Of a stretch of DNA of 64,000 nt, positions 1 to 64,000 are shown piece after piece. The stretch covers positions 241,001 through 305,000 of the forward strand of contig NZ_BLIV01000002.1 in the NCBI RefSeq assembly GCF_009811755.1, in the 5' to 3' direction. Below the pieces are notes generated by a model, which was not told the origin of the DNA, made no database searches, and saw only the letters and a list, made by a program, of their open reading frames with translations. Position numbers and translations under genes: made by a program. The stretch's first letter is position 1. Each line of letters opens with the position of its first letter. This DNA comes from Roseobacter cerasinus. GTDB taxonomy: Bacteria > Pseudomonadota > Alphaproteobacteria > Rhodobacterales > Rhodobacteraceae.

Positions 1-334
1 CGATCAGGAACCCCAGCGGGATGGCGATGGCCGCCGCGAGCGCGTAGCCCGTCAGCACCCGGTAGATCGAATAGCCGATCTGAATGCCGATGCCCTTGTC
101 ATTGGGGCCTGCGTCATAGAACGGGTTCGACAGCTGCTCCCACGCCTTGCCCAGCACCTGGCTGGGCGGCGGCACACCGGCCTTGGGCTGGCCACCACCG
201 GTGAGCAACTCGTATTCGGTCAGTTCACCCACCGCCTTTTGTGCCGGGATTGACGCCTCCCAAATCAGGCAGCCCACGACCAGGATCAGGATCGAGAGCA
301 GGGCTGCCTTGCGGTTTTCAGAGAGCGCCTTCAT
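1..334 (-). CDS. nrtB: nitrate-type ABC transporter permease, N-terminal part
   Basis: Reading the minus strand from ATG at 334 gives about 111 codons with no stop before the window edge, so the gene is cut. The visible protein starts MKALSENRKAALLSILILVV, one membrane segment, followed by a periplasmic-looking loop and the start of a second hydrophobic segment. The start codon overlaps the stop of the binding-protein gene in an ATGA, so the two are translationally coupled. By position and by the NrtB/SsuC-type N-terminus it is the inner-membrane permease that passes nitrate (or a related anion such as cyanate or bicarbonate) from the NrtA-like protein. The substrate is inferred from the neighbour, and the diagnostic EAA loop lies outside the window. 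Confidence 0.8.
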   Translation of the reverse strand, partial: MKALSENRKAALLSILILVVGCLIWEASIPAQKAVGELTEYELLTGGGQPKAGVPPPSQVLGKAWEQLSNPFYDAGPNDKGIGIQIGYSIYRVLTGYALAAAIAIPLGFLI

Positions 335-1722
335 CAGCCCGCCTTGATCGCGAAGCTGTCGATGTAGGCTTCCGGTTCCGCCGGATCGAAGGTCTTGCCC
401 ATGATCGTATGCGATTTGTAGGTGATGTCCGGCGCGTCATAACCCAGATCGGTCATGACCTTCTTGGCATCCGACGCGAGGTAGACCTGTTCGGCCACCG
501 CCTTGTAATCGACGTCCCCCTCAATATAGCCCCAACGCTTCATCTGCGTGAGGATCCACACGCCCATGGAGTGCCAGGGGAACGGGTCAAAGTCGATCCG
601 GTCCGGCACACGCTGCACTTCGCCAAGGCCATCCGCATAGGTGCCGGTCAGCACCTGCTGCACCACCGTGACCGGCTGGTTGAGGTAGTTGGTGGGTGAA
701 ATCGCCTCCGCAATCTCGACCCTGTTGTCCGGGTTCGAGGCGTATTGCGTCGCATCGATGATCGACTTCAAGAGCGCGCCATAGGTGTTGGGCAGCTCCT
801 GCGCAAAGCTCAAGGGAGCAGCAAAGGCGCAGCACGGATGCCCTTCCCAGATCTCCTTGGTCAGGATGTGGATGAAACCGATGCCCTCGAAAACCGCGCG
901 CTGATTGAACGGGTCGGGCGAGAGGTAGCCGTCGAGGTTCCCAGCCCGCAGGTTCGCGACCATTTCGGGCGGCGGCACCACGCGGATCTGGATGTCCTTG
1001 TCGGGGTCGAGCCCGAACTCCGCCACGTAGTAACGCAGCAGGAAGTTGTGCATGGAATATTCAAACGGCACCCCGAAGGTGAAGCCCTTCCACTGCTTCG
1101 GGTCGCGCTTGTCGAGGTGTTCGTTCGACAGCACGATCGCCTGCCCGTTGATATTCTCGACGGCGGGCATGATGTACGGCTCCGCCACCGAGCCCGCCCC
1201 CAACGTCATCGCCAGCGGCATGGGTGTCAGCATGTGGCTGGCGTCATACTCGCCCGACAGCGATTTGTCGCGCGCCACGGCCCAACCGGCCGTCTTGATC
1301 ACCTGTGCATTCAACCCATAGCGCTCATAGAACCCGAGCGGTTGCGCCATGATGATCGGCGTCGCACAGGTGATTGGCACAAAACCGATGTTGAGGTCGG
1401 TCTTCTCGGGCGGGCCGAGGTTGTCGAGGATCGCCGCCTTCGCCTGCTCCAGCGGGAACACCGAGGCCAGCGCCGCCGCTGCCGTGGCCCCACCGATCAT
1501 CCCCATGAAGGACCGACGCCCGATGTCGCTCTGGCCAAAGACGGAGCGAACAATCGCGCTTTCCACTGCGCGATCCATCATCTGTTCAGAGGACATCTGA
1601 TGCGGCTCGATATGGTCATGATCGTGTCCGTGACCGGAAAGACAGCCCTCACAGCCGCAATCCGCGCCATGCCTCAGATCGGTCTTTTCCGAAAACGGAT
1701 TGCCTAGGCTTTTGATTGTCAT
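334..1722 (-). CDS. nrtA: NrtA/CmpA-family substrate-binding protein, Tat-exported
   Basis: A 462-residue periplasmic binding protein of the nitrate/bicarbonate (NrtA/CmpA) family; NIGFVPITCATPIIMAQPLG is the typical opening of the mature fold. The ATG at 1722 is preferred over the one at 1728 because AGGAG lies directly against 1728 but six bases from 1722. A twin-arginine motif, GRRSFMG (R69, R70), followed by a hydrophobic stretch predicts Tat export after folding. Ahead of it is an unusually long cytoplasmic stretch with a CGCEGC motif (C22, C24, C27) and an HGHDHDH cluster. First gene of a minus-strand operon, overlapping the permease start. The divergent regulator at 1912 probably controls it. 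Nitrate is the most likely ligand, but cyanate or bicarbonate cannot be excluded. Confidence 0.85.
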   Translation of the reverse strand: MTIKSLGNPFSEKTDLRHGADCGCEGCLSGHGHDHDHIEPHQMSSEQMMDRAVESAIVRSVFGQSDIGRRSFMGMIGGATAAAALASVFPLEQAKAAILDNLGPPEKTDLNIGFVPITCATPIIMAQPLGFYERYGLNAQVIKTAGWAVARDKSLSGEYDASHMLTPMPLAMTLGAGSVAEPYIMPAVENINGQAIVLSNEHLDKRDPKQWKGFTFGVPFEYSMHNFLLRYYVAEFGLDPDKDIQIRVVPPPEMVANLRAGNLDGYLSPDPFNQRAVFEGIGFIHILTKEIWEGHPCCAFAAPLSFAQELPNTYGALLKSIIDATQYASNPDNRVEIAEAISPTNYLNQPVTVVQQVLTGTYADGLGEVQRVPDRIDFDPFPWHSMGVWILTQMKRWGYIEGDVDYKAVAEQVYLASDAKKVMTDLGYDAPDITYKSHTIMGKTFDPAEPEAYIDSFAIKAG

Positions 1723-1844
1723 GTCCATCTCCTGTCAGCGTTTAGAGAACTGTCCCATGGGCTTGCGCCGGGGAAAACGCGGTCTGAGACCTGCCTGAAA
1801 ACCGTCACCGCACTGAATTTGCTGATGAATTTCTGTGCGTTTCT

Positions 1845-1875
1845 CACGAATTTTCGTAAATTACGATTTTTCGTG
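1845..1875. promoter_or_regulatory. 31-bp dyad operator between nrtA and the regulator gene
   Basis: The sequence is symmetric about base 1860, with 12 of 15 positions paired: outer arms CACGAA/TTCGTG and inner arms TCGTAA/TTACGA. Each half is also a small palindrome (ACGAATTTTCGT at 1846-1857 and ACGATTTTTCGT at 1863-1874). It sits in the roughly 190-bp gap between two divergent genes, 37 bp before the regulator start and about 120 bp before nrtA. This is the expected place and form for the binding site of the Fis-type regulator at 1912. Binding is inferred; the symmetry is seen directly. Confidence 0.65.
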
Positions 1876-1911
1876 ATTGCGCATAGGCGGGAAGCTGCAA
1901 ATCTGATTGCG

Positions 1912-3756
1912 ATGCTGGATTTGCTTGATTCCGACCGGTTGGTCTCACACCAACCCCTGCCGACGCTGCTGCTGAGCACGCAGGACGACCGCGTCTTGTC
2001 TGCCAATGACACTGCACACCGCCTGTTTGGGCCTGAAACCTCAGGCAGAGCATTCTCCGAGCTTCTGCAATGCGATGTCTCTATCGCCGCCGTCTTTTTC
2101 GACGCGGTCGCGCATTTCGGGACCTATATCGACCGCAGTCTGTCGCTGGCCCGCCCGGACGGCACAGCATTGCGCCTGCAAAGCTATGGCGTGCAGGTGC
2201 AGCCGGATCTGGTGCTGATCAGCTTTCTGGATCTGGATGAGCACGACCACCGCAGCCGCGTAGCCGAGCAAGAGGCGCATCAGCGCGCGGGCCTGTCGCA
2301 ATGGCAGAACATCTATGGCTTTTTCCGTGAGGTCGAAGCGCAGAACCACCTCATTCTGGAGGCGGCAGGCGAAGGCATCTACGGCATCAACGCTATGGGT
2401 CAGGCGACCTTCGTGAACCGTGCCGCGCAGGAAATGCTGGGCTGGTCCTCGGACGATCTGATTGGTCGCGACCTGCACGCCACGATCCATCACAAGCACC
2501 TGAACGGCGAGCATTTCCCGGCCCATACCTGCCCGATCTATGCCTCCTTCCGACAGGAGGAGACCAAGCGCGTCGACGATGACGTCTTCTGGCGCAAGGA
2601 CGGCAAGCCCATTCTGGTCGAATATGTCTCAACCCCGATCTACGATCATGGCGTGTTGGCGGGCGCGGTGGTGATCTTCCGCGACGTGACTGAGCGAAAG
2701 GAAAACGAACGCAAACTGCGCGAGGCGCTGGCGCAGGTCGAAGAGCTGAAGGTCAAGCTGGAGCAGGAGAATGACTATCTGCTCACCGAAATCCGTTCTG
2801 CCCGGTCACACACCGGGGTCGTGGGGGTCTCGCCTGCGATCAAGTCGCTGAACGCGCGGATCGATCTGGCAGCCCGCAACAAGGCGCATGTGCTGGTCTC
2901 CGGCCCACCGGGGTCGGGCAAGAGCCTCACCGTCTCGGCCATCCACGAGGCCAGCGACCGCGCCCGCCGCCCGCTGGTGCGCATCAGTTGCGATCACCTC
3001 TCAGCACAAGAACTGGAGGCGGAACTTTTTGGTTACCGCCGGGGTGCCTTTGCCGGAGCGACCCGCGACAATACCGGAAAACTGATCATGGCGCATAACG
3101 GCACGCTGCATCTCGACGAGATTGCAGACCTGCCGAAGGGCGTGCAGGCCAAACTCTATGATGTGCTGCAACGCGGACACTTCCAGCGTCTTGGCGACAG
3201 CACGCAGACGCCGGTGTCTCTGACGGTCGTGGCGACGACCTCGCGCGATCTCATGGCGGAACTGCGTGCAGGTCGGTTCCGGCAGGATCTCTATTTCGCG
3301 CTGAACGTCTTTTCGATCACCTGCGAGCCTCTGCACGAACGCCCCGAGGACATTCCCTATCTCGCCAAACACTTCCTCGACCGCACGACGCGCCGCCTGC
3401 GCCTGCCCACCACGCGGCTGTCCAAATCGAACATTGACGCGCTAACGCAATATGAATGGCCCGGAAACGTGCGAGAGCTTGAAAACGTGATCGAACGCGC
3501 GGCGCTTCTGGCGCAAGGCGGGCGGCTGGAGTTCGACTTTCAGCGCCCCGACAGCAGCTTTGCCGCCCGGTCAGATGTGGTGCTGACCCAAGACGACCTG
3601 CGCAGTCTAGAACGCGAAAATCTGCAAAACGCGCTGCGCCGCGCCGGGGGCAAAGTGTCTGGGCAGAAGGGGGCGGCGGCGATGCTCGGCATCGCGCCCA
3701 CAACTGCCTATTCCAAGATCAAGTCGCTGGAAATCGACCCCAAGGCCTTCAAATAA
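1912..3756 (+). CDS. PAS-AAA+-Fis transcriptional regulator (NtrC-like, GAFAGA variant)
   Basis: A 614-residue enhancer-binding-type regulator. Upstream in-frame starts exist, but those codons would run through the operator at 1845-1875, so ATG 1912 is chosen. A PAS-like N-terminus is followed by a clear PAS domain (about 145-265, ending in the DVTERK linker), a short coiled coil, and an AAA+ domain with Walker A GPPGSGKS (about 330) and Walker B LHLDEIADL (about 400). A C-terminal Fis helix-turn-helix (about 570-612) follows. The sigma-54 contact loop reads GAFAGA instead of GAFTGA, so activation through sigma-54 is doubtful. Diverges from the nrtA operon and probably regulates it according to a PAS-sensed signal. 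Confidence 0.85.
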   Translation: MLDLLDSDRLVSHQPLPTLLLSTQDDRVLSANDTAHRLFGPETSGRAFSELLQCDVSIAAVFFDAVAHFGTYIDRSLSLARPDGTALRLQSYGVQVQPDLVLISFLDLDEHDHRSRVAEQEAHQRAGLSQWQNIYGFFREVEAQNHLILEAAGEGIYGINAMGQATFVNRAAQEMLGWSSDDLIGRDLHATIHHKHLNGEHFPAHTCPIYASFRQEETKRVDDDVFWRKDGKPILVEYVSTPIYDHGVLAGAVVIFRDVTERKENERKLREALAQVEELKVKLEQENDYLLTEIRSARSHTGVVGVSPAIKSLNARIDLAARNKAHVLVSGPPGSGKSLTVSAIHEASDRARRPLVRISCDHLSAQELEAELFGYRRGAFAGATRDNTGKLIMAHNGTLHLDEIADLPKGVQAKLYDVLQRGHFQRLGDSTQTPVSLTVVATTSRDLMAELRAGRFRQDLYFALNVFSITCEPLHERPEDIPYLAKHFLDRTTRRLRLPTTRLSKSNIDALTQYEWPGNVRELENVIERAALLAQGGRLEFDFQRPDSSFAARSDVVLTQDDLRSLERENLQNALRRAGGKVSGQKGAAAMLGIAPTTAYSKIKSLEIDPKAFK

Positions 3757-3769
3757 CGCGCGGCGTAGG

Positions 3770-5044
3770 TCAGCCGTTTTCGCGCAGGATGGCACCAGCG
3801 AGGTAGAGCGATCCGCAGATCAGCACGCGCGCCGACGGCTCGCGGCCAAGGATTGCAGCCAAAGCGGCCTGCACGCTATCCGCTGTCTCAGCGGCAAATC
3901 CAGAGTCCCGCGCCGCCGCCGCCGTCTCGTCGGCGGGCAGCGTGTTGGCCTCGCCGGGGATAGAGACAGCAACCAGCCCCTCCGCCACCCGTGTCAGAGG
4001 GCGCAGATAGCCGCCGATGTCCTTGGTGTTCAGCATCCCGCAGATCAGGTAGGTCGGACGCTTGGGCAGGCTGACCAGATGGGCGGCCAGCGCCTCACCT
4101 GCTGCAGGGTTATGTCCACCGTCAAGCCACAGCTCCGCTCCGCCAGCTGCATCGACCAACGGGCCGGTTTTCAGCCGCTGCATGCGCGCGGGCCACTCGG
4201 CTTGGCTGACCGCCGCCTCCCAAGCCGTGGCCTCCAGCCCCAGCGCGCGCAGCACGGCCAGCGCCGTCCCGGCGTTCGAAATCTGATGATCCCCCGGCAG
4301 GTTCGGGCGGGGCAGGTCCAAAAGACCCAACTCGTCCTGATAGACCAACCCATCCCGCTCCGGCCCCACATGCCAGTGCTGCCCGTAGGCTTGCAGTGGC
4401 GCGCCCACGCGTGCGGCGACCTCTTCGATCACCTCCAGCGCGTCGCCATCTTGCCGCGCGACAACGCAAGGCACGCCGCGTTTTAGGATACCTGCCTTCT
4501 CGAAGGCGATCTTCGCCAGCGTATCCCCCAGAAACTGCTGATGGTCGATGGAGACCGGCGTGATCGCTGTCATCACCGGTTTGGCCACCACATTGGTGGC
4601 ATCGAGACGCCCGCCCAGACCCACCTCAAGCAATGTGTAGTCCGCCGGGGTCCGCGCAAAGGCCAGCAGGGCCGCGCAGGTCGTAATCTCGAAATAGGTG
4701 ATGTTGCCGCCGTCGTTCGCAGTATAGCATTCGTCGAGCACAGCCGTCAGATCGTCTTCGGAGATCAGATTGCCCGCCACGCGAATGCGTTCGTGAAAGC
4801 GTGCGAGATGCGGGCTGGTGTAGGCATGTACGGTCTGGCCCGACGCCTCCAGCCCCGCGCGGATCATCGCGAGGGTCGAACCCTTGCCGTTGGTCCCGGC
4901 CACGTGGATCACGGGGGGCAGATCATTCTGCGGGTTGCCTAAGGCATCGAGCAAGCGCCAGACCCGATCCAGCGTCAGATCAATGATCTTGGGGTGCAGG
5001 GCCATCATCCGCTCAAGGATGACGTCCGACGAGGCTTGCGTCAT
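3770..5044 (-). CDS. folC: bifunctional folylpolyglutamate/dihydrofolate synthase
   Basis: Adds glutate to dihydropteroate and then to folates (FolC), a cytoplasmic ATP-dependent ligase of the Mur-ligase family. The 424-residue length is normal. The P-loop GTNGKGS lies at residues 50-56, the folate loop follows as [15 protein letters not shown], and the C-terminal domain carries the DGGHNPAA motif. Its ATG overlaps the stop of accD (ATGA at 5041-5044), so it is the promoter-distal gene of an accD-folC unit, an arrangement common in proteobacteria. The 3' end is 13 bp from the convergent regulator gene. Nothing looks damaged. Confidence 0.95.
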
Positions 5045-5991
5045 TTCTGCTCGGGCTCGGCGGCTTTGGCCTCGTCTTCAGACAGCGCATGCGGCAGGTC
5101 GGCGGGTGGCTCGGGCGGCGGCAGATCACCGCGCACAGCAGGCGGCAGGCCGAGCAGCATCCGGGTGATGGAGATCAGCTCATCCCGCATCTCGCCGCGC
5201 GGCGTCACCCGGTCGAGCATCCCGTGATCGAGCAGGTATTCCGCCCGCTGGAACCCTTCGGGCAGCTTTTCACGGATCGTCTGTTCAATCACCCGTGGCC
5301 CGGCAAAGCAGATCAGTGCGTTCGGCTCGGCGATATGCACATCGCCCAGCATCGCATAGCTGGCCGTGACCCCACCCGTGGTCGGATGCGTCAACACGAC
5401 GATGTAAGGCAGCCCGGCCTCTTTCAGCATCTGCACTGCGACGGTTGTGCGCGGCATCTGCATGAGGCTCAGAATACCTTCCTGCATGCGCGCGCCGCCG
5501 GCGGCGGAAAACAGGATCAGCGGGCGGTTCAGTTTCACCGCCTCTTCGGCGGCGGCAATGATCGCATTGCCCACATACATGCCCATGGAGCCTGCCATGA
5601 AGGAGAAATCCTGCGCCGCAGCCACAATCGGCGTGCGCCCGATCTCGCCACTGGCGACCAGCATCGCCTCGGCCTCGCTGGTCTGCTTTTGCGCGGCCTT
5701 CAGCCGGTCGGGGTAGCGTTTCTGATCGCGGAACCCAAGCGGGTCGGCTTTGGGAGCCTCAACCGACACCTCGGTGAAGATGCCGCCGTCGAAGAGCGCG
5801 GTGAAGCGGTCGCGCGGCGTGATGTGCATGTGGTGGTTGCAGTTGGTGCAGACATTCAGATTGTCCGACACCTCGCGGTGGAACAGCATGGTGCCGCACT
5901 CGGGGCATTTGGTCCACAGGTTGTCCGGGGTTTCGCGGCGCGAAAAGATCGAATTGATCCGGGGCCGGACATAGTTCGTGATCCAGTTCAT
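5041..5991 (-). CDS. accD: acetyl-CoA carboxylase carboxyltransferase subunit beta
   Basis: The beta subunit of the carboxyltransferase half of acetyl-CoA carboxylase, which makes malonyl-CoA for fatty-acid synthesis together with AccA. The 316-residue protein has the expected N-terminal zinc ribbon (C29, C32, C48, C51), then the crotonase-like carboxyltransferase fold with [11 protein letters not shown] and the acyl-CoA loop [11 protein letters not shown]. The C-terminal tail is Pro/Glu/Lys-rich and low in complexity. AAGGA lies six bases before ATG 5991. It is coupled to folC by a 4-bp overlap; a separate promoter is proposed just upstream. Confidence 0.96.
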
Positions 5992-6018
5992 GGCGGTTCC
6001 TTTGGCGTGCCTTGCCTT

Positions 6019-6047
6019 TACCTAATCGCGTCCTGACGAAAGTGCAA
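6019..6047 (-). promoter_or_regulatory. candidate accD-folC promoter
   Basis: On the minus strand TTGCAC (6047-6042) and TAGGTA (6024-6019) are separated by exactly 17 bp, a plausible sigma-70-type promoter in the 56-bp gap between the CAAX protease gene and accD. The match at -10 is weak, so this is a suggestion only. Confidence 0.35.
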
Positions 6048-6947
6048 TCAGCGCCGGATCGCCAGACGGGCCGCCAGCCAGCTGACAATCATGAACCCGA
6101 AATCAACCGGCAGCCAGGCCGCAACGGCATCGGTATCAGCCATGGAAAACGGGCTATGATAGAGCGCCAGGCCCGAGAGGCTGTCCGGCATGGACACGAT
6201 CAGCAGCGCGGTCACATTGTTCACAAAATGCACCGCAATCGCCGGCCCGAGCGTGCCCGCCCGCGCGGTCAGGTCTGCCATCAGCAGGCCAAAGAGAACG
6301 GCCCAGACGGCAATGGTCTGCGCATTGGGTCCGGCCTCCTGCGGCAGGTAGTGGCCAACACCAAACAGCAGCGCAGGCAGCAGCATCCAGACCAGAGGAG
6401 AGCGGAACCGTGCCGCCAGCTGTTGCTGGATATAGCCGCGAAACAGCACCTCCTCGGCGCTGACCTGGACCAGAACCGACAACAGCGATAGCGGCAGAAG
6501 CACCAGCCAGACCCCAAAACCAAGGTTCGGGAGCAGCGGCGCGCCCATGCCCCAAGGCGGCAGCAGCCATATGACGGCGTTGATCACAATCAGGACGATG
6601 AGCACGTTCCTGAGCTGTTCGACACACAGCCGGAGATGGCCCAACGTGCCAGCTAGCCCACGTTTGTGCACCACCCGAAGGGCAACCGCGACACCCACAA
6701 TCATGAACCCAAAGCTGAAAAGCAGCAGAAACATCGCCAAGGGTGTGTCGCCATGGTCCAGCGCATTGGCAAAGGCGGGCGCATTCTGCCCCTGCCAGGT
6801 GAACAAGGTCTGGAACAGGGTCTGGTTGCACAGCAGATAGACCCCCGCCGCGATGATCAACCCCATGATCAGGCGCCAGATCTGCGCCGTCTCGCGCGCC
6901 GGGGCGACCAGCGCCTCATGCGCGTTATAATCCGTGCGCCAGAACAT
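6048..6947 (-). CDS. CPBP-family intramembrane metalloprotease (CAAX/Rce1-like)
   Basis: A 299-residue polytopic membrane protein. The catalytic motifs of the CPBP family are intact: EEVLFRG (165-171), FGVGH with H199, and a late HFVNN motif. The family includes type-II CAAX prenyl endopeptidases, bacteriocin-immunity proteins and anti-sigma-factor processing enzymes, so the substrate here cannot be named. GAGGAGG before ATG 6947 overlaps the stop region of the upstream ABC-like gene only 11 bp away, implying one transcript. Membership in a unit with a degenerate ABC/cNMP-binding protein may mean a shared membrane function. Confidence 0.85.
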   Translation of the reverse strand: MFWRTDYNAHEALVAPARETAQIWRLIMGLIIAAGVYLLCNQTLFQTLFTWQGQNAPAFANALDHGDTPLAMFLLLFSFGFMIVGVAVALRVVHKRGLAGTLGHLRLCVEQLRNVLIVLIVINAVIWLLPPWGMGAPLLPNLGFGVWLVLLPLSLLSVLVQVSAEEVLFRGYIQQQLAARFRSPLVWMLLPALLFGVGHYLPQEAGPNAQTIAVWAVLFGLLMADLTARAGTLGPAIAVHFVNNVTALLIVSMPDSLSGLALYHSPFSMADTDAVAAWLPVDFGFMIVSWLAARLAIRR

Positions 6948-6958
6948 CTGCGCCCTCC

Positions 6959-9900
6959 TCAGTCCTGCGCCCGCGCGTGTTCCTGATCCTCCTGCGGGAT
7001 GCTGACCCTGGCCTCACGCAACAGCTCGGCAGCACCGGTCAGATGCCCCGCGACAGTCTGCAACAGGCTCATCAGGACGGTCGGGTCCGTCTCGATCACG
7101 GCGCGGAATTCCTCGGCCCCGATGCGCAGGAACTTGGTCTCTTCCTGTGCGATCAGATCGAGTTGCCGGGGCTCATCGAGGATGACCGCAAGGTCACCGA
7201 TCAACCGCCCGGGGCCCACTGCCGTCACATCATGCCACGCGTCCTCCTCATCCCGGTAGCCCATCATGGCGTGGCCCGAAAGGCAGAGATAAGCCGCATC
7301 GGGCCGCTCGCCCATCTCGAAGATGCGCGCGCCCTTTTCGGCTTTGTACCACTGGGCCGAGAAGGCAAGAAGGCGTTGCGATCGTGAGTCGAGCTTTCCA
7401 AACAGCTCCGTCCGGGAGATCACGCGGATCTTGCGCCGCAGATCGTCCGAGCCGCTATCCTCCGCATCGGCGGTCTCAGCCTCCTCCACGCCATCTATGC
7501 GGCCATTCTCGATCTCGACAAACATGTCATAGGCGGTCGGGTTCTCGAACTTGTCCTCAAGGAAGAACATGGTGGTGTTGGGCAGCAAATCTCGCAGTTT
7601 TGCACGCGCTTGTTTGCGGCTGGCAGCATCATGGCTGGCCAGAACCGTATCGAGGATCAGCACATTGGGCCGTTTGATCCCCGCGCGACTGAACGCGGCG
7701 CGTTCCTGGAATATGCCCGCCAGATTGGTCCCGCCCAGGCCGGTCTTCACATCAAGGATGGTTTCGGCCACCTGACGTTTGAGGCCATGGTCTGCGACAA
7801 CCTCAGCCACCAGATCTTCGATCAGCTCTCCCCGAACACCTGCCATGTTCGAGATCCGGCCGTAGAGCGCGTTCTCCAGCAAGCTCAGCCGCGGCAGGTA
7901 GTTCTCTGGCGCAATCGGCACAAAGAGCCCGCGCATACGTTCGCGCATCTCTTCGCCCTTGGCCTTACGGATCTCAAGGATCTCCGTCTTGAAGCTCTCT
8001 GGAAAGCCCGGGCCGATCTGCTCGGCCGTGAAGGCAAAGGGGACGGTCAGCAGCAGAGTGAACTCTTCCTCACTCAGCGCGCCGTCACCCTTCTCGCGCC
8101 GTCGATTGGCGATATCAACTAGGCGCTCGTAAAGCTCCTCCTCAATGTCCAGCGCGGTAAATAGCGGATGGCTGGTGCCGTCCGTGCCGAAGGTCTGGTG
8201 CAACGCCTCGATAAGAGTCTGCGAAATGGCAATGGCCTGTTCCGCCAGCCCCAGCTCGCTGATCAGACCGACAAGACCGCTTTCCGCCGCCAGACCGCGC
8301 TGCGAGATCTGGCGCTTGGGCGCTGCAAACATCAGGTTGCCGCCAAGCGGGATCGATGGGTTGAAGACCTCGGGGTGAAAGCGGTTTACGAAGCCATCAA
8401 GACCACGCGCAACCAGCTTTTCATGGACCTCCTCGCGCAGCGACACGATGGAGGCGACAAGCTGGGTGTGCAGCTCCGGCTCCATGCGCGATTTCAGCAT
8501 GCGGCGGAACATCAGCTCGTCAATGCCCATGGCTTCCACGAGTTGGAACCACCAGCCCCGGATTTCCTCGGTTGTGCTCAGACCTGCGAGACCGGGGTCG
8601 ACCCAATCCGCTTTGATACTGTCGAGGCTATTGCCCGCGCGCTTGGCTTCGAGGGTGGTGCGATCCTTGCGGTCCGGGTCCCACAGGACGGTCTTTGGGC
8701 TGGATTTGAGCGGCATCAGCAGGTTGTCACCCAAGGTCCCGTCAAAAAGATACGGTCGCGAATGCGCATAGCCAATGCGGGCCGAAATCACCGATTGGTG
8801 CAGATCTGACAGATCATGTCCACTGATGGTGACACTGCCGCGCGTCGGAAGCACTTCGCGCGTCAACAGCTCAGCCAGCGCGGTGCGTTCGACCTGGCTG
8901 GTGGTCTGAACCGCGACACGCGCGCCTGCCGGGATCTCAAGGTTGATATTTTCCAAAACCGGATTGCCGTCAGAGTTGCGCACCGTCACGTTGCGGATCG
9001 AAATGGCACCGTCTAGAAGCGGGATCTCTTTCGGCTCCCCTTCAAACAGCTTCTCGTCGATCATGTCTTTTGGCGCGAACCGTTCGGTCACGATATCCCA
9101 GCGCAGCGACATGTCCTGCACCTGGTTGTAGTAGGTCAGAAGCTCTTTCCAGGGCGAACTCAGATCCTTGTATGCGGCCAGTGCCGCCACGAGCGCACCC
9201 ACGGTGATATCGCCCCGTATCGCCAGATACCCGCCCGCAGAATAGAAGAAAAACGGCGTCAGCTGCGTGATGAAGTTGTTGAGAAACTTCATGAAGAATT
9301 TTTTCTGGTAAATCTGGAAACGGATCTCAAAAAGCCGCCCCAACCGATCCGTGAAAGTCGCAAGACGATAGCGCAGCCCACCATTGGTGCGCAGGTCGCC
9401 GATGCCCGCTGCCGTCTCACCGATCTCAGAGGAGAAGCTGCGCACCTCTACGATGCGCTTCTTGTTCAACTGGTTGATCTGCCGCTGCAGCATCGGAATG
9501 AGCCAGGCCTGTAGCGGGATCAGCGCGACACCTGCCAGCCCGAACCAGACGCTCTGCGCAAAGAGGAAGATCACGATGATCAGCATCTGCCCCGCCTGAA
9601 ACACCGGCTGTGCCACGGCGTCGCCCATCAGCCCGCCCATCGGCTCGGCCTCGGAGGTCACCATGGACACCAGCTCACCCTGGCTGGTGCTGCGGAAGTA
9701 GCTGCGCGGAAAGCGCATCATGCGGTTGATCAACGTATAACGAAAGCGGCGCAGCATACGCTCGGCCAGCACACCTTTCATCGTGTTCAGCCGCATCTTG
9801 AGCAGCCCGTGCACCAGCACCGCACCCAGATATCCAAAACACAGGGCCATCAGGAACTGCGTCTGGGTCATGCTGATGCCGAAGGTGGTTACCGTTTCGC

Positions 9901-10048
9901 TGGTGGCCCCGATGGCATCGTTGATGATCCGCTTGGGCAGTTCCAGCGTGGCGTAGAGAAACGGGAAGGTGAACAGGGTGAAGAACAGCAAGAACAGCTG
10001 GTCCCGTTTGGAATGCTTCCAAATGAAGGCAAAAAGTGACTTTTCCAT
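6959..10048 (-). CDS. ABC transporter-like protein with eroded ATPase motifs and C-terminal cNMP-binding domain
   Basis: 1029 residues. Residues 1-310 form an ABC exporter transmembrane domain (about five to six hydrophobic segments). A nucleotide-binding-like region starts near 345. The Walker A position reads [18 protein letters not shown] with no GxxGxGKS, and the Q-loop has [13 protein letters not shown] with His for Gln. The signature region is [18 protein letters not shown], and Walker B is [11 protein letters not shown], lacking the catalytic Glu. About 270 mostly helical residues (445-715) separate the two halves. Residues about 880-1010 are a cyclic-nucleotide-binding (CAP_ED) domain, with [18 protein letters not shown]. 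Membrane location is clear. Transport by ATP hydrolysis is doubtful unless a partner supplies it. Followed 11 bp later by the protease gene. Confidence 0.8.
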
Positions 10049-10251
10049 GCAATGGCTTTCGGGTCTGGGCTGTCAGCGCGGCAAAGGCGGACGGGCGCAC
10101 ACTCTTTAGTGTTCTGACGTACTTAGGGCGGCGCATATTCCAATACAAGCGCACAGATGGTCAGGCCTTGTGCAGATCTGAACGCTTGTGCCTTGCAGGC
10201 CCAAGGGCGGTTGGCTATTCCGGCAGGGATGTTTTTGAGGGGAGACAGCCC

Positions 10252-11985
10252 ATGACCAGCCAGCGCTTCGACAAATCGAAACTGCCGAGCCGCCACGTGA
10301 CCGAAGGGCCCGCGCGCGCGCCGCACCGGTCGTACTACTACGCCATGGGCATGACGGAGGAGGAGATTCACCAGCCGCTGGTCGGTGTCGCCACCTGCTG
10401 GAACGAGGCCGCGCCCTGCAACATCGCTCTGAACCGTCAGGCGCAGGCCGTGAAGATGGGCGTGAAACGGGAATTCGGCACGCCGCGCGAATTCACCACG
10501 ATCACCGTGACCGATGGCATCGCCATGGGGCATGAGGGCATGCGTTCGTCGCTCGCCTCACGCGAGGCGATTGCAGATACGGTTGAGCTGACCATGCGCG
10601 GCCACTGCTATGACGCGCTTGTGGGTCTTGCGGGTTGCGACAAATCCCTGCCGGGCATGATGATGGCGATGATCCGGCTGAACGTGCCGTCGGTCTTCCT
10701 CTATGGCGGGTCGATCCTGCCGGGACGGCTCAATGGCAAAGACGTGACCGTGCAGGACGTGTTTGAGGCCGTGGGCCAGCATCAGGCGGGCAACATGACC
10801 ACCTGCGAGCTGGAAAAGCTCGAAGCGGTCGCCTGCCCATCTGCGGGGGCCTGCGGGGGCCAGTTCACCGCCAACACGATGGCCTGTGTCTCCGAAGCCA
10901 TCGGCCTCGCCCTGCCGAACTCCGCAGGCGCGCCGGCACCCTACGAGAGCCGCGACGCCTATGCCGAAGCCTCAGGTGCTGCGGTGATGAACCTGATCGA
11001 AAAGAACATCCGCGCGCGCGACATCTGCACCCGCGAAGCCTTTGAGAATGCCGCGCGCATCGTGGCCTGCACAGGTGGGTCCACCAACGCAGGCCTGCAC
11101 CTGCCCGCGATGGCGCATGAGGCAGGCATCGACTTCTTCCTCGATGACGTCTGCGAGATCTTCCGCGACACGCCTTACTTCGTCGATCTGAAACCGGGCG
11201 GACAGTATGTGGCCAAAGACCTTTACGAGGTTGGCGGCGTTCCGGTGGTGATGAAGGAGCTGCGCAAGGCGGGGCTGATCCACGAGGATTGCATGACCGC
11301 GACCGGCTATTCCATCGGCGAAGAGCTGGACAAGAACACGCTGGAAGCGGATGGCCGCGTGATCTACCCTGTGGAAACCCCGCTCAGCAAGACCGGTGGC
11401 GTTGTCGGTCTCAAAGGGAATCTTGCCCCCGAAGGCGCCATCGTGAAGATCGCCGGGATGGAGCCGCAGCACTTGCTCTTCACTGGCCCCGCCCGCGTTT
11501 TCGAATGTGAGCAGGACGCCTTTGATGCGGTGCAAAACCGCACGTACGAGGAGGGCGATGTCTTCGTGATCCGCAATGAAGGCCCCGCAGGGGGGCCCGG
11601 CATGCGCGAGATGTTGGCCACCACGGCGGCTCTGTCCGGTCAGGGCATGGGCAAGAAGGTGGCGCTGATCACCGATGGCCGCTTCTCGGGCGCCACGCGC
11701 GGGTTCTGTGTCGGCCACGTGGGTCCCGAGGCGGCGCATGGTGGCCCCATCGCCCTGCTGAAAGACGGCGACATGATCACGCTGAACGCCATTGAGGGCA
11801 CCATTTCGGTCGATATCTCGGAGGACGAGATGGCCGAACGCAAAGCCGCCTGGACCGGCCCGCGCCCCACGATCTATGGCGCCGGCGCGCTGTGGAAATA
11901 CGCCAAGCTGGTTGGCCCGACCTATCTGGGTGCTGTGACACATCCGGGCGCCAAGGACGAGGGCCACGAGTATATGGCGCTCTGA
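10252..11985 (+). CDS. ilvD: dihydroxy-acid dehydratase
   Basis: Dehydrates 2,3-dihydroxy-isovalerate and 2,3-dihydroxy-3-methylvalerate to the keto acids for valine and isoleucine. The 577-residue protein carries the three Fe-S cysteines in their motifs: [17 protein letters not shown] and [15 protein letters not shown]. An open frame extends upstream to 10036, but ATG 10252 follows AGGGGAGA at good spacing and matches the usual family N-terminus, so it is chosen. Monocistronic: a divergent gene lies upstream and a strong terminator sits 8 bp downstream. I see no leader peptide with Ile/Val codons in the 200-bp upstream region. Confidence 0.96.
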
Positions 11986-11992
11986 CCTCTGA

Positions 11993-12019
11993 TGGCCTCC
12001 CACGCGGAGGCCATTTTTT
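11993..12019 (+). terminator. intrinsic terminator of ilvD
   Basis: TGGCCTCC and GGAGGCCA form a perfect 8-bp stem around the loop cacgc, followed directly by a run of six T. It begins 8 bp after the ilvD stop codon. Confidence 0.92.
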
Positions 12020-12146
12020 ATCTCAGAAAGAGGCGGAAAATTCGCGCGGCACCGGATATGCTTGTGGTCATCTGCAACAGCGATCATCAACGGCATGACC
12101 GAACACATCAAAACCCTGAACGGACAACCCTGGTGCCGGATCGTGG

Positions 12147-12830
12147 TTGGACGATTCGGCCGTGGGTAAGCCTTGGTATCAGCCGATCGTGGAGGCTTTG
12201 AGCGCCCGCGCCTCCTGGCGGACCCGACGCGATCGGCTGCGCGTGCAAGATGGGGCAATCGACACAGACCCGATGCTCACGCCGCCGAACACCGACTGGG
12301 CCTGGCGGCCTTCGGTCTGGCAAAGCCCGATTTCGGTGCCCGTGCACGACGGCGTTGGCCGGAAAACCCGCCTTGATCCAGCGGTCAGCGCGTTCCATGA
12401 CGCTGCTGGGGGCCGGGTCAGCCTGAGGCAGCAGCCCACTCCGGATGGCCCCGCAGCTTATGGGCTGGTCATCGACGTCACGGGATTTGACGGAAGCTTT
12501 GTCTCGGTTGTTCTGGACTTACCCGAGAGCGCCACCCAAGAGCTGAACAGCACACATCTTGTGTGCCTGACCGCCAACATTGGCCATCAGACGCCAGCCA
12601 GGATGTTTGTGCGGCTAAACATCCGCCATGGTCCGAACACAGCGCAGATGGTGCAGGAGGTGACTCTAGAAAAGACAAGTCTCGCCGTGGAGTTCGACTT
12701 GACCCATGCAGAGATCAACGAGCGGCGTATTGAAAACGCCTGGATTGATCTGATTTCCGACGTGCCCGACACAACCCAAATACGGCTTGGGGACGTATAC
12801 GTTATGCGCCGCCGCCGCGCCGAACTCTAG
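12147..12830 (+). CDS. conserved hypothetical protein (DUF6478-like)
   Basis: 227 residues if translation starts at TTG 12147; an in-frame TGA at 12117 leaves no ATG or GTG between it and that codon. The middle and end, with TDWAWRPSVWQSPI, RLNIRHGPNTAQMVQEV and LGDVYVMRRRRAEL, match a family I remember from Rhodobacterales as DUF6478; this was not checked by search. Family members I recall are longer at the N-terminus, so the gene may be shortened or frameshifted at its 5' end. No signal peptide or membrane segment; function unknown. Convergent with ctpA. Confidence 0.65.
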   Translation: MDDSAVGKPWYQPIVEALSARASWRTRRDRLRVQDGAIDTDPMLTPPNTDWAWRPSVWQSPISVPVHDGVGRKTRLDPAVSAFHDAAGGRVSLRQQPTPDGPAAYGLVIDVTGFDGSFVSVVLDLPESATQELNSTHLVCLTANIGHQTPARMFVRLNIRHGPNTAQMVQEVTLEKTSLAVEFDLTHAEINERRIENAWIDLISDVPDTTQIRLGDVYVMRRRRAEL

Positions 12831-12838
12831 ACTGCAGA

Positions 12839-12859
12839 TGCCCGGCCTGTCGCCGGGCA
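12839..12859. terminator. hairpin between convergent genes
   Basis: TGCCCGGC and GCCGGGCA form a perfect 8-bp stem with a 5-nt loop, between the 3' ends of the hypothetical gene and ctpA. There is no T-tract on either strand, so it is a weak or bidirectional terminator or an mRNA 3' end stabiliser. Confidence 0.5.
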
Positions 12860-12881
12860 ACGCATTCATACAGAGACCCTG

Positions 12882-14216
12882 TTACTCGACGGGAACCAGC
12901 GCGCTCAGGCCTTTCAGGATATCGATGGCATAGGCCAGTTGATAATCCTCTTCCCGCAGCGCCGCGGCTGCTTCGGCCTTGGCGCGATCCGCCTCGATCT
13001 GCTTGATCTCATCTTCCGACAGGCTGTCATTGTTCAGGCTGCCACGAAGATCAGCTTCAGACCGCAGGTTGCGCGGTGTATCCTCATCGTCTTCGGTATC
13101 AGGCGCGCGGCGGGGTTGTTCCACCACGATGTCAGGTGACACGCCCAGCGCCTGGATGGACCGCCCGGACGGCGTGTAATAGCGCGCAGTTGTCAAACGC
13201 ATGGCCCCTTCGCCGCGCAACGGCATGACCGTCTGAACCGAGCCTTTGCCAAAGCTCTTGGTGCCCACCACGATGGCGCGACGGTGATCCTGCAAGGCCC
13301 CCGCCACAATCTCGGAGGCCGAGGCCGAGCCGCCGTTGATCAGCACAACGATGGGCTTGCCCCCCACCAGATCGCCCTCGGTGGCGTTGAAGCGCTCGCC
13401 GTCCTGAACCTCGCGACCTCGGGTGCTGACGATCTCACCTTCATCAAGGAAAGCGTCCGACACGCGGATCGCCTGATTGAGCAGACCGCCGGGGTTGTTG
13501 CGCAGATCGATCACCAGGCCATTGACCTTGTCGATGCCGCCTGCCTCCTCAATCTGTTCTTCCAGCCCTGATTTGAGGTTGGTGTAGGTTTGATCGTTGA
13601 AGGTGGTCACCCGCAAAACAACCGTGTCGCCTTCGGTGCGCGTGCGCACTGCCGTGAGCTTGATCGTGTCGCGGATGATCGAGACGTCGAACGGTTCGGC
13701 CTCACCCTCGCGCACGATGGTGATCAGAATTTCCGACCCAACCGGCCCGCGCATCATGTCGACCGCCTCGTCCAGCGTCAGCCCCAGCACTGAATCTCCA
13801 TTCACATGGGTGATGAAATCTCCGGCTTCGACACCGGCCTCATCCGCCGGGGTGCCGTCGATGGGTGAGACGACCTTCACAAAGCCCTCTTCCTGCGTCA
13901 CCTCGATGCCAAGTCCCCCGAACTCGCCGCGCGTCTGCACCCGCATCTGTGCCGCATCATCTGGGGAGAGGTAACTGGAGTGCGGATCAAGCGATGTGAG
14001 CATCCCGTCGATGGCCGCTTCGATCAGCTCCTTGCTGTCCACCTCCTCGACGTATTGGGCGCGAATACGCTCAAAGATATCTCCGAAGAGGTCCAGCTGT
14101 TCGTAGACATTGCTGCTTTTCGAACTTTCCTGAGCCAGCAGGGGGCCAACCACCTGAGTCGTGGCGATAAAGCCCGCGAGGGTGCCGCCCACTGCCGCCA
14201 TGGCAAACTTCTTCAT
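12882..14216 (-). CDS. ctpA: carboxy-terminal processing protease (S41)
   Basis: A 444-residue periplasmic serine protease of the CtpA/Prc family. An N-terminal signal sequence or anchor (about 1-27) is followed by a PDZ domain (about 95-175, GGLGIEVTQEEGFVKVVSPI) and the S41 domain with the Ser-Lys dyad in GGSASASEIVAGAL and TKSFGKGSVQ. The C-terminal tail is acidic and charged. It lies 6 bp downstream of envC. Linkage of a C-terminal protease to an amidase-activator gene fits a role in controlling peptidoglycan hydrolases, as known for CtpA/Prc in other bacteria; the particular substrate is not visible here. Confidence 0.93.
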   Translation of the reverse strand: MKKFAMAAVGGTLAGFIATTQVVGPLLAQESSKSSNVYEQLDLFGDIFERIRAQYVEEVDSKELIEAAIDGMLTSLDPHSSYLSPDDAAQMRVQTRGEFGGLGIEVTQEEGFVKVVSPIDGTPADEAGVEAGDFITHVNGDSVLGLTLDEAVDMMRGPVGSEILITIVREGEAEPFDVSIIRDTIKLTAVRTRTEGDTVVLRVTTFNDQTYTNLKSGLEEQIEEAGGIDKVNGLVIDLRNNPGGLLNQAIRVSDAFLDEGEIVSTRGREVQDGERFNATEGDLVGGKPIVVLINGGSASASEIVAGALQDHRRAIVVGTKSFGKGSVQTVMPLRGEGAMRLTTARYYTPSGRSIQALGVSPDIVVEQPRRAPDTEDDEDTPRNLRSEADLRGSLNNDSLSEDEIKQIEADRAKAEAAAALREEDYQLAYAIDILKGLSALVPVE

Positions 14217-14222
14217 CGTTCT

Positions 14223-15353
14223 CTATCCATTCTTGTCGGTTTCGAACCAGAGGCCCGGGTCCTCAGGCGTATTCTTGTATCTGACCTCTATATAGAGCGT
14301 TTCTGACCGAAGCGCGCCAGTGTCATCACCATCTGTTGACAATTCCCGCCTATTTTCGGCCCCAGAGTCACCCATAAGCCCCAGCGGCGCCCCCCCATCG
14401 ATGACCTCGCCCGCCGTTGCGTAAACCACATCGAGACCGGCCAGGATGAACAGCACCCCCGCCTGCGGTTCGAGAATCACCACCTGTCCGAGGTTCAGGA
14501 GCGGCCCTGCGTATCGGATTGTCGCCGGGGTTGGGCTGGTCACAATGGCCTGCGGGCGGGTCGCCAGAATAACGCCGGGTCGTGTGATCCCGGCAGCATC
14601 AGCAACCCCCGCGCGCCTGAGCACGACGCCCTGGACCGGCAGCGGCAAATCGCCTTTCACCCCCGCCAGCTCTGACGGCGGGGGAGGCGTCTGCTGTGTC
14701 ACAACCTGCGAGAGCCCATCGGCAAAGCTCTCCAACGTCTCGGCCGAGGCCAGCAGGATCGCCTCGCGCACCGGGTCCTGGATGAAGCGCTTGGGCAGAG
14801 GTGTGCGCTCGGCGATAGCGTGGCTCAGCGCGGTGCGGGCCGCCTGCACTTCGGTCAGGCCGGAAGTGAGCTGAACCGCTGCGTCGCCCTGCAGGGCGCG
14901 CAACACTTGCAAATCCTCCAGATCACGCCGGAGCCCGCTGGCCCGCGCGTTCAGCGCCGGTGTCATCTCAGCCAGCAACATGCCCGAGCGGGCCGTACCC
15001 GTCGGCCCACCCGGGTGCAAAAGAGCAACGGGGCTGTCCTGCGCCCCGATCCGCTGCAGTGCGGCCAGCAGCGTGGCAATCTCGGCGTCGCGGGCCTGCA
15101 GTTGGGCGGACAGCTGCGCTTCGCGGATTGCGGCCTGCCGCAACCCGCTGCGCAAGGCGGACAGCCCGTCCTCAAACGCCTGTATGGTTTCGGTCAGCGC
15201 CCTGACCCTGTCGCGCGCCGTCTCCGCTTCGGCCAGCTGGGCCGAGGCCGCGCGCAGCATATCCATCGCGGCGCGAGCGCGGTCCGCCGGGCTCTGCTGT
15301 GCGAGGGCACCGGCGGGCACCAGCAGCAGCAGGATGAGCGCGATCCACCTCAC
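14223..15353 (-). CDS. envC: EnvC-like murein hydrolase activator
   Basis: GTG 15353 gives a classical signal peptide (RWIALILLLLVPAGALA-QQ) and a 4-bp overlap with the gpmI stop; the earlier GTG at 15365 would spoil it. The 376-residue product then has a long coiled coil (about 25-200, rich in Ala/Glu/Arg) and a LytM/M23-type C-terminal domain. The metal-binding HxxxD and HxH motifs of active M23 peptidases are absent, as in EnvC, which works by activating amidases at the division septum. Sits between gpmI and ctpA in a three-gene unit. Confidence 0.85.
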   Translation of the reverse strand: MRWIALILLLLVPAGALAQQSPADRARAAMDMLRAASAQLAEAETARDRVRALTETIQAFEDGLSALRSGLRQAAIREAQLSAQLQARDAEIATLLAALQRIGAQDSPVALLHPGGPTGTARSGMLLAEMTPALNARASGLRRDLEDLQVLRALQGDAAVQLTSGLTEVQAARTALSHAIAERTPLPKRFIQDPVREAILLASAETLESFADGLSQVVTQQTPPPPSELAGVKGDLPLPVQGVVLRRAGVADAAGITRPGVILATRPQAIVTSPTPATIRYAGPLLNLGQVVILEPQAGVLFILAGLDVVYATAGEVIDGGAPLGLMGDSGAENRRELSTDGDDTGALRSETLYIEVRYKNTPEDPGLWFETDKNG

Positions 15354-16867
15354 GTCAGCAAACACCCCCCCGTCATCTCAGCGGGTGGCGCCAGCCCCAT
15401 CAAATGTAGAACCGTCGGGGCCAAGTCTGCCAGACGACCGTCCTGCATCTTCGCGCCCTCCGGCGCGCCAACGACGACGACAGGCACCGGATTGAGCGTA
15501 TGGGCCGTATGCGGCCCACCCGTATCGGGGTCGATCATCACATCGCAATTGCCGTGATCCGCCGTCACGATCATGGCCCCGCCAGCGGCCTCAAGCGCCT
15601 CAAGCGCCACGCTCAGCCCGTGATCGACAGCCTCGCAGGCTTTGATTGCGGCATCAAGATCGCCGGTATGACCCACCATATCCGGGTTCGCATAGTTCAC
15701 GACAATCAGGTCATAGCCGTCACGGATGGCAGCAACCAGCGCGTCAGTCACCTCACCCGCTGACATTTCTGGTTGCAAGTCGTAGGTCGCAACATCAGGC
15801 GATTTCGGCATCTTGCGATCTTCGCCGTCAAAGGAGACCTCCTCGCCCCCGTTCAGAAAGAAGGTCACATGCGGGTATTTCTCGGTCTCAGCCAGGCGAA
15901 ACTGGCGCAGGCCCTTCTGCGCCACCCAATCGCCCAGCGTGTTCACGATCTCCGGCTTGGGGTACATGACGGACATATACTCCGAATGCGCCTCGGAATA
16001 CTGCGCCATGCCCATCAAAGCGGCCCAGTTGGGGCGGGCACCAGTGTCGAAGGCATCAAAGTCCGGCGCGCCGATGGCGGCCATGATCTCGCGCGCGCGG
16101 TCGGCCCGGAAGTTCAAGCAAAAGACCGCGTCGCCGTTTTTGGCGCCGTCATAGCCATCCAGCACGGTGGCTTGGATGAATTCATCGGTCTCACCCCGCG
16201 CATAGGCCTCTGCCACTGCTGCCTGGGCATCCGCGGCCGTAGCACCTTCAGCCCGGACAGTAGCAGCATAAGCTTTTGCAACCCGGTCCCAGCGGTTATC
16301 GCGGTCCATGGCGAAATATCGGCCCGTCACGGTGACGATGCGCACCCGCTCCGGCAGCGCGGCTTCAAGCGTTTCAAAATAGCCCCTAGCCGTCTTGGGG
16401 CCGACATCCCGCCCATCCGTCAACGCGTGGATCACAACCGGCACGTCCGCCGCATCCAGCGCCTTGGCCGCGGCGATCATGTGGTTGAGGTGCCCGTGCA
16501 CGCCCCCATCCGAGACCACACCCAGCAAATGCGCCGTACCACCCGTGCCGTGCAGCCGCGTGATGAAAGCTTTGAGCCGCGTGTTCTCGGCAAAGCTGCC
16601 CTCTTCGATGGCCAGATCGATCTGGCCCAGATCCATCGCCACGACACGGCCCGCCCCGATATTGGTGTGCCCCACCTCCGAGTTGCCCATCTGTCCGCGC
16701 GGCAGGCCCACGTCAGGGCCAAAGGTGGTCAGCGTCGCGTTGGGGCAGGTCGCCATGATCCGGTCCATGGTGGGGGTCTGCGCCAGCAGCGGCGCGTTGC
16801 CCTCACGCCGGTCGCTGATCCCCCAGCCGTCAAGAATGCACAGGACAACGGGTTTCGGAGCGCTCAT
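15350..16867 (-). CDS. gpmI: 2,3-bisphosphoglycerate-independent phosphoglycerate mutase
   Basis: Interconverts 3- and 2-phosphoglycerate in glycolysis and gluconeogenesis, using two Mn ions and a phosphoserine. The 505-residue length is normal. The N-terminal metal site begins LCILDGWG, and the nucleophile Ser is in QMGNSEVGHTNIGAGR. Later metal ligands lie in NYANPDMVGHTGD and VTADHGNCD. First gene of gpmI-envC-ctpA; the envC start codon overlaps its stop, so an enzyme of central metabolism is co-transcribed with cell-wall remodelling factors. Confidence 0.96.
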   Translation of the reverse strand: MSAPKPVVLCILDGWGISDRREGNAPLLAQTPTMDRIMATCPNATLTTFGPDVGLPRGQMGNSEVGHTNIGAGRVVAMDLGQIDLAIEEGSFAENTRLKAFITRLHGTGGTAHLLGVVSDGGVHGHLNHMIAAAKALDAADVPVVIHALTDGRDVGPKTARGYFETLEAALPERVRIVTVTGRYFAMDRDNRWDRVAKAYAATVRAEGATAADAQAAVAEAYARGETDEFIQATVLDGYDGAKNGDAVFCLNFRADRAREIMAAIGAPDFDAFDTGARPNWAALMGMAQYSEAHSEYMSVMYPKPEIVNTLGDWVAQKGLRQFRLAETEKYPHVTFFLNGGEEVSFDGEDRKMPKSPDVATYDLQPEMSAGEVTDALVAAIRDGYDLIVVNYANPDMVGHTGDLDAAIKACEAVDHGLSVALEALEAAGGAMIVTADHGNCDVMIDPDTGGPHTAHTLNPVPVVVVGAPEGAKMQDGRLADLAPTVLHLMGLAPPAEMTGGCLLT

Positions 16868-17008
16868 CTCTCACATCACCTCTGTTTTGCTTTGCCGCGT
16901 GTCTAGCCCAGCGCCCTGCCGAATTGAAGCATCGAATGGCACAGGCGGGCTTGCTCCCTGCCTGCGCTTTGGTCATAACGGCACGGCAGACCCAAAGGAA
17001 TGTCGCCC

Positions 17009-17185
17009 ATGCAGCAGCCGCCCGAAACCAAGATCGTCGAAAGCTACCGGATCGCCTGTGACGGCGGTGAGGGCGCCTTGGGCCATCCGCGTGTTTGGCT
17101 GCAGATCCCGAAGGACACCGGCTGGGTTGAATGCGGCTATTGCGACTGCAAATACATCCACAAGGATTTTGCCGAGAAGGTCTGA
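17009..17185 (+). CDS. small zinc-finger (CHCC/NDUFS6-like) protein
   Basis: A 58-residue protein. AAGGA at 16995-16999 touches the ATG at 17000 but is 9 bases from ATG 17009, so the latter is chosen. It has a Cys in YRIACDG, a His in [10 protein letters not shown] and CGYC near the end, the CHCC zinc-finger pattern shared with the mitochondrial complex I subunit NDUFS6. Alphaproteobacterial homologues are thought to associate with complex I, which is an analogy here. Stands alone between the divergent gpmI and the convergent secreted-protein gene. Confidence 0.8.
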
Positions 17186-17202
17186 TCCCACATCCCGGCG
17201 CC

Positions 17203-17679
17203 TTAGCTGACCGGAACCACGACATCGCCACAGGTAAGGTTGCCCTCGACAGAGCCATCCCTGTCCTTGAGGAACCGGCGGATGTTGTGGCCTGACCAGA
17301 TTTCGAGCAAATCGCCGTCCGTTGTATAGCCTCTGCCCGTCGCCGTGCCGGTTTGCATGTCCTGATAGGTCATGGTCGCCACACCCGCCGTGCCGTTGTC
17401 ACATTCAAAGGCCGCATGGCCCTGACCAGTGAATTCATTGATCTCCCATCCGCCGGAGCACATCGCGCCCGAGCGCGTCTGGCCGTCCAGCGTGCCTTTG
17501 TTCCAGCCGATGGCCCGACCGGTGAAATAGTCCCCCTCACGCCCGACACAGCCCACCATGGGCACACAGTTGCCGGGCGCGCCGATATCCTCGACACAGT
17601 CCATGTTCACCTTTGGAGAGGCACCCACCGGCGCCGCACAAAGGGCGATTGCAGCCAGGGTCACGATACGGGATAACAT
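17203..17679 (-). CDS. secreted cysteine-rich protein of unknown function
   Basis: Starting at ATG 17679, which has AGGGAG eight bases upstream (a start at 17697 lacks this), the product is 158 residues with a signal peptide MLSRIVTLAAIALCAAPVGA. The mature part has six cysteines, suggesting disulfide bonds in the periplasm, and many Gly and Asp. No catalytic motif is seen. Divergent from polA, with only about 40 bp between starts, so the two must share a compact promoter region. I do not recognise the family with confidence. Confidence 0.7.
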   Translation of the reverse strand: MLSRIVTLAAIALCAAPVGASPKVNMDCVEDIGAPGNCVPMVGCVGREGDYFTGRAIGWNKGTLDGQTRSGAMCSGGWEINEFTGQGHAAFECDNGTAGVATMTYQDMQTGTATGRGYTTDGDLLEIWSGHNIRRFLKDRDGSVEGNLTCGDVVVPVS

Positions 17680-17720
17680 CGGCGAAGCTCCCTGCATGGA
17701 ATATCGAGAGGCAGTCTACA

Positions 17721-20522
17721 ATGGGTACCGCGTTCGGCAAAGGGCACCACCTGCATCTGATAGACGGATCGGCGTTTATCTTCCGAGCGTACCATGCGCT
17801 GCCACCGCTGACGCGCAAGTCCGACGGGCTGCCCATTGGTGCAGTCTCGGGGTTTTGCAACATGTTGCAGCGCTATGTGGAGACGAATACCGGAGACGAC
17901 GCCCCCACCCATGTGGCGGTGATCTTCGACAAGGGCAGCCACACATTCCGCAACGAGATGTACGACCAGTACAAGGCCAATCGCGATGAGATGCCAGAGG
18001 ATCTGCGCCCGCAGATTCCGCTCACCCGCCGCGCGACGGAGGCCTTCAATATCGCCTGCAAAGAGCTTGAGGGCTATGAGGCGGACGACATCATCGCCAC
18101 GCTGGCCGTCCAAGCCCGCGCTGCTGGCGGGCGCTGCACCATCATCAGCTCCGACAAGGACCTGATGCAGCTGGTGGGCGACGGGGTTGAGATGCTGGAT
18201 GCGATGAAGAACAAGCGCATCGACCGCGATGGGGTCTTCGAGAAGTTCGGCGTCTACCCCGACCGGGTGGTCGATGTGCAGGCCCTCGCGGGCGACAGCG
18301 TTGATAACGTGCCCGGCGCGCCGGGCATCGGTATTAAGACCGCCGCGCTGCTGATCAACGAATATGGCGACCTCGACGGGCTGTTGGAGCGGGCGGAAGA
18401 GATCAAACAGCCCAAGCGGCGGCAGACCCTGATTGACCATGCGGAGCAAATCCGCCTGTCGCGCCGGTTGGTTCTGCTGGACGAAAACACCCCGCTCGAT
18501 TTCACACTGGACGATCTGGAAGTGCGCACGCCCGACCCTGATCAGTTGATGCCCTTTTTGGCGGAGATGGAATTCCGCACCCTGACCAAACGCATCGCCG
18601 AAAAGCTGGACGTCGAGCCGCCTGAAATCGACGACACCCCCGCCTCGGCCCCCGACGCGCCGGAGATCGAGGAGGTGCCCTTCGACCGCGCGGGCTATTC
18701 CAAGGTCGGCACCGCCGACGAACTGCAAACCTGGATCGACCAGATTTATGAGCGCGGTTATGTGGCCGTCGACACGGAGACAACGGGTCTGAACGAGATG
18801 ACCGCCGATCTGGTGGGGGTTTCCATTTGCGTCGAGCCGGGGCAGGCCTGCTATGTGCCGCTCATTCACAAGAAAAGCAGCAGTGATGATCTCTTTGGTT
18901 CCGACGATCTGGCTGAGGGGCAGATGAGCGTCAAAGCCGCGTTGGAGATGCTGAAACCGGTGCTGGAGGATCCATCGATCCTCAAGATCGGTCAGAACAT
19001 GAAGTACGATCTCAAGATCTTTGCCCGGCACGATGTCACGGTTGCGCCCATCGACGACACCATGCTGATGTCCTACGCGATGCACGGCGGGCTGCACAAT
19101 CACGGTATGGACACGCTGTCGGAGCGCTATCTGAACCACACGCCGATCCCGATCAAGCCGCTGCTCGGCTCGGGCAAGTCGGCGATCACCTTCGACAAGG
19201 TGCCGCTGGAAGACGCCGTGCCCTATGCCGCTGAGGATGCCGACATCACCCTGCGCCTCTGGCAGCAGTTCAAACCCTCACTGCACCGCGCCCAAGTCAC
19301 CCGTGTCTATGAAACGCTGGAGCGCCCGATGGTGCCCGTGCTGGCACAGATGGAGCGCACCGGTATCAAAGTCGACCGCGACACGCTCAGCCGCATGTCT
19401 AACGCCTTTAGCCAGAAGATGGCAGGGCTGGAGGCGGAAATCCACGAGCTGGCGGGGCGGTCCTTCAACGTGGGCTCTCCCAAGCAGCTGGGCGAGATCC
19501 TCTTTGACGAGATGTCCCTACCGGGTGGCAAGAAGGGCAAGACAGGCGCGTATGCCACCGGCGCTGATGTGCTCGAAGACCTCGCGACCGAGCACGAATT
19601 GCCTGCTCGGGTGCTCGACTGGCGGCAGATCAGCAAGCTGAAATCGACCTACACGGATGCCCTACAGGATCACATCAATGCTGAGACGGGCCGCGTGCAC
19701 ACGTCTTATTCCATTGCCGGGGCCTCGACCGGCCGCCTCGCCTCCACCGATCCAAACCTGCAAAACATCCCGATCCGCACTGAAGAGGGCCGCCGCATCC
19801 GCGAGGCGTTTGTCGCGGAAGACGGCAAGACGCTGGTGGCCCTCGACTATAGCCAGATCGAGCTGCGCATTCTTGCGCATATTGCCGGCATCGACGCGCT
19901 GAAAGACGCGTTCAAAAGGGGCGATGACATCCACGCCATGACCGCCTCCGAGATGTTCGACGTCCCCATGGAGGAGATGACGCCCGAGATTCGCCGCCGC
20001 GCCAAGGCGATCAACTTCGGCGTGATCTACGGCATCTCGGGCTTTGGCCTGGCTCGCAACCTGCGCATTCCGCGCGGCGAGGCGCAGGACTTCATCAACA
20101 GGTACTTCGAACGCTTCCCCGGCATCCGCACCTATATGGATGACACCAAGGCCTTCGCGAAAGAGCACGGGTTTGTGCAGACACTCTTTGGCCGCCGCAT
20201 CCACACGCCCAACATCGGCGCCAAGGGCCCGCACGCTGGCTTTGCCGCGCGGGCGGCCATAAACGCGCCCATTCAAGGCACCGCGGCCGACGTGATCCGC
20301 CGTGCCATGGTGCGCATGCCCGCCGCCATCGAAAAGCTGCCCGCAAAGATGCTACTGCAGGTTCATGACGAACTGCTCTTCGAAGTGGATCAAGGCGCCG
20401 AAGACGACCTGATCAAAGCCGCGCGAGACATCATGGAAGCCGCCTGCGATCCGGTGGTGAAACTCGACGTGCAGCTCAGCGTAGATGCAGGGCAAGGCGC
20501 CAACTGGGCTGTCGCACACTAA
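17721..20522 (+). CDS. polA: DNA polymerase I
   Basis: 933 residues, with GAGAGG before ATG 17721 (the frame stays open upstream, but that part overlaps the divergent gene). Domains are the 5' nuclease (about 1-300; EADDIIATLA), the 3'-5' exonuclease (about 345-525) and the polymerase (540-933; motif A DYSQIELR, motif B RRRAKAINFGVIYG, motif C VHDEL). The exonuclease keeps VDTETTGL and YAAEDADITL, so proofreading looks intact. It fills gaps during Okazaki-fragment maturation and excision repair. Apparently monocistronic. Confidence 0.97.
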   Translation: MGTAFGKGHHLHLIDGSAFIFRAYHALPPLTRKSDGLPIGAVSGFCNMLQRYVETNTGDDAPTHVAVIFDKGSHTFRNEMYDQYKANRDEMPEDLRPQIPLTRRATEAFNIACKELEGYEADDIIATLAVQARAAGGRCTIISSDKDLMQLVGDGVEMLDAMKNKRIDRDGVFEKFGVYPDRVVDVQALAGDSVDNVPGAPGIGIKTAALLINEYGDLDGLLERAEEIKQPKRRQTLIDHAEQIRLSRRLVLLDENTPLDFTLDDLEVRTPDPDQLMPFLAEMEFRTLTKRIAEKLDVEPPEIDDTPASAPDAPEIEEVPFDRAGYSKVGTADELQTWIDQIYERGYVAVDTETTGLNEMTADLVGVSICVEPGQACYVPLIHKKSSSDDLFGSDDLAEGQMSVKAALEMLKPVLEDPSILKIGQNMKYDLKIFARHDVTVAPIDDTMLMSYAMHGGLHNHGMDTLSERYLNHTPIPIKPLLGSGKSAITFDKVPLEDAVPYAAEDADITLRLWQQFKPSLHRAQVTRVYETLERPMVPVLAQMERTGIKVDRDTLSRMSNAFSQKMAGLEAEIHELAGRSFNVGSPKQLGEILFDEMSLPGGKKGKTGAYATGADVLEDLATEHELPARVLDWRQISKLKSTYTDALQDHINAETGRVHTSYSIAGASTGRLASTDPNLQNIPIRTEEGRRIREAFVAEDGKTLVALDYSQIELRILAHIAGIDALKDAFKRGDDIHAMTASEMFDVPMEEMTPEIRRRAKAINFGVIYGISGFGLARNLRIPRGEAQDFINRYFERFPGIRTYMDDTKAFAKEHGFVQTLFGRRIHTPNIGAKGPHAGFAARAAINAPIQGTAADVIRRAMVRMPAAIEKLPAKMLLQVHDELLFEVDQGAEDDLIKAARDIMEAACDPVVKLDVQLSVDAGQGANWAVAH

Positions 20523-20694
20523 GGCTGCGACCCTCCCACTCAGCGGGCCGCTGTTCCGCCCGACGGGCACCGCCGGGCAGCGCCCGCCCCTCGTCACGCC
20601 ACTGGCGTGCTACTACCGAGTAGCGCACCTTTGGTACGATGGAGGGAAGGGCGCTTCCCCCGCATAAGATCGCAAGGCCGCAGTGCCTCCGCCC
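20523..20694. other. polA 3' intergenic region
   Basis: No ORF with a credible start. It contains GC-rich inverted repeats, including an imperfect stem at about 20607-20630 with CTACT/AGTAG around a 4-nt loop. No T-tract follows, so it is at best a weak transcript end shared by polA and the convergent DUF2798 gene. Confidence 0.4.
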
Positions 20695-20937
20695 TTACCT
20701 CTGCGTTTGCGACTCCGGCCGCACCAACCGCGCCACAAGGCGGCGGGCGATGGGCGCCACGACGAGAACAGTCGGAAACGCCACAGCCCAGCTTGGCAGC
20801 CAGTTGCTCATCCACAACCCGACAAAACCATCGATCCAGCCGACAGTGCGGGCCGTCGCAATGCCGGATACAACGAAGGACATCAGGCCCGACAGAATAA
20901 GGCCAAACAGCACATGCTGATAACGGGCTGGGATCAT
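20695..20937 (-). CDS. DUF2798 small membrane protein
   Basis: 80 residues with two predicted membrane helices (about 8-32 and 44-66). The sequence YQHVLFGLILSGLMSFVVSG and WLPSWAVAFPTVLVVAP is characteristic of DUF2798 as I remember it. Inner-membrane location; function unknown. It is a stand-alone gene convergent to polA. Confidence 0.75.
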   Translation of the reverse strand: MIPARYQHVLFGLILSGLMSFVVSGIATARTVGWIDGFVGLWMSNWLPSWAVAFPTVLVVAPIARRLVARLVRPESQTQR

Positions 20938-21014
20938 GGGCGCTCTCTCTTGCAGACCTGCTTACCATAGAGACAAGCACGAGGATTGGAACCTGCGCAG
21001 ACGCACAGCGGCGG

Positions 21015-21758
21015 CTATCTGCGCAGCTTTTCATAGGTCTCGCGGTGTGTCTCTGGCGGCGCGGACGGGTCGTAGGCAATACCGACCCACCCCCTGTAAT
21101 CAATGTCCATCAGCCCGTTGCCCAAGGCCTCCAGATTGGCGGGCCCATCTGGCGCATCGGAAATCTGGACGTGACCAATCAGCTTTGCGTGCCTCTCCAG
21201 CACCTCGACGGGGTCGCCGTGCAAAATCTCAGCCTGCCGACTGTCAAACAGCAGCGCCACATTCGGGGCCGCCACCTCCTGCAGAATCTCCGCCGCCAGA
21301 TCGTAACTGTCGAGGAACGAGCCAGGCAGATCTTCCCCACCAGCCGGGCTGATCATGACCAACAGCCCCTTCGGCGACTCTTCCGCTGCGATCTTCAGAT
21401 TTGCCACAAGGGTCCGGCGCGCAGGATCGCCATCCGCAGCCCCTGCCAGAAGCTGGAGGATCGGCGCGCGCAAAGCCCCGCAATATCGGATCGCACGCCG
21501 CAGATCATAGCGAAAGCGCTCTGCCGCCTCGGGCACCGCCGCAAAGCCCCGTGCGCCGCCAGTATAGTTGGGCGGCGGCGCCGCAATCCGCACCATCGAC
21601 AGACCGGCGCGCATCAGGGCGCGCTGCGTGTCCTTGGCCGGCATCTCGTAGGGGAACATGACCTCAGCACCATCAAATCCCGCCTCAGCCGCCGCATCGA
21701 ACCTGTCCAGATAGGGCAGGTCCGGCCACAGAAGGCTGAGATTTGCGGCAAATTTCAT
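21015..21758 (-). CDS. hydroxypyruvate-isomerase-like TIM barrel lacking key ligands
   Basis: 247 residues, the length and overall pattern of the Hyi family (FAANLSLLWPDLPYLDRF, PPPNYTGGARGFAA). Several residues that bind the metal in Hyi enzymes are replaced. The IEPIN motif is ISPAG, so the Glu is lost. The D-x-Y-H segment is DSRQ; GWVGCEYKP is GWVGIAYDP, losing the last Glu. The EPGTGEI loop is missing. GHVQISD keeps the Gln. It therefore probably does not catalyse hydroxypyruvate isomerisation. No linked sugar genes. Confidence 0.75.
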   Translation of the reverse strand: MKFAANLSLLWPDLPYLDRFDAAAEAGFDGAEVMFPYEMPAKDTQRALMRAGLSMVRIAAPPPNYTGGARGFAAVPEAAERFRYDLRRAIRYCGALRAPILQLLAGAADGDPARRTLVANLKIAAEESPKGLLVMISPAGGEDLPGSFLDSYDLAAEILQEVAAPNVALLFDSRQAEILHGDPVEVLERHAKLIGHVQISDAPDGPANLEALGNGLMDIDYRGWVGIAYDPSAPPETHRETYEKLRR

Positions 21759-21834
21759 CAGTGGGGATCCGGCAGCAGGCGTCAGTCAGCGGCACGTTAG
21801 GCCGCACCCGGACCGACCGCAAACCAGTTTCACA

Positions 21835-22410
21835 TCAGGGCAGTTCAGCACTCGGAATTATCGGAAAGAAGGTGCCCTTCGACCACACTCCAAACCAGCC
21901 TTCGTGATGCACACCCAGATCCACCAGCCGGTAAAAGCTCTTGCGGTCAATCAGCGCCTCCAGCTCTGCCCGGACGCGCACATAGGGCGAGGGCTCGCCG
22001 CTCTCATCATCCCGCACCACGCGGATCGGCAGATCCGCGCTGGCCACGGCTGTGTCGTCAACATGGGTCGTGAAACTGAGAACCTGGCCCTCTCCCTCAC
22101 CCGTCACCTCAAAATCCACAGCAACAAAGGGGGCGTCTTCTACGGTGATCCCCACTTTCTCAACCGGGGTCACGAGAAAATATTTCTCGCCCTCTTTCTT
22201 GAGAATCGATGAAAAGAGCTTCACCAGACCGGGCCGCCCGATGGGGGTCCCTTCATAGAACCACGTGCCATCCCGCGCGATGCGCATGTCAAGATCCCCG
22301 CAAAACGGCGGATTCCAGAGGTGAACGGGCGGCATTCCGCGTGTTTTCACAGCAGTTAACGAAGCGGTAAGACTTTCTGCCGACGGTGTCACGGTTTTTT
22401 GTCCACTCAT
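21835..22410 (-). CDS. DUF1285 family protein
   Basis: 191 residues from ATG 22410 (an ATG at 22422 has its purine-rich site too close). The long open frame continues upstream only because it is antisense to moxR. HLWNPPFCGDLDMRIARDG and FYEGTPIGRPGLVKLFSSIL are the family signature. The structure of a homologue is known, but its function is not; homologues contain a C-terminal beta domain. Cytoplasmic, no catalytic motif. Divergent from the moxR operon, with a 67-bp shared upstream region containing TATAAG. Confidence 0.85.
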   Translation of the reverse strand: MSGQKTVTPSAESLTASLTAVKTRGMPPVHLWNPPFCGDLDMRIARDGTWFYEGTPIGRPGLVKLFSSILKKEGEKYFLVTPVEKVGITVEDAPFVAVDFEVTGEGEGQVLSFTTHVDDTAVASADLPIRVVRDDESGEPSPYVRVRAELEALIDRKSFYRLVDLGVHHEGWFGVWSKGTFFPIIPSAELP

Positions 22411-22477
22411 TGCTTTTGCCATTTCCCTTGGGCGCGATAGGTTACACCATGCATATAAGTTATCGGAGCAGGTTGTC

Positions 22478-23485
22478 ATGAGCGAAGCAGAAGACTTGGT
22501 CACCGAAATCGAAGCCCTGGGCGCAAAGCTGGCGCAGGCCAAGGCCTCGATCACCAAACGCTTTATCGGGCAGGAGCGAGTCGTGGAGCTAACGCTCGCA
22601 GCACTTCTCTGCGGCGGGCACGGTCTGCTGATCGGCCTGCCGGGTCTCGGCAAAACACGACTGGTCGAGACGCTCTCGACCGTGATGGGGCTGCACGGCA
22701 ACCGCGTGCAGTTCACGCCCGACCTGATGCCCGCCGATATTCTGGGCTCCGAGGTGCTCGACACTGCTGCAGATGGCAGCCGCGCGTTTCGCTTTATCCA
22801 AGGGCCGATCTTTTGCCAGCTGCTGATGGCGGATGAGATCAACCGCGCCTCGCCCCGGACGCAATCGGCCCTGCTGCAGGCGATGCAGGAGAAAACAGTC
22901 ACTGTTGCAGGCGAAAACCGCACCTTGGGTGTGCCGTTTCATGTGCTGGCGACACAAAACCCGATTGAGCAGGAAGGCACCTACCCGCTGCCCGAGGCCC
23001 AGCTTGACCGCTTCCTTGTGCAGATCGACGTGGCCTATCCGGATCGTGACACCGAACGTGATATCCTGCTCGCAACCACCGGCGACAGCGAAGAGGAGTC
23101 CACCGAAGTATTCACCGCCGCAGATCTGTTGGCCGCGCAGCAGCTGTTGCGCCGGATGCCAGTGGGTGAAAGCGTGGTGGAGACTATCCTCGATCTGGTC
23201 CGCGCCTTCCGGCCCGAAGAGGACAGCGCCTCGCAGCAAGTGCGCGATACGGTGGCCTGGGGCCCGGGGCCGCGTGCCGCGCAAGCGCTTATGCTGACCG
23301 TGCGTGCGCGCGCACTGCTGCATGGGCGGCTCGCGCCCTCTGCCGAAGATGTGCTCGATATGGCCCGCCCGGTGCTGAGCCACCGCATGGCGCTGAATTT
23401 TGCGGCAAGGGCACGCGGGGATAGCCTCGCTGATCTCATCGACAGCACCGCCGCCCAACTTGCCGGAGCAAAGGCCGCCGCGTGA
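22478..23485 (+). CDS. MoxR-family AAA+ ATPase
   Basis: 335 residues. Walker A GLPGLGKT (about 63), Walker B ADEINRASPRTQSALL (about 125), sensor 1 TQNPIEQEGTYPLPEAQ and the arginine-rich end of the lid are all present. MoxR ATPases act as chaperones that mature or activate VWA-domain partners. First gene of a four-gene operon whose members overlap by 4 bp each (GTGA, GTGA, ATGA), so they are probably produced in fixed ratio. The partner would be the DUF58 product downstream. Confidence 0.95.
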   Translation: MSEAEDLVTEIEALGAKLAQAKASITKRFIGQERVVELTLAALLCGGHGLLIGLPGLGKTRLVETLSTVMGLHGNRVQFTPDLMPADILGSEVLDTAADGSRAFRFIQGPIFCQLLMADEINRASPRTQSALLQAMQEKTVTVAGENRTLGVPFHVLATQNPIEQEGTYPLPEAQLDRFLVQIDVAYPDRDTERDILLATTGDSEEESTEVFTAADLLAAQQLLRRMPVGESVVETILDLVRAFRPEEDSASQQVRDTVAWGPGPRAAQALMLTVRARALLHGRLAPSAEDVLDMARPVLSHRMALNFAARARGDSLADLIDSTAAQLAGAKAAA

Positions 23486-24384
23486 CAGCCTCTCCCCACC
23501 CCTACACGGCTGCGCCAAACACTCTGCGATCAGACGCGGAGACACAGGCGGCGCGCCTCCCGGATCTTCTGGCGCGCGCTGAGCATCTTGCCGGGGCCGT
23601 GCTGTTGGGGGATCACGGGCGCAGACGCGCAGGCATGGGCGACGATTTCTGGCAATACCGCCCGGCGCAAATGGGTGACAGCCGCCGGTTGATCGACCAC
23701 CGCCGTTCGGCGCGTGGCGACACCGAATTCGTGCGCGAGCGGGAATGGCAGATTGCGCAATCGGTGATGCTCTGGATCGATCAGGGGGCGTCGATGCGCT
23801 TTGCCAGCGATGACGCGCTGCCGCTCAAAGCCGACCGCGCACGGCTGCTGGCCCTTGCCTGCGCGATCTTGCTGGTGCGTGGCGGCGAACGCGTGGGCCT
23901 CACAGGCACCACGCTGCCACCCCGGCGCGGCAACACGCAGATCTTGCGGCTGGCGGAAGCCTTTGCAACCGACGCTGAGGAAGACTACGCCCCGCCCGAG
24001 CACCGCGCGATGATTCCTTCGGCCCGTGCGCTCTTTGTCTCGGACTTCATGGGCGACGTGGATGAGGTGAAGCTCGCACTGACCAAAGCTGCCGACCGGG
24101 GGGTGCGCGGAGTGCTGCTGCATGTGCTGGATCCGTCCGAAGAATCCTTCCCCTTCCGGGGCCGCACGATTTTCGAAAGTGTGGGCGGTAGTCTCAGCCA
24201 TGAGACACTGAAGGCCAATGATCTGAAAACCCGTTATCTGGAGCGCCTCGCAGCGCGCAAGGAAGAACTGCAAAGCCTTTGTGCGGTGACCAGCTGGCAA
24301 TATGGGATGCATCACACCGATGCATCGGCGCAGTCGGCGCTGCTGTGGCTTTATCGCGCGCTTGACACTGGGGGCGCGCGGTGA
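23482..24384 (+). CDS. DUF58 domain protein (VWA-like)
   Basis: 300 residues from GTG 23482, overlapping the moxR stop. The RRAGMGDDFWQYRPAQMGDSRR motif region (read in two parts: RRAGMGDDFWQYRP, QMGDSRR) and the segment before residue 75 ending in IDHRRSARGD are the DUF58 hallmark; the rest resembles a von Willebrand A fold. No membrane segment. Such proteins are the usual MoxR partner, and together they are often tied to envelope stress or assembly of a secreted or membrane complex. Confidence 0.9.
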   Translation: MTASPHPYTAAPNTLRSDAETQAARLPDLLARAEHLAGAVLLGDHGRRRAGMGDDFWQYRPAQMGDSRRLIDHRRSARGDTEFVREREWQIAQSVMLWIDQGASMRFASDDALPLKADRARLLALACAILLVRGGERVGLTGTTLPPRRGNTQILRLAEAFATDAEEDYAPPEHRAMIPSARALFVSDFMGDVDEVKLALTKAADRGVRGVLLHVLDPSEESFPFRGRTIFESVGGSLSHETLKANDLKTRYLERLAARKEELQSLCAVTSWQYGMHHTDASAQSALLWLYRALDTGGAR

Positions 24385-27158
24385 CGGTTTTCGGCGGCAT
24401 CGGCTTCACCGCGCCCTGGCTGCTGCTGGCGCTGCTGACGCTGCCGATCCTGTGGATCATCCTGCGCGCCGTGCCGCCCGCGCCCATCCGGCGGCGCTTT
24501 CCGGGTGTGGCGCTGTTGCTTGGGCTCAAGGATGATGAAACCGTCTCTGACCGCACACCCTGGTGGCTTCTGTTGCTGCGGATGCTTGCGGCGGCGGCCA
24601 TCATCATTGGCATCGCGGGGCCGGTTCTGAACCCCAATGACGATCAGGCACAGGGCAACGGGCCGCTGCTCATCGTGCTGGATGGCAGCTGGGCGGGGGC
24701 CACCCGCTGGGCCGAGCAGGAAGAGGCCATTGCAGCCCAACTCACCCGGGCCAGCCGCGCAGGCCGCACTGTCGCCTTTCTGAACCTGGCCCGCCCCGAA
24801 GCACCGGTTTTCGTGACCGCCCAGAGCTGGCGAAACCGGCTGGTGGGATTCCAGCCCGCCCCCTGGCAGCCCGATGCCGCGCGCGCAGCCCAAGCCCGCA
24901 CTCTGGTTGAGGACGTCGAGCCGTTTGACACGCTGTGGTTCAGCGATGGGTTGGACTATCCCGGGCGCGAGGATCTGCTGGCCACATTTGAAGCGAAAGG
25001 CAGCGTGGATGTCTATCAAACGGCTGCAAATGTGCTGGCCATGACGCCTGCGGGCTTTGAAGATGGCGCGGTACAGCTGACCGCGATCCGCGCAGCCGCA
25101 GGGCCGGAGCGGGAGATTGCTGTCCAGGCGCAAGGCCGTGACCCCGCAGGCAACGCGAGCATTCTGGCCACCGCAACCGCCGTCTTTGCCGCTGGTGAGA
25201 CCACGGCTGAAACGGCGCTTTCCCTGCCGTCCGAGCTGCGCGCGCGCATCACGCGCTTTGATCTGCAAGGCCAGCGCTCTGCGGGCAGCACCACGCTTGC
25301 AGATGACGGGCTGCGCCGCCGCGAAGTTGCGCTGATCGCCGGGCGTGAAAGCCGCGAGGGCCTCGAATTGCTGTCGCCACTGCACTACATCGAGCAGGCG
25401 CTGGCGCCCAATGCCGACCTGATCGGCGGCGCGCTGGATGAGATCCTGCCCGCCAACCCAGATGTGATCGTGCTCGCCGATGTGGCGACGCTCTCCCCTG
25501 CCGAGGAAGAGGGCCTCGGCGCCTGGATCGACGAGGGCGGCATGCTGGTGCGCTTCGCCGGGCCGCGCGTCGCCGCCAGCGATGTCAGCCGCGCCGACGA
25601 GGACCCGATGATGCCGGTCCGCCTGCGCTCCGGCGGGCGCACCGTCGGGGGCGCGATGAGCTGGGGAGAACCCAAGACGCTCGCCCCCTTCCGCGAAGGC
25701 TCACCCTTCTTCGGCCTTGCGATCCCCGAAGACGTTCAGGTGACCAGCCAGGTGATGGCGCAGCCCGACCCAACGCTCTCTGAACGGGTGATCGCCGAGC
25801 TCACCGACGGCACCCCGCTCGTCACCCGCAAGGCGCGCGAGCAGGGGCAGATTGTGCTCTTCCACGTGACGGCTACTGCGGATTGGTCGACCCTGCCCCT
25901 CTCCGGGCTGTTTGTGCAGATGCTGGAACGGCTGGCGATCTCCAGTTCCGCCTCGCGCCCGGATGCAGGCCAGCTTGAGGGCACCACATGGACGCCCGAG
26001 CAGGTGATGGACGGGTTTGGTACCTTGCGCGACGCGGGCAATCTGCCGGGCGTACCGGGCGCTGATCTGCTGAGCGCACCACCCGGGCCGGACATGCAGC
26101 CGGGTATCTACGCTTCGGGCGACCGGCGCCTCGCGCGCAACGTGATTGAAGCGGGCGATACGCTGACACCGGTCAGCTGGCCTGATCGTATCCCGGTCCG
26201 AGGCTTTGCCGTGCCTCCCGAGCAGCCCCTTGCAGGTTGGCTTTTGAGCCTCGCGATCCTGCTTCTGCTCGCCGATGTGGTGGCCTCGCTGGCGCTATCG
26301 GGTCGTCTCTTGGGCAAGGTGAACCGGGTTGCAGCCATCACGCTTGCGGCTCTGCTGCCATTGACTGTGCCGCAGGATATCCGTGCGCAGACGACGGAGG
26401 CTGACGGCTTTGCGCTGAATGCCACAGCGGAAGTTGTCTTGGCCTATGTGCAAACCGGCAACCGGCAGGTCGACGAAATGTCTAACGCCGGTCTGCGCGG
26501 TCTGTCCGATACTCTGTTTTTCCGCACGTCAGTTGAGCCCGCAGCCCCCGTTGGCGTTGATCTGGAGATGGACGAGCTGGCGTTCTTCCCGGTGCTCTAC
26601 TGGCCGATCACCCCGGACCAGCCGCGCCCCTCTGCTGAGGCCTACGTGAAGCTGAACGCCTATCTGCGGTCAGGCGGGCTGCTCATCTTTGACACCCGTG
26701 ATGCGGATGTCGCCCGCTTTGGCAATGCAAGCCCCAACGGGCGCAAGCTGCAGGACATTGCCGCCCCGCTGGATATCCCGCCGCTGGAGCCGCTACCCGC
26801 AGATCACGTGCTGACGCGCACGTTCTACCTGTTGCAGGACTTCCCCGGACGCCACAGCAGCCGCGATGTCTGGGTCGAGGCAGCGCCACCAGACGCGGAG
26901 CAGATCGAAGGCATGCCCTTCCGCAACCTGAACGACGGCGTCACGCCGGTGGTGATTGGCGGGAATGACTGGGCCGCGGCCTGGGCCATTGGCCTCAACG
27001 GCGCCCCGATGGTGCCGATCGGTCGCGGCTTCAGTGGAGAGCGGCAGCGCGAGCTGGCCTTCCGCTTTGGCGTGAACCTGATCATGCACGTGCTGACCGG
27101 CAACTATAAATCCGACCAAGTGCACGTGCCTGCGTTGCTCGACAGGTTGGGCCAATGA
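24381..27158 (+). CDS. BatA-type membrane protein fused to DUF4159
   Basis: 925 residues from GTG 24381. The N-terminus (1-85) is a BatA/aerotolerance-type double membrane anchor ending in GIAGPVLNP. A large soluble domain follows (about 90-610), then two membrane segments near 613-665. The C-terminal DUF4159 domain (about 690-915) begins MDELAFFPVLYWPI and includes GGLLIFDTRDAD. DUF4159 has a flavodoxin/GATase-like fold by annotation in other genomes. Located between DUF58 and a second large membrane protein, it is probably the membrane platform of the MoxR system. Confidence 0.85.
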   Translation: MTVFGGIGFTAPWLLLALLTLPILWIILRAVPPAPIRRRFPGVALLLGLKDDETVSDRTPWWLLLLRMLAAAAIIIGIAGPVLNPNDDQAQGNGPLLIVLDGSWAGATRWAEQEEAIAAQLTRASRAGRTVAFLNLARPEAPVFVTAQSWRNRLVGFQPAPWQPDAARAAQARTLVEDVEPFDTLWFSDGLDYPGREDLLATFEAKGSVDVYQTAANVLAMTPAGFEDGAVQLTAIRAAAGPEREIAVQAQGRDPAGNASILATATAVFAAGETTAETALSLPSELRARITRFDLQGQRSAGSTTLADDGLRRREVALIAGRESREGLELLSPLHYIEQALAPNADLIGGALDEILPANPDVIVLADVATLSPAEEEGLGAWIDEGGMLVRFAGPRVAASDVSRADEDPMMPVRLRSGGRTVGGAMSWGEPKTLAPFREGSPFFGLAIPEDVQVTSQVMAQPDPTLSERVIAELTDGTPLVTRKAREQGQIVLFHVTATADWSTLPLSGLFVQMLERLAISSSASRPDAGQLEGTTWTPEQVMDGFGTLRDAGNLPGVPGADLLSAPPGPDMQPGIYASGDRRLARNVIEAGDTLTPVSWPDRIPVRGFAVPPEQPLAGWLLSLAILLLLADVVASLALSGRLLGKVNRVAAITLAALLPLTVPQDIRAQTTEADGFALNATAEVVLAYVQTGNRQVDEMSNAGLRGLSDTLFFRTSVEPAAPVGVDLEMDELAFFPVLYWPITPDQPRPSAEAYVKLNAYLRSGGLLIFDTRDADVARFGNASPNGRKLQDIAAPLDIPPLEPLPADHVLTRTFYLLQDFPGRHSSRDVWVEAAPPDAEQIEGMPFRNLNDGVTPVVIGGNDWAAAWAIGLNGAPMVPIGRGFSGERQRELAFRFGVNLIMHVLTGNYKSDQVHVPALLDRLGQ

Positions 27159-29197
27159 CGGGCACGGTGATCTTTGACCCGCTGGTGCCATGGTCGCTGC
27201 TGATCATGGTCGCCACCATCGCAGCAATCAGCGTGATGCTGGCGGTGGTGCGCGGCCTGAACGGCTGGGCCCTGCGCGCGTTGGCGGCACTGGTGATCGT
27301 GGCCGCGCTCACCGGCCCCTCCTACCAGCAGGAAGACCGTGCCCCGCTGACCGATATCGTGGTGCTTCTGGAAGATGACAGCGCCAGCCAGCGGCTGTCG
27401 GACCGGCCTCAGCAGTCGACATCCGCAGGCGATGATCTGGCGGCCACCATCGCGGCCCGCGCGAATACCGAAGTGCGCCGTGTGACCGTCCCGGACGGAG
27501 ACGGCGATGCAGGCACACAACTGATGACGGCCCTGTCCGCCGCGCTGGCGGAAGAGCCGCGCGCGCGCATCGCCGGGATCATCGCGATCAGCGACGGGCA
27601 GGTGCATGATGCGGACCTGCCGCTTGATCTGCCCGCGCCGATGCACCTTCTGATGACCGGCAAGGAGGACGACTGGGACCGTCGCCTGGAAATCCGCAAC
27701 GCGCCCGCCTTCGCCATCATCGACGAACCCGTCACACTCACCCTGCGCATCGAAGACATGGGCGCCGCTCCTGAGGGCACCGGCCTCGCCCCGCTGGATA
27801 TCTCCGTCGACGGTGCGGAACCGCAGAGCTTTCAGGTGCCCATCGGCGAGGATATCGAGCTGCCAATCACCCTGCCGCATGGCGGGCGCAATGTGATCCA
27901 GTTCACTGTTCCGGAAGCCGAGGGCGAGCTGACCGACCGCAACAACACCGCGCTGATCCAGATGAACGGCGTGCGGGACCGGCTGCGCGTGCTGCTGGTC
28001 TCGGGCGAGCCGCACCCCGGCGGGCGCACCTGGCGCAACCTCCTGAAATCAGACAGCTCTGTCGATCTTGTGCATTTCACCATCCTGCGCCCTCCTGAAA
28101 AACAGGACGGTGTACCGGTGAGCGAGCTGAGCCTGATCGCTTTCCCCACGCGTGAGCTGTTTCTGGAACGCATCGACGACTTCGACCTGATCATCTTTGA
28201 TCGCTACAAGCGCCGTGGCATCCTGCCTGCGCTCTACCTCGACAATGTGGCCAACTACATTCGCGAGGGCGGCGCAGTGCTGGTGGCGGCAGGTCCGGAT
28301 TTCGCCAGTGCCGACAGCATCTATCGCTCGCCGCTTGGCTCCACATTGCCCGCCGCACCAACGGCGCGGGTGCTGGAGGAACCCTACCTGCCCACTGTCA
28401 CCGAGTTGGGTGCGCGCCATCCAGTCACCACCGGTCTGCCCGATGGCGGCGATTGGGGCCGCTGGCTGCGCCAAATCGACGTCTCGGGATCTGTCGGCCA
28501 TGTTGTCATGTCGGGGATCGATGAGCGCCCACTCCTGATGCTCGACCGGGTGGGCGAGGGCCGGGTGGCACTGCTGGCGTCGGACCACGCCTGGCTGTGG
28601 AACCGAGGCTATGAAGGCGGCGGCCCGCAGTTGGAGCTGTTGCGGCGCCTTGCGCATTGGATGATGAAAGAGCCGGAACTGGAGGAAGAGGCGCTGACCG
28701 CCGAGGCCACGGGCCAGACCATGCGGATCAAACGGCGCAGCCTGTCGGACAGTGTGCCTCCTGTGACCATCACCGACCCCTTGGGCACGGTGACCGAGCT
28801 GACCCTGACAGAGACCAGCCCCGGCGTCTTTGAAGCCCCCTTCGAGGGCCCTGAAATTGGCCTGTACCGGCTGGCCAGTGGGGATCAAAACACGGTGATC
28901 GGCCTTGGCCCGGCAGCCCCCCGTGAGTTCGAACAGACCATTGCAACAGGAGAGGTGTTGGAGCCGGTCATCGCCGGGCTGCGGGGCGGCACGATCCGGC
29001 TTGAAGACGGTCTGCCGCGGCTGCGTGAGGTGCGCGCAGGCCGGCCTGCTGCAGGGCGGGGGTGGATCGGTCTGACACCCCGGGATGCGTTTGAGACACG
29101 GGACGTGCGGCAGACCAATCTTCTGCCCGGCTGGCTGGTGCTTTTGCTGTCGCTGGGTCTGCTGACTGCCGCGTGGCTGCGCGAAGGGCGCCGCTGA
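27155..29197 (+). CDS. membrane protein with glutamine-amidotransferase-like domain
   Basis: 680 residues, coupled to the previous gene by ATGA. Two N-terminal membrane helices (about 10-55) and one at the C-terminus (about 655-675) enclose a periplasmic region. That region starts with a degenerate VWA-like stretch (DIVVLLEDDSAS), then beta-rich repeats, then a class-I GATase-like fold (about 280-510). I see no catalytic Cys-His-Glu triad; the nucleophile elbow reads ALLASDHAW. So a binding or structural role is likelier than amidotransfer. Last gene of the moxR operon. Confidence 0.8.
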   Translation: MTGTVIFDPLVPWSLLIMVATIAAISVMLAVVRGLNGWALRALAALVIVAALTGPSYQQEDRAPLTDIVVLLEDDSASQRLSDRPQQSTSAGDDLAATIAARANTEVRRVTVPDGDGDAGTQLMTALSAALAEEPRARIAGIIAISDGQVHDADLPLDLPAPMHLLMTGKEDDWDRRLEIRNAPAFAIIDEPVTLTLRIEDMGAAPEGTGLAPLDISVDGAEPQSFQVPIGEDIELPITLPHGGRNVIQFTVPEAEGELTDRNNTALIQMNGVRDRLRVLLVSGEPHPGGRTWRNLLKSDSSVDLVHFTILRPPEKQDGVPVSELSLIAFPTRELFLERIDDFDLIIFDRYKRRGILPALYLDNVANYIREGGAVLVAAGPDFASADSIYRSPLGSTLPAAPTARVLEEPYLPTVTELGARHPVTTGLPDGGDWGRWLRQIDVSGSVGHVVMSGIDERPLLMLDRVGEGRVALLASDHAWLWNRGYEGGGPQLELLRRLAHWMMKEPELEEEALTAEATGQTMRIKRRSLSDSVPPVTITDPLGTVTELTLTETSPGVFEAPFEGPEIGLYRLASGDQNTVIGLGPAAPREFEQTIATGEVLEPVIAGLRGGTIRLEDGLPRLREVRAGRPAAGRGWIGLTPRDAFETRDVRQTNLLPGWLVLLLSLGLLTAAWLREGRR

Positions 29198-29299
29198 CCC
29201 GGGAACTTGGAAATTCTGTGTGCCGCCACAGCCGGGTTAAGCAGTTGTTCACCTCATCTATAGAAAGTGCTGACATATTTCAGGATTGCCGGTGGTCGG

Positions 29300-31543
29300 A
29301 TGAGTCTCGCCAACAAATTGGCTGAAGAACGCCGCGGCAGATTGGCCGCTGAACGCCTGCTTGAGCTCAAGCAGGCGGAGCTTTTTGCGGCGAACCGAAA
29401 GCTGGGCGAACACGCCAAACAACTGTCCCACGAAATTGTCGAAACCCGCGCCGAAGTGGCGACGGTTCGGGATGAAAACCTGCGCGTGCGGTCCGATTTG
29501 TCCGCTGCAAAAGAACAGATCGAGATTGTCGAGCGTCGGCTATGGCACTCGATCGAGACGATCAACGACGGCTTTGCCTTCTTCACGCCTGATCTCGAAA
29601 TGATTATGGCCAACAAGGCCTATCTTGCGGTGTTTGACGGCCTCGAAGACGTCAAACCGGGCGTCAATTATGTTACCATCCTGCAGCTGCTGACCGAGGA
29701 AGGCATCGTCGACATCGGCGATGCAACACCCGCTGAATGGCGCCAGCAGATGATCGACCGCGTGCAGCAGCCGGTGCCCAAACCTGAAGTCATTCGCCTG
29801 TGGAACGGCGAATACATTAAGGTCATCGACCGCCGCGGGCCGGATGGCGATATTATTTCGCTGGGCCTGAACATCACGTCCAGCGTGAAGTACGAAGAAA
29901 AGCTGAAAGCCGCGCGGGAAAGCGCGGAGGCCGCGAACCGCGCGAAATCCGCCTTCCTGGCCAATATGAGCCACGAGATCCGCACGCCGATGAACGGCGT
30001 TGTTGGCATGGCGGACGTTCTGGCCGACACGCCCCTGACGGAGGAGCAGCGGCTTTACGTCGATACCATCAAGAATTCGGGTGAGGCGCTGCTCGTCATC
30101 ATCAACGACGTGCTCGATTACTCCAAGATCGAAGCGGAGCGTCTGCAACTGCACCCGGAACCGTTCGATCTGGAGACCTGCATCCTTGAGATCATGATGC
30201 TGCTGCAGTCCTCCGCACGAGACAAGGGGCTGGACCTGACGCTGGATTACGATCTGTTCCTGCCGTCTGAAGTCGTTGGCGATCCCGGCCGCATGCGGCA
30301 GATCCTGACCAACCTGATGGGCAACGCGGTCAAGTTCACCTCCGAAGGCCATGTGCTGGTGAAGGTTCGCGGCACACCCAATGAGGCCACCGGCAATGTG
30401 ACGCTCAGCATCACGGTCGAAGACACCGGCATCGGCATTCCGGACGATATGATCGACCATGTGTTTGGCGAGTTCAATCAGGTGGAGAGTGAACGCAACC
30501 GTCAGTTCGACGGCACGGGGCTGGGTCTGGCCATTTCGAAGCACCTTGTCAAAATGATGGATGGCCGGATCTGGCTCACGTCCGAAGAGGGCGTCGGCTC
30601 CTGTTTCGGGTTCGAGGTGACCTTCCCGGCGGCAGATGGCCTACGCAGCACCTACCCCGCGTTGCATGACCGCTTGCGGCACGTGATGCTCATTGATGAT
30701 TTTGAGCCCAATCTGCAGATCTTCACGCGGCAACTGGAACAGTTGGGCTTGAAGGTCACCGCATGCAATGACGGCGCATCGGCGCTCGCCCTGCTGGACC
30801 GAAGTGTTGATCTGGCGCTGGTGGATCACATCATGCCAGGCATGAACGGTCTGGAGTTTGCAAAAACGGCGCGCGCTGCCGGGCATGAGATGGCAATGCA
30901 TCTGCTCAGCTCAAACATCGGATATGCGCGCGCTGATGAGGCGAAGAGCTGTGTGGACGGTGTTTATCAACGCCCCTTCCCAAGACGCGATCTGGTTCAG
31001 TGGCTGGCAGCCTGGGAACCGAGAGATGAGGGTGCCGAACCGCCGCAAGCGGCAGAGGAAGACAGCGCGCCAAGCGTCTCGGTCGACCACAATGCAGTGG
31101 ATGGTGCGGGCGCTGCAGAGCCGCGCAAGATGCGTGTTCTGGCCGCGGAGGACAACAAGACCAACCAGCTTGTCCTGCGCAAAATGTTGAAAAACATGGA
31201 TGTGGATCTGAAATTCGCAAACAACGGGTTGGAGGCCGTTGAGGCTTATTCCGATTTTGAGCCTGACCTGATTTTCATGGATATCTCCATGCCGAAGATG
31301 GATGGAAAGCAGGCGACCCAGGAGATCCGCAAGATCGAGGAAGAGACGGGGCGGCACGTGCCGATCATTGCTCTGACCGCCCATGCGATGGAAGGTGACA
31401 ACGTCGACATCCTCGCCGTGGGTCTCGACCACTACATGTCAAAGCCGGTGCGCAAGGCGGAAATGCACGGGCATATCATGGAGTATTGCCCCGCAGACGC
31501 CAGCTCGCCGGACCAGAATATGCAGGATCAGGCAGTCGGATAG
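29300..31543 (+). CDS. hybrid sensor histidine kinase with two receiver domains
   Basis: 747 residues from ATG 29300; a GTG at 29267 is the other choice but has no site. An N-terminal coiled coil (1-85) precedes a PAS-like sensor (about 85-200). The H-box SHEIRTPMNG lies near 225, and HATPase motifs (DTGIGIP, GTGLGLAISK) lie between 335 and 450. Receiver 1 (about 465-575) keeps Asp in LVDHIMPGMNG but has RP where the conserved Lys-Pro should be. Receiver 2 (about 611-735) is complete (EDN, FMDISMPKMDG, SKP). No membrane segment, so it senses inside the cell. No partner gene adjacent. Confidence 0.9.
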   Translation: MSLANKLAEERRGRLAAERLLELKQAELFAANRKLGEHAKQLSHEIVETRAEVATVRDENLRVRSDLSAAKEQIEIVERRLWHSIETINDGFAFFTPDLEMIMANKAYLAVFDGLEDVKPGVNYVTILQLLTEEGIVDIGDATPAEWRQQMIDRVQQPVPKPEVIRLWNGEYIKVIDRRGPDGDIISLGLNITSSVKYEEKLKAARESAEAANRAKSAFLANMSHEIRTPMNGVVGMADVLADTPLTEEQRLYVDTIKNSGEALLVIINDVLDYSKIEAERLQLHPEPFDLETCILEIMMLLQSSARDKGLDLTLDYDLFLPSEVVGDPGRMRQILTNLMGNAVKFTSEGHVLVKVRGTPNEATGNVTLSITVEDTGIGIPDDMIDHVFGEFNQVESERNRQFDGTGLGLAISKHLVKMMDGRIWLTSEEGVGSCFGFEVTFPAADGLRSTYPALHDRLRHVMLIDDFEPNLQIFTRQLEQLGLKVTACNDGASALALLDRSVDLALVDHIMPGMNGLEFAKTARAAGHEMAMHLLSSNIGYARADEAKSCVDGVYQRPFPRRDLVQWLAAWEPRDEGAEPPQAAEEDSAPSVSVDHNAVDGAGAAEPRKMRVLAAEDNKTNQLVLRKMLKNMDVDLKFANNGLEAVEAYSDFEPDLIFMDISMPKMDGKQATQEIRKIEEETGRHVPIIALTAHAMEGDNVDILAVGLDHYMSKPVRKAEMHGHIMEYCPADASSPDQNMQDQAVG

Positions 31544-32307
31544 TCGCGCAGGAACACCGGTGCATCCGGCTTGGACAGATCGGCGGAGTAAGCATAGCCG
31601 CCGACAGCAAAGGATTGCAGCTCCGCTGGATCAGTCACCCGGTTCTCTACGATATACCGCGCCATCGCACCGCGGGCCTTCTTGGCAAAGAAGCTGACGA
31701 CGCGCGGACCTTTGCCATCCTGCTTGTCTTCAAGGAACGCCGGTGTGATCACCCGCAGTTTCAACGCCTTGGGCGCCACTGCGGCAAAGTACTCCTGACT
31801 GGCGCAATTGACCAAAACATTCGTGCCCACTGCCTCGGCCTGGGTGTTCAACGCCTTCGACAGATCCTCTCGCCAGTACCCATAAAGGTCACTGCCGCGA
31901 CGAGTCTTGAGGCGGCTGCCCATCTCCAGCCGATACGGCTGGATCGCGTCCAACGGGCGTAACAGGCCGTATAGCCCGGACAAAATGCGCAGATGATCCT
32001 GCGCCCAGGTCAGATCATCCTCACTCAGAGTAGATGCCTCAAGCCCCTGATATGTGTCCCCGGCAAAGGCCAAGGCGGCCGGGCGAGTTGTTCCTCCAGC
32101 GGGTTCAGCCTCGAACGCGGCAAAGCGATCCCGGTTCAGACGCGCCAGATCGTCCGACAGGCTCATCAAATCCTTGAGTTTGCCCAAGGTCAGATTGCGC
32201 GCAGTCTTCACCAGCCGCACCGCATCTTCCTGAAAATCGGGCGCGGTCATGTCCACATCCCGCTCTGCCCAGTCCAGCCGCTTGGCTGGCGAAATCACCA
32301 CCAACAT
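31528..32307 (-). CDS. yaaA: peroxide stress protein YaaA (UPF0246)
   Basis: 259 residues; the start MLVVISPAKRLDW and the block LYGLLRPLDAIQPYRLEMGS are diagnostic for the family. YaaA lowers free iron during peroxide stress in E. coli and has a DNA-binding fold; that role is known there and assumed here. Its stop lies inside the 3' end of the convergent kinase gene, overlapping it by 16 bp. Followed upstream, on the same strand, by recQ at a distance of 39 bp, so the two may be co-transcribed. Confidence 0.93.
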   Translation of the reverse strand: MLVVISPAKRLDWAERDVDMTAPDFQEDAVRLVKTARNLTLGKLKDLMSLSDDLARLNRDRFAAFEAEPAGGTTRPAALAFAGDTYQGLEASTLSEDDLTWAQDHLRILSGLYGLLRPLDAIQPYRLEMGSRLKTRRGSDLYGYWREDLSKALNTQAEAVGTNVLVNCASQEYFAAVAPKALKLRVITPAFLEDKQDGKGPRVVSFFAKKARGAMARYIVENRVTDPAELQSFAVGGYAYSADLSKPDAPVFLRDYPTA

Positions 32308-32346
32308 GCCCGCATCCCCATCGGTTACCTGCTCTTGCAGAGGGAC

Positions 32347-34386
32347 TTAGCTCGCCTCCCGCAGCACGTCCAGAAAGGCCGGTCCAAAACGTTCCGCGCG
32401 TCGCTCGCCCAACAACCGTTGCAGAGCCGACGCGTCGGCCCCACGCATCTGCGCGACCTTGGCCAGCAAGGACGCGGAGCAGCTCAGCGGTTTGTCCACC
32501 CCGTCCTCGCCGCGCGCCAGATCCGCTTGGACGGCCAGAAGCTGATCATAAACGGACCCCGCCGCATGCCCCGCCAGTTTGCGGCGGGATGGATGCATCT
32601 GCTCCGCCTCGCCAATTATCACCTCAAGAAAAGCCACGCCATAGCGTTCCAGTTTCTTGGCACCCACACCGCTGATCCCGGCCATCTCATCCAGCGACTG
32701 TGGCCGGTTCTGCGCCATCTCGATCAGCGTGCGGTCGTTGAAAATCACATAGGCCGGCACCTTGGCCTCTTCGGCAAAGGCCCGGCGCTTGGCCTTCAGA
32801 GCCGAGAGCAATGGCGCATCCTCTTCGGAGACCATCGCCTTCACCGCCGGGCGCCGCGAGGCCGCCGCAGCCCGGATAGTATCCCGCCGCAGGGCGATAT
32901 CAGCCTCACCGCGCAGGATGGGCAGCGCCGCATCGGTCATACGCAGCGCCCCGTGCCGCTCGGGATCAGGGCGGATCAGATCATGCCCCATCATCTGCCG
33001 GAAAATCGCCTGCCACGCCCGGCGATCATACTCACTGCCCACAGCGAATGTGGGCAGTTGATCATGGCCGCGCTGGCGCACCTTGTCAGTCTCGTTCCCC
33101 AGCAGGATGTCAATCAGATGGCCTGCGCCAAACCATTCGTCGGTGCGCAAAATGGCGGAGAGCGCCTTGCGCACCGCCGTGGTCCCATCAAACACCTCAG
33201 CAGGACGATCACAAAGGTCGCAGTGCCCGCAGGTGATATCCGCCTCATCGAAGTACCCCAGCAACGTCTTGCGGCGGCATTCCAAGGCCTCAGCCAACCC
33301 CAGCAGCGCGTTGAGCCGTGCATGATCCGCAGCGCGCCGTTCGGGCGGCGCCAGCCCCTCGTCGATCTGCGACCGGCGCAGGCGGATGTCATCAGGACCA
33401 AAGAGCGTCAGCGTCTCAGCCGGTGCGCCATCCCGGCCTGCCCGTCCGATTTCCTGATAATAGGCCTCAATGGATTTGGGCAGGTCGGCATGCGCGACCC
33501 AGCGGATATCCGGCTTGTCGACCCCCATGCCAAAAGCCACGGTGGCCACGACAATCAGCCCATCTTCGCGCTGAAACCGGGTTTCGGCTATGCGGCGATC
33601 CTCCGCCTCCATCCCGCCGTGATAGTGCAACGCGGTGTGCCCGGCTTCGCGTAATGCGCCCGCCAACCCTTCGGTCTTGGCCCGTGTGCCGCAATAGACA
33701 ATCCCCGACTGCCCCTTGCGCGCTGCTGCAAACTCCAGGATCTGCCGTCGCGGCCCATCCTTCGCTGCAAAGGCCAGATGAATATTGGGCCGGTCGAACC
33801 CGCGCAAAAATGCCCGGGGCGCCCGCCCATCAAACAGCTTCTCAACAATCTCAGCGCGGGTCTCTGCGTCAGCTGTGGCCGTGAAGGCGGCCAAGGGCAC
33901 CCCAAGCTCGCGCCGCAAAGCACCGATGCGCAAATAGTCTGGCCGGAAGTCGTGCCCCCATTGGCTGACGCAATGCGCTTCATCCACGGCGATCATCGAT
34001 ATGTTTGCACGCCGTAGAACCCCCGCACCCGTCGCCAACCGCTCGGGCGCCATGTACAAAAGCTTCAGCCGGCCGGCGGCCAGAGCATCGAAAACAGCAT
34101 CTGTCTCCTCCGGCGTGTTGCCCGAGGTCAGCGCCCCTGCTGCCACGCCCGCCTCCTGCAAGGCACGGACCTGATCCCGCATCAGCGCAATCAGCGGAGA
34201 TATGACGACCGTCACACCCTCACGCAGCAGCGCGGGCAATTGAAAACATAATGATTTTCCGCCACCCGTCGGCATGATGGCCAGCACGTTTTCACCAGCT
34301 GTCACGGCCTCGACGATCTCACCCTGCCCAGGACGAAACCCGTCAAAACCAAAGACGTCTTTCAACACCGCAGCGGCGCCTGTCAT
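32347..34386 (-). CDS. recQ: ATP-dependent DNA helicase RecQ
   Basis: 679 residues; a 3'-5' helicase for recombination and fork repair. Motif I is PTGGGKSLCFQLPA, motif II DEAHCVSQWGHDFRP, and motif VI EIGRAGRDG. The RQC zinc cluster (CRRKTLLGYF...CGHCDLC, about 380-400) and winged helix follow. A C-terminal HRDC domain lies at about 515-595, and about 80 more residues follow it. AGGGA lies seven bases before ATG 34386. Lies downstream of yggT on the same strand, separated by a copy of the 24-nt repeat. Confidence 0.96.
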   Translation of the reverse strand: MTGAAAVLKDVFGFDGFRPGQGEIVEAVTAGENVLAIMPTGGGKSLCFQLPALLREGVTVVISPLIALMRDQVRALQEAGVAAGALTSGNTPEETDAVFDALAAGRLKLLYMAPERLATGAGVLRRANISMIAVDEAHCVSQWGHDFRPDYLRIGALRRELGVPLAAFTATADAETRAEIVEKLFDGRAPRAFLRGFDRPNIHLAFAAKDGPRRQILEFAAARKGQSGIVYCGTRAKTEGLAGALREAGHTALHYHGGMEAEDRRIAETRFQREDGLIVVATVAFGMGVDKPDIRWVAHADLPKSIEAYYQEIGRAGRDGAPAETLTLFGPDDIRLRRSQIDEGLAPPERRAADHARLNALLGLAEALECRRKTLLGYFDEADITCGHCDLCDRPAEVFDGTTAVRKALSAILRTDEWFGAGHLIDILLGNETDKVRQRGHDQLPTFAVGSEYDRRAWQAIFRQMMGHDLIRPDPERHGALRMTDAALPILRGEADIALRRDTIRAAAASRRPAVKAMVSEEDAPLLSALKAKRRAFAEEAKVPAYVIFNDRTLIEMAQNRPQSLDEMAGISGVGAKKLERYGVAFLEVIIGEAEQMHPSRRKLAGHAAGSVYDQLLAVQADLARGEDGVDKPLSCSASLLAKVAQMRGADASALQRLLGERRAERFGPAFLDVLREAS

Positions 34387-34458
34387 CCGAAATCCCTATG
34401 GCGAACTGCTCTTTTTTGCAGAGTCACACACTAAGGAATCGTGAACAAGCCCCGACAC

Positions 34459-34482
34459 TTCATTGTTCCAAAAATATGCAAA
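34459..34482 (-). repeat. 24-nt post-stop repeat, copy 1
   Basis: On the minus strand the 24 bases run TTTGCA then TATTTTTGGAACAATGAA, identical to copies at 38807 and 50899. It begins 13 bases after the yggT stop codon, in the same orientation as yggT. It has no dyad symmetry of its own. Confidence 0.9.
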
Positions 34483-34495
34483 TCCTATGGCCGCG

Positions 34496-34783
34496 TCAGA
34501 CGAACAGAGCGTAGTTGTTCACCAGCACGATCCGCAGCACAGCCACACCCAACAGCACGGCCAAGGGCGCCAGATCGATCCCGCCCAATTGCGGCATGAT
34601 ACGGCGCACCGGCGCATAAATCGGCTCCAAAATGCGGTTCAGCATGTACCAGATCTGCGCCACCAGCTGCTGGCTTGTGTTGAGCACCTGGAAGTTGATC
34701 AGCCAGCTCATAATCACATGCGCGATGATAAAGAACCACAGCACGTCCAGCAGCAGCATGATGATTTGGAACAGCGATTGCAT
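34496..34783 (-). CDS. yggT: YggT family membrane protein
   Basis: 95 residues from ATG 34783, which has GAAGAGG eight bases upstream; the longer frame has no site. Two YggT blocks, each a membrane helix plus the RPI(L/M)P-type motif (here RILEPIYAPVRRIMP), are partly present, so this is the one-and-a-half repeat form. Bacterial YggT proteins have been linked to osmotic tolerance and septum-associated processes, none certain. Divergent from the MFS gene. Confidence 0.88.
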   Translation of the reverse strand: MQSLFQIIMLLLDVLWFFIIAHVIMSWLINFQVLNTSQQLVAQIWYMLNRILEPIYAPVRRIMPQLGGIDLAPLAVLLGVAVLRIVLVNNYALFV

Positions 34784-34936
34784 CGGCAGACCTCTTCTAG
34801 CATGGGGTCCAGTTAAGCAAGACCACCCGTTTTCGCAAGCCCGCGTGCCTCTCATGGTTGATCGAAGCCAAAGCGTGACTTGCCTGATCGGCGCGCGCCT
34901 GTTCTACCTCGACGGGCAACAAGGACAGGCAGGGCA

Positions 34937-36268
34937 ATGAGCAGCGCACGCAAACGCATCTGGGGGTGGTATGCCTTCGACTGGGCGAGCCAACCCTACA
35001 ACACGCTGCTGATCACCTTCATCTTTGCCCCTTATGTCAGTGAACTCATGCAGGATGGCGCCCGCGCCCAAGCCGCCTGGGCGTTCGGGATTGGTGCGGC
35101 GGGGTTTGTCATCGCAGCGCTTGCCCCGATCCTCGGCGCTATCGCCGACACCTCTGGCAACCGCATGCGCTTCATCTGGCTGTTCTCAGCGCTCTATGTC
35201 ATCGGCAGCGCAGGTTTGTGGGTTGCGGCGCCTGACAGTTTCAACATCATCCTCGTCCTCTTTCTCTTCGCGCTTGGTCTTATCGGCATGGAGTTCGCAA
35301 CGATCTTTGTAAACGCCATGCTGCCGGACCTCGGCCCGCGCGAGGAGCTTGGGCGCATCTCGGGCACCGGCTGGGCCATTGGCTATGTCGGCGGGTTGAT
35401 CACACTGGTGATCATGCTCTTCTTCTTTGCCGAAAGTGCCGCGACAGGCAAAACCTTCATTGGGCTGGACCCGGTACTCGGTCTCGACGCCGAAGCGCGC
35501 GAGGGCACCCGCTTTGTCGGCCCGCTCACAGCGATTTGGTATGCACTCTTCATGATCCCCTTCTTCCTTTGGGTGCGCGAACCGAAGCCAATCAAGGTTG
35601 CCAAGGGCGCTGTTCGCGTAGCGCTCAAAGGCCTGTGGCGGACGCTACTGCGCCTGCCGGAGACACCCTCGCTCTTCTCCTATCTTGGCGCATCGATGTT
35701 CTACCGCGACGCGCTCAACGGCATGTATGCCTTTGGTGGCATCTATGCGCAGGGCGTTCTGGGCTGGACGGTGGTCGACGTGGGCGTCTTCGGCATCATC
35801 GCGATTATCACCGGCGCGCTCTTTGCCTGGCTTGGCGGGAAGGCGGACGTCCGCTTTGGCCCGGGTGCGGTTATCAAGGTCTCGATTGCTGTGCTGACCG
35901 CCGTGGCGATCACCATCGCCTTCGTCTCGCGTGACAGCCTCTTTGGTATCCCGCTGGCGGAGGGCAGTCGCGCACCCGACATCATCTTCTACATTCTCGG
36001 TGCGCTGATTGGCGCGGCAGGGGGCACACTGCAATCCGCCAGCCGGACGATGATGGTGCGCCAGGGGGACCCCGCACGCATGACCGAAGCCTTCGGCCTT
36101 TATGCGCTCTCGGGCAAAGCCACCAGCTTTCTCGCGCCGCTGCTCATCGGGATCGCAACGGCAGCAAGCGGGTCGCAGCAAATTGGCGTGACGCCCATAA
36201 TCGGGCTGTTCATCCTAGGGTGGGTGCTGCTAGCGTGGGTCAAGCCGCATGGAGATTTCAGCAGATGA
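34937..36268 (+). CDS. UMF1-type MFS transporter
   Basis: 443 residues with about 12 membrane helices. The start ATG 34937 follows GGCAGGGCA; the frame is open further up but without a site. The N-terminal YAFDWASQPYNTLLITFIFA is typical of the UMF1/Atg22-like branch of the major facilitator superfamily, which may export amino acids or peptides; the substrate is unknown. Its stop overlaps the mepA start (ATGA), so it is in one transcript with mepA and the phytase-like gene. Confidence 0.87.
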   Translation: MSSARKRIWGWYAFDWASQPYNTLLITFIFAPYVSELMQDGARAQAAWAFGIGAAGFVIAALAPILGAIADTSGNRMRFIWLFSALYVIGSAGLWVAAPDSFNIILVLFLFALGLIGMEFATIFVNAMLPDLGPREELGRISGTGWAIGYVGGLITLVIMLFFFAESAATGKTFIGLDPVLGLDAEAREGTRFVGPLTAIWYALFMIPFFLWVREPKPIKVAKGAVRVALKGLWRTLLRLPETPSLFSYLGASMFYRDALNGMYAFGGIYAQGVLGWTVVDVGVFGIIAIITGALFAWLGGKADVRFGPGAVIKVSIAVLTAVAITIAFVSRDSLFGIPLAEGSRAPDIIFYILGALIGAAGGTLQSASRTMMVRQGDPARMTEAFGLYALSGKATSFLAPLLIGIATAASGSQQIGVTPIIGLFILGWVLLAWVKPHGDFSR

Positions 36269-37194
36269 CCCTCCGCCGTCTCATCCCCACCACTGCCCTT
36301 CTGATCACCCTCGCCGCCTGCTCGGATGGCACCCCGCCCTCTCAGGCTCAGGCCTCAAAGATCCTGCCGACCATAGGCACCTCCGGCCATGCCCAGAGCA
36401 ATGAACCCGCAAAGCAGATTTTTGGTGCCAAACGCGTCGCCTCTATCGGCGCTTCGGCTCCCTTCGGCAGCTATTCCAAGGGTTGTGTGGCCGGAGCCGC
36501 GCAACTGGCCGAGACGGGCCCGACCTGGCAAGCCATGCGCCTGTCGCGCAATCGCAACTGGGCCCATCCCGCGACCGTCGACTACGTACAGGATCTCAGC
36601 CGCAAGGCCGCGCAGCAGCCGGGATGGAACGGGCTCTATGTCGGCGATCTGAGCCAGCCGCGCGGCGGACCAATGCTGACGGGTCACGCCAGCCACCAGA
36701 TCGGGCTGGATGCCGACATCTGGCTGCGCCCGGCGGACAACCTGCAGCTCTCTGTAACGGAGCGCGAGAATATCTCCTCGATCTCACTGCGGCGCGATCG
36801 CGGGGCCTTCGTGAATGAGAACTGGACCCGCCAACACCACGAGGTCCTGAAAGCGGCCGCATCTGACCCGCGTGTCGCACGAATTTTCATCTTCCCCGGT
36901 GCCAAAGTGCAGATGTGCAAGGACGCGACCGGTGACCGCAGTTGGCTGCGCAAGATCCGCCCCTGGTACGGGCATCACTATCACTTTCACGTGCGGCTCG
37001 CCTGCCCCGCGGGCGCCCAAGGCTGCATCAATCAATCACCGCCGCCACCCGGTGATGGCTGTGCTGATGCGCAGGCCTGGGTGGACAGCATCCTGAATCC
37101 GCCGCCACCCGACCCCAACGCGCCGCCACCTAAACCAAGACGACAACTTCGACTTGCCGATCTGCCCCATCAATGCGCCCAAGTCTTGCAATAG
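36265..37194 (+). CDS. mepA: penicillin-insensitive murein endopeptidase, lipoprotein form
   Basis: 309 residues from ATG 36265. The lipobox LITLAAC (Cys19) predicts anchoring to a membrane. The M74 motifs are complete: HASHQIGLDADIWL (the H-x3-x-G-x3-D zinc site) and HYHFHVRL. It cleaves D-Ala-mDAP cross-links in peptidoglycan. The C-terminal 60 residues are proline-rich with repeated PPPP, possibly a wall-spanning linker. Start overlaps the MFS stop; the end overlaps the next gene by 22 bp. Confidence 0.93.
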   Translation: MTLRRLIPTTALLITLAACSDGTPPSQAQASKILPTIGTSGHAQSNEPAKQIFGAKRVASIGASAPFGSYSKGCVAGAAQLAETGPTWQAMRLSRNRNWAHPATVDYVQDLSRKAAQQPGWNGLYVGDLSQPRGGPMLTGHASHQIGLDADIWLRPADNLQLSVTERENISSISLRRDRGAFVNENWTRQHHEVLKAAASDPRVARIFIFPGAKVQMCKDATGDRSWLRKIRPWYGHHYHFHVRLACPAGAQGCINQSPPPPGDGCADAQAWVDSILNPPPPDPNAPPPKPRRQLRLADLPHQCAQVLQ

Positions 37195-38093
37195 CGCTCA
37201 TCGCCCTGATCGGGCTGCCTCCGGTTCTCGTTTATCTCTTCCCACTGCCTGCACCGCTTGCGGTGCCTGTCAAAGACCAACCGGCGCAGCACCTGTCCAC
37301 CTATCGCTGGCACCATGACGCGCACTGGTTTGGTGGCTTTTCAGGCATCGAACTGGCCACCGACGGTGTGGGGTTTCACGCGATCACGGACCGAGGGCAT
37401 CTGGTCGAAGGCACCCTGCGCCGGAGCGGCGATCAGATCACTGGCGCAACCATTGCGAAGGACCGTCCGCTGACGGATGACAAGGGAACCGCAATGGACT
37501 TTCCCAATGCGGATTCGGAGGGGCTTGCCCGCGATTCTGAGGGGCGGTTGTTTGTCTCTTTCGAAGCGAACCACCGCATCATGAGCTATGATGACGGGGC
37601 AGTTGCGGCAGGGTGGCCCGGCTACACTCTGGCGTGGAGAGCCCTGCACTTTAACAGAGGTCTTGAAGCTTTGGCGGTCAACGCCGATGGCACAGTTTTC
37701 ACGCTGCCCGAAGGCATCCTCCGGGGCGCGAGCGAAGCCTTGATCTACCGCCGCGTGGCGGATGGCGACTGGACTCAGCCCTTCACGCTACCCGTTGATC
37801 GCAACTTTTTTCCCGTCGGGGCGGACTTTGGGCCTGATGGACGGTTTTACCTGCTGGAACGGGAATTCCGCTGGTTCGGCTTCCGCAGCCGCGTTCGTGC
37901 GATGACCCTCGCCGAAGACGCTGTGGAGGATATCGAACTGCTGATGGAAACGCCGCATCGCACTTATGGCAATCTCGAAGGGCTGGCCGTTTGGGTTGAT
38001 AGGGATGGTCAGACGCGGCTCACCATGATCTCGGACGACAACTTCCTGCCTGTCATGCGCACGGAGATTGTCGAATACGTCCTGGCCAACTGA
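37173..38093 (+). CDS. phytase/esterase-like beta-propeller protein
   Basis: 306 residues; an N-terminal hydrophobic segment (about 4-25) acts as signal or anchor, placing the rest in the periplasm. FSGIELATDGVGFHAITDRG, DSEGLARDSEGRLFVSFE and NLEGLAVW are blades of the esterase-like phytase family. The real substrate is not known. Overlapping mepA by 22 bp, it is the last gene of the MFS-mepA unit. Confidence 0.82.
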   Translation: MRPSLAIALIALIGLPPVLVYLFPLPAPLAVPVKDQPAQHLSTYRWHHDAHWFGGFSGIELATDGVGFHAITDRGHLVEGTLRRSGDQITGATIAKDRPLTDDKGTAMDFPNADSEGLARDSEGRLFVSFEANHRIMSYDDGAVAAGWPGYTLAWRALHFNRGLEALAVNADGTVFTLPEGILRGASEALIYRRVADGDWTQPFTLPVDRNFFPVGADFGPDGRFYLLEREFRWFGFRSRVRAMTLAEDAVEDIELLMETPHRTYGNLEGLAVWVDRDGQTRLTMISDDNFLPVMRTEIVEYVLAN

Positions 38094-38182
38094 CTTGCAC
38101 CGCCGCGCCTTTGCGCCTAAACCGCGCCCGTCGGGCCGATGCCTGACCAAGTGCCGCACCCTTGTCAAAACGGATAACTCAT

Positions 38183-38803
38183 ATGACCCGCGCTCACCTT
38201 CCCGGCATTCTTGCCATGGCCGCCATCGTTGTGGCCTCCAATATCCTTGTCCAGTTTCTCTTTGGTCAGTGGCTGACCTGGGGGGCGTTCACCTATCCGC
38301 TGGCCTTCCTTGTCACGGATGTGATGAACCGCGTCTACGGCGCAGGCCCGGCGCGCAAGGTTGTGTTTGTGGGCTTTTTGGTGGGCATCGGCTGCTCGCT
38401 GATCGGCACGCAAATCATGGGCGAGTTCGGCCCGCTGGTCACATTGCGCATTGCCATTGGCTCGGGTCTGGCCTTCCTGACAGCGCAACTGCTTGATGTC
38501 GCTGTCTTTTCGGCCCTGCGCGACGGGCGCTGGTGGCGCGCGCCCCTGGCCTCCACGCTCATCGGCAGCACGGTGGACACAGCGCTTTTCTTCACGATCG
38601 CCTTCTCCGCAAGCCTCACGTTCATCGAGCCTGCCAATGATGTCAGCTGGGCCGGTGATGTTCTGCCGATTCTTGGGCTTGGCCCCGCAGCCCCGCTCTG
38701 GGTCTCGCTTGCTGTGGCCGACTGGATGGTCAAGCTGTCGCTGGCACTCCTGGCGCTGGTTCCGTTCCGCATGATCACGACACGTCTGACAGCTGCGGCG
38801 TGA
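38183..38803 (+). CDS. yhhQ: queuosine precursor transporter
   Basis: 206 residues with about six membrane helices. TYPLAFLVTDVMNRVYG is the family signature of YhhQ, which imports 7-cyano- or 7-aminomethyl-7-deazaguanine for queuosine in tRNA. ATG 38183 is preferred to TTG 38162 because GGATAA sits 8 bases upstream. I looked in the 90-bp upstream region for a preQ1 riboswitch and saw none. Followed after three bases by copy 2 of the 24-nt repeat. Confidence 0.9.
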   Translation: MTRAHLPGILAMAAIVVASNILVQFLFGQWLTWGAFTYPLAFLVTDVMNRVYGAGPARKVVFVGFLVGIGCSLIGTQIMGEFGPLVTLRIAIGSGLAFLTAQLLDVAVFSALRDGRWWRAPLASTLIGSTVDTALFFTIAFSASLTFIEPANDVSWAGDVLPILGLGPAAPLWVSLAVADWMVKLSLALLALVPFRMITTRLTAAA

Positions 38804-38806
38804 GCG

Positions 38807-38830
38807 TTTGCATATTTTTGGAACAATGAA
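38807..38830 (+). repeat. 24-nt post-stop repeat, copy 2
   Basis: Identical to the copies at 34459 (minus) and 50899; starts three bases after the yhhQ stop codon, same orientation as yhhQ. Confidence 0.9.
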
Positions 38831-38941
38831 GGTCTGATGTAGCAAGCGGGTCGGCGCCGCGAACGAAAAAACGCTTGGTGATTTCCAAAACCTGTGCAAC
38901 GATTCTGACAACGTCAACAGATAGGTAAAGGAGGTGATCCA

Positions 38942-38998
38942 GTGTCAAGAAAGGTATTGGAGCGAGGTGTCGGAACAGCTTTGGAGGTCGCCTGCTGA
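38942..38998 (+). CDS. possible 18-codon ORF in the RNA
   Basis: GTG 38942 is seven bases after GGAGG of a near-perfect ribosome site and opens a frame encoding MSRKVLERGVGTALEVAC, then TGA. Spacing is ideal, but the peptide is not recognised and the same bases take part in the proposed RNA stems. It may be a leader peptide, or the site may pair for structure only. Confidence 0.35.
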   Translation: MSRKVLERGVGTALEVAC

Positions 38999-39070
38999 GG
39001 CAGCCCTTGACGGGCAGACCCCCTGAGTGGACATCGGTCTAACCGATCCCCCTCCTGAAACCATTCGATT

Positions 39071-39098
39071 GGGCCGCACCACACCGTGCGGCCCTTTT
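39071..39098 (+). terminator. intrinsic terminator of the candidate RNA
   Basis: GGGCCGCAC and GTGCGGCCC form a perfect 9-bp stem around a 6-nt loop, followed by TTTTCT. It lies 28 bp before the VOC gene, so the RNA upstream ends before that gene unless readthrough occurs. Confidence 0.9.
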
Positions 39099-39126
39099 CT
39101 GTCTCTACCAACGCCGGAGCATCACC

Positions 39127-39483
39127 ATGATCCCCACTTTGGGCAGTCTGATCCTCTACACGCACAAGACCGATGCGATGATCGCCTTTTACGAGGCGCA
39201 TTTCGGCTATCGCGCAGATCAAAGGCCCGGCGACCGGATCGTAGAACTGCGTCCGCCGGATGGGGGTCTGCCGCTGCTGTTGCACCCGGCCGCAAAGAGC
39301 ATGCGCGCGGGACAGGCGGCGGTGAAGATCGTCTTTGCCTGTGATGATGTCGAAACCTTCTGCACACGGGCTGCCGAGCGCGGTCTGACCTTCGGCAAGA
39401 TCCACAAGGCGGATGGATATGTCTTTGCCAATGCGAAAGACCCGTCCGGCAACTCGGTGAGCGTCTCGGGGCGTTTCAGCTGA
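39127..39483 (+). CDS. VOC family protein (glyoxalase/bleomycin resistance fold)
   Basis: 118 residues; LGSLILYTHKTDAMIAFYEA and the C-terminal NAKDPSGNSVSVSG give the usual two beta-alpha-beta-beta-beta modules. The classical metal residues are not all visible, so the activity cannot be named. Three bases before arfB, so the two form a unit transcribed after the terminator at 39098. Confidence 0.83.
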   Translation: MIPTLGSLILYTHKTDAMIAFYEAHFGYRADQRPGDRIVELRPPDGGLPLLLHPAAKSMRAGQAAVKIVFACDDVETFCTRAAERGLTFGKIHKADGYVFANAKDPSGNSVSVSGRFS

Positions 39484-39486
39484 GCC

Positions 39487-39909
39487 ATGCTGCAGATCAC
39501 CGATGATATCATCCTGCAGGACTGGGAACTGACCGAGAGTTTCATCCGCTCCTCCGGCCCCGGCGGGCAGAATGTGAACAAGGTGTCCACGGCAGTGGAG
39601 TTGCGATTTGAGGCTGCACGCTCACCCGCCCTGCCTGGTCCGGTCAAGACGCGGCTCAAACGGTTGGCCGGGCGGCGCTGGACCCTGGAGGGTGCGCTGA
39701 TCATTCAGTGTGACGAAACACGCAGTCAGGCACGCAACCGCGAGATCGCCCGTGACCGTCTGGTCGAGTTGATCCGGAAAGCACTTGTCCGCCCCAAGCG
39801 GCGCATTCCGACCAAACCGACGCTCGGGTCCAAAAAACGGCGGCTAAAGGCCAAGAAAGCGCGCGGCGAGGTCAAGGCGCTGCGCGGTGCCGTCAAAGAC
39901 AGCGACTAA
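39487..39909 (+). CDS. arfB: alternative ribosome-rescue factor ArfB (peptidyl-tRNA hydrolase)
   Basis: 140 residues. The GGQ loop is SGPGGQNVNKVST, followed by a basic, lysine/arginine-rich tail (RRIPTKPTLGSKKRRLKAKK) that enters the mRNA channel of stalled ribosomes in E. coli ArfB. It hydrolyses peptidyl-tRNA on non-stop complexes. Coupled to the VOC gene; the 99-bp palindromic element starts at the base after its stop codon. Confidence 0.94.
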   Translation: MLQITDDIILQDWELTESFIRSSGPGGQNVNKVSTAVELRFEAARSPALPGPVKTRLKRLAGRRWTLEGALIIQCDETRSQARNREIARDRLVELIRKALVRPKRRIPTKPTLGSKKRRLKAKKARGEVKALRGAVKDSD

Positions 39910-40008
39910 AGCGTCATGCGAAAAACCTGAATCACATAACGCTGCCTGAAATCATAGATTTCAACGCGTTACGTGATATGCGACGTTTCAGGTATTTCGT
40001 CAGACGCT
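39910..40008. repeat. 99-bp nested palindromic (MITE-like) element
   Basis: Begins one base after the arfB stop. Three nested sets of arms share one axis: AGCGTC/GACGCT at the ends, ACCTGAA (39925-39931)/TTCAGGT (39987-39993), and ATCACATAACGC (39931-39942) against GCGTTACGTGAT (39966-39977, one mismatch). The centre is a perfect TGAAATC-ATA-GATTTCA hairpin at 39947-39963. It encodes no protein. It looks like a small non-autonomous repeat of the kind seen in intergenic spaces of related genomes, possibly acting as a terminator of arfB. Confidence 0.75.
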
Positions 40009-40074
40009 CTAATCGAACACAGCCGGACCTATCTGCAAGATTAGGTTCTCGGTTGATCCTGCACTACGATCCGA

Positions 40075-40491
40075 TCAGATGACGGCGACTGTCCCACGGC
40101 GGTCCGCATGCCTGAACTCAATCAGATCCCAGCGGTTGCCCCATGGATCGGACCATACCACGACCCGGCCATAAGGCTCATCGCGCGGAAGAGCTTCAAA
40201 CTGCACACCCTCGGATTGCATGCGGCGATAATCGGCATCGAAGTCTTCGGTTTCGAGAAACAGCCAGACCCGTCCGCCGCCCTGTGCGCCAACTGCGGCC
40301 TCCTGACTGTCGCCGACTGCCCGCGCCAAGAGGATCTCTGTCTCGCCACCCTTCGGCGCAATTCTGACCCAGCGCTTGCCGCCGCCAAGGTTCGTGTCTT
40401 CCCGGCATTCGAAGCCGATGCGCAGAAAAAACGCCAAGGCCTCGTCGTAGTCCGGGACCAGGAGGGAAAAGAGCGCGATGCGTAAGGGCAT
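40075..40491 (-). CDS. VOC family protein
   Basis: 138 residues. LRIALFSLLVPDYDEALAFF is a standard VOC N-terminus, and VVVWSDPWGNRWDLIEF the C-terminal module with the family Glu. Soluble; substrate unknown. Stands alone, convergent with arfB. Confidence 0.85.
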   Translation of the reverse strand: MPLRIALFSLLVPDYDEALAFFLRIGFECREDTNLGGGKRWVRIAPKGGETEILLARAVGDSQEAAVGAQGGGRVWLFLETEDFDADYRRMQSEGVQFEALPRDEPYGRVVVWSDPWGNRWDLIEFRHADRRGTVAVI

Positions 40492-40849
40492 AGGTGTGGG
40501 TATCAGGAGCCGGTTCCGGCATCAATCACCGATCATAAACGGCGACGCATATCCCGACGATTTGACTGGCGCCTGTGGCGAACATCCTCAGAGCAGCCCG
40601 CTCGGCGTCAGGCCTGATCGATCCCGACATCAGGGAAGCCAGGCCCTGCCTCTCGCACTCCTTGCTGCGCGGGACGACACATGTGAGGTCAGCTATCCGG
40701 CGCGGAGGGATCGACGCAATTGCGCGATTGAGACCGGGACTGCGTGACACAATCAGGTGACCGAATGTGGAATAACTCAGTGCTCGGGGGCAATTCAGCG
40801 GGTCATCGATTAAATTTATAGTACCAGATATCAGGCCGTTATCTTCATT

Positions 40850-40865
40850 TGAGGGGCGTACCTCA
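40850..40865. promoter_or_regulatory. LacI-type operator 1
   Basis: TGAGGGGCGTACCTCA, an even palindrome (TGAGG/CCTCA) with the central CG pair typical of LacI/GalR operators. It is 100 bp before the binding-protein start. The likely regulator is the LacI protein at 48748. Confidence 0.7.
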
Positions 40866-40880
40866 AGAAAAGTGTCGACA

Positions 40881-40896
40881 TGAGGTACGTCCCTCA
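40881..40896. promoter_or_regulatory. LacI-type operator 2
   Basis: TGAGGTACGTCCCTCA, 14 of 16 positions symmetric with central CG. Its centre is 31 bp, about three helical turns, from operator 1, so two dimers would sit on the same face of DNA. With operator 1 it also forms an 18-bp inverted repeat (17 of 18 matches). Confidence 0.72.
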
Positions 40897-40965
40897 AATA
40901 GCGTGAAAGGGTCCGGAACCGACTCGGCGGGGACCGATCGGACAGGATCGTTAGGGAGGTACAAC

Positions 40966-42285
40966 ATGACAAATTCGAAACTGACGGCCGTCAGTGCACT
41001 CAGCCTTGCCGTGGCAGGTCTGGGAGCATCCGCACAGGCCGAGGATCTGACCCTCTGTTGGGCAGCCTGGGACCCGGCGAATGCGCTGGTCGAGCTGAGC
41101 AAGGAATTCGAGGCCCAGTCGGGGCACAGCATGAACTTCGAGTTCATCCCATGGCCCAACTTTGCCGACCGGATGCTGAACGAGCTGAACTCGGGCGGCA
41201 ACCTTTGTGACCTGCTGATCGGGGATAGCCAGTGGATCGGCGGCGGGGCTGAGAACGGCCATTACGTCAAGCTAAATGACTTCTTCGATGCCGAAGGCAT
41301 CTCGATGGGCGACTTCGCGGATGCGACCGTCTATGCCTATTCCACCTGGCCGAAGGGCACCCCGAACTACTATGCGCTGCCCGCCATGGGCGATGCCAAT
41401 GGCTGGTTCTACCGCAAGGACTGGTTCGAGCGGGAGGACATTCGGGCCGCCTTCAAGGATGCCACAGGCCGCGAGCTTGCCGAGCCGAAAACACAGAAAG
41501 AGCTGTTGGAGATCGCCCAGTTCTTCCAGGAGCGTGAGATTGACGGTCAAACCGTCTATGGCGCCGCGATCTTCACCGAACGGGGCTCGGAAGGCATCAC
41601 CATGGGGGTGACCGGGGCGCTTTATCCCTGGGGTTTCAAATACGAGAACACGCCCGGCTCCTACGATATGGAAGGGGCGGTGAATTCACCCGAAGCGGTT
41701 GAGGCGCTGGAGTTCTACAAAGAGTTCTACGAGACCGCGACACCGCCGGGTTACACCAACTCCTACATGGGAGAATCGCTCGACGCGTTCAAATCAGGGC
41801 AAGTGGCGATGGCCATGAACTGGTTTGCGTTCTTCCCCGGCCTCTATGCAGACCCCAACACCGGCGGCGACAAGATCGACTTCTTTGTGAACCCACCGCA
41901 GAACCAGGCAGGCTCTACCTTGGGTGGTCAGGGCATTTCCGTTGTGGCCTATTCCGACAAGCAGGACGCAGCGCTTGAGTATATCAAGTGGTTCGCTGAC
42001 CCCGAGGTCCAGCAGAAGTGGTGGGATCTGGGAGGCTATTCGGCGCACAACGCTGTGCTCGAAAGCCCGACCTTCAAGGACAGCGCACCCTTTGCTGGGG
42101 ACTTCCTTGAAGCCATGGGCGCGGTTCAGGACTTCTGGCAGGAGCCAGCCTATGCAGAGCTGCTGCTCGCCATGCAGAAGCGCATCCATGACTATGTGGT
42201 TGCCGATCAAGGCACCGCCAAGGAAGCCCTCGACAAGCTGATCCAGGACTGGACCGAGACCTTCGAAGACGAAGGCAAGCTCTAA
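40966..42285 (+). CDS. carbohydrate ABC transporter substrate-binding protein
   Basis: 439 residues from ATG 40966, which follows AGGGAGG. A signal peptide (about 1-27, AVAGLGASAQA-ED) sends it to the periplasm. The fold is family-1 sugar binding (DLTLCWAAWDPANALVELSK, with the GDANGWFYRKDWF segment). First gene of an operon of twelve. The sugar is unknown; the downstream genes suggest a polyol or short ketose. Upstream operators suggest repression by the operon's own LacI protein. Confidence 0.9.
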   Translation: MTNSKLTAVSALSLAVAGLGASAQAEDLTLCWAAWDPANALVELSKEFEAQSGHSMNFEFIPWPNFADRMLNELNSGGNLCDLLIGDSQWIGGGAENGHYVKLNDFFDAEGISMGDFADATVYAYSTWPKGTPNYYALPAMGDANGWFYRKDWFEREDIRAAFKDATGRELAEPKTQKELLEIAQFFQEREIDGQTVYGAAIFTERGSEGITMGVTGALYPWGFKYENTPGSYDMEGAVNSPEAVEALEFYKEFYETATPPGYTNSYMGESLDAFKSGQVAMAMNWFAFFPGLYADPNTGGDKIDFFVNPPQNQAGSTLGGQGISVVAYSDKQDAALEYIKWFADPEVQQKWWDLGGYSAHNAVLESPTFKDSAPFAGDFLEAMGAVQDFWQEPAYAELLLAMQKRIHDYVVADQGTAKEALDKLIQDWTETFEDEGKL

Positions 42286-42287
42286 GA

Positions 42288-42319
42288 CCCACCGGGTGGG
42301 GCGGCCTGAAAGCCCGCCC
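42288..42319 (+). promoter_or_regulatory. intercistronic hairpins after the binding-protein gene
   Basis: CCCAC-CGG-GTGGG (42288-42300) and GGGCGG/CCGCCC (42299-42319) overlap and cannot form together. There is no T-tract. Stem loops here usually protect the binding-protein mRNA from decay and give more of it than of the permeases. Confidence 0.55.
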
Positions 42320-42384
42320 TACCTGCCTGTTCACACCGCAGAGTTGGCCCACTGGCCTGCCCTGCGACGGGAAAGTTGTGCCAC

Positions 42385-43332
42385 GTGACCCAAGCCCCGA
42401 TCACCCGCGCCGCTGAGGCCACACCGCCCACTGTGGCGCGCAAGATCCGCGGCCTCAGCGACCGGGCCATCGCCTGGATTTTCGTAGGCCCCACGATCTT
42501 CCTGCTGCTGGCCATCAACATCTTTCCGCTGATCTGGACGATCAACCTCAGCTTCACCAATTTTCGCGCCAATCGGCCCAATCGCGAGGTCGAATATGTC
42601 GGTCTGCGCAACTACGAACGCATCCTGACCGACACCGACATCTGGCTGAACATGCAAGCCACCGCTCATTTCCTCTTCTGGACGATCCTGCTACAGGTGC
42701 TGATCGGTTTTGCGCTGGCCTATCTGATCAACAAAAAGTTCAAGGGCAACGACCTCTGGACCACGATCATCGTGTTGCCGATGATGCTGTCCCCAGCGGT
42801 GGTCGGAAACTTCTGGAAATTCCTCTACCAGCCGCAAATCGGGCTTTTCAACTACATCATTGCCTTCTTCACCGGGCGTGACCCCTCCAGCTTCGAGATG
42901 CTGGGGCAGGTGACCCTCGCGCCCTGGTCGATCGTGATCGTCGACACCTGGATGTGGACGCCTTTCGTAATGCTGATCTGCCTCGCCGGGCTGCGCTCGA
43001 TCCCGGATTACATCTACGAGGCCGCCGAGATCGACCGCGCCTCCAAATGGCGGCAGTTCTGGACGATCACCGTGCCGATGGTGATGCCGTTCCTCATGCT
43101 CGCCGTGCTCTTCCGGGGCATCGAGAACTTCAAGATGTTCGATCTGGTGGTGCAGCTCACCGGCGGCGGCCCCGGCTCCACCACCGAACTTACGTCGATC
43201 AACCTCAAGCGCGAGGCCTTCGAGAAATGGCGCACAGGCTATGCATCGGCCTACGCGATCATCCTCTTCGTGACCGTCTTCGGCCTTGCGTCCATCTACG
43301 TGAAAGCCCTCAACAAGGTGAAGGAGCGGTGA
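42385..43332 (+). CDS. sugar ABC transporter permease (MalF-type)
   Basis: 315 residues with six membrane helices from GTG 42385; a TTG at 42376 has its site too close. EAAEIDRASKWRQFWTITVP is the EAA loop that contacts the ATPase. It pairs with the MalG-type permease at 43514. Its stop overlaps the start of a small ORF (ATGA at 43329-43334). Confidence 0.92.
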   Translation: MTQAPITRAAEATPPTVARKIRGLSDRAIAWIFVGPTIFLLLAINIFPLIWTINLSFTNFRANRPNREVEYVGLRNYERILTDTDIWLNMQATAHFLFWTILLQVLIGFALAYLINKKFKGNDLWTTIIVLPMMLSPAVVGNFWKFLYQPQIGLFNYIIAFFTGRDPSSFEMLGQVTLAPWSIVIVDTWMWTPFVMLICLAGLRSIPDYIYEAAEIDRASKWRQFWTITVPMVMPFLMLAVLFRGIENFKMFDLVVQLTGGGPGSTTELTSINLKREAFEKWRTGYASAYAIILFVTVFGLASIYVKALNKVKER

Positions 43333-43517
43333 TGACCCTGTTTGAAATCCGCCTGCCCAAAGGCTCCCATCGGACCAGCTGGGCCGCCCCGCTGACCCCG
43401 CTGGCGCTGGCCTTTGCATCGTTGGCAGACCACGCCAACACCGACACGGCACCCGCCACAATCGAGGGTATGCAAATCGCTGATCCGCAGGCTGACCTGA
43501 CAGAGACACCAACATGA
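43332..43517 (+). CDS. 61-residue ORF coupled between the two permeases
   Basis: Starts in a TGATG overlap with the first permease and ends in an ATGA overlap with the second, so it fills the gap exactly and is likely translated by coupling. It encodes a basic N-terminus and a hydrophobic middle (PLTPLALAFASLA), possibly one membrane helix, then a polar tail. I recognise no family. A spacer-ORF with no function cannot be excluded. Confidence 0.55.
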   Translation: MTLFEIRLPKGSHRTSWAAPLTPLALAFASLADHANTDTAPATIEGMQIADPQADLTETPT

Positions 43518-44452
43518 GCGGCTTCTCCGTCACGGAACCGGGCGCACGGACCAAATGGGTCGCAGGGTCGCTTGTGATCCTCTATGCGCTCATCACCATG
43601 ATGCCGCTCGTCTGGATCATGCTCACCGGCTTCAAATCGCCGGCGGATGCGATCAGCTACCCGCCGAAGGTGATCTTCGACCCGACACTCGAAGGCTATG
43701 TGAACCTCTTCACCACCCGCACCCGGCAGACCGATGAGTTCCTCGCCGCCAACCCGCCCGAGACATGGTACGAGGAAATCGTGCGCCAATACGATATGGT
43801 CATCGCGGGCCCCTCGAAATTCGGCGAGCGGTTCCTCAACTCGGTGATCATCGGCTTCGGCTCGACCTTCCTCAGCGTCTTTCTCGGCACGCTGGCGGCC
43901 TACGCCTTCAGCCGCTTCCGCATCCCGCTCGCCGATGACCTGCTCTTCTTCATCCTCTCCACCCGGATGATGCCGCCCATTGCGGTCGCCATCCCGATCT
44001 TCCTGATGTACCGCGAGTTGGGTCTGTCAGACACGCATCTGGGCATGATCCTGCTCTACACGGCGGTGAACATCTCTCTCGCGGTTTGGCTTCTGAAAAG
44101 CTTCATCGACGGGATCCCGACCGAATACGAGGAAGCCGCGCTGATCGACGGCTACACCCGCTTTCAGGCCTTCTACAAAGTCGTCCTGCCTCAGGCCGCG
44201 ACCGGCATCGCCTCCACCGCGATCTTCTGCCTGATCTTCGCCTGGAACGAATATGCCTTTGCGGTGCTGCTGACCTCCGGCACCGCGCAGACCGCCCCAC
44301 CCTTCATCCCCACGATCATCGGCGTAGGTGGCCTCGATTGGCCCGCTGTGGCCGCGGGGGCGACGATCTTCCTTCTGCCGGTGATGATCTTCACGGTCGC
44401 CCTGCGCAAGCACCTGCTGCGCGGCATAACGTTCGGAGCCGTACGGAAATGA
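43514..44452 (+). CDS. sugar ABC transporter permease (MalG-type)
   Basis: 312 residues, six membrane helices. The EAA loop is EEAALIDGYTRFQAFYKVVLP. It starts in an overlap with the small ORF and ends in an ATGA overlap with the next small membrane protein. A long periplasmic loop after helix 1 (about 50-105, rich in Glu/Thr) is typical of this subgroup. Confidence 0.92.
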   Translation: MSGFSVTEPGARTKWVAGSLVILYALITMMPLVWIMLTGFKSPADAISYPPKVIFDPTLEGYVNLFTTRTRQTDEFLAANPPETWYEEIVRQYDMVIAGPSKFGERFLNSVIIGFGSTFLSVFLGTLAAYAFSRFRIPLADDLLFFILSTRMMPPIAVAIPIFLMYRELGLSDTHLGMILLYTAVNISLAVWLLKSFIDGIPTEYEEAALIDGYTRFQAFYKVVLPQAATGIASTAIFCLIFAWNEYAFAVLLTSGTAQTAPPFIPTIIGVGGLDWPAVAAGATIFLLPVMIFTVALRKHLLRGITFGAVRK

Positions 44453-44637
44453 GTAGTTTCATCTCGGGTCTCCTTCGTCTGCGCCGCGGCCCATGGGAAA
44501 TGCTGGCGACCATAATCATCGCGCTTGGCGTCTTTATGCTGATGCAGCCCTTTGTGATGTGGGCCTTCACCTATTCCTTCATAACAACGCTGGTTGGCAC
44601 CGTGATGTTCATCATTGTCAGCCACTTCCCGGAGTAG
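44449..44637 (+). CDS. small two-helix membrane protein of the transporter operon
   Basis: 62 residues, start in ATGA overlap with the permease. Two hydrophobic segments (about 18-36 and 40-58) make up most of it. Small membrane proteins at this position occur in some rhizobial and roseobacter glycerol-type ABC operons (GlpU-like); this is a resemblance of place and form only. Probably an accessory of the permease. Confidence 0.7.
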   Translation: MSSFISGLLRLRRGPWEMLATIIIALGVFMLMQPFVMWAFTYSFITTLVGTVMFIIVSHFPE

Positions 44638-44642
44638 ATTAC

Positions 44643-45005
44643 ATGCTTGAGCAAATCTGTCCGATCCTGCCGTCCTCCGACTTTGCTCGAACGGAGGGTT
44701 TCTATACGAGCATTGGCTTCAAGACCCAGTACAAGCAGCCTGATCAATACATGCTTATGAACCGTGATCAGGTCGAAATCCATTTCTTCTATTGTCCGGG
44801 TCAACGCCCTGAACACAGCGACCATGGCGCTTACCTGCGGCCGGTGCATGTCGATGTGTTCTCGGCGGAGGTGGCGTCCCTCAACCTGCCAGACAAAGGC
44901 GGTTTTCCACGTTTCTGGCCGGCGGAGGATAAACCCTGGGGCATGCGCGAAGCTGTGATCTGGGATCCGGACGGCAACATCCTCCGTATCGGGCAGGATA
45001 TCTGA
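44643..45005 (+). CDS. VOC family protein in the sugar operon
   Basis: 120 residues from ATG 44643 (a longer frame runs back through the previous gene). MLEQICPILPSSDFARTEGF and AVIWDPDGNILRIG define a bleomycin-resistance-like VOC monomer. Its place between permeases and ATPases, two bases from the latter, means it is part of the operon; its role there is unknown. Confidence 0.82.
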   Translation: MLEQICPILPSSDFARTEGFYTSIGFKTQYKQPDQYMLMNRDQVEIHFFYCPGQRPEHSDHGAYLRPVHVDVFSAEVASLNLPDKGGFPRFWPAEDKPWGMREAVIWDPDGNILRIGQDI

Positions 45006-45006
45006 T

Positions 45007-46104
45007 ATGGCCCAGATCGTTATCAAAAACGTCCGCAAGGAATTCGGCGATTTCGTCGCGGTGAAGGAGTCGAGCTTCACCATTGAAGATGGCGAGTTCT
45101 TCATGCTGCTCGGCCCCTCGGGCTGCGGCAAGACGACGACCCTGCGCATGATCGCCGGGCTGGAGCTGCCCACCTCCGGCGAGATCTACCTCGACGGCGA
45201 AGAGATCAGCCAGCGCCCGCCCAGCCAGCGCGACATCGCCTTTGTCTTTCAGATGTTCGCGCTCTACCCGCATATGAATGTCTACAAGAACCTCAGCTAC
45301 CCGCTGGTGAGCCAGGGGATGCCCCGCGCCGCCGTACGTGAAAAGGTCGAGGATGTGGCGCGCATCCTTGGCATTCGAGACATCCTGAAAAAGCCCGTCG
45401 GCGGCCTCTCCGGCGGCGACCGCCAGCGCGTCGCCCTGGGCCGCGCCATCGTGCGCGACCCCAAAGCCTTCATGATGGACGAACCCCTGGGCGCGCTGGA
45501 TGCGGAGTTCCGCGAGCATATGGCCGAAGAGCTGCGCGCCCTGCACGACCGCATGGGCGCCACCACGGTCTACGTCACCCATGACCAGTTGGAGGCCATG
45601 CAGATGGGCGACAAGATCGTGGTCATGAACAACTCCGTGGTCGAGCAGTTCGGCACCCCGCAGGAGATCTATGACAAGCCTGCCACCATGTTCGTGGCCG
45701 ACTTCATCGGTTCACCCTCCATGAACTTCCTGGCGTTCGAGGGCACAGTGGCTGAGGGTGCGCAACGCATTGAGATGCAAGGGCAATCGATGACCGTGCC
45801 CCGCCAGCATCAGGGCGCCTCGGGGCAGCTCATCTTCGGCGTCCGGCCCGAGCATGTGACCCTCTCGGATGCCGGTGCGTATCGCGGCGAAGTGCGCGCC
45901 ACCGAGTATCTTGGCACCACGCAGATCATCACGCTGGACACGCCGAACGGCGAGCTCAAGGCCCGTGTTCCCGCGGGACAAATCGCAACGGTTGGCGAAA
46001 AAATCGGCCTCGGGTTCAAGGGCGAAGCCGTCACGCTCTTCGACGATACCTCTGGCCGCGCGCTGCGCTCTGAACTCAACGAGGGGATCGTGACCCATGG
46101 CTGA
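45007..46104 (+). CDS. sugar ABC transporter ATPase, first
   Basis: 365 residues of the MalK/UgpC type. Walker A is GPSGCGKTT, Walker B FMMDEPLGALD and the switch His is in VTHDQ. The signature is LSGGDRQR, with Asp for Gln, a tolerated variation. The C-terminal OB/TOBE domain is FGVRPEHV. Together with the next gene it supplies two different ATPases, so the transporter is probably a heterodimer on the cytoplasmic side. Overlaps the second ATPase by 8 bp. Confidence 0.93.
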   Translation: MAQIVIKNVRKEFGDFVAVKESSFTIEDGEFFMLLGPSGCGKTTTLRMIAGLELPTSGEIYLDGEEISQRPPSQRDIAFVFQMFALYPHMNVYKNLSYPLVSQGMPRAAVREKVEDVARILGIRDILKKPVGGLSGGDRQRVALGRAIVRDPKAFMMDEPLGALDAEFREHMAEELRALHDRMGATTVYVTHDQLEAMQMGDKIVVMNNSVVEQFGTPQEIYDKPATMFVADFIGSPSMNFLAFEGTVAEGAQRIEMQGQSMTVPRQHQGASGQLIFGVRPEHVTLSDAGAYRGEVRATEYLGTTQIITLDTPNGELKARVPAGQIATVGEKIGLGFKGEAVTLFDDTSGRALRSELNEGIVTHG

Positions 46105-47092
46105 GGTGGTCCTGAAAGGCGTCTCGAAATCCTTCGGCGACACCGTGGGCGTCGCGGACATCGACATGACCATCCCCGACGGCGCCTTTGTCGTGCTGCT
46201 CGGGCCCACGGGCGCGGGCAAGACCACAACCCTGCGCCTCATCTCCGGGCTCGAGGCACTCGACTCGGGCAGCATTCACATCGGCGGGCGCGATGTGGGC
46301 AGTGAGACACCGGCGCAGCGCGACGTGGCGATGGTCTTCCAGCAGTATTCGCTCTACCCGCATCTTACCGTGCGAGAGAACCTCGAATTCCCGCTGAAAT
46401 CCCCGATCCTGAACACACCGCGTCCCGAGATCGACCGCAAGGTGACCGAGGTCGCGCAGGTGCTCCAGATCAGCCACAAGCTCGACAACAAGGCCACGGC
46501 CCTCTCGGGGGGCGAGATGCAGCGGGTCTCCATCGGGCGCGCGTTGGTGCGCGAGCCGCAGGTCTACCTGATGGACGAACCGCTGAGTTCGCTCGACGCC
46601 AAGCTGCGCACCGATCTGCGGATCGAGCTCAAACGCATTCAGGCGAGCCTCGGTGCCACAATCCTCTACGTCACCCACGACCAGATCGAGGCGATGACCA
46701 TGGCGACGCATGTGGGCGTGCTGAACGAAGGGCGGCTGGTGCAATTCGGCACGCCGCGCGAGATCTATGAGAACCCAAATTCCGTTTACGTCGCCTCGCG
46801 CCTTGGGCAGCCGCGCATCAACATCCTGCCGGCTGATCTTTTTGGCGCGGCTCCGAAGGGCGCGCATCACATCGGGTTGCGGCCTGAGCATGTCGCGCAG
46901 GGCGAAGGCCGGGCAGCACGGATCAACCGGCTGGAGCGGCTTGGCGATCACACCCGGCTGCACCTCAATCTTGATGGGCATGACATCATCACGCTCGCTG
47001 ACCCGCACGCCGACTACGCCCCCGGCAGCACGCTGAACATCGCGCCGGAAGACCCGTTGTGCTTCGACGCGCAAGGCGACCGGATTTACTGA
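46097..47092 (+). CDS. sugar ABC transporter ATPase, second
   Basis: 331 residues. Walker A GPTGAGKTT, signature LSGGEMQRVSIGRALV, Walker B YLMDEPLSSLD, and VTHDQIEAM are all intact. The TOBE part is shorter than in its neighbour. The paired-ATPase arrangement resembles the GlpS/GlpT pair of rhizobial glycerol uptake, which by analogy suggests a glycerol-like or polyol substrate. Confidence 0.93.
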   Translation: MAEVVLKGVSKSFGDTVGVADIDMTIPDGAFVVLLGPTGAGKTTTLRLISGLEALDSGSIHIGGRDVGSETPAQRDVAMVFQQYSLYPHLTVRENLEFPLKSPILNTPRPEIDRKVTEVAQVLQISHKLDNKATALSGGEMQRVSIGRALVREPQVYLMDEPLSSLDAKLRTDLRIELKRIQASLGATILYVTHDQIEAMTMATHVGVLNEGRLVQFGTPREIYENPNSVYVASRLGQPRINILPADLFGAAPKGAHHIGLRPEHVAQGEGRAARINRLERLGDHTRLHLNLDGHDIITLADPHADYAPGSTLNIAPEDPLCFDAQGDRIY

Positions 47093-47106
47093 CGAAGGAG
47101 ACGACC

Positions 47107-48738
47107 ATGGCCCAGTTCATCAACGACAAGGAAACGCTGGTCACCGATGCGATTGACGGTCTCCTCGCGGCGTCCGGCGGGCGGCTCCACCGGCTCGACG
47201 GCTACCCGCATATCAAGGTGGTCTGCCGCAGCGATTGGGACAAATCACGCGTCGCGCTGATCTCCGGGGGCGGGTCAGGGCACGAACCGGCACATGCGGG
47301 CTTCGTGGGTGAAGGCATGCTGACCGCTGCGGTCTGCGGAGAGGTCTTTGCCTCGCCTTCGGTCGACGCGGTGCTGGCGGGCATCCTCGCCGTGACGGGT
47401 GAAGCGGGCTGCCTGCTGATCGTGAAGAACTACACCGGCGACCGGTTGAACTTCGGCCTGGCGGCGGAACGTGCGCGTGCGTATGGTTTGAAGGTCTCCA
47501 TGGTTGTGGTGGATGACGACATCGCCCTGCCCGACCTGCCGCAGGCCCGCGGCGTCGCAGGCACCCTCTTCGTGCATAAGGTCGCAGGCGCCCTGGCCGA
47601 GGACGGCGCTGATCTCGACGCCATCACGACAACGGCAGAACAGATCATCGGCCAGATGGCCTCCATTGGCAAATCCCTCGACACCTGCACCGTTCCGGGC
47701 TCCGCCAGGGAGGACCGTATCGCGCCTGGCAAGGCCGAGCTGGGCCTTGGCATCCACGGTGAAGCGGGGGTCGAGCAAGTCGATTTCTCCGGGGCAACCC
47801 GCGCGATGGAGATGGTACTCGACAAGCTGGCGCCGCATATGTCCGACGGCCCGCATGTGGCGCTGCTGAACAACCTCGGCAGCACTACACCGTTGGAGAT
47901 GTCCGTGCTCACCCACGCGCTGGCGACCTCCGAGAAGGCAAAAGCGATCACCGCGATCATCGGCCCGGCGCCACTGATGACCTCGCTTGACATGCACGGG
48001 TTTTCCGTCTCGGTCCTGCCGCTGACGGAGGACACAAAAGCCGGTCTGGAGCGTCCTGTGCCCCTGTGCGACTGGCCCGGGCTCTCCTCGCTGGGCACAG
48101 TAGATGTCAAGCCCCTGCCCGACGGGCTCAGCCCGATCCAGCCGATCCCCTCAGACCATCCGGCCACGCGCAGCCTGATTGAAACCTGCTGCGACCTGCT
48201 GATCGCGGCGGAGACCGATCTGAACACGCTCGACGCCAAATCCGGCGATGGCGACACCGGCAGCACGCTCGCCACCGCTGCCCGCGCGCTGAAAGGCGCG
48301 ATGGACAGGATGCCGCTCGCAGACCTCACGCAGCTGTTCCGTGCGGTGGGCAATGAGCTGAGCCAGACCATGGGCGGCTCCTCCGGCGTCATCCTGGCGA
48401 TCTTCTTTGGTGCGACAGGCGATGCCTGCGCCAATGGCAAACCCACGCCCGAGGCCCTGCGCGCGGGGCTCAAGCGGATCAGCGAAGTGGGCGGCGCAGA
48501 GATTGGCGACCGCACCATGATCGACGCGCTGCACCCCGCGCTGGACGCGCTTTCGCAGGGCGTTGATGCTGCCGCGCATGCTGCCCGCACGGGTGCGAAT
48601 GGAACTGCGCAGATGACGCGCGCAAAAGCGGGGCGCGCCTCTTACGTTCCTGAAGAAAACCTGATCGGCCATAATGATCCTGGCGCCGAGGCCGTCGCCC
48701 GGCTCTTTGAAGGGCTCGCCGCCGCACTCAAGGACTAG
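47107..48738 (+). CDS. fused DhaK-DhaL ketose kinase
   Basis: 543 residues; ATP-dependent dihydroxyacetone kinase type. The DhaK half (1-330) has GGGSGHEPAHAGFVG and the covalent His in GLGIHGEAG (near 217). The DhaL half (355-543) has GDGDTG for Mg-ATP. Such fused kinases phosphorylate dihydroxyacetone, and in some operons tetruloses such as erythrulose. With the transporter and two isomerase/oxidoreductase genes downstream, a polyol- or tetrose-degrading pathway is likely. AAGGAGA precedes ATG 47107. Confidence 0.92.
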   Translation: MAQFINDKETLVTDAIDGLLAASGGRLHRLDGYPHIKVVCRSDWDKSRVALISGGGSGHEPAHAGFVGEGMLTAAVCGEVFASPSVDAVLAGILAVTGEAGCLLIVKNYTGDRLNFGLAAERARAYGLKVSMVVVDDDIALPDLPQARGVAGTLFVHKVAGALAEDGADLDAITTTAEQIIGQMASIGKSLDTCTVPGSAREDRIAPGKAELGLGIHGEAGVEQVDFSGATRAMEMVLDKLAPHMSDGPHVALLNNLGSTTPLEMSVLTHALATSEKAKAITAIIGPAPLMTSLDMHGFSVSVLPLTEDTKAGLERPVPLCDWPGLSSLGTVDVKPLPDGLSPIQPIPSDHPATRSLIETCCDLLIAAETDLNTLDAKSGDGDTGSTLATAARALKGAMDRMPLADLTQLFRAVGNELSQTMGGSSGVILAIFFGATGDACANGKPTPEALRAGLKRISEVGGAEIGDRTMIDALHPALDALSQGVDAAAHAARTGANGTAQMTRAKAGRASYVPEENLIGHNDPGAEAVARLFEGLAAALKD

Positions 48739-48747
48739 ACCTCTCGC

Positions 48748-49824
48748 ATGAAGACCAGCCGAGACACACCTCTAAACCCCACGGTGAACGACATCGCCCG
48801 CGTCGCGCAGGTGAGCCTTGCCACCGTGGACCGGGTGTTGAACGAACGCCCCGGCGTGCGGCAAGTCACGGTCGAGAAGGTCAACCGCGCCATCGCCGAT
48901 CTGGGCTATGTGCGCGACACCGCCGCTGCCAATCTGGCGCGCGGCCGGATATACCGGTTCCTCTTCATCCTACCCGCAGCGAACAATGAGTTCATCGATC
49001 TGATCGAGACGCAGGTGGATGAGCTGGCGGCCGGGCTCAAGCGCGAGCGGACGCAGGTGTCCTGTGCCCGCGTCCCGGCCTTCGACCCGATGGCGCTGGC
49101 CGAGGCGATCAATGCGCTGGACCCCGCGCAGGTCGATGGGGTGGCGATCTTCGGGCCGGAAACGCCCTCGGTGCGGGACAGCATCTCGCGCCTGCGCGCC
49201 CATGGCGTCTCGGTCATCTCGCTGGTCTCGGACATCCCCAGCTCAGAGCGCACCGCCTATGTGGGCATCGACAATATCGCCGCCGGACGGACGGCGGCCC
49301 AGCTCATGGGCCGCTTTCTCGGGCCGGTCGAGGGGGACGTGCTTGTGGTCACCGGCTCGATGCTCGCGCGCGACCATCTGGAGCGCCGGCTGGGCTTCGA
49401 CGAGGTGATGGCCCGCGACTTTCCGCATCTGACGGTGCTGGCCTCGCTGGAGGGCCGGGACGACCCGGAGCTGATCGAGCGGCTGATCCCGCAGGCGCTG
49501 GCGCCCGAGCGCAACATCGTCGGCATCTATTCCTCGGCCGCGGGCAACGCCGGGCTGATCCGGCATTTCGACGCGACAGCGCCTGCGCCGCATCCCGTGG
49601 TCATCGCCCATGAGCTGACGCCGCTGTCGCGTGACGCGCTGGGGCGCGGGCTCTTTGATGCGGTGATCAGCCAGGATTCCGGCCATCTGGTGCGCAGCGC
49701 CATCCGCATCATGCGCGCCAACAGCGACAACGCGCCGATCAATCTGGGGCAGGAGCGCATTCGCATTGATGTCTATCTGAAGGAAAATCTGCCGCCTGAC
49801 CAGGGCGGCTCAACGGGAGGATAA
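48748..49824 (+). CDS. LacI-family transcriptional regulator
   Basis: 358 residues. The N-terminal helix-turn-helix is NDIARVAQVSLATVDRVLNE, and a periplasmic-binding-like effector domain follows (about 70-345). Ten bases after the kinase gene and directly before the isomerase gene, so it is cotranscribed with what it controls. Proposed sites are the two operators at 40850 and 40881; an inducer derived from the sugar would release it. The hinge (ANLARG) replaces the usual LxTKRT. Confidence 0.9.
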   Translation: MKTSRDTPLNPTVNDIARVAQVSLATVDRVLNERPGVRQVTVEKVNRAIADLGYVRDTAAANLARGRIYRFLFILPAANNEFIDLIETQVDELAAGLKRERTQVSCARVPAFDPMALAEAINALDPAQVDGVAIFGPETPSVRDSISRLRAHGVSVISLVSDIPSSERTAYVGIDNIAAGRTAAQLMGRFLGPVEGDVLVVTGSMLARDHLERRLGFDEVMARDFPHLTVLASLEGRDDPELIERLIPQALAPERNIVGIYSSAAGNAGLIRHFDATAPAPHPVVIAHELTPLSRDALGRGLFDAVISQDSGHLVRSAIRIMRANSDNAPINLGQERIRIDVYLKENLPPDQGGSTGG

Positions 49825-49825
49825 G

Positions 49826-50881
49826 ATGAAGACAATCAAGGGACCAGCGCTGTTTCTGGCGCAATTCGCGGGCGACGAGGCGCCGTTCAATTCCTGGGAT
49901 GCGATCACCAAATGGGCCGCCGACTGCGGCTACAAGGGCGTGCAGGTGCCCAGCTGGGACGCACGGCTCTTCGATCTCGCGCAGGCGGCGGAGAGCAAGG
50001 ATTATTGCGATGACTTCAAAGGGAAGGCCGCGCAGAACGGCGTGGAGGTGACCGAGCTTTCGACCCATTTGCAGGGCCAGCTGGTCGCCGTGCATCCGGC
50101 GTATGACACCGCCTTCGATGGGTTTGCCGATCCCTCGGTGCACGGCAATCCGGCCGCGCGGCAGGCCTGGGCGGTGGATCAGGTGATGAAAGCGATCAGC
50201 GCGTCCGCGAACCTCGGGCTCAAGAACCATGTGTCCTTCTCGGGCGCGCTTGCTTGGCCCTACGTCTATCCGTGGCCGCAGCGCCCGGCGGGGCTGGTCG
50301 AGACGGCCTTTGACGAGCTTGCCAAGCGCTGGCGCCCGATCCTCGATCATGCTGAGGAGAACGACGTGAACATCTGCTATGAGATTCATCCCGGCGAAGA
50401 CCTGCACGATGGGGTGACCTTCGAGATGTTCCTGGAGCGGGTCGACAATCATGCGCGCTGCAACATGCTCTATGATCCGTCGCATTTCGTGCTGCAATGC
50501 CTCGACTATCTCGATCACATCGACATCTACGGCGGGCGGATCAAGATGTTCCATGTGAAGGATGCGGAGTTCAACCCTACGGGTCGGCAGGGGGTCTATG
50601 GCGGCTATCAGTCCTGGGTGGACCGGGCGGGGCGGTTCCGGTCCTTGGGGGACGGGCAGGTGGATTTCGGCGCCGTCTTCTCGAAACTCACCGCGCAGGA
50701 TTTCGACGGCTGGGCCGTGGTCGAATGGGAATGCTGCCTGAAGCACCCCGAGGATGGCGCCCGCGAAGGTGCGCAATTCGTGAAGGACCACATCATCCGG
50801 GTGACCGAGCGCGCCTTTGATGATTTCGCCGATGGCGGCACCGATGAAGCGGCGAACCGCAAAATGCTGGGGATCGGCTGA
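49826..50881 (+). CDS. sugar phosphate isomerase/epimerase (TIM barrel)
   Basis: 351 residues. Metal ligands look intact: Glu in CYEIHPGE, Asp in MLYDPSH, His in MFHVKD and Glu in VVEWEC, unlike the degenerate relative at 21015. It probably epimerises a keto sugar. GGAGG precedes ATG 49826, which starts two bases after the regulator's stop. Followed by copy 3 of the 24-nt repeat, then the oxidoreductase gene. Confidence 0.87.
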   Translation: MKTIKGPALFLAQFAGDEAPFNSWDAITKWAADCGYKGVQVPSWDARLFDLAQAAESKDYCDDFKGKAAQNGVEVTELSTHLQGQLVAVHPAYDTAFDGFADPSVHGNPAARQAWAVDQVMKAISASANLGLKNHVSFSGALAWPYVYPWPQRPAGLVETAFDELAKRWRPILDHAEENDVNICYEIHPGEDLHDGVTFEMFLERVDNHARCNMLYDPSHFVLQCLDYLDHIDIYGGRIKMFHVKDAEFNPTGRQGVYGGYQSWVDRAGRFRSLGDGQVDFGAVFSKLTAQDFDGWAVVEWECCLKHPEDGAREGAQFVKDHIIRVTERAFDDFADGGTDEAANRKMLGIG

Positions 50882-50898
50882 GGCGGCGGGCCGGGGGA

Positions 50899-50922
50899 TT
50901 TGCATATTTTTGGAACAATGAA
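50899..50922 (+). repeat. 24-nt post-stop repeat, copy 3
   Basis: Identical to the copies at 34459 (minus) and 38807; starts 17 bases after the isomerase stop codon, same orientation. The bases after it run AAGATGGGGCGG. Confidence 0.9.
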
Positions 50923-50951
50923 GATGGGGCGGCGCCTCGGGAGGAGACGGG

Positions 50952-52082
50952 ATGGCACGGATCAGACTTGGGATGGTGGGCGGCGGCAAGGACGCCTTTA
51001 TCGGAGCGGTGCACCGGATCGCGGCGCGGCTGGATGATCGCTATGAGCTGGTGGCGGGCGCGCTGTCCTCGACGCCGGAGAAGGCGCGGGCCTCCGGCGA
51101 GGCGCTGGGGCTGCCGCGTATCTACGACGACTTCAAGCAGATGGCGATCCGCGAGGCGCGGCGGAAGGACGGCATCGAAGCTGTGGCCATCGTCACGCCC
51201 AATCACATGCATTTCGCCGCCGCGCGCGAGTTTCTGAAACGCGATATCCATGTGATCTGCGACAAGCCGCTGACGTCGACCCTGGCGGATGCGCGCAAGA
51301 TGGTGAAGGCGGTGGAGGCGTCGAAGGCGCTCTTCGTGCTCACCCACAACTACACGGGCTACCCCATGGTCCGTCATGCGCGCGAGATGGTCGCGGGCGG
51401 CGAGATTGGCAAGATCCGCGTGGTGCAGGTGGAGTATCCGCAGGACTGGCTCACGGTGGAGCAGGACTTCAAACAGGCGGAATGGCGGACGGACCCCGCG
51501 CGCTCGGGCGCGGGCGGCTCGACCGGGGATATCGGCACCCACGCGCATAATCTCGCGCGGTTCATCACGGGGCTGGAGGTCGAGAGCCTCGCTGCCGATC
51601 TTGACGCCTTTGTGCCCGGGCGACAGGTTGATGACAACGGTCACGTGATGTTGCGCTTTCGCGGTGGGGCCAAGGGGATGCTCTGGTGCAGTCAGGTCGC
51701 ACCCGGCAATGAGAACGCGCTGCGCATCCGGGTTTATGGCGAGACCGGCGGCCTCGAATGGGCGCAAGAAGACCCAAACTACCTTTGGCACACGCCCTTT
51801 GGCGAACCCAAGCGCCTGATTACCCGCAATGGTGCCAGCGCGGTAGAGGCCGCCGCGCGGGTCAGCCGCGTGCCACCCGGGCACCCCGAGGGCTATCTGG
51901 AAGGGTTTGCGAATATCTACAGCGATGCAGCGGAAGCCATCATCGCCCACCGCAACGGCAGGGCACCCGACGACGGCGTGACCTATCCGACGATCACAGA
52001 CGGCTGGCGCGGCATGCAGTTTATCGACGCCTGCGTGCGGTCCTCGGCGCGCGATGCGGCCTGGGTGACGCTTGCAGATTAA
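50952..52082 (+). CDS. Gfo/Idh/MocA family oxidoreductase
   Basis: 376 residues, NAD(P)-dependent sugar dehydrogenase family. The Rossmann start is LGMVGGGKDAFIG, the catalytic-Lys motif is VICDKPLTS (Asp where Glu is common), and GDIGTHAHNLARFITG follows. GGAGGAGAC precedes ATG 50952. Last gene of the sugar operon. Its oxidation step would act on the polyol or the epimerised sugar; which one is not visible. Confidence 0.9.
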   Translation: MARIRLGMVGGGKDAFIGAVHRIAARLDDRYELVAGALSSTPEKARASGEALGLPRIYDDFKQMAIREARRKDGIEAVAIVTPNHMHFAAAREFLKRDIHVICDKPLTSTLADARKMVKAVEASKALFVLTHNYTGYPMVRHAREMVAGGEIGKIRVVQVEYPQDWLTVEQDFKQAEWRTDPARSGAGGSTGDIGTHAHNLARFITGLEVESLAADLDAFVPGRQVDDNGHVMLRFRGGAKGMLWCSQVAPGNENALRIRVYGETGGLEWAQEDPNYLWHTPFGEPKRLITRNGASAVEAAARVSRVPPGHPEGYLEGFANIYSDAAEAIIAHRNGRAPDDGVTYPTITDGWRGMQFIDACVRSSARDAAWVTLAD

Positions 52083-52307
52083 CCCATCGCATTGGCGAAC
52101 ACAGTGTCCACAAGCGGGAAACGGACACCCATAGCGCAAGCGTTATTCGGGTATCCTATTGACTTTATTTCTCTTTCCAAGCTGCCAAGTGTGACGGCTT
52201 TTTGCAGGTGCAGCATAGATAGAACTCGTCTCAAACCCGCGAGGCTTTCGTAAGGACTTGGCAAGGCCTCTGGGCCATCTTCCTGATTTTAAGGATTGCG
52301 AGGACCC
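52083..52307. other. 225-bp intergenic region before the PAS gene
   Basis: Contains GTGTCC/GGACAC arms around a 13-nt loop at about 52104-52128, without a T-tract, as a possible operon end. TTGACT at about 52159 might be a -35 box of the PAS gene. A GCGAGGA site precedes ATG 52308. Confidence 0.4.
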
Positions 52308-52991
52308 ATGTTAAACACAAGCTCCGCAGAGAAACTTGCGGCGATACTTGATCAATTTTCCATCCCGATGTTCGCAGCAGAGCGGGCATCACATAAAAGC
52401 GACTTTCAGATTGTTTGCATCAACCGCGCCCACGCGGAGGCCACGGGCGTCAAAGCCGAGGCCGCGCGGGGGGCGACCCTGCGCGACATGCTGCCACCAC
52501 GACAGGCCGATGTCGTTCTGGGGCGCTATGCGGAATGCGCGCGCACGCAGAGCCCGCTGCGGTATCTCGAAACACTGACACTGCCCGATGGGGTGCAGCA
52601 GTGGGACACGACAATCCAACCGGTGCGCCTGGCCTCGGGAGGGGATCGTGTGATCGGCACCGCCATACAAATCATTGGCGATAGTTCATCCAAGGGCACG
52701 CAGATGACCTATGATAACATCCGCTATTTCTCGGCGATGGCGGACATGCAGTTGCAGAATCTGCTGTCCATGTTCGATGCGGCGCGCGACCAAGGTCTAT
52801 TCAGTGATGACAGCGTCAGCCGTGTCAGCCGCCTGTGCAGTGTGTGCCGGTCGGTTCAACGCTCGGTCGAAGATATCCGGGAGACGGTGCGACAGGCGGC
52901 GCCTGCCGCATCGACCGCGCAAACGGATCTCGACACCATCGGTGGCAATACGCTGCGTGCGCTGAATGACACCGCCGCAGCCGAAAGCTGA
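52308..52991 (+). CDS. PAS-domain protein without output domain
   Basis: 227 residues; a single PAS fold (about 10-130, FSIPMFAAERAS and NRAHAEATG), then a helical region rich in Ala and Arg to the end. There is no kinase, EAL/GGDEF or HTH part. It could be a sensor that works by dimerisation with another protein. TTG 52296 is the longer alternative start. Stands alone before the RNase D-like gene. Confidence 0.72.
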   Translation: MLNTSSAEKLAAILDQFSIPMFAAERASHKSDFQIVCINRAHAEATGVKAEAARGATLRDMLPPRQADVVLGRYAECARTQSPLRYLETLTLPDGVQQWDTTIQPVRLASGGDRVIGTAIQIIGDSSSKGTQMTYDNIRYFSAMADMQLQNLLSMFDAARDQGLFSDDSVSRVSRLCSVCRSVQRSVEDIRETVRQAAPAASTAQTDLDTIGGNTLRALNDTAAAES

Positions 52992-53083
52992 GGTCAAAAC
53001 CACCCCACGCCGTGATAAACCCTGTGTGTCTTTCCCCATAAGCGGTGCTTTCACACCGACAAAAGGCAAGCTATAGGGGGCGC

Positions 53084-53698
53084 ATGACACACAGCGTTTA
53101 CAAAAGAGATCTGCCTGACAAGCTGGACCTCGGCCCCATCGTCGCCATTGATTGCGAGACCATGGGGCTGAACCCGCACCGCGACCGGTTGTGTGTGGTG
53201 CAGCTGTCAGGCGGCGACGGGCAAGCGCATCTGGTGCAGATCGCCAAAGGCCAGACCGAGGCGCCCAACCTCTGCGCCCTGCTTGCCGATCCGAAGGTGC
53301 TGAAGCTCTTTCACTTCGGACGTTTCGACATCGCGGCCATGCACCACACGTTCGGGACACTGGCTGCGCCGGTCTATTGCACCAAGATCGCCAGCCGTCT
53401 TGTGCGCACCTACACCGACCGGCACGGGCTGGCCAAGCTGCTGCAGGAGATGCTGAACATCGACATCTCAAAACAGCAGCAATCCAGCGACTGGGGTGCG
53501 GACACACTGACGGAGGCGCAGGTCGAGTATGCTGCGTCCGACGTGCTATACTTGCACCGCTTGCGAGACGCGCTGAACATCATGCTGGAACGGGAGGGGC
53601 GGATGGGCCTCGCACAGGCCTGTTTTGACTTCCTGCCGATGCGCGCGCAACTCGACCTCGACGGCTGGCCCGACACGGACATCTTTGCCCATTCATGA
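53084..53698 (+). CDS. RNase D-like 3'-5' exonuclease, catalytic domain only
   Basis: 204 residues; DEDDy exonuclease motifs are present (D23 and E25 in AIDCETMGL, FGRFDIAAMH, and YAASDVLYLH). The HRDC domain of full RNase D is absent. Substrates in homologues are tRNA precursors and other structured RNAs. Its last codons overlap the kdsD start, in an ATGA. Alphaproteobacteria usually have this short form. Confidence 0.87.
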   Translation: MTHSVYKRDLPDKLDLGPIVAIDCETMGLNPHRDRLCVVQLSGGDGQAHLVQIAKGQTEAPNLCALLADPKVLKLFHFGRFDIAAMHHTFGTLAAPVYCTKIASRLVRTYTDRHGLAKLLQEMLNIDISKQQQSSDWGADTLTEAQVEYAASDVLYLHRLRDALNIMLEREGRMGLAQACFDFLPMRAQLDLDGWPDTDIFAHS

Positions 53699-54657
53699 GC
53701 ACCCCGTTTCTTGATACCGCGCGGCGCGTGATCCGCACCGAAGCGGAGGCCCTAGGCACGCTTGCGGACACGCTTGACGGGCGCTTTCGTGGGGCCATCG
53801 ACCTTCTGCTGAACGCCAAGGGCCGCGTGATCGTGACCGGTATTGGCAAATCCGGCCATATCGCCCGCAAGATCGCCGCGACCATGGCCAGCACCGGCAC
53901 CCCTGCGCAATTCGTGCACCCGGCCGAGGCGAGCCACGGCGATCTGGGCATGATCACCAGCGCCGACGTCGTCCTTGCGATTTCGAACTCGGGCGAAGCG
54001 CCTGAGCTTGCAAATCTCGTGGCCTACGCGCGCCGCTTTGGCATTCCCCTGCTGGGGATCACCAGTGTCGAGACCTCCAGCCTCGGGCGGGAGTGTGACG
54101 TGGTGCTGCTTTTGCCACGTTTGGAGGAAGCCTGCGGGACAGGCGTGGTGCCCTCAACCTCCACAACCATGACGCTGGCGCTTGGTGACGCGCTGGCCAT
54201 CGCGCTGATGGAGCACCGGGCCTTCACGCCCGAGAACTTCCGTGACTTTCACCCGGGCGGCAAGCTCGGCGCGCAGCTCAGCCGCGTGGCGGACCTGATG
54301 CATTCCGGTGATGCGCTGCCGCTGGTCACCCCTAAGACCCCGATGTCGGATGCCCTGATCGAGATCAGCCAAAAAAGCTTTGGGGTGGTGGGCGTGATCG
54401 ACGCAGACCGCCACCTGATGGGGATCATCACCGACGGTGACCTGCGCCGTCACATGGAGGGTCTACTCTCGCTGACGGCCGCCGACGTCATGACCGCCTC
54501 ACCCGTCACCATCGCTCCAAATGCTCTGGCGCAGAAAGCCGTCGCCATGATGCAGGAGCGGCAGATCACCAGCCTCTTTGTCCTTGATCCGGGTGCACCG
54601 CCCGAACCACTTGGCCTGATCCGCATTCACGACTGCTTGCGCGTCGGTCTGGGATAG
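53695..54657 (+). CDS. kdsD: arabinose-5-phosphate isomerase
   Basis: 320 residues; converts ribulose-5-phosphate to arabinose-5-phosphate, the first step to Kdo. The SIS domain (about 30-190) has GIGKSGHIARKIAATMASTG and AEASHGDLG; two CBS domains (about 205-320) follow. It is the first LPS gene of kdsD-lptC-lptA-lptB, which ties sugar supply to LPS export. Confidence 0.94.
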   Translation: MSTPFLDTARRVIRTEAEALGTLADTLDGRFRGAIDLLLNAKGRVIVTGIGKSGHIARKIAATMASTGTPAQFVHPAEASHGDLGMITSADVVLAISNSGEAPELANLVAYARRFGIPLLGITSVETSSLGRECDVVLLLPRLEEACGTGVVPSTSTTMTLALGDALAIALMEHRAFTPENFRDFHPGGKLGAQLSRVADLMHSGDALPLVTPKTPMSDALIEISQKSFGVVGVIDADRHLMGIITDGDLRRHMEGLLSLTAADVMTASPVTIAPNALAQKAVAMMQERQITSLFVLDPGAPPEPLGLIRIHDCLRVGLG

Positions 54658-54663
54658 CCCGGC

Positions 54664-55272
54664 ATGAACGCGGACCGCTACTCCAGAACAGTGGCCTGGC
54701 TGAAGGTGGTTCTACCCCTCGCGGCCCTCGCGCTTCTGTCGACGCTGTTTCTGCTGTCCCGCGTGATTGACCCAACCGAAGCCATTCCCTTTGCCGACAA
54801 CGAAGTTCAGGATCGCTTGCTGAATCAGCAAGTCTCCGGGCCTTACTATTCCGGCACCTCTGCAGATGGCGACAAGATCGCCTTTATTGCCGACAAGGTC
54901 ACCAGCCCCAACGGGTTCGCCGGTGCCAGCCGGGCCGAGGACGTCTTTGTGAAGATCGACCTGGTCGGTGGCGGCACCGTCAACGTGACATCTGACCGGG
55001 CGTCTGTCAGCATCGCCGAAGATCTGGCAAACCTGACAGGCAATGTGGTGATCACCACGTCACAGGGATATGTGGTCACCAGCCAGGAGCTTATTGCGCG
55101 CGTCACCGTGCTGAACCTGCGATCGCCGGGCACCGTGTTCGCAGACACCCCCGCAGGTGATCTGGTTGCAGGCACTATGCAGCTTTCGAAGCAAGAGACG
55201 GACGGGCCGGCCCAATTGGTTTTCACAAACGGCGTGAAGCTGATATATGATCCCAAAAAGGTGGAAGATTGA
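54664..55272 (+). CDS. lptC: LPS export protein LptC
   Basis: 202 residues with one N-terminal membrane helix (about 14-32) and a periplasmic LptC domain of beta strands. It ties the LptBFG ATPase to the LptA bridge. No alternative function; the place between kdsD and lptA confirms the call. Confidence 0.9.
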   Translation: MNADRYSRTVAWLKVVLPLAALALLSTLFLLSRVIDPTEAIPFADNEVQDRLLNQQVSGPYYSGTSADGDKIAFIADKVTSPNGFAGASRAEDVFVKIDLVGGGTVNVTSDRASVSIAEDLANLTGNVVITTSQGYVVTSQELIARVTVLNLRSPGTVFADTPAGDLVAGTMQLSKQETDGPAQLVFTNGVKLIYDPKKVED

Positions 55273-55275
55273 TCC

Positions 55276-55767
55276 GTGACGGTGTTGAGACTTATCCTGC
55301 TCCCTCTGGTGCTGCTGACCGCTGTCACCATGGCGGCTGCACAAGGAACGCAGGTCGCCTTTGGGGCGATCAAACAAGATACAGATCTGCCCGTTGAGGT
55401 GACCGCCAACAATCTGGCTGTAGATCAGGCCACGGGTGAGGCTGTCTTCACCGGTGATGTCATTGTCACTCAGGGCGAGATGCGCCTCTCGGCCAAGCGG
55501 CTGTTGGTGGTCTACCGCGAAGATACCCAAGGCATCGAACGCATGGAAGCAACCGGCGATGTGGTGTTGGTCTCAGGCCCTGATGCGGCGGAATCCGAAC
55601 GGGCCGACTACAGCATCGACGAGGGTGTGATTGTCATGACCGGCGACGTGCTGCTGACCCAGGGCCCCTCGGCTCTGACCGCTGACAGGATGACCGTGCA
55701 ACTGGAAAGTGGCACCGCCCAGATGAGCGGATCGGTCAAGACAATCCTGCAGACCGGCAACAACTGA
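55276..55767 (+). CDS. lptA: LPS transport periplasmic protein LptA
   Basis: 163 residues from GTG 55276 (GTG 55282 is possible). Signal peptide about 1-22. The OstA-like beta-jellyroll spans the rest and forms the periplasmic bridge. It overlaps lptB in a TGATG. The small size is normal. Confidence 0.91.
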
Positions 55768-56525
55768 TGACCCAGGCAGAACTGACAGTTGCCGAAGGGT
55801 CGGGCGGCCTGCGCGTCGACCACCTGCGCAAATCGTACCGCAAGAAGACCGTGATCCGCGACTTTTCCATGTACCTCAATCGCGGGGAAGTGGTTGCGCT
55901 TCTGGGGCCAAATGGCTCCGGCAAAACGACGACCTTCTATGCTGTGGCCGGTCTGGTCACGCCCGAGGGCGGAACCGTGCTGATCGACGGGCAGGATGTG
56001 ACCGCCCTGCCCATGTATCGCCGCGCCAGGCTTGGCATCGGCTATCTGCCGCAGGAGATGAGCATCTTTCGCGGCCTGTCGGTTCAGGACAACATCAGCG
56101 CCATTCTCGACATCGCGGAACCGGACCGGCACAAGCGGCGCGAGCGGCTCGAAGAGCTGCTCAGCGAGTTTTCCATCGAGCATCTGCGCCGCGCGCCTGC
56201 TCTGGCGCTTTCAGGGGGGGAGCGGCGCCGGGTCGAGATTGCCCGCTGCCTTGCGGCCAATCCGAAGTACCTGTTGCTGGATGAACCCTTTGCCGGGGTC
56301 GACCCAATCTCGGTCGGCGATATCCGCCACCTTGTCGCTGATCTTAAAAAACGTGGCATTGGTGTGCTGATCACCGACCACAATGTGCGCGAAACGCTCG
56401 AAATTGTGGACCGTGCCTACATCCTGCACGAGGGCCGCGTGCTGATGTCCGGCACGCCCGAGGATGTGGTCCAAAACGAGAACGTGCGCCGGGTCTACCT
56501 GGGCGACAACTTCAAGATCTCCTGA
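55767..56525 (+). CDS. lptB: LPS export ABC transporter ATPase LptB
   Basis: 252 residues. Walker [10 protein letters not shown], signature [16 protein letters not shown], Walker [13 protein letters not shown] and the switch His (TDHN) are intact. It powers LPS extraction through LptFG. In many proteobacteria rpoN follows lptB; here hpf follows directly after 250 bp. Confidence 0.96.
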
Positions 56526-56775
56526 ATGAAGGCACCGGCGTAAAAACACTTTTTACGAGAGTTGCAGCCGCTTTCATTTGACTCGCGCCTGTCTTTTCTG
56601 GCTCAATGATGACATGGCAAGTCCCTGTCCTGTCCGATCACCAGTCGGCCTCTCGATGAGAGCCGGAACCATCGCCATCAGGGCAAACGCCGGTTTCCGT
56701 GACCCTTGGACCCTTGATCCCCCCGTGATGATACACAGGTGGAAAGGGACGGGTTGTCCATATGAAGGAGAGACT
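56526..56775. other. lptB-hpf intergenic region with hairpin
   Basis: 250 bp without a CDS. A perfect CGTAAAAA-cac-TTTTTACG stem lies at 56539-56557, whose A/T part could act as a terminator in either direction. The rest likely holds the hpf promoter; no clear box was found, and no trace of an rpoN reading frame remains. Confidence 0.5.
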
Positions 56776-57342
56776 ATGCGGTACCAAATCAGCGGCAAAC
56801 AGATCGACATCGGCGAAGCGCTGCAAACCCACGTGCAAGAAGAGCTGGGCGAAGCCGTAAAGAAATATGCCGAACGCCCGACCGAAGCGGTTGTGGTGTT
56901 TTCAAAGTCGGCACATGAGTTTGTCTGCGAAGCGACCGTGCACCTCTCCACCGGCCTGACAGCGCAGGCCAAGGCCCATCAGACAGAGATTTATGCCGCC
57001 TTTGACAGTTGTTGCGACAAGATGGAAAAACAGCTGCGCCGATACAAGCGTAGGTTGAAAGACCATCACAAAGATCGGTCCGAACCGGTTGAAATCTACG
57101 GCGCGTCCTCATATATCCTCGCATCAGACGCCGACTCAGGCGAGCAGGAACCCGAGACCCTGCAACCGATCATCGTCGCGGAGATGGAAACCAAGATCCC
57201 ATCTTTGTCCGTCGGTGAAGCGGTCATGCAGATGGAACTGGCAGGCGCGCCCGTTCTGGTCTTTCGAAACGAAGGCAAAGAGGGCTTGAATGTCGTATAC
57301 CGTCGCGATGACGGAAACATCGGCTGGATAGACCCGCAGTAG
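56776..57342 (+). CDS. hpf: ribosome hibernation promoting factor, long form
   Basis: 188 residues from ATG 56776, which has AAGGAG six bases upstream. The N-terminal S30AE domain (about 1-95) binds the 30S subunit; a linker leads to a C-terminal domain (about 130-186) that pairs two ribosomes into 100S dimers. The long form is normal in alphaproteobacteria. Forms a unit with ptsN. Confidence 0.95.
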   Translation: MRYQISGKQIDIGEALQTHVQEELGEAVKKYAERPTEAVVVFSKSAHEFVCEATVHLSTGLTAQAKAHQTEIYAAFDSCCDKMEKQLRRYKRRLKDHHKDRSEPVEIYGASSYILASDADSGEQEPETLQPIIVAEMETKIPSLSVGEAVMQMELAGAPVLVFRNEGKEGLNVVYRRDDGNIGWIDPQ

Positions 57343-57385
57343 GATTTCTCCGAGGCGCTGCCGCCTCCTGAACAGTACGAGCAGA

Positions 57386-57850
57386 ATGGATTTTGACACT
57401 CTCCTCAAGCCGGAGGCGGTGAAGGTTTTGACTTCCGCCTCCAGCAAAAAACGTCTTATGCAAGGTCTCAGCGACCTGGCGGAGCAGGCCTATGGCCTCA
57501 GATCCGGCGACGTTCTTGATGCCTTGCTTGCGCGAGAGGCCCTCGGGCCGACCGGTGTGGGCCATGGCGTGGCGTTGCCGCACGCCCGGCTCGATGGCCT
57601 TGACCATGTGGTCGGCGCCTTTGTGTTGTTGGACAAGCCGATTGACTTCAATTCCGTTGATCGCCAGCCGGTCGATATCGCCTTCGCGCTGTTTGCGCCC
57701 GAAGATGCGGGGGTTGAGCATCTCAAGGCCCTGGCTTTGGTGTCGCGGACGTTGCGTGACACAGGTCTCTGCGCCAAACTCCGCGCCAACCCGGATGCGG
57801 CCACGCTGCATACGATCCTGACATCGACGGAATCCGAACAAGCCGCCTGA
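57386..57850 (+). CDS. ptsN: nitrogen PTS EIIA protein
   Basis: 154 residues; the phosphorylated His66 is in VALPHARL. It has the PTS EIIA-2 fold and links phosphorylation state to nitrogen and potassium control. 43 bp after hpf, same strand, the usual order but without rpoN. The 3' end is 10 bp from the convergent glycosyltransferase. Confidence 0.95.
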   Translation: MDFDTLLKPEAVKVLTSASSKKRLMQGLSDLAEQAYGLRSGDVLDALLAREALGPTGVGHGVALPHARLDGLDHVVGAFVLLDKPIDFNSVDRQPVDIAFALFAPEDAGVEHLKALALVSRTLRDTGLCAKLRANPDAATLHTILTSTESEQAA

Positions 57851-57860
57851 CCTGGCGCGA

Positions 57861-59561
57861 TCACCCGACCAGGTAGGGCCGCTCGCGGCGCGCATCGTCC
57901 TCTTCCAGCGGCATAGGTTCCACCGGAAAGTCCCCAACCAGATAAGGGTGCATTCCTTCGTTCTTGAGCTTTTGCAGAAAGGCTCCAAATCCATCAAGGT
58001 CGGCCATGCGCGGCACTTCAGACAGGCCCCTTGGGCTGGTCGATCCGATATCATTCAGGATCGTCAGCAGAGGCTCCATCGGGGTGGCAACAAAATCGGC
58101 CAAGGTCCAAATGCGGATCCGCGCCTTGGTCCAGCTTGATCCAAGCACCTTCAGATGCTCACTTTCGATTTTCTGGAACCGGGCCGCCCTCTTGCGCAGC
58201 GTTCCGAAATCATCGGCCGACTGAAACAGCGGAATGGCCCAGGCGCCGGTGATCACCGATATCCGCGCGTTCGGATCCTTTGCCACCTGCCAGTTGATAC
58301 TCTGGTTGTCCGCCGGGCCGAACTGGAAGCACTGGTGTTGCCCCCGGGTATTCCAGATCAGATTTTGTAAAAACGCATGCGGGTTGTAGTCGCGCAAGGT
58401 CGCACTGTCGCTTAAGGCCCCATCCGAACTCGTCTGGCCGGATGTGAAATGCGCCCGATCCGGCGCAAAGAGATGCCCGTGAACCCGCGCTTCGGTTGCG
58501 CGAGTCAGCCAAGCTTCGAAATTCTCGAACAGATCGCTGAACCCCTGAAACACTGAATAGGGCGCAGCCGTCATCTGTGTGTCGTCCGAATGCCAAAGAT
58601 ACCGGCTGCGCATATGCAGGGCCGGGTTGATCGGCGCCTGCGTCTCAACCGCCTTGGCAAGAGCACGATCGATCTGCCCAGGGTTCGGCTCCCGGGCTAC
58701 CTGACCGGTTGGTCGGTGGATCGGGAAAGCCGCATACAGTTGATCCGAATGACGCCAGATCTTGCGCGCCACGAAACACTCCGACCGGCGCAGCAAAGGC
58801 AGGTGATCGTCATAGAAGACGTGCGGCCTTCCTCGACGATCAAACTTCGACAAGGTCAGCGATCGGCTTTCCAGCTGGATCGCATGTCGCCGGACCAGCG
58901 TCTGAAAATAGCTTTCATCTGGCACCCATACCCGGCGGAAATAACGATCATAGCGCGCGCGCGACGGATCCCGCAGAATGGCCGAGAGTGTGCGCCGGGT
59001 CAGACACCACCATTGCGATCCCATATGCGGCACGATGCCATTGGGGATCTTGCGTTTCACGCCCAAGCGCCGCTGCAAGGCAACATAGCGGTCAAACAGG
59101 GCGCGCCGCCGCTTCCACGGAAATGGAAACCGCAGGGTAAAACGCTCTTCCTGAAGCCCGCCGACCGTCCAGGGTACATCCGCTGTCGTCACGCTCTCGA
59201 TGAAGTCAGTCTCGGGGCGTGCGGCCAGATAGGCGGCCAATTCGCTGACCGGGCGCAGCGGCAAGCACGCGCCGGAGGCAAGAAACACATGGTTCACCTC
59301 AGGATGGCGCGCAAGCATCTGCTCCGCCGCATATTGTGTGGCGGCCACAATGCCCCAGGTGCCCCATTCGCTGCGGTACCGTCTGGAAAAGGACAGGTTT
59401 GGCAGATCGGAGACAGCGCGCGCAAAGGCATCGCGCGTCTTACGGTCGACGCATCTGTCAACATGAACCACAATCGGGCAACCAAAGGCAGACCAGTGCC
59501 GTGCCGCCTGCTCTGCCCGGTCAAAAGCCGTGTGCACCAGCATGACAACACCAAAGGTCAT
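57861..59561 (-). CDS. GT14-type beta-1,6-N-acetylglucosaminyltransferase-like protein
   Basis: 566 residues. The N-terminal half (1-270) resembles the branching GT14 fold: FGVVMLVHTAFDRAEQ, VFLASGACLPLRPVSEL, and GSQWWCLTRRTL with VPDESYFQTL. The C-terminal half (about 290-560) matches no domain I can name, but a family I recall as DUF5928 has the same size and place. No signal peptide. It probably adds sugar to an envelope glycan. Start codon overlaps the stop of the GT2 gene (ATGA). Confidence 0.8.
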   Translation of the reverse strand: MTFGVVMLVHTAFDRAEQAARHWSAFGCPIVVHVDRCVDRKTRDAFARAVSDLPNLSFSRRYRSEWGTWGIVAATQYAAEQMLARHPEVNHVFLASGACLPLRPVSELAAYLAARPETDFIESVTTADVPWTVGGLQEERFTLRFPFPWKRRRALFDRYVALQRRLGVKRKIPNGIVPHMGSQWWCLTRRTLSAILRDPSRARYDRYFRRVWVPDESYFQTLVRRHAIQLESRSLTLSKFDRRGRPHVFYDDHLPLLRRSECFVARKIWRHSDQLYAAFPIHRPTGQVAREPNPGQIDRALAKAVETQAPINPALHMRSRYLWHSDDTQMTAAPYSVFQGFSDLFENFEAWLTRATEARVHGHLFAPDRAHFTSGQTSSDGALSDSATLRDYNPHAFLQNLIWNTRGQHQCFQFGPADNQSINWQVAKDPNARISVITGAWAIPLFQSADDFGTLRKRAARFQKIESEHLKVLGSSWTKARIRIWTLADFVATPMEPLLTILNDIGSTSPRGLSEVPRMADLDGFGAFLQKLKNEGMHPYLVGDFPVEPMPLEEDDARRERPYLVG

Positions 59562-60511
59562 GCCCAGTTTCCTTTGGACATGAGGCCCAAAAGCTCAAGC
59601 TGGCGCCAGTTGACGTATTTTTCCGACCATCTGCACCAGGGCTGGGCCTCACCCGCGCTGCCATCGGTGATTGCAGTGCTCTGATCAGCGCCGTCTGCCA
59701 GCGTCGTTGCCCCGGGAAGACCAGCATGCAGCAACACGCCCGAGGCCTTGTCGCCATCCCACGCCCCATAAGCCAGGTTGAGCCCCCGCGGCAGCAACAT
59801 ATGCGTCGAGCTTACATAGGCATACTTGCGGTGCCATTTGACCAGCGGGATCTTGTTCAGCGCAGGCGCCTGTTCGGGCTTGTCTGCAAACTGCGTCCGG
59901 GCTCGTGGGCCGCCCTGGATCCACAGGTTGTTGTAGAGCGGATTGTGAGAGACCGTGTAGTTGCCGCTGTCAAACCAGCAGGCGGTATCAATCGGGTTTT
60001 GCCCCCGGACATAACTTGCATCATCCCGCGGCGCCTTTGCATACATGTCGAGCAACATGGCTGAAAACGCACGGACGGAGCAGGACTCGAGCCAGTCCGT
60101 CAAGGCGCGCAACGGCCGGGTATCGCAGAAAGGATAGACGAGAAGCTCGTCCGCATCGACGGTCACACACCAATGGCCATGGCCATATCTGCCCTTGATG
60201 TAGTTCAGCCAATCGACGCCGCAGCGCGCCTTGCGATAGCTGCCCATCGTGCGCCACAACGAGACATCCGGCTGCGTCGCCAGATACTCCGCTGAACCAT
60301 CAGTACTGCCATTGTCAACCAGCAGAAAGTGCGACACGCCCAGATCCCGGTAGTACTGCAGGAAATGGGGAAGCCGCAGATTATCGTTGCGCAGCACCGC
60401 AAACAACAAGATATCCTGAGCTTGCAGCTGGGCCGTCCGATCCACTGCGGGCCGCAGCTGAAATCCTTTGCCATATGCGCGGATTCGTAACCGTTTGCGT
60501 ATCAGACGCAT
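59558..60511 (-). CDS. glycosyltransferase family 2-like protein, paralogue A
   Basis: 317 residues from ATG 60511 (TTG 60535 is the other choice). The GT2 fold has FLLVDNGSTDGS and the metal motif TVDADELLVYP. The C-terminal part has WIQGGPRARTQF and LVKWHRKYAYVSSTHML, characteristic of a group used for surface polysaccharide. It shares many of these segments with the gene at 60716, so the two arose by duplication. Confidence 0.87.
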   Translation of the reverse strand: MRLIRKRLRIRAYGKGFQLRPAVDRTAQLQAQDILLFAVLRNDNLRLPHFLQYYRDLGVSHFLLVDNGSTDGSAEYLATQPDVSLWRTMGSYRKARCGVDWLNYIKGRYGHGHWCVTVDADELLVYPFCDTRPLRALTDWLESCSVRAFSAMLLDMYAKAPRDDASYVRGQNPIDTACWFDSGNYTVSHNPLYNNLWIQGGPRARTQFADKPEQAPALNKIPLVKWHRKYAYVSSTHMLLPRGLNLAYGAWDGDKASGVLLHAGLPGATTLADGADQSTAITDGSAGEAQPWCRWSEKYVNWRQLELLGLMSKGNWA

Positions 60512-60715
60512 CCGGTAAGACCCTAAGATACCCAAGTTTCAGCCCTTCTTTACCGCCCCGACCCCAGGTTTGTTGGAGGATATCGGCCCCCAAGTTCCTG
60601 CGAAATTTGACCGCCGCATTTGGTTAACTGCGACTTATTGATATTTTATTGCTCAAAAACAGCTTTGTAACAATTTCTTTAAAAGATCGGGCGCGGTATG
60701 AGCGGATTCCAACTC

Positions 60716-61732
60716 TTACCAGCCGCCGCGCGACATCAAGCCAAGGCGCAACAATTGCTGCCAACCGCTCAATCTGAGCGACTCCGGCGTCCAAAGATCG
60801 GGGTTTCTGGCCATCGCGGCATAGTACTCATCATAGAGCGACGAGTTCGAAAAATGCTCCTTGCGCTGCTGCTCCTGACGCGCGCGCGCACCGGCATCGG
60901 GCAGAAATTTGGTGTGCAACAAGACGCCACTGACCTTTTCGACCCCACTTTCATCATAGATCCGGTTTAGCCGCGTAGGCAGCGCGCTGTGGGTCGAACT
61001 GACATAGGTGTAGCTGCGGTGCCACTTGATCAGCGGTGTCTTGTTGAGCGTGGGCGCGCGCCGTGGGTCTGCGCCGAAGAACCGCCGCGCACGTGGACCG
61101 CCCTGCAGCCAAAGCGCCTCCATCTTCGGTTGCCGCTGTGCCCAATAGCCATAGGCATCGAACCATTGCAGCACCTCGCAGGGGTCATCCCCTGCATAGT
61201 ATTCCTGCGTATCGGCGGGTCCCTTGGGATAAAGATCCAGCATCAGCGCGCCCATCATGGGTTGCCCGGTTCGATCAAGCCAGGCGGTCAGTTCGGGCAG
61301 TTTTCGGCTGGTGTGATCCGGGTAGATCAGCAACTCGTCAGCATCGACCGTGACAGTCCAATGGCCGTGACCGTAGCGGCGCAGCAGCCAGGTCAACCAG
61401 TCCATGCCAAAGCGCGATGCCTTGTAGCTGTCGAAGGTCAGCCAGACGGAAACATCAGGCTGCGCTTCCAGAAAGGCGAGGCTTTCGTCCTCGCTGCCGT
61501 TGTCGACAATCAGAAAGTGGTTCACGCCGAGGTTTCGATAGTGTTCCAGAAAGTTGGGCAATCGAAGGGACTCGTTGCGCATCGTGGCAAACAGCAGGAT
61601 GTCATTTTCTTTGATCTGAGCTGTTCTGTCCCGCAGGTTGGTCAGCGCCTTACGGCTTTGATGGGCGCGCAACAGCAAGCGTTTGCGTCGTATCCGCAAT
61701 TTGTATCGCTGCAGAGGCGAAGGGCGCGCCAT
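60716..61732 (-). CDS. glycosyltransferase family 2-like protein, paralogue B
   Basis: 338 residues from ATG 61732, with AAAGG eight bases upstream. The motifs are FLIVDNGSEDES, VTVDADELLIYP, LWLQGGPRARRFF and LIKWHRSYTYVSSTHSAL. Separated from paralogue A by a 200-bp, AT-richer gap, so it may have its own transcript. Function inferred: addition of a sugar to an envelope polysaccharide. Confidence 0.87.
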   Translation of the reverse strand: MARPSPLQRYKLRIRRKRLLLRAHQSRKALTNLRDRTAQIKENDILLFATMRNESLRLPNFLEHYRNLGVNHFLIVDNGSEDESLAFLEAQPDVSVWLTFDSYKASRFGMDWLTWLLRRYGHGHWTVTVDADELLIYPDHTSRKLPELTAWLDRTGQPMMGALMLDLYPKGPADTQEYYAGDDPCEVLQWFDAYGYWAQRQPKMEALWLQGGPRARRFFGADPRRAPTLNKTPLIKWHRSYTYVSSTHSALPTRLNRIYDESGVEKVSGVLLHTKFLPDAGARARQEQQRKEHFSNSSLYDEYYAAMARNPDLWTPESLRLSGWQQLLRLGLMSRGGW

Positions 61733-61817
61733 CGCGGAACCTTTCAAAACATGGTCGTATCGCGCTGTTATTGCTGGTTTGCAGACCGCAGCCAACCTGG
61801 AATTGTATCAGGCGCGT

Positions 61818-61847
61818 AAAAACGGCGCCAAGAACCCCTTGGCGCCG
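61818..61847 (-). terminator. intrinsic terminator of galU
   Basis: On the minus strand CGGCGCCAA and TTGGCGCCG pair in a perfect 9-bp stem around a 7-nt loop, followed by five T (AAAAA at 61818-61822 on the plus strand). It begins 27 bp after the galU stop. Confidence 0.92.
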
Positions 61848-61873
61848 CTATAAAATTCGGAAATGAGGCGGGG

Positions 61874-62767
61874 TTATTCCGCCGCTTTACCCATGTTCAC
61901 GACGTCGTGCAGATAGGCGGAGAGATCATCCCGCAGATCGTCCCGATCAAGGCCGAAGGCCACGGTAGCCTGCAGGAAGCCGGATTTGGAGCCGCAATCG
62001 AACCGCTGGCCGCGGAAGCGGTAGCCGTAAACATTGCTCTTTTTCTCGATGTCCTGAGCGATGGCATCTGTCAGTTGAATCTCACCACCAGCGCCGGACT
62101 TCATCTTGTGCAGGTTCGTCAACACTGACGGCGACAGAATGTAGCGACCGATCACGGCGAGGTTTGAGGGCGCTTCGCCCGCCTTGGGCTTTTCAACCAT
62201 GCCCTTCACCTTGACCATGGCACCCATGTCTTCGGACACATCCAGCACGCCGTAGGACGACGCCTTGTCGGGGGCCACTTCCATCGCGGCCACCATATTG
62301 CCGCCCGTCTCTGCATAGGCTTCGACCATCTGCTCAAGGCAGGGCTTATCGGCGGCGATGACATCATCAGGCAGGATGACAGCGAAGGGCTCATCCGCGA
62401 TCAGACGGCGCGCGCACCAGACAGCATGACCAAGGCCCAGCGCCTTATGCTGACGGATGTAGGCAATTGCGCCGCTGTCCATATTGGTGGTTTCCAGGAC
62501 CTCCAACAGCTCCGTCTTGCCCTTCTTGCGCAATTCCTGCTCAAGCTGTGGTGCATGGTCAAAGTAGTCTTCAAGGGCACCCTTGCCGCGCGACGTCACG
62601 AAAATGAATTCTTTGATGCCAGCCGCACGCGCCTCGTCGATGGCGTATTGGATCAACGGCCGGTCGACCAACGTCATGATTTCTTTCGGGACAGATTTGG
62701 TGGCGGGTAGAAAGCGCGTTCCCATCCCGGCTACGGGAAAGATCGCCTTGGTCACTTTACGTTTCAT
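61874..62767 (-). CDS. galU: UTP-glucose-1-phosphate uridylyltransferase
   Basis: 297 residues from ATG 62767, preceded by GAGGG at eight bases. Makes UDP-glucose for polysaccharide and LPS. The nucleotidyltransferase start is FPVAGMGTRFLPATKSVPKE; the sugar site has GLGHAVWCAR and LPDDV. It supplies donor sugar for the glycosyltransferases downstream but is separated from them by the terminator. Confidence 0.95.
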   Translation of the reverse strand: MKRKVTKAIFPVAGMGTRFLPATKSVPKEIMTLVDRPLIQYAIDEARAAGIKEFIFVTSRGKGALEDYFDHAPQLEQELRKKGKTELLEVLETTNMDSGAIAYIRQHKALGLGHAVWCARRLIADEPFAVILPDDVIAADKPCLEQMVEAYAETGGNMVAAMEVAPDKASSYGVLDVSEDMGAMVKVKGMVEKPKAGEAPSNLAVIGRYILSPSVLTNLHKMKSGAGGEIQLTDAIAQDIEKKSNVYGYRFRGQRFDCGSKSGFLQATVAFGLDRDDLRDDLSAYLHDVVNMGKAAE

Positions 62768-63253
62768 ACTGATGCCCTCACACATGAATTTCGAAATCGT
62801 ACCCCGTCAGCGCCCAACTAACGCCCAATTGCGTCAAAAACACGACCTGCACGTCAATAAAAGCGATTTCTGCGACAAACTGTTCCCATAATACGAAAAA
62901 CGGCGAAGTCCCGCCAGTGCCATCGCCGCGAAGGAAAATTCCAGCGCCTCCTGCAAGGTCGGGTGATTCACGCTGCTCTAGATTTCAGATATTTCTTTTT
63001 ATTTCATGAATTTACTCTATCCCGCGATACACCGATTCTATGCCCTTGGCCCAACACAACCATACGGTGTATCGCGAGGTCCGTAGCACAACGCGACTCT
63101 CAAACGCCTCACGGCTGACAGCCGTCAGGCGTCGGCAACTCCCCGCTTGCAGATCAAAAAGCAGGCAACTGATGCTGATCTGCGATAGAATCAGGCGCTC
63201 TCATTGAGTGTCGCCTTCCGCAGGCCGGACCTTGCGGCGCCAAGGTGCCGCGC
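62768..63253. other. 486-bp intergenic region with three dyads
   Basis: No CDS. CGCGATACACCG at 63023-63034 is repeated inverted and perfect at 63065-63076 (30-nt loop). A 29-nt stem, ACGCCT-c-ACGGCT-gac-AGCCGT-c-AGGCGT, lies at 63104-63132. GCAGATCA (63149-63156) pairs with TGATCTGC (63176-63183). AT-rich sequence at 62990-63015 may be a promoter. The region holds the galU promoter and the kdsB transcript end; the dyads are unexplained. Confidence 0.55.
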
Positions 63254-64000
63254 TTAGTCCAGCCCCATCCGCGCCATCATCTGTTCAAGCTTCGGCACAT
63301 CTTGCGGGTTGTTCAGCTCCCAGAACTGGCGCTCCCGGGCATCGACTTCGACGCAGAGAACGGCCCGGCCGTTCTCCATGAAGCGCAGTTGTTCCAGGCC
63401 CTCCAGCTGCTCCAGCGGGCCAATCGGCCAGCCAGGGTAGGCGGCCAATGCCTGCGGGCGATAGGCATAGACGCCGACATGATGGAAAACCGGGGTCTCC
63501 TCGGTCTCAGCATAATATGCGGAGGTAAAGGGGATCACCTCCTTGGAGAAATACAGCGCCCGATGCGTGGAATCGAAGACAGCCGTGGTGCCACCGACGC
63601 GCCCAGCCTTGCGATCGTCGAGAAACCCGGTGAGCGTCGCACCGTCACAACGCAGCACGGGCGTGGCGATTTCCGCCTCCGGCGCTGCGCGCAGCCCGGC
63701 CACGAGATCTTCGATGAACCAATGCGGGGTCAGCGGCGCGTCACCCTGCAGATTGACCACCACGTCATAACCGCCGCCAAGCGTCTCATGCGCCTCGGCG
63801 CAGCGTTCGGTGCCATTCACACAGTCGGAGGATGTCATGACAACTTCGGCCCCAAACCCCTCAGCGGCCTGCTGGATCCGGCCATCATCTGTCGCCACGA
63901 CGACACGATCGACACCGCTGACCTCTTGGGCCGCGCGCCAACTGCGCTCAATCAGACTACGCGTTTGCCCGGAAGCGCCAGTCAGCCCGACCAACGGTTT
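63254..64000 (-). CDS. kdsB: 3-deoxy-manno-octulosonate cytidylyltransferase-type protein, C-terminal part
   Basis: 248 visible residues; the frame runs out at the right edge, so the start, including the N-terminal (P)xRxxSxRxPGK loop, is missing. Visible are KPLVGLTGASGQTRSLIERS, VVVATDDGRI, NLQGDAPL, and HHVGVYAYRPQALAAY. It activates Kdo as CMP-Kdo for LPS. A related family that activates other keto-sugars is possible. Complements kdsD in this window. Confidence 0.88.
   Translation of the reverse strand, partial: KPLVGLTGASGQTRSLIERSWRAAQEVSGVDRVVVATDDGRIQQAAEGFGAEVVMTSSDCVNGTERCAEAHETLGGGYDVVVNLQGDAPLTPHWFIEDLVAGLRAAPEAEIATPVLRCDGATLTGFLDDRKAGRVGGTTAVFDSTHRALYFSKEVIPFTSAYYAETEETPVFHHVGVYAYRPQALAAYPGWPIGPLEQLEGLEQLRFMENGRAVLCVEVDARERQFWELNNPQDVPKLEQMMARMGLD

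Follow-up and report, generated by a model that had tools for sequence, protein, structure and literature searches.

A conserved small gene of Roseobacter cerasinus with a Shine-Dalgarno sequence complementary to the 16S rRNA tail over 16 bases, very probably rreR

What kind of genetic element combines a ribosome-binding site that matches the entire 3' tail of 16S rRNA with a reading frame of only 18 codons and a terminator of its own? The question is raised by a short locus within a 64,000-nucleotide stretch of Roseobacter cerasinus DNA (referred to below as the window). The initial annotation took the locus for an independent RNA, and left its nature between a 6S-like RNA, a ribosome-binding small RNA and a translational switch acting on the short frame. 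The present computational analysis compares the locus with its relatives, and on this comparison the feature is a conserved small gene of alphaproteobacteria with a predicted short mRNA. Its elements are collected in Table 1.

Table 1. Elements of the locus and its downstream neighbour, in window coordinates
Feature	Position	Strand	Details
Promoter-like region	38874-38903	+	-35-like CTTGGT 38874-38879; weak -10-like CAACGAT 38897-38903; positions by eye
Predicted transcript of about 190 nt, rreR-type small mRNA	38908-39098	+	Placed by conservation; 5' end probably at about 38908-38911
Extended Shine-Dalgarno sequence AAAGGAGGTGATCCAG	38927-38942	+	16 nt complementary to 16S rRNA 3' end
Start-codon hairpin (predicted)	38938-38961	+	38938-38942 pairs with 38957-38961 (TTGGA, codons 6-7)
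18-codon ORF (VSRKVLERGVGTALEVAC)	38942-38998	+	GTG start 38942-38944, TGA stop 38996-38998
ATCGGT/ACCGAT hairpin	39033-39038/39042-39047	+	Conserved CTAACCG in loop and 3' arm
Internal anti-Shine-Dalgarno CCCTCCT	39050-39056	+	39051-39056 pairs with 38929-38934 (predicted)
Intrinsic terminator	39071-39098	+	Perfect 9-bp arms 39071-39079/39086-39094, then TTTT
ArfB ribosome-rescue gene	39487-39909	+	NF006718, 186 bits

The 16S tail, ending in ...GGCTGGATCACCTCCTTTCT, is perfectly complementary to the extended Shine-Dalgarno (SD) sequence at each of its 16 bases, the last of which is also the first base of the GTG start codon. In the window's own assembly CTGGATCACCTCCTTT occurs as a single copy, which is the site under study, and the 16S end was therefore taken from the SSU genes (Rfam RF00177) of two same-genus genomes; the 16-base match claimed from the window's letters was confirmed on both. 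The 16-mer is present once in the 4.47 Mb genome, as is the 14-mer AAAGGAGGTGATCC, while base composition predicts 1.9e-5 copies of the 16-mer for the window and 0.0013 for the whole genome. The runners-up within the window match the tail at 13 of 16 positions. A 13-nt match to the tail on the minus strand (63545-63530) lies, by eye, within a coding frame and is probably due to chance. Predicted pairing of the SD with a free tail amounts to -25.7 kcal/mol over 14 bp, and to -28.4 kcal/mol over 16 bp when two bases of h45 are added, compared to a median of -6.7 and a best value of -16.1 for 87 mechanically defined ORFs of the window (at least 200 aa, starting at the first ATG or GTG), so that the site is indeed far stronger than normal, as had been suggested. 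A remnant of antisense 16S was considered as the source of the complementarity and ruled out, since the identity ends at 16 nt and the element has its own ORF, fold and terminator.

A DNA search matched all 18 other genomes of the genus, 7 of the 16 additional genera sampled from the family, and none of 24 genomes of other families. The covariance search that the initial annotation had proposed was carried out with a model built from an alignment of 44 loci, which omits near-identical rows and most of those from the genus, any locus in which the script located no terminator, and the loci L055 and L108. Applied to 149 genomes of the family, each from a different genus and the window's own among them, the model gives matches with E values up to 0.001 in 138, some of these best matches being weak or partial, and none in the other 11; the RNA is thus conserved in most genera of the family, and its helices covary. 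Seventy model-found loci (the 30 best matches and 40 picked by hand at 39-135 bits, with those below 39 bits excluded) were used for further comparison, at least two of them from species already represented in the model-building alignment. Because these loci were taken by the model, selection by SD or by ORF length was avoided. The exact 16-nt SD is retained in just 36 of the 70, which indicates that 16 bp are not strictly required; the remaining 34 deviate and keep AAAGGAGGTG with GTCCAG or CCA-ATG, and among the 12 loci that start with ATG several retain AAAGGAGGTG only.

In a sample of 385 genomes from the class, 20 contain the exact 18-mer AAAGGAGGTGATCCAGTG, again including the window's own, and a scan through named genomes gave at least 117 stretches; a reversed control pattern of the 18-mer gave no match in the listed genomes. 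Exact matches outside the Alphaproteobacteria (for example L057, L060, L066 and L099) have no peptide motif in common, as judged by eye, and about 7 matches by chance are expected by arithmetic. In two loci, L034 and L076, the same extended SD precedes an ORF of 57 codons whose start resembles a signal peptide.

The 18-codon ORF pointed out earlier is present, and both its length and its stop are kept across the relatives. It has exactly 18 codons in 64 of the 70 model-found loci (63 under a cruder choice of start, which begins one locus at TTG), the others having 20 (four loci), 24 (one) or 12 (one), and it also has 18 codons in each of the 62 loci that carry the R-type 3' motif, a selection blind to ORF length. 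The stop codons themselves are exchanged: codon 19 is TGA in 30, TAG in 25 and TAA in 9 of the 70 loci, a sense codon in six, and TGG in none, the avoidance of TGG being scored at 1.6e-6 for ORFs pre-chosen as 18 codons long and with relatedness ignored. Pairwise identity among the 64 peptides has a median of 0.44 and a minimum of 0.11. The conservation of ORF length and stop position in a drifting peptide, together with the persistence of the RNA pairing, suggests that the peptide sequence is probably secondary. When the loci with the exact SD are arranged by group, the named Rhodobacterales (Ruegeria and Roseobacter among them) have 18 codons, frames of 20-26 codons, often opening with VSHC, prevail among the other alphaproteobacteria, and the seven named Bradyrhizobium/Bradyrhizobiaceae loci among the matches listed all have 14 (VSxxKRCHLAGIAR).

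The predicted fold of the window sequence places the SD in a helix with the internal anti-SD, their pairing having a probability of 0.98-1.0 in the ensemble. It had been proposed that downstream CCTCCT and GATC both pair with the SD; the former pairing is borne out, and the latter is absent from the predicted fold, in which T38935 and A38937 stay largely single-stranded, G38936 shows a mixed state, and the bases from 38938 onwards belong to the start-codon hairpin. The ATCGGT/ACCGAT hairpin had been put forward as a competitor that releases the SD, yet it forms largely within the same minimum-energy fold as the lock, and since the two co-exist there, release by this hairpin is unsupported. The idea of a translational switch is therefore retained in part: locking of the SD by the internal anti-SD makes it plausible, whereas the suggested means of release finds no support in the predicted fold.

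Across the aligned loci, RNAalifold joins the SD to CACCTCC-like bases ahead of the terminator; it also predicts helices between TCCAG and TTGGA (codons 6-7) and between GTCGG and CCGAC. In the six-helix structure adopted for the analysis 91.0% of the cells are paired, compared to 86.3% in shuffled and at most 62.6% in slid versions. Double-sided changes occur in 17 of 36 pairs (7 in the terminator, 6 in helix P4, 2 in P5 and 2 in P3) and in no pair of the lock or the start-codon hairpin; the lock lacks them because the SD hardly varies, and with 4 of its 5 pairs invariant the start-codon hairpin gives covariation nothing to act on. Helix P4, formed by ORF codons 12-15 and the 3' region, is supported by duplex energies of -14.1 kcal/mol for cognate partners versus -10.5 kcal/mol for permuted ones (n=45), a value that 0 of 2000 permutations reached. 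The chosen register, however, leaves P4 with 68.9% of its cells paired, and the window sequence fits it poorly. The same test was not significant for P3 (915 of 2000). The permutation set had been reduced from 59 to 45 loci by dropping those without a script-found terminator, most same-genus rows, L055, and L043, a locus that lacks the anti-SD motif. An additional pairing, P0, between codons 2-6 and the linker before the terminator, seemed by eye to covary but was rejected: its permutation result (151 of 2000) was not significant, and it would cross the lock helix. Of 136 loci, 131 contain an anti-SD-like motif, compared to 36.6 in shuffles; the count is drawn from two overlapping sets and biased by the 70 model-found loci, since the covariance model itself contains the anti-SD element.

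The proposal of an independent transcription unit is supported, as a prediction, by the combination of a conserved promoter-like region and the locus's own terminator, which closes the unit with perfect arms as originally described, has double-sided changes in 7 of 8 aligned stem pairs, and was located by script in 61 of 66 Rhodobacterales-type loci. The promoter-like region of the window is conserved in the genus; in many other genera its place is taken by TTGACA-like boxes some 50 nt ahead of the SD, and 119 of the 127 distinct stretches compared have a loosely defined -35-like TTG at about this distance. Many Rhodobacterales-type promoters also contain a dyad, for example ACACAAAATCTGTGT, in the spacer that separates the -35 and -10 elements (the window equivalent being 38874-38903), and palindromes with 4-nt arms occur in 42 of the 127 stretches versus 13.7 in shuffles. 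The dyad may serve as an operator for some regulator.

Genes of this type are said to have been described by Hahn and colleagues in 2017, namely rreB with a 14-aa ORF in Bradyrhizobiaceae and rreR with an 18-aa ORF in the Rhodobacter/Roseobacter lineage. The reported traits of rreR comprise an SD with at least 16 nt of complementarity to the 16S end, a GTG start, a small transcript of its own, association with the 30S subunit and weak translation. The locus studied here shares 16 of 16 bases with the complement of two same-genus 16S ends and has a GTG-started 18-aa ORF within that same lineage, and the division of the loci into 18-codon and 14-codon forms agrees with rreR and rreB as reported, which supports the assignment. 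The feature is thus very probably rreR, a sister of Bradyrhizobium rreB and a separately transcribed small mRNA of Rhodobacteraceae. Its kind appears to have been described already in 2017, and the lock, the fixed ORF length and the link to Rfam may be additions of the present analysis. The accessible parts of PMC4117421, PMC10117765, PMC5082802, PMC7298713 and PMC13009471 do not describe rreR, and a limited library yielded no literature on CC2171 with Caulobacter or on rreR with Rhodobacter and Shine-Dalgarno. A 6S-like RNA, another identity suggested initially, was rejected: an Rfam scan of the window at gathering thresholds was empty, and for the region 38800-39130 a permissive scan with E values up to 10 has CC2171 at the top of its list and contains no 6S model.

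How might such an RNA work? The best explanation overall, which we consider reasonably probable, is that of an rreR whose locked super-SD is opened by the 30S subunit; that a free 30S would do so by way of stable and slow initiation is, as a mechanism, evenly balanced in our judgement. The internal copy of the 16S anti-SD and the start-codon hairpin would jointly lock the SD, and a 30S subunit with a free 3' tail could invade this lock because the tail offers 14-16 pairs versus 6; the predicted cost of opening the SD in the window is 8.4 kcal/mol, compared to the -25.7 kcal/mol gained from the 16S tail. The outcome would be an unusually stable initiation complex that clears slowly. Translation of the fixed-length frame would then melt the downstream helices, and would reset the RNA or probably lead to its turnover; with turnover coupled to translation, ribosome availability would set both the RNA level and 30S binding. 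Transcription in Roseobacter cerasinus, 30S capture, slow clearance and turnover are what we infer from the sequence.

Other readings of the same features must be weighed against this one. If the product were a functional 18-aa micropeptide and the strong SD merely drove its synthesis, the exact ORF length and the LE..VGT residues conserved in most loci would be explained, yet these constant residues sit on the pairing bases of RNA helices (TTGGA and GTCGG), codons 7 and 12 barely vary even synonymously, and peptides can be as little as 11% identical. A pN/pS of 0.80 over 56 ORFs gives no sign of strong selection on the peptide, rreB is reportedly weakly translated, and a micropeptide seems to us unlikely. 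A base-pairing small RNA acting in trans on mRNAs, for which the ORF would be incidental, would be in keeping with a discrete structured RNA that ends in a terminator and with the filing of the relative CC2171 as an sRNA by Rfam; it is distinctly unlikely in view of the ORF length and stop codons, which are kept as the peptide drifts, and of the SD and start codon, which form the most constrained segment. Rhodobacterales use ordinary SDs, and the 16S tail is thus not generally hidden, which counts against a sensor for 30S subunits altered so that the tail is exposed, such as those lacking bS21. This very unlikely reading is drawn by analogy from the extended SD of rpsU described for Flavobacteriales (PMC9976891).

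The gene downstream suggests yet another role, that of an arfB leader or attenuator in which translation of the 18 codons would decide terminator read-through into glyoxalase-arfB and so tie ribosome state to rescue. It was preferred at first, as ArfB follows in the window, and ArfB is encoded on the same strand no more than 1.2 kb downstream of the RNA in 57 of 61 Rhodobacterales-type loci with the exact SD and in 53 of 66 model-found loci, with arfB starting 15-52 nt beyond the terminator in 27 of 60 listed loci. The upstream gene VUT, however, is equally conserved (60 of 62 and 30 of 30), so that the link to ArfB reflects general synteny and the neighbourhood says little about function. Within 1.2 kb downstream, ArfB was found in 0 of 45, 0 of 9 and 0 of 22 loci of other groups, and neither ArfB nor VUT was found within that distance of the relatives there; in eight loci of other groups the RNA is followed on the same strand by a motif that we take to be DUF188 (YaiI-like). 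The terminator is kept in the great majority of the Rhodobacterales-type loci, as counted above, and arfB itself shows TA at -12/-11 (T 0.39, A 0.58) with a clear SD missing by eye, a pattern which suggests that many loci have a separate promoter giving leaderless arfB transcripts. Attenuation of arfB was dropped as the main reading after the VUT control and the leaderless-promoter pattern, and we now consider it most improbable.

The feature may also be compared with systems beyond Bradyrhizobium. In Flavobacteriales, the extended SD of rpsU is reported to be tied to ribosome state (PMC9976891); that SD heads a ribosomal protein gene, whereas the present feature is a stand-alone 18-codon RNA. 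The feature also appears to be a remote relative of the Caulobacter sRNA CC2171 (Rfam RF01867), which it matches over 38918-39095 with 32.7 bits and an E value of 1.2e-5, below the gathering cut-off of 75. The alignment covers the full length of the family (1-159) including AAAGGAGGUGAUCCAGUGUC, and the two are similar in size and in their terminator-like end hairpin, yet the CAUUGUC/GACAAUG helix of CC2171 (seen by eye in the consensus) is unmatched here. Eight of 18 related loci chosen for scanning pass RF01867, none of them of the Rhodobacterales type, and these eight have ORFs of 21-25 codons of the VSHC type. A class sample gave matches at E values up to 0.001 in 49 of 240 genomes (the window's own included), 7 of them above the cut-off, while among 14 control genomes only Caulobacter vibrioides was matched. 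rreR, rreB and CC2171 would thus form one class-wide group. It is a tentative and somewhat doubtful proposal that these stand-alone RNAs gauge free 30S subunits or soak them up like a sponge; in the form of the Rhodobacteraceae, an anti-SD mimic would lock a super-SD that a free 16S tail can open, and the length of the ORF, rather than its peptide, would time ribosome clearance and RNA decay. If so, alphaproteobacteria would possess a dedicated RNA that reads ribosome availability by letting its internal anti-SD compete directly with that of the ribosome, and the Rfam "sRNA" family CC2171 would consist of tiny mRNAs.
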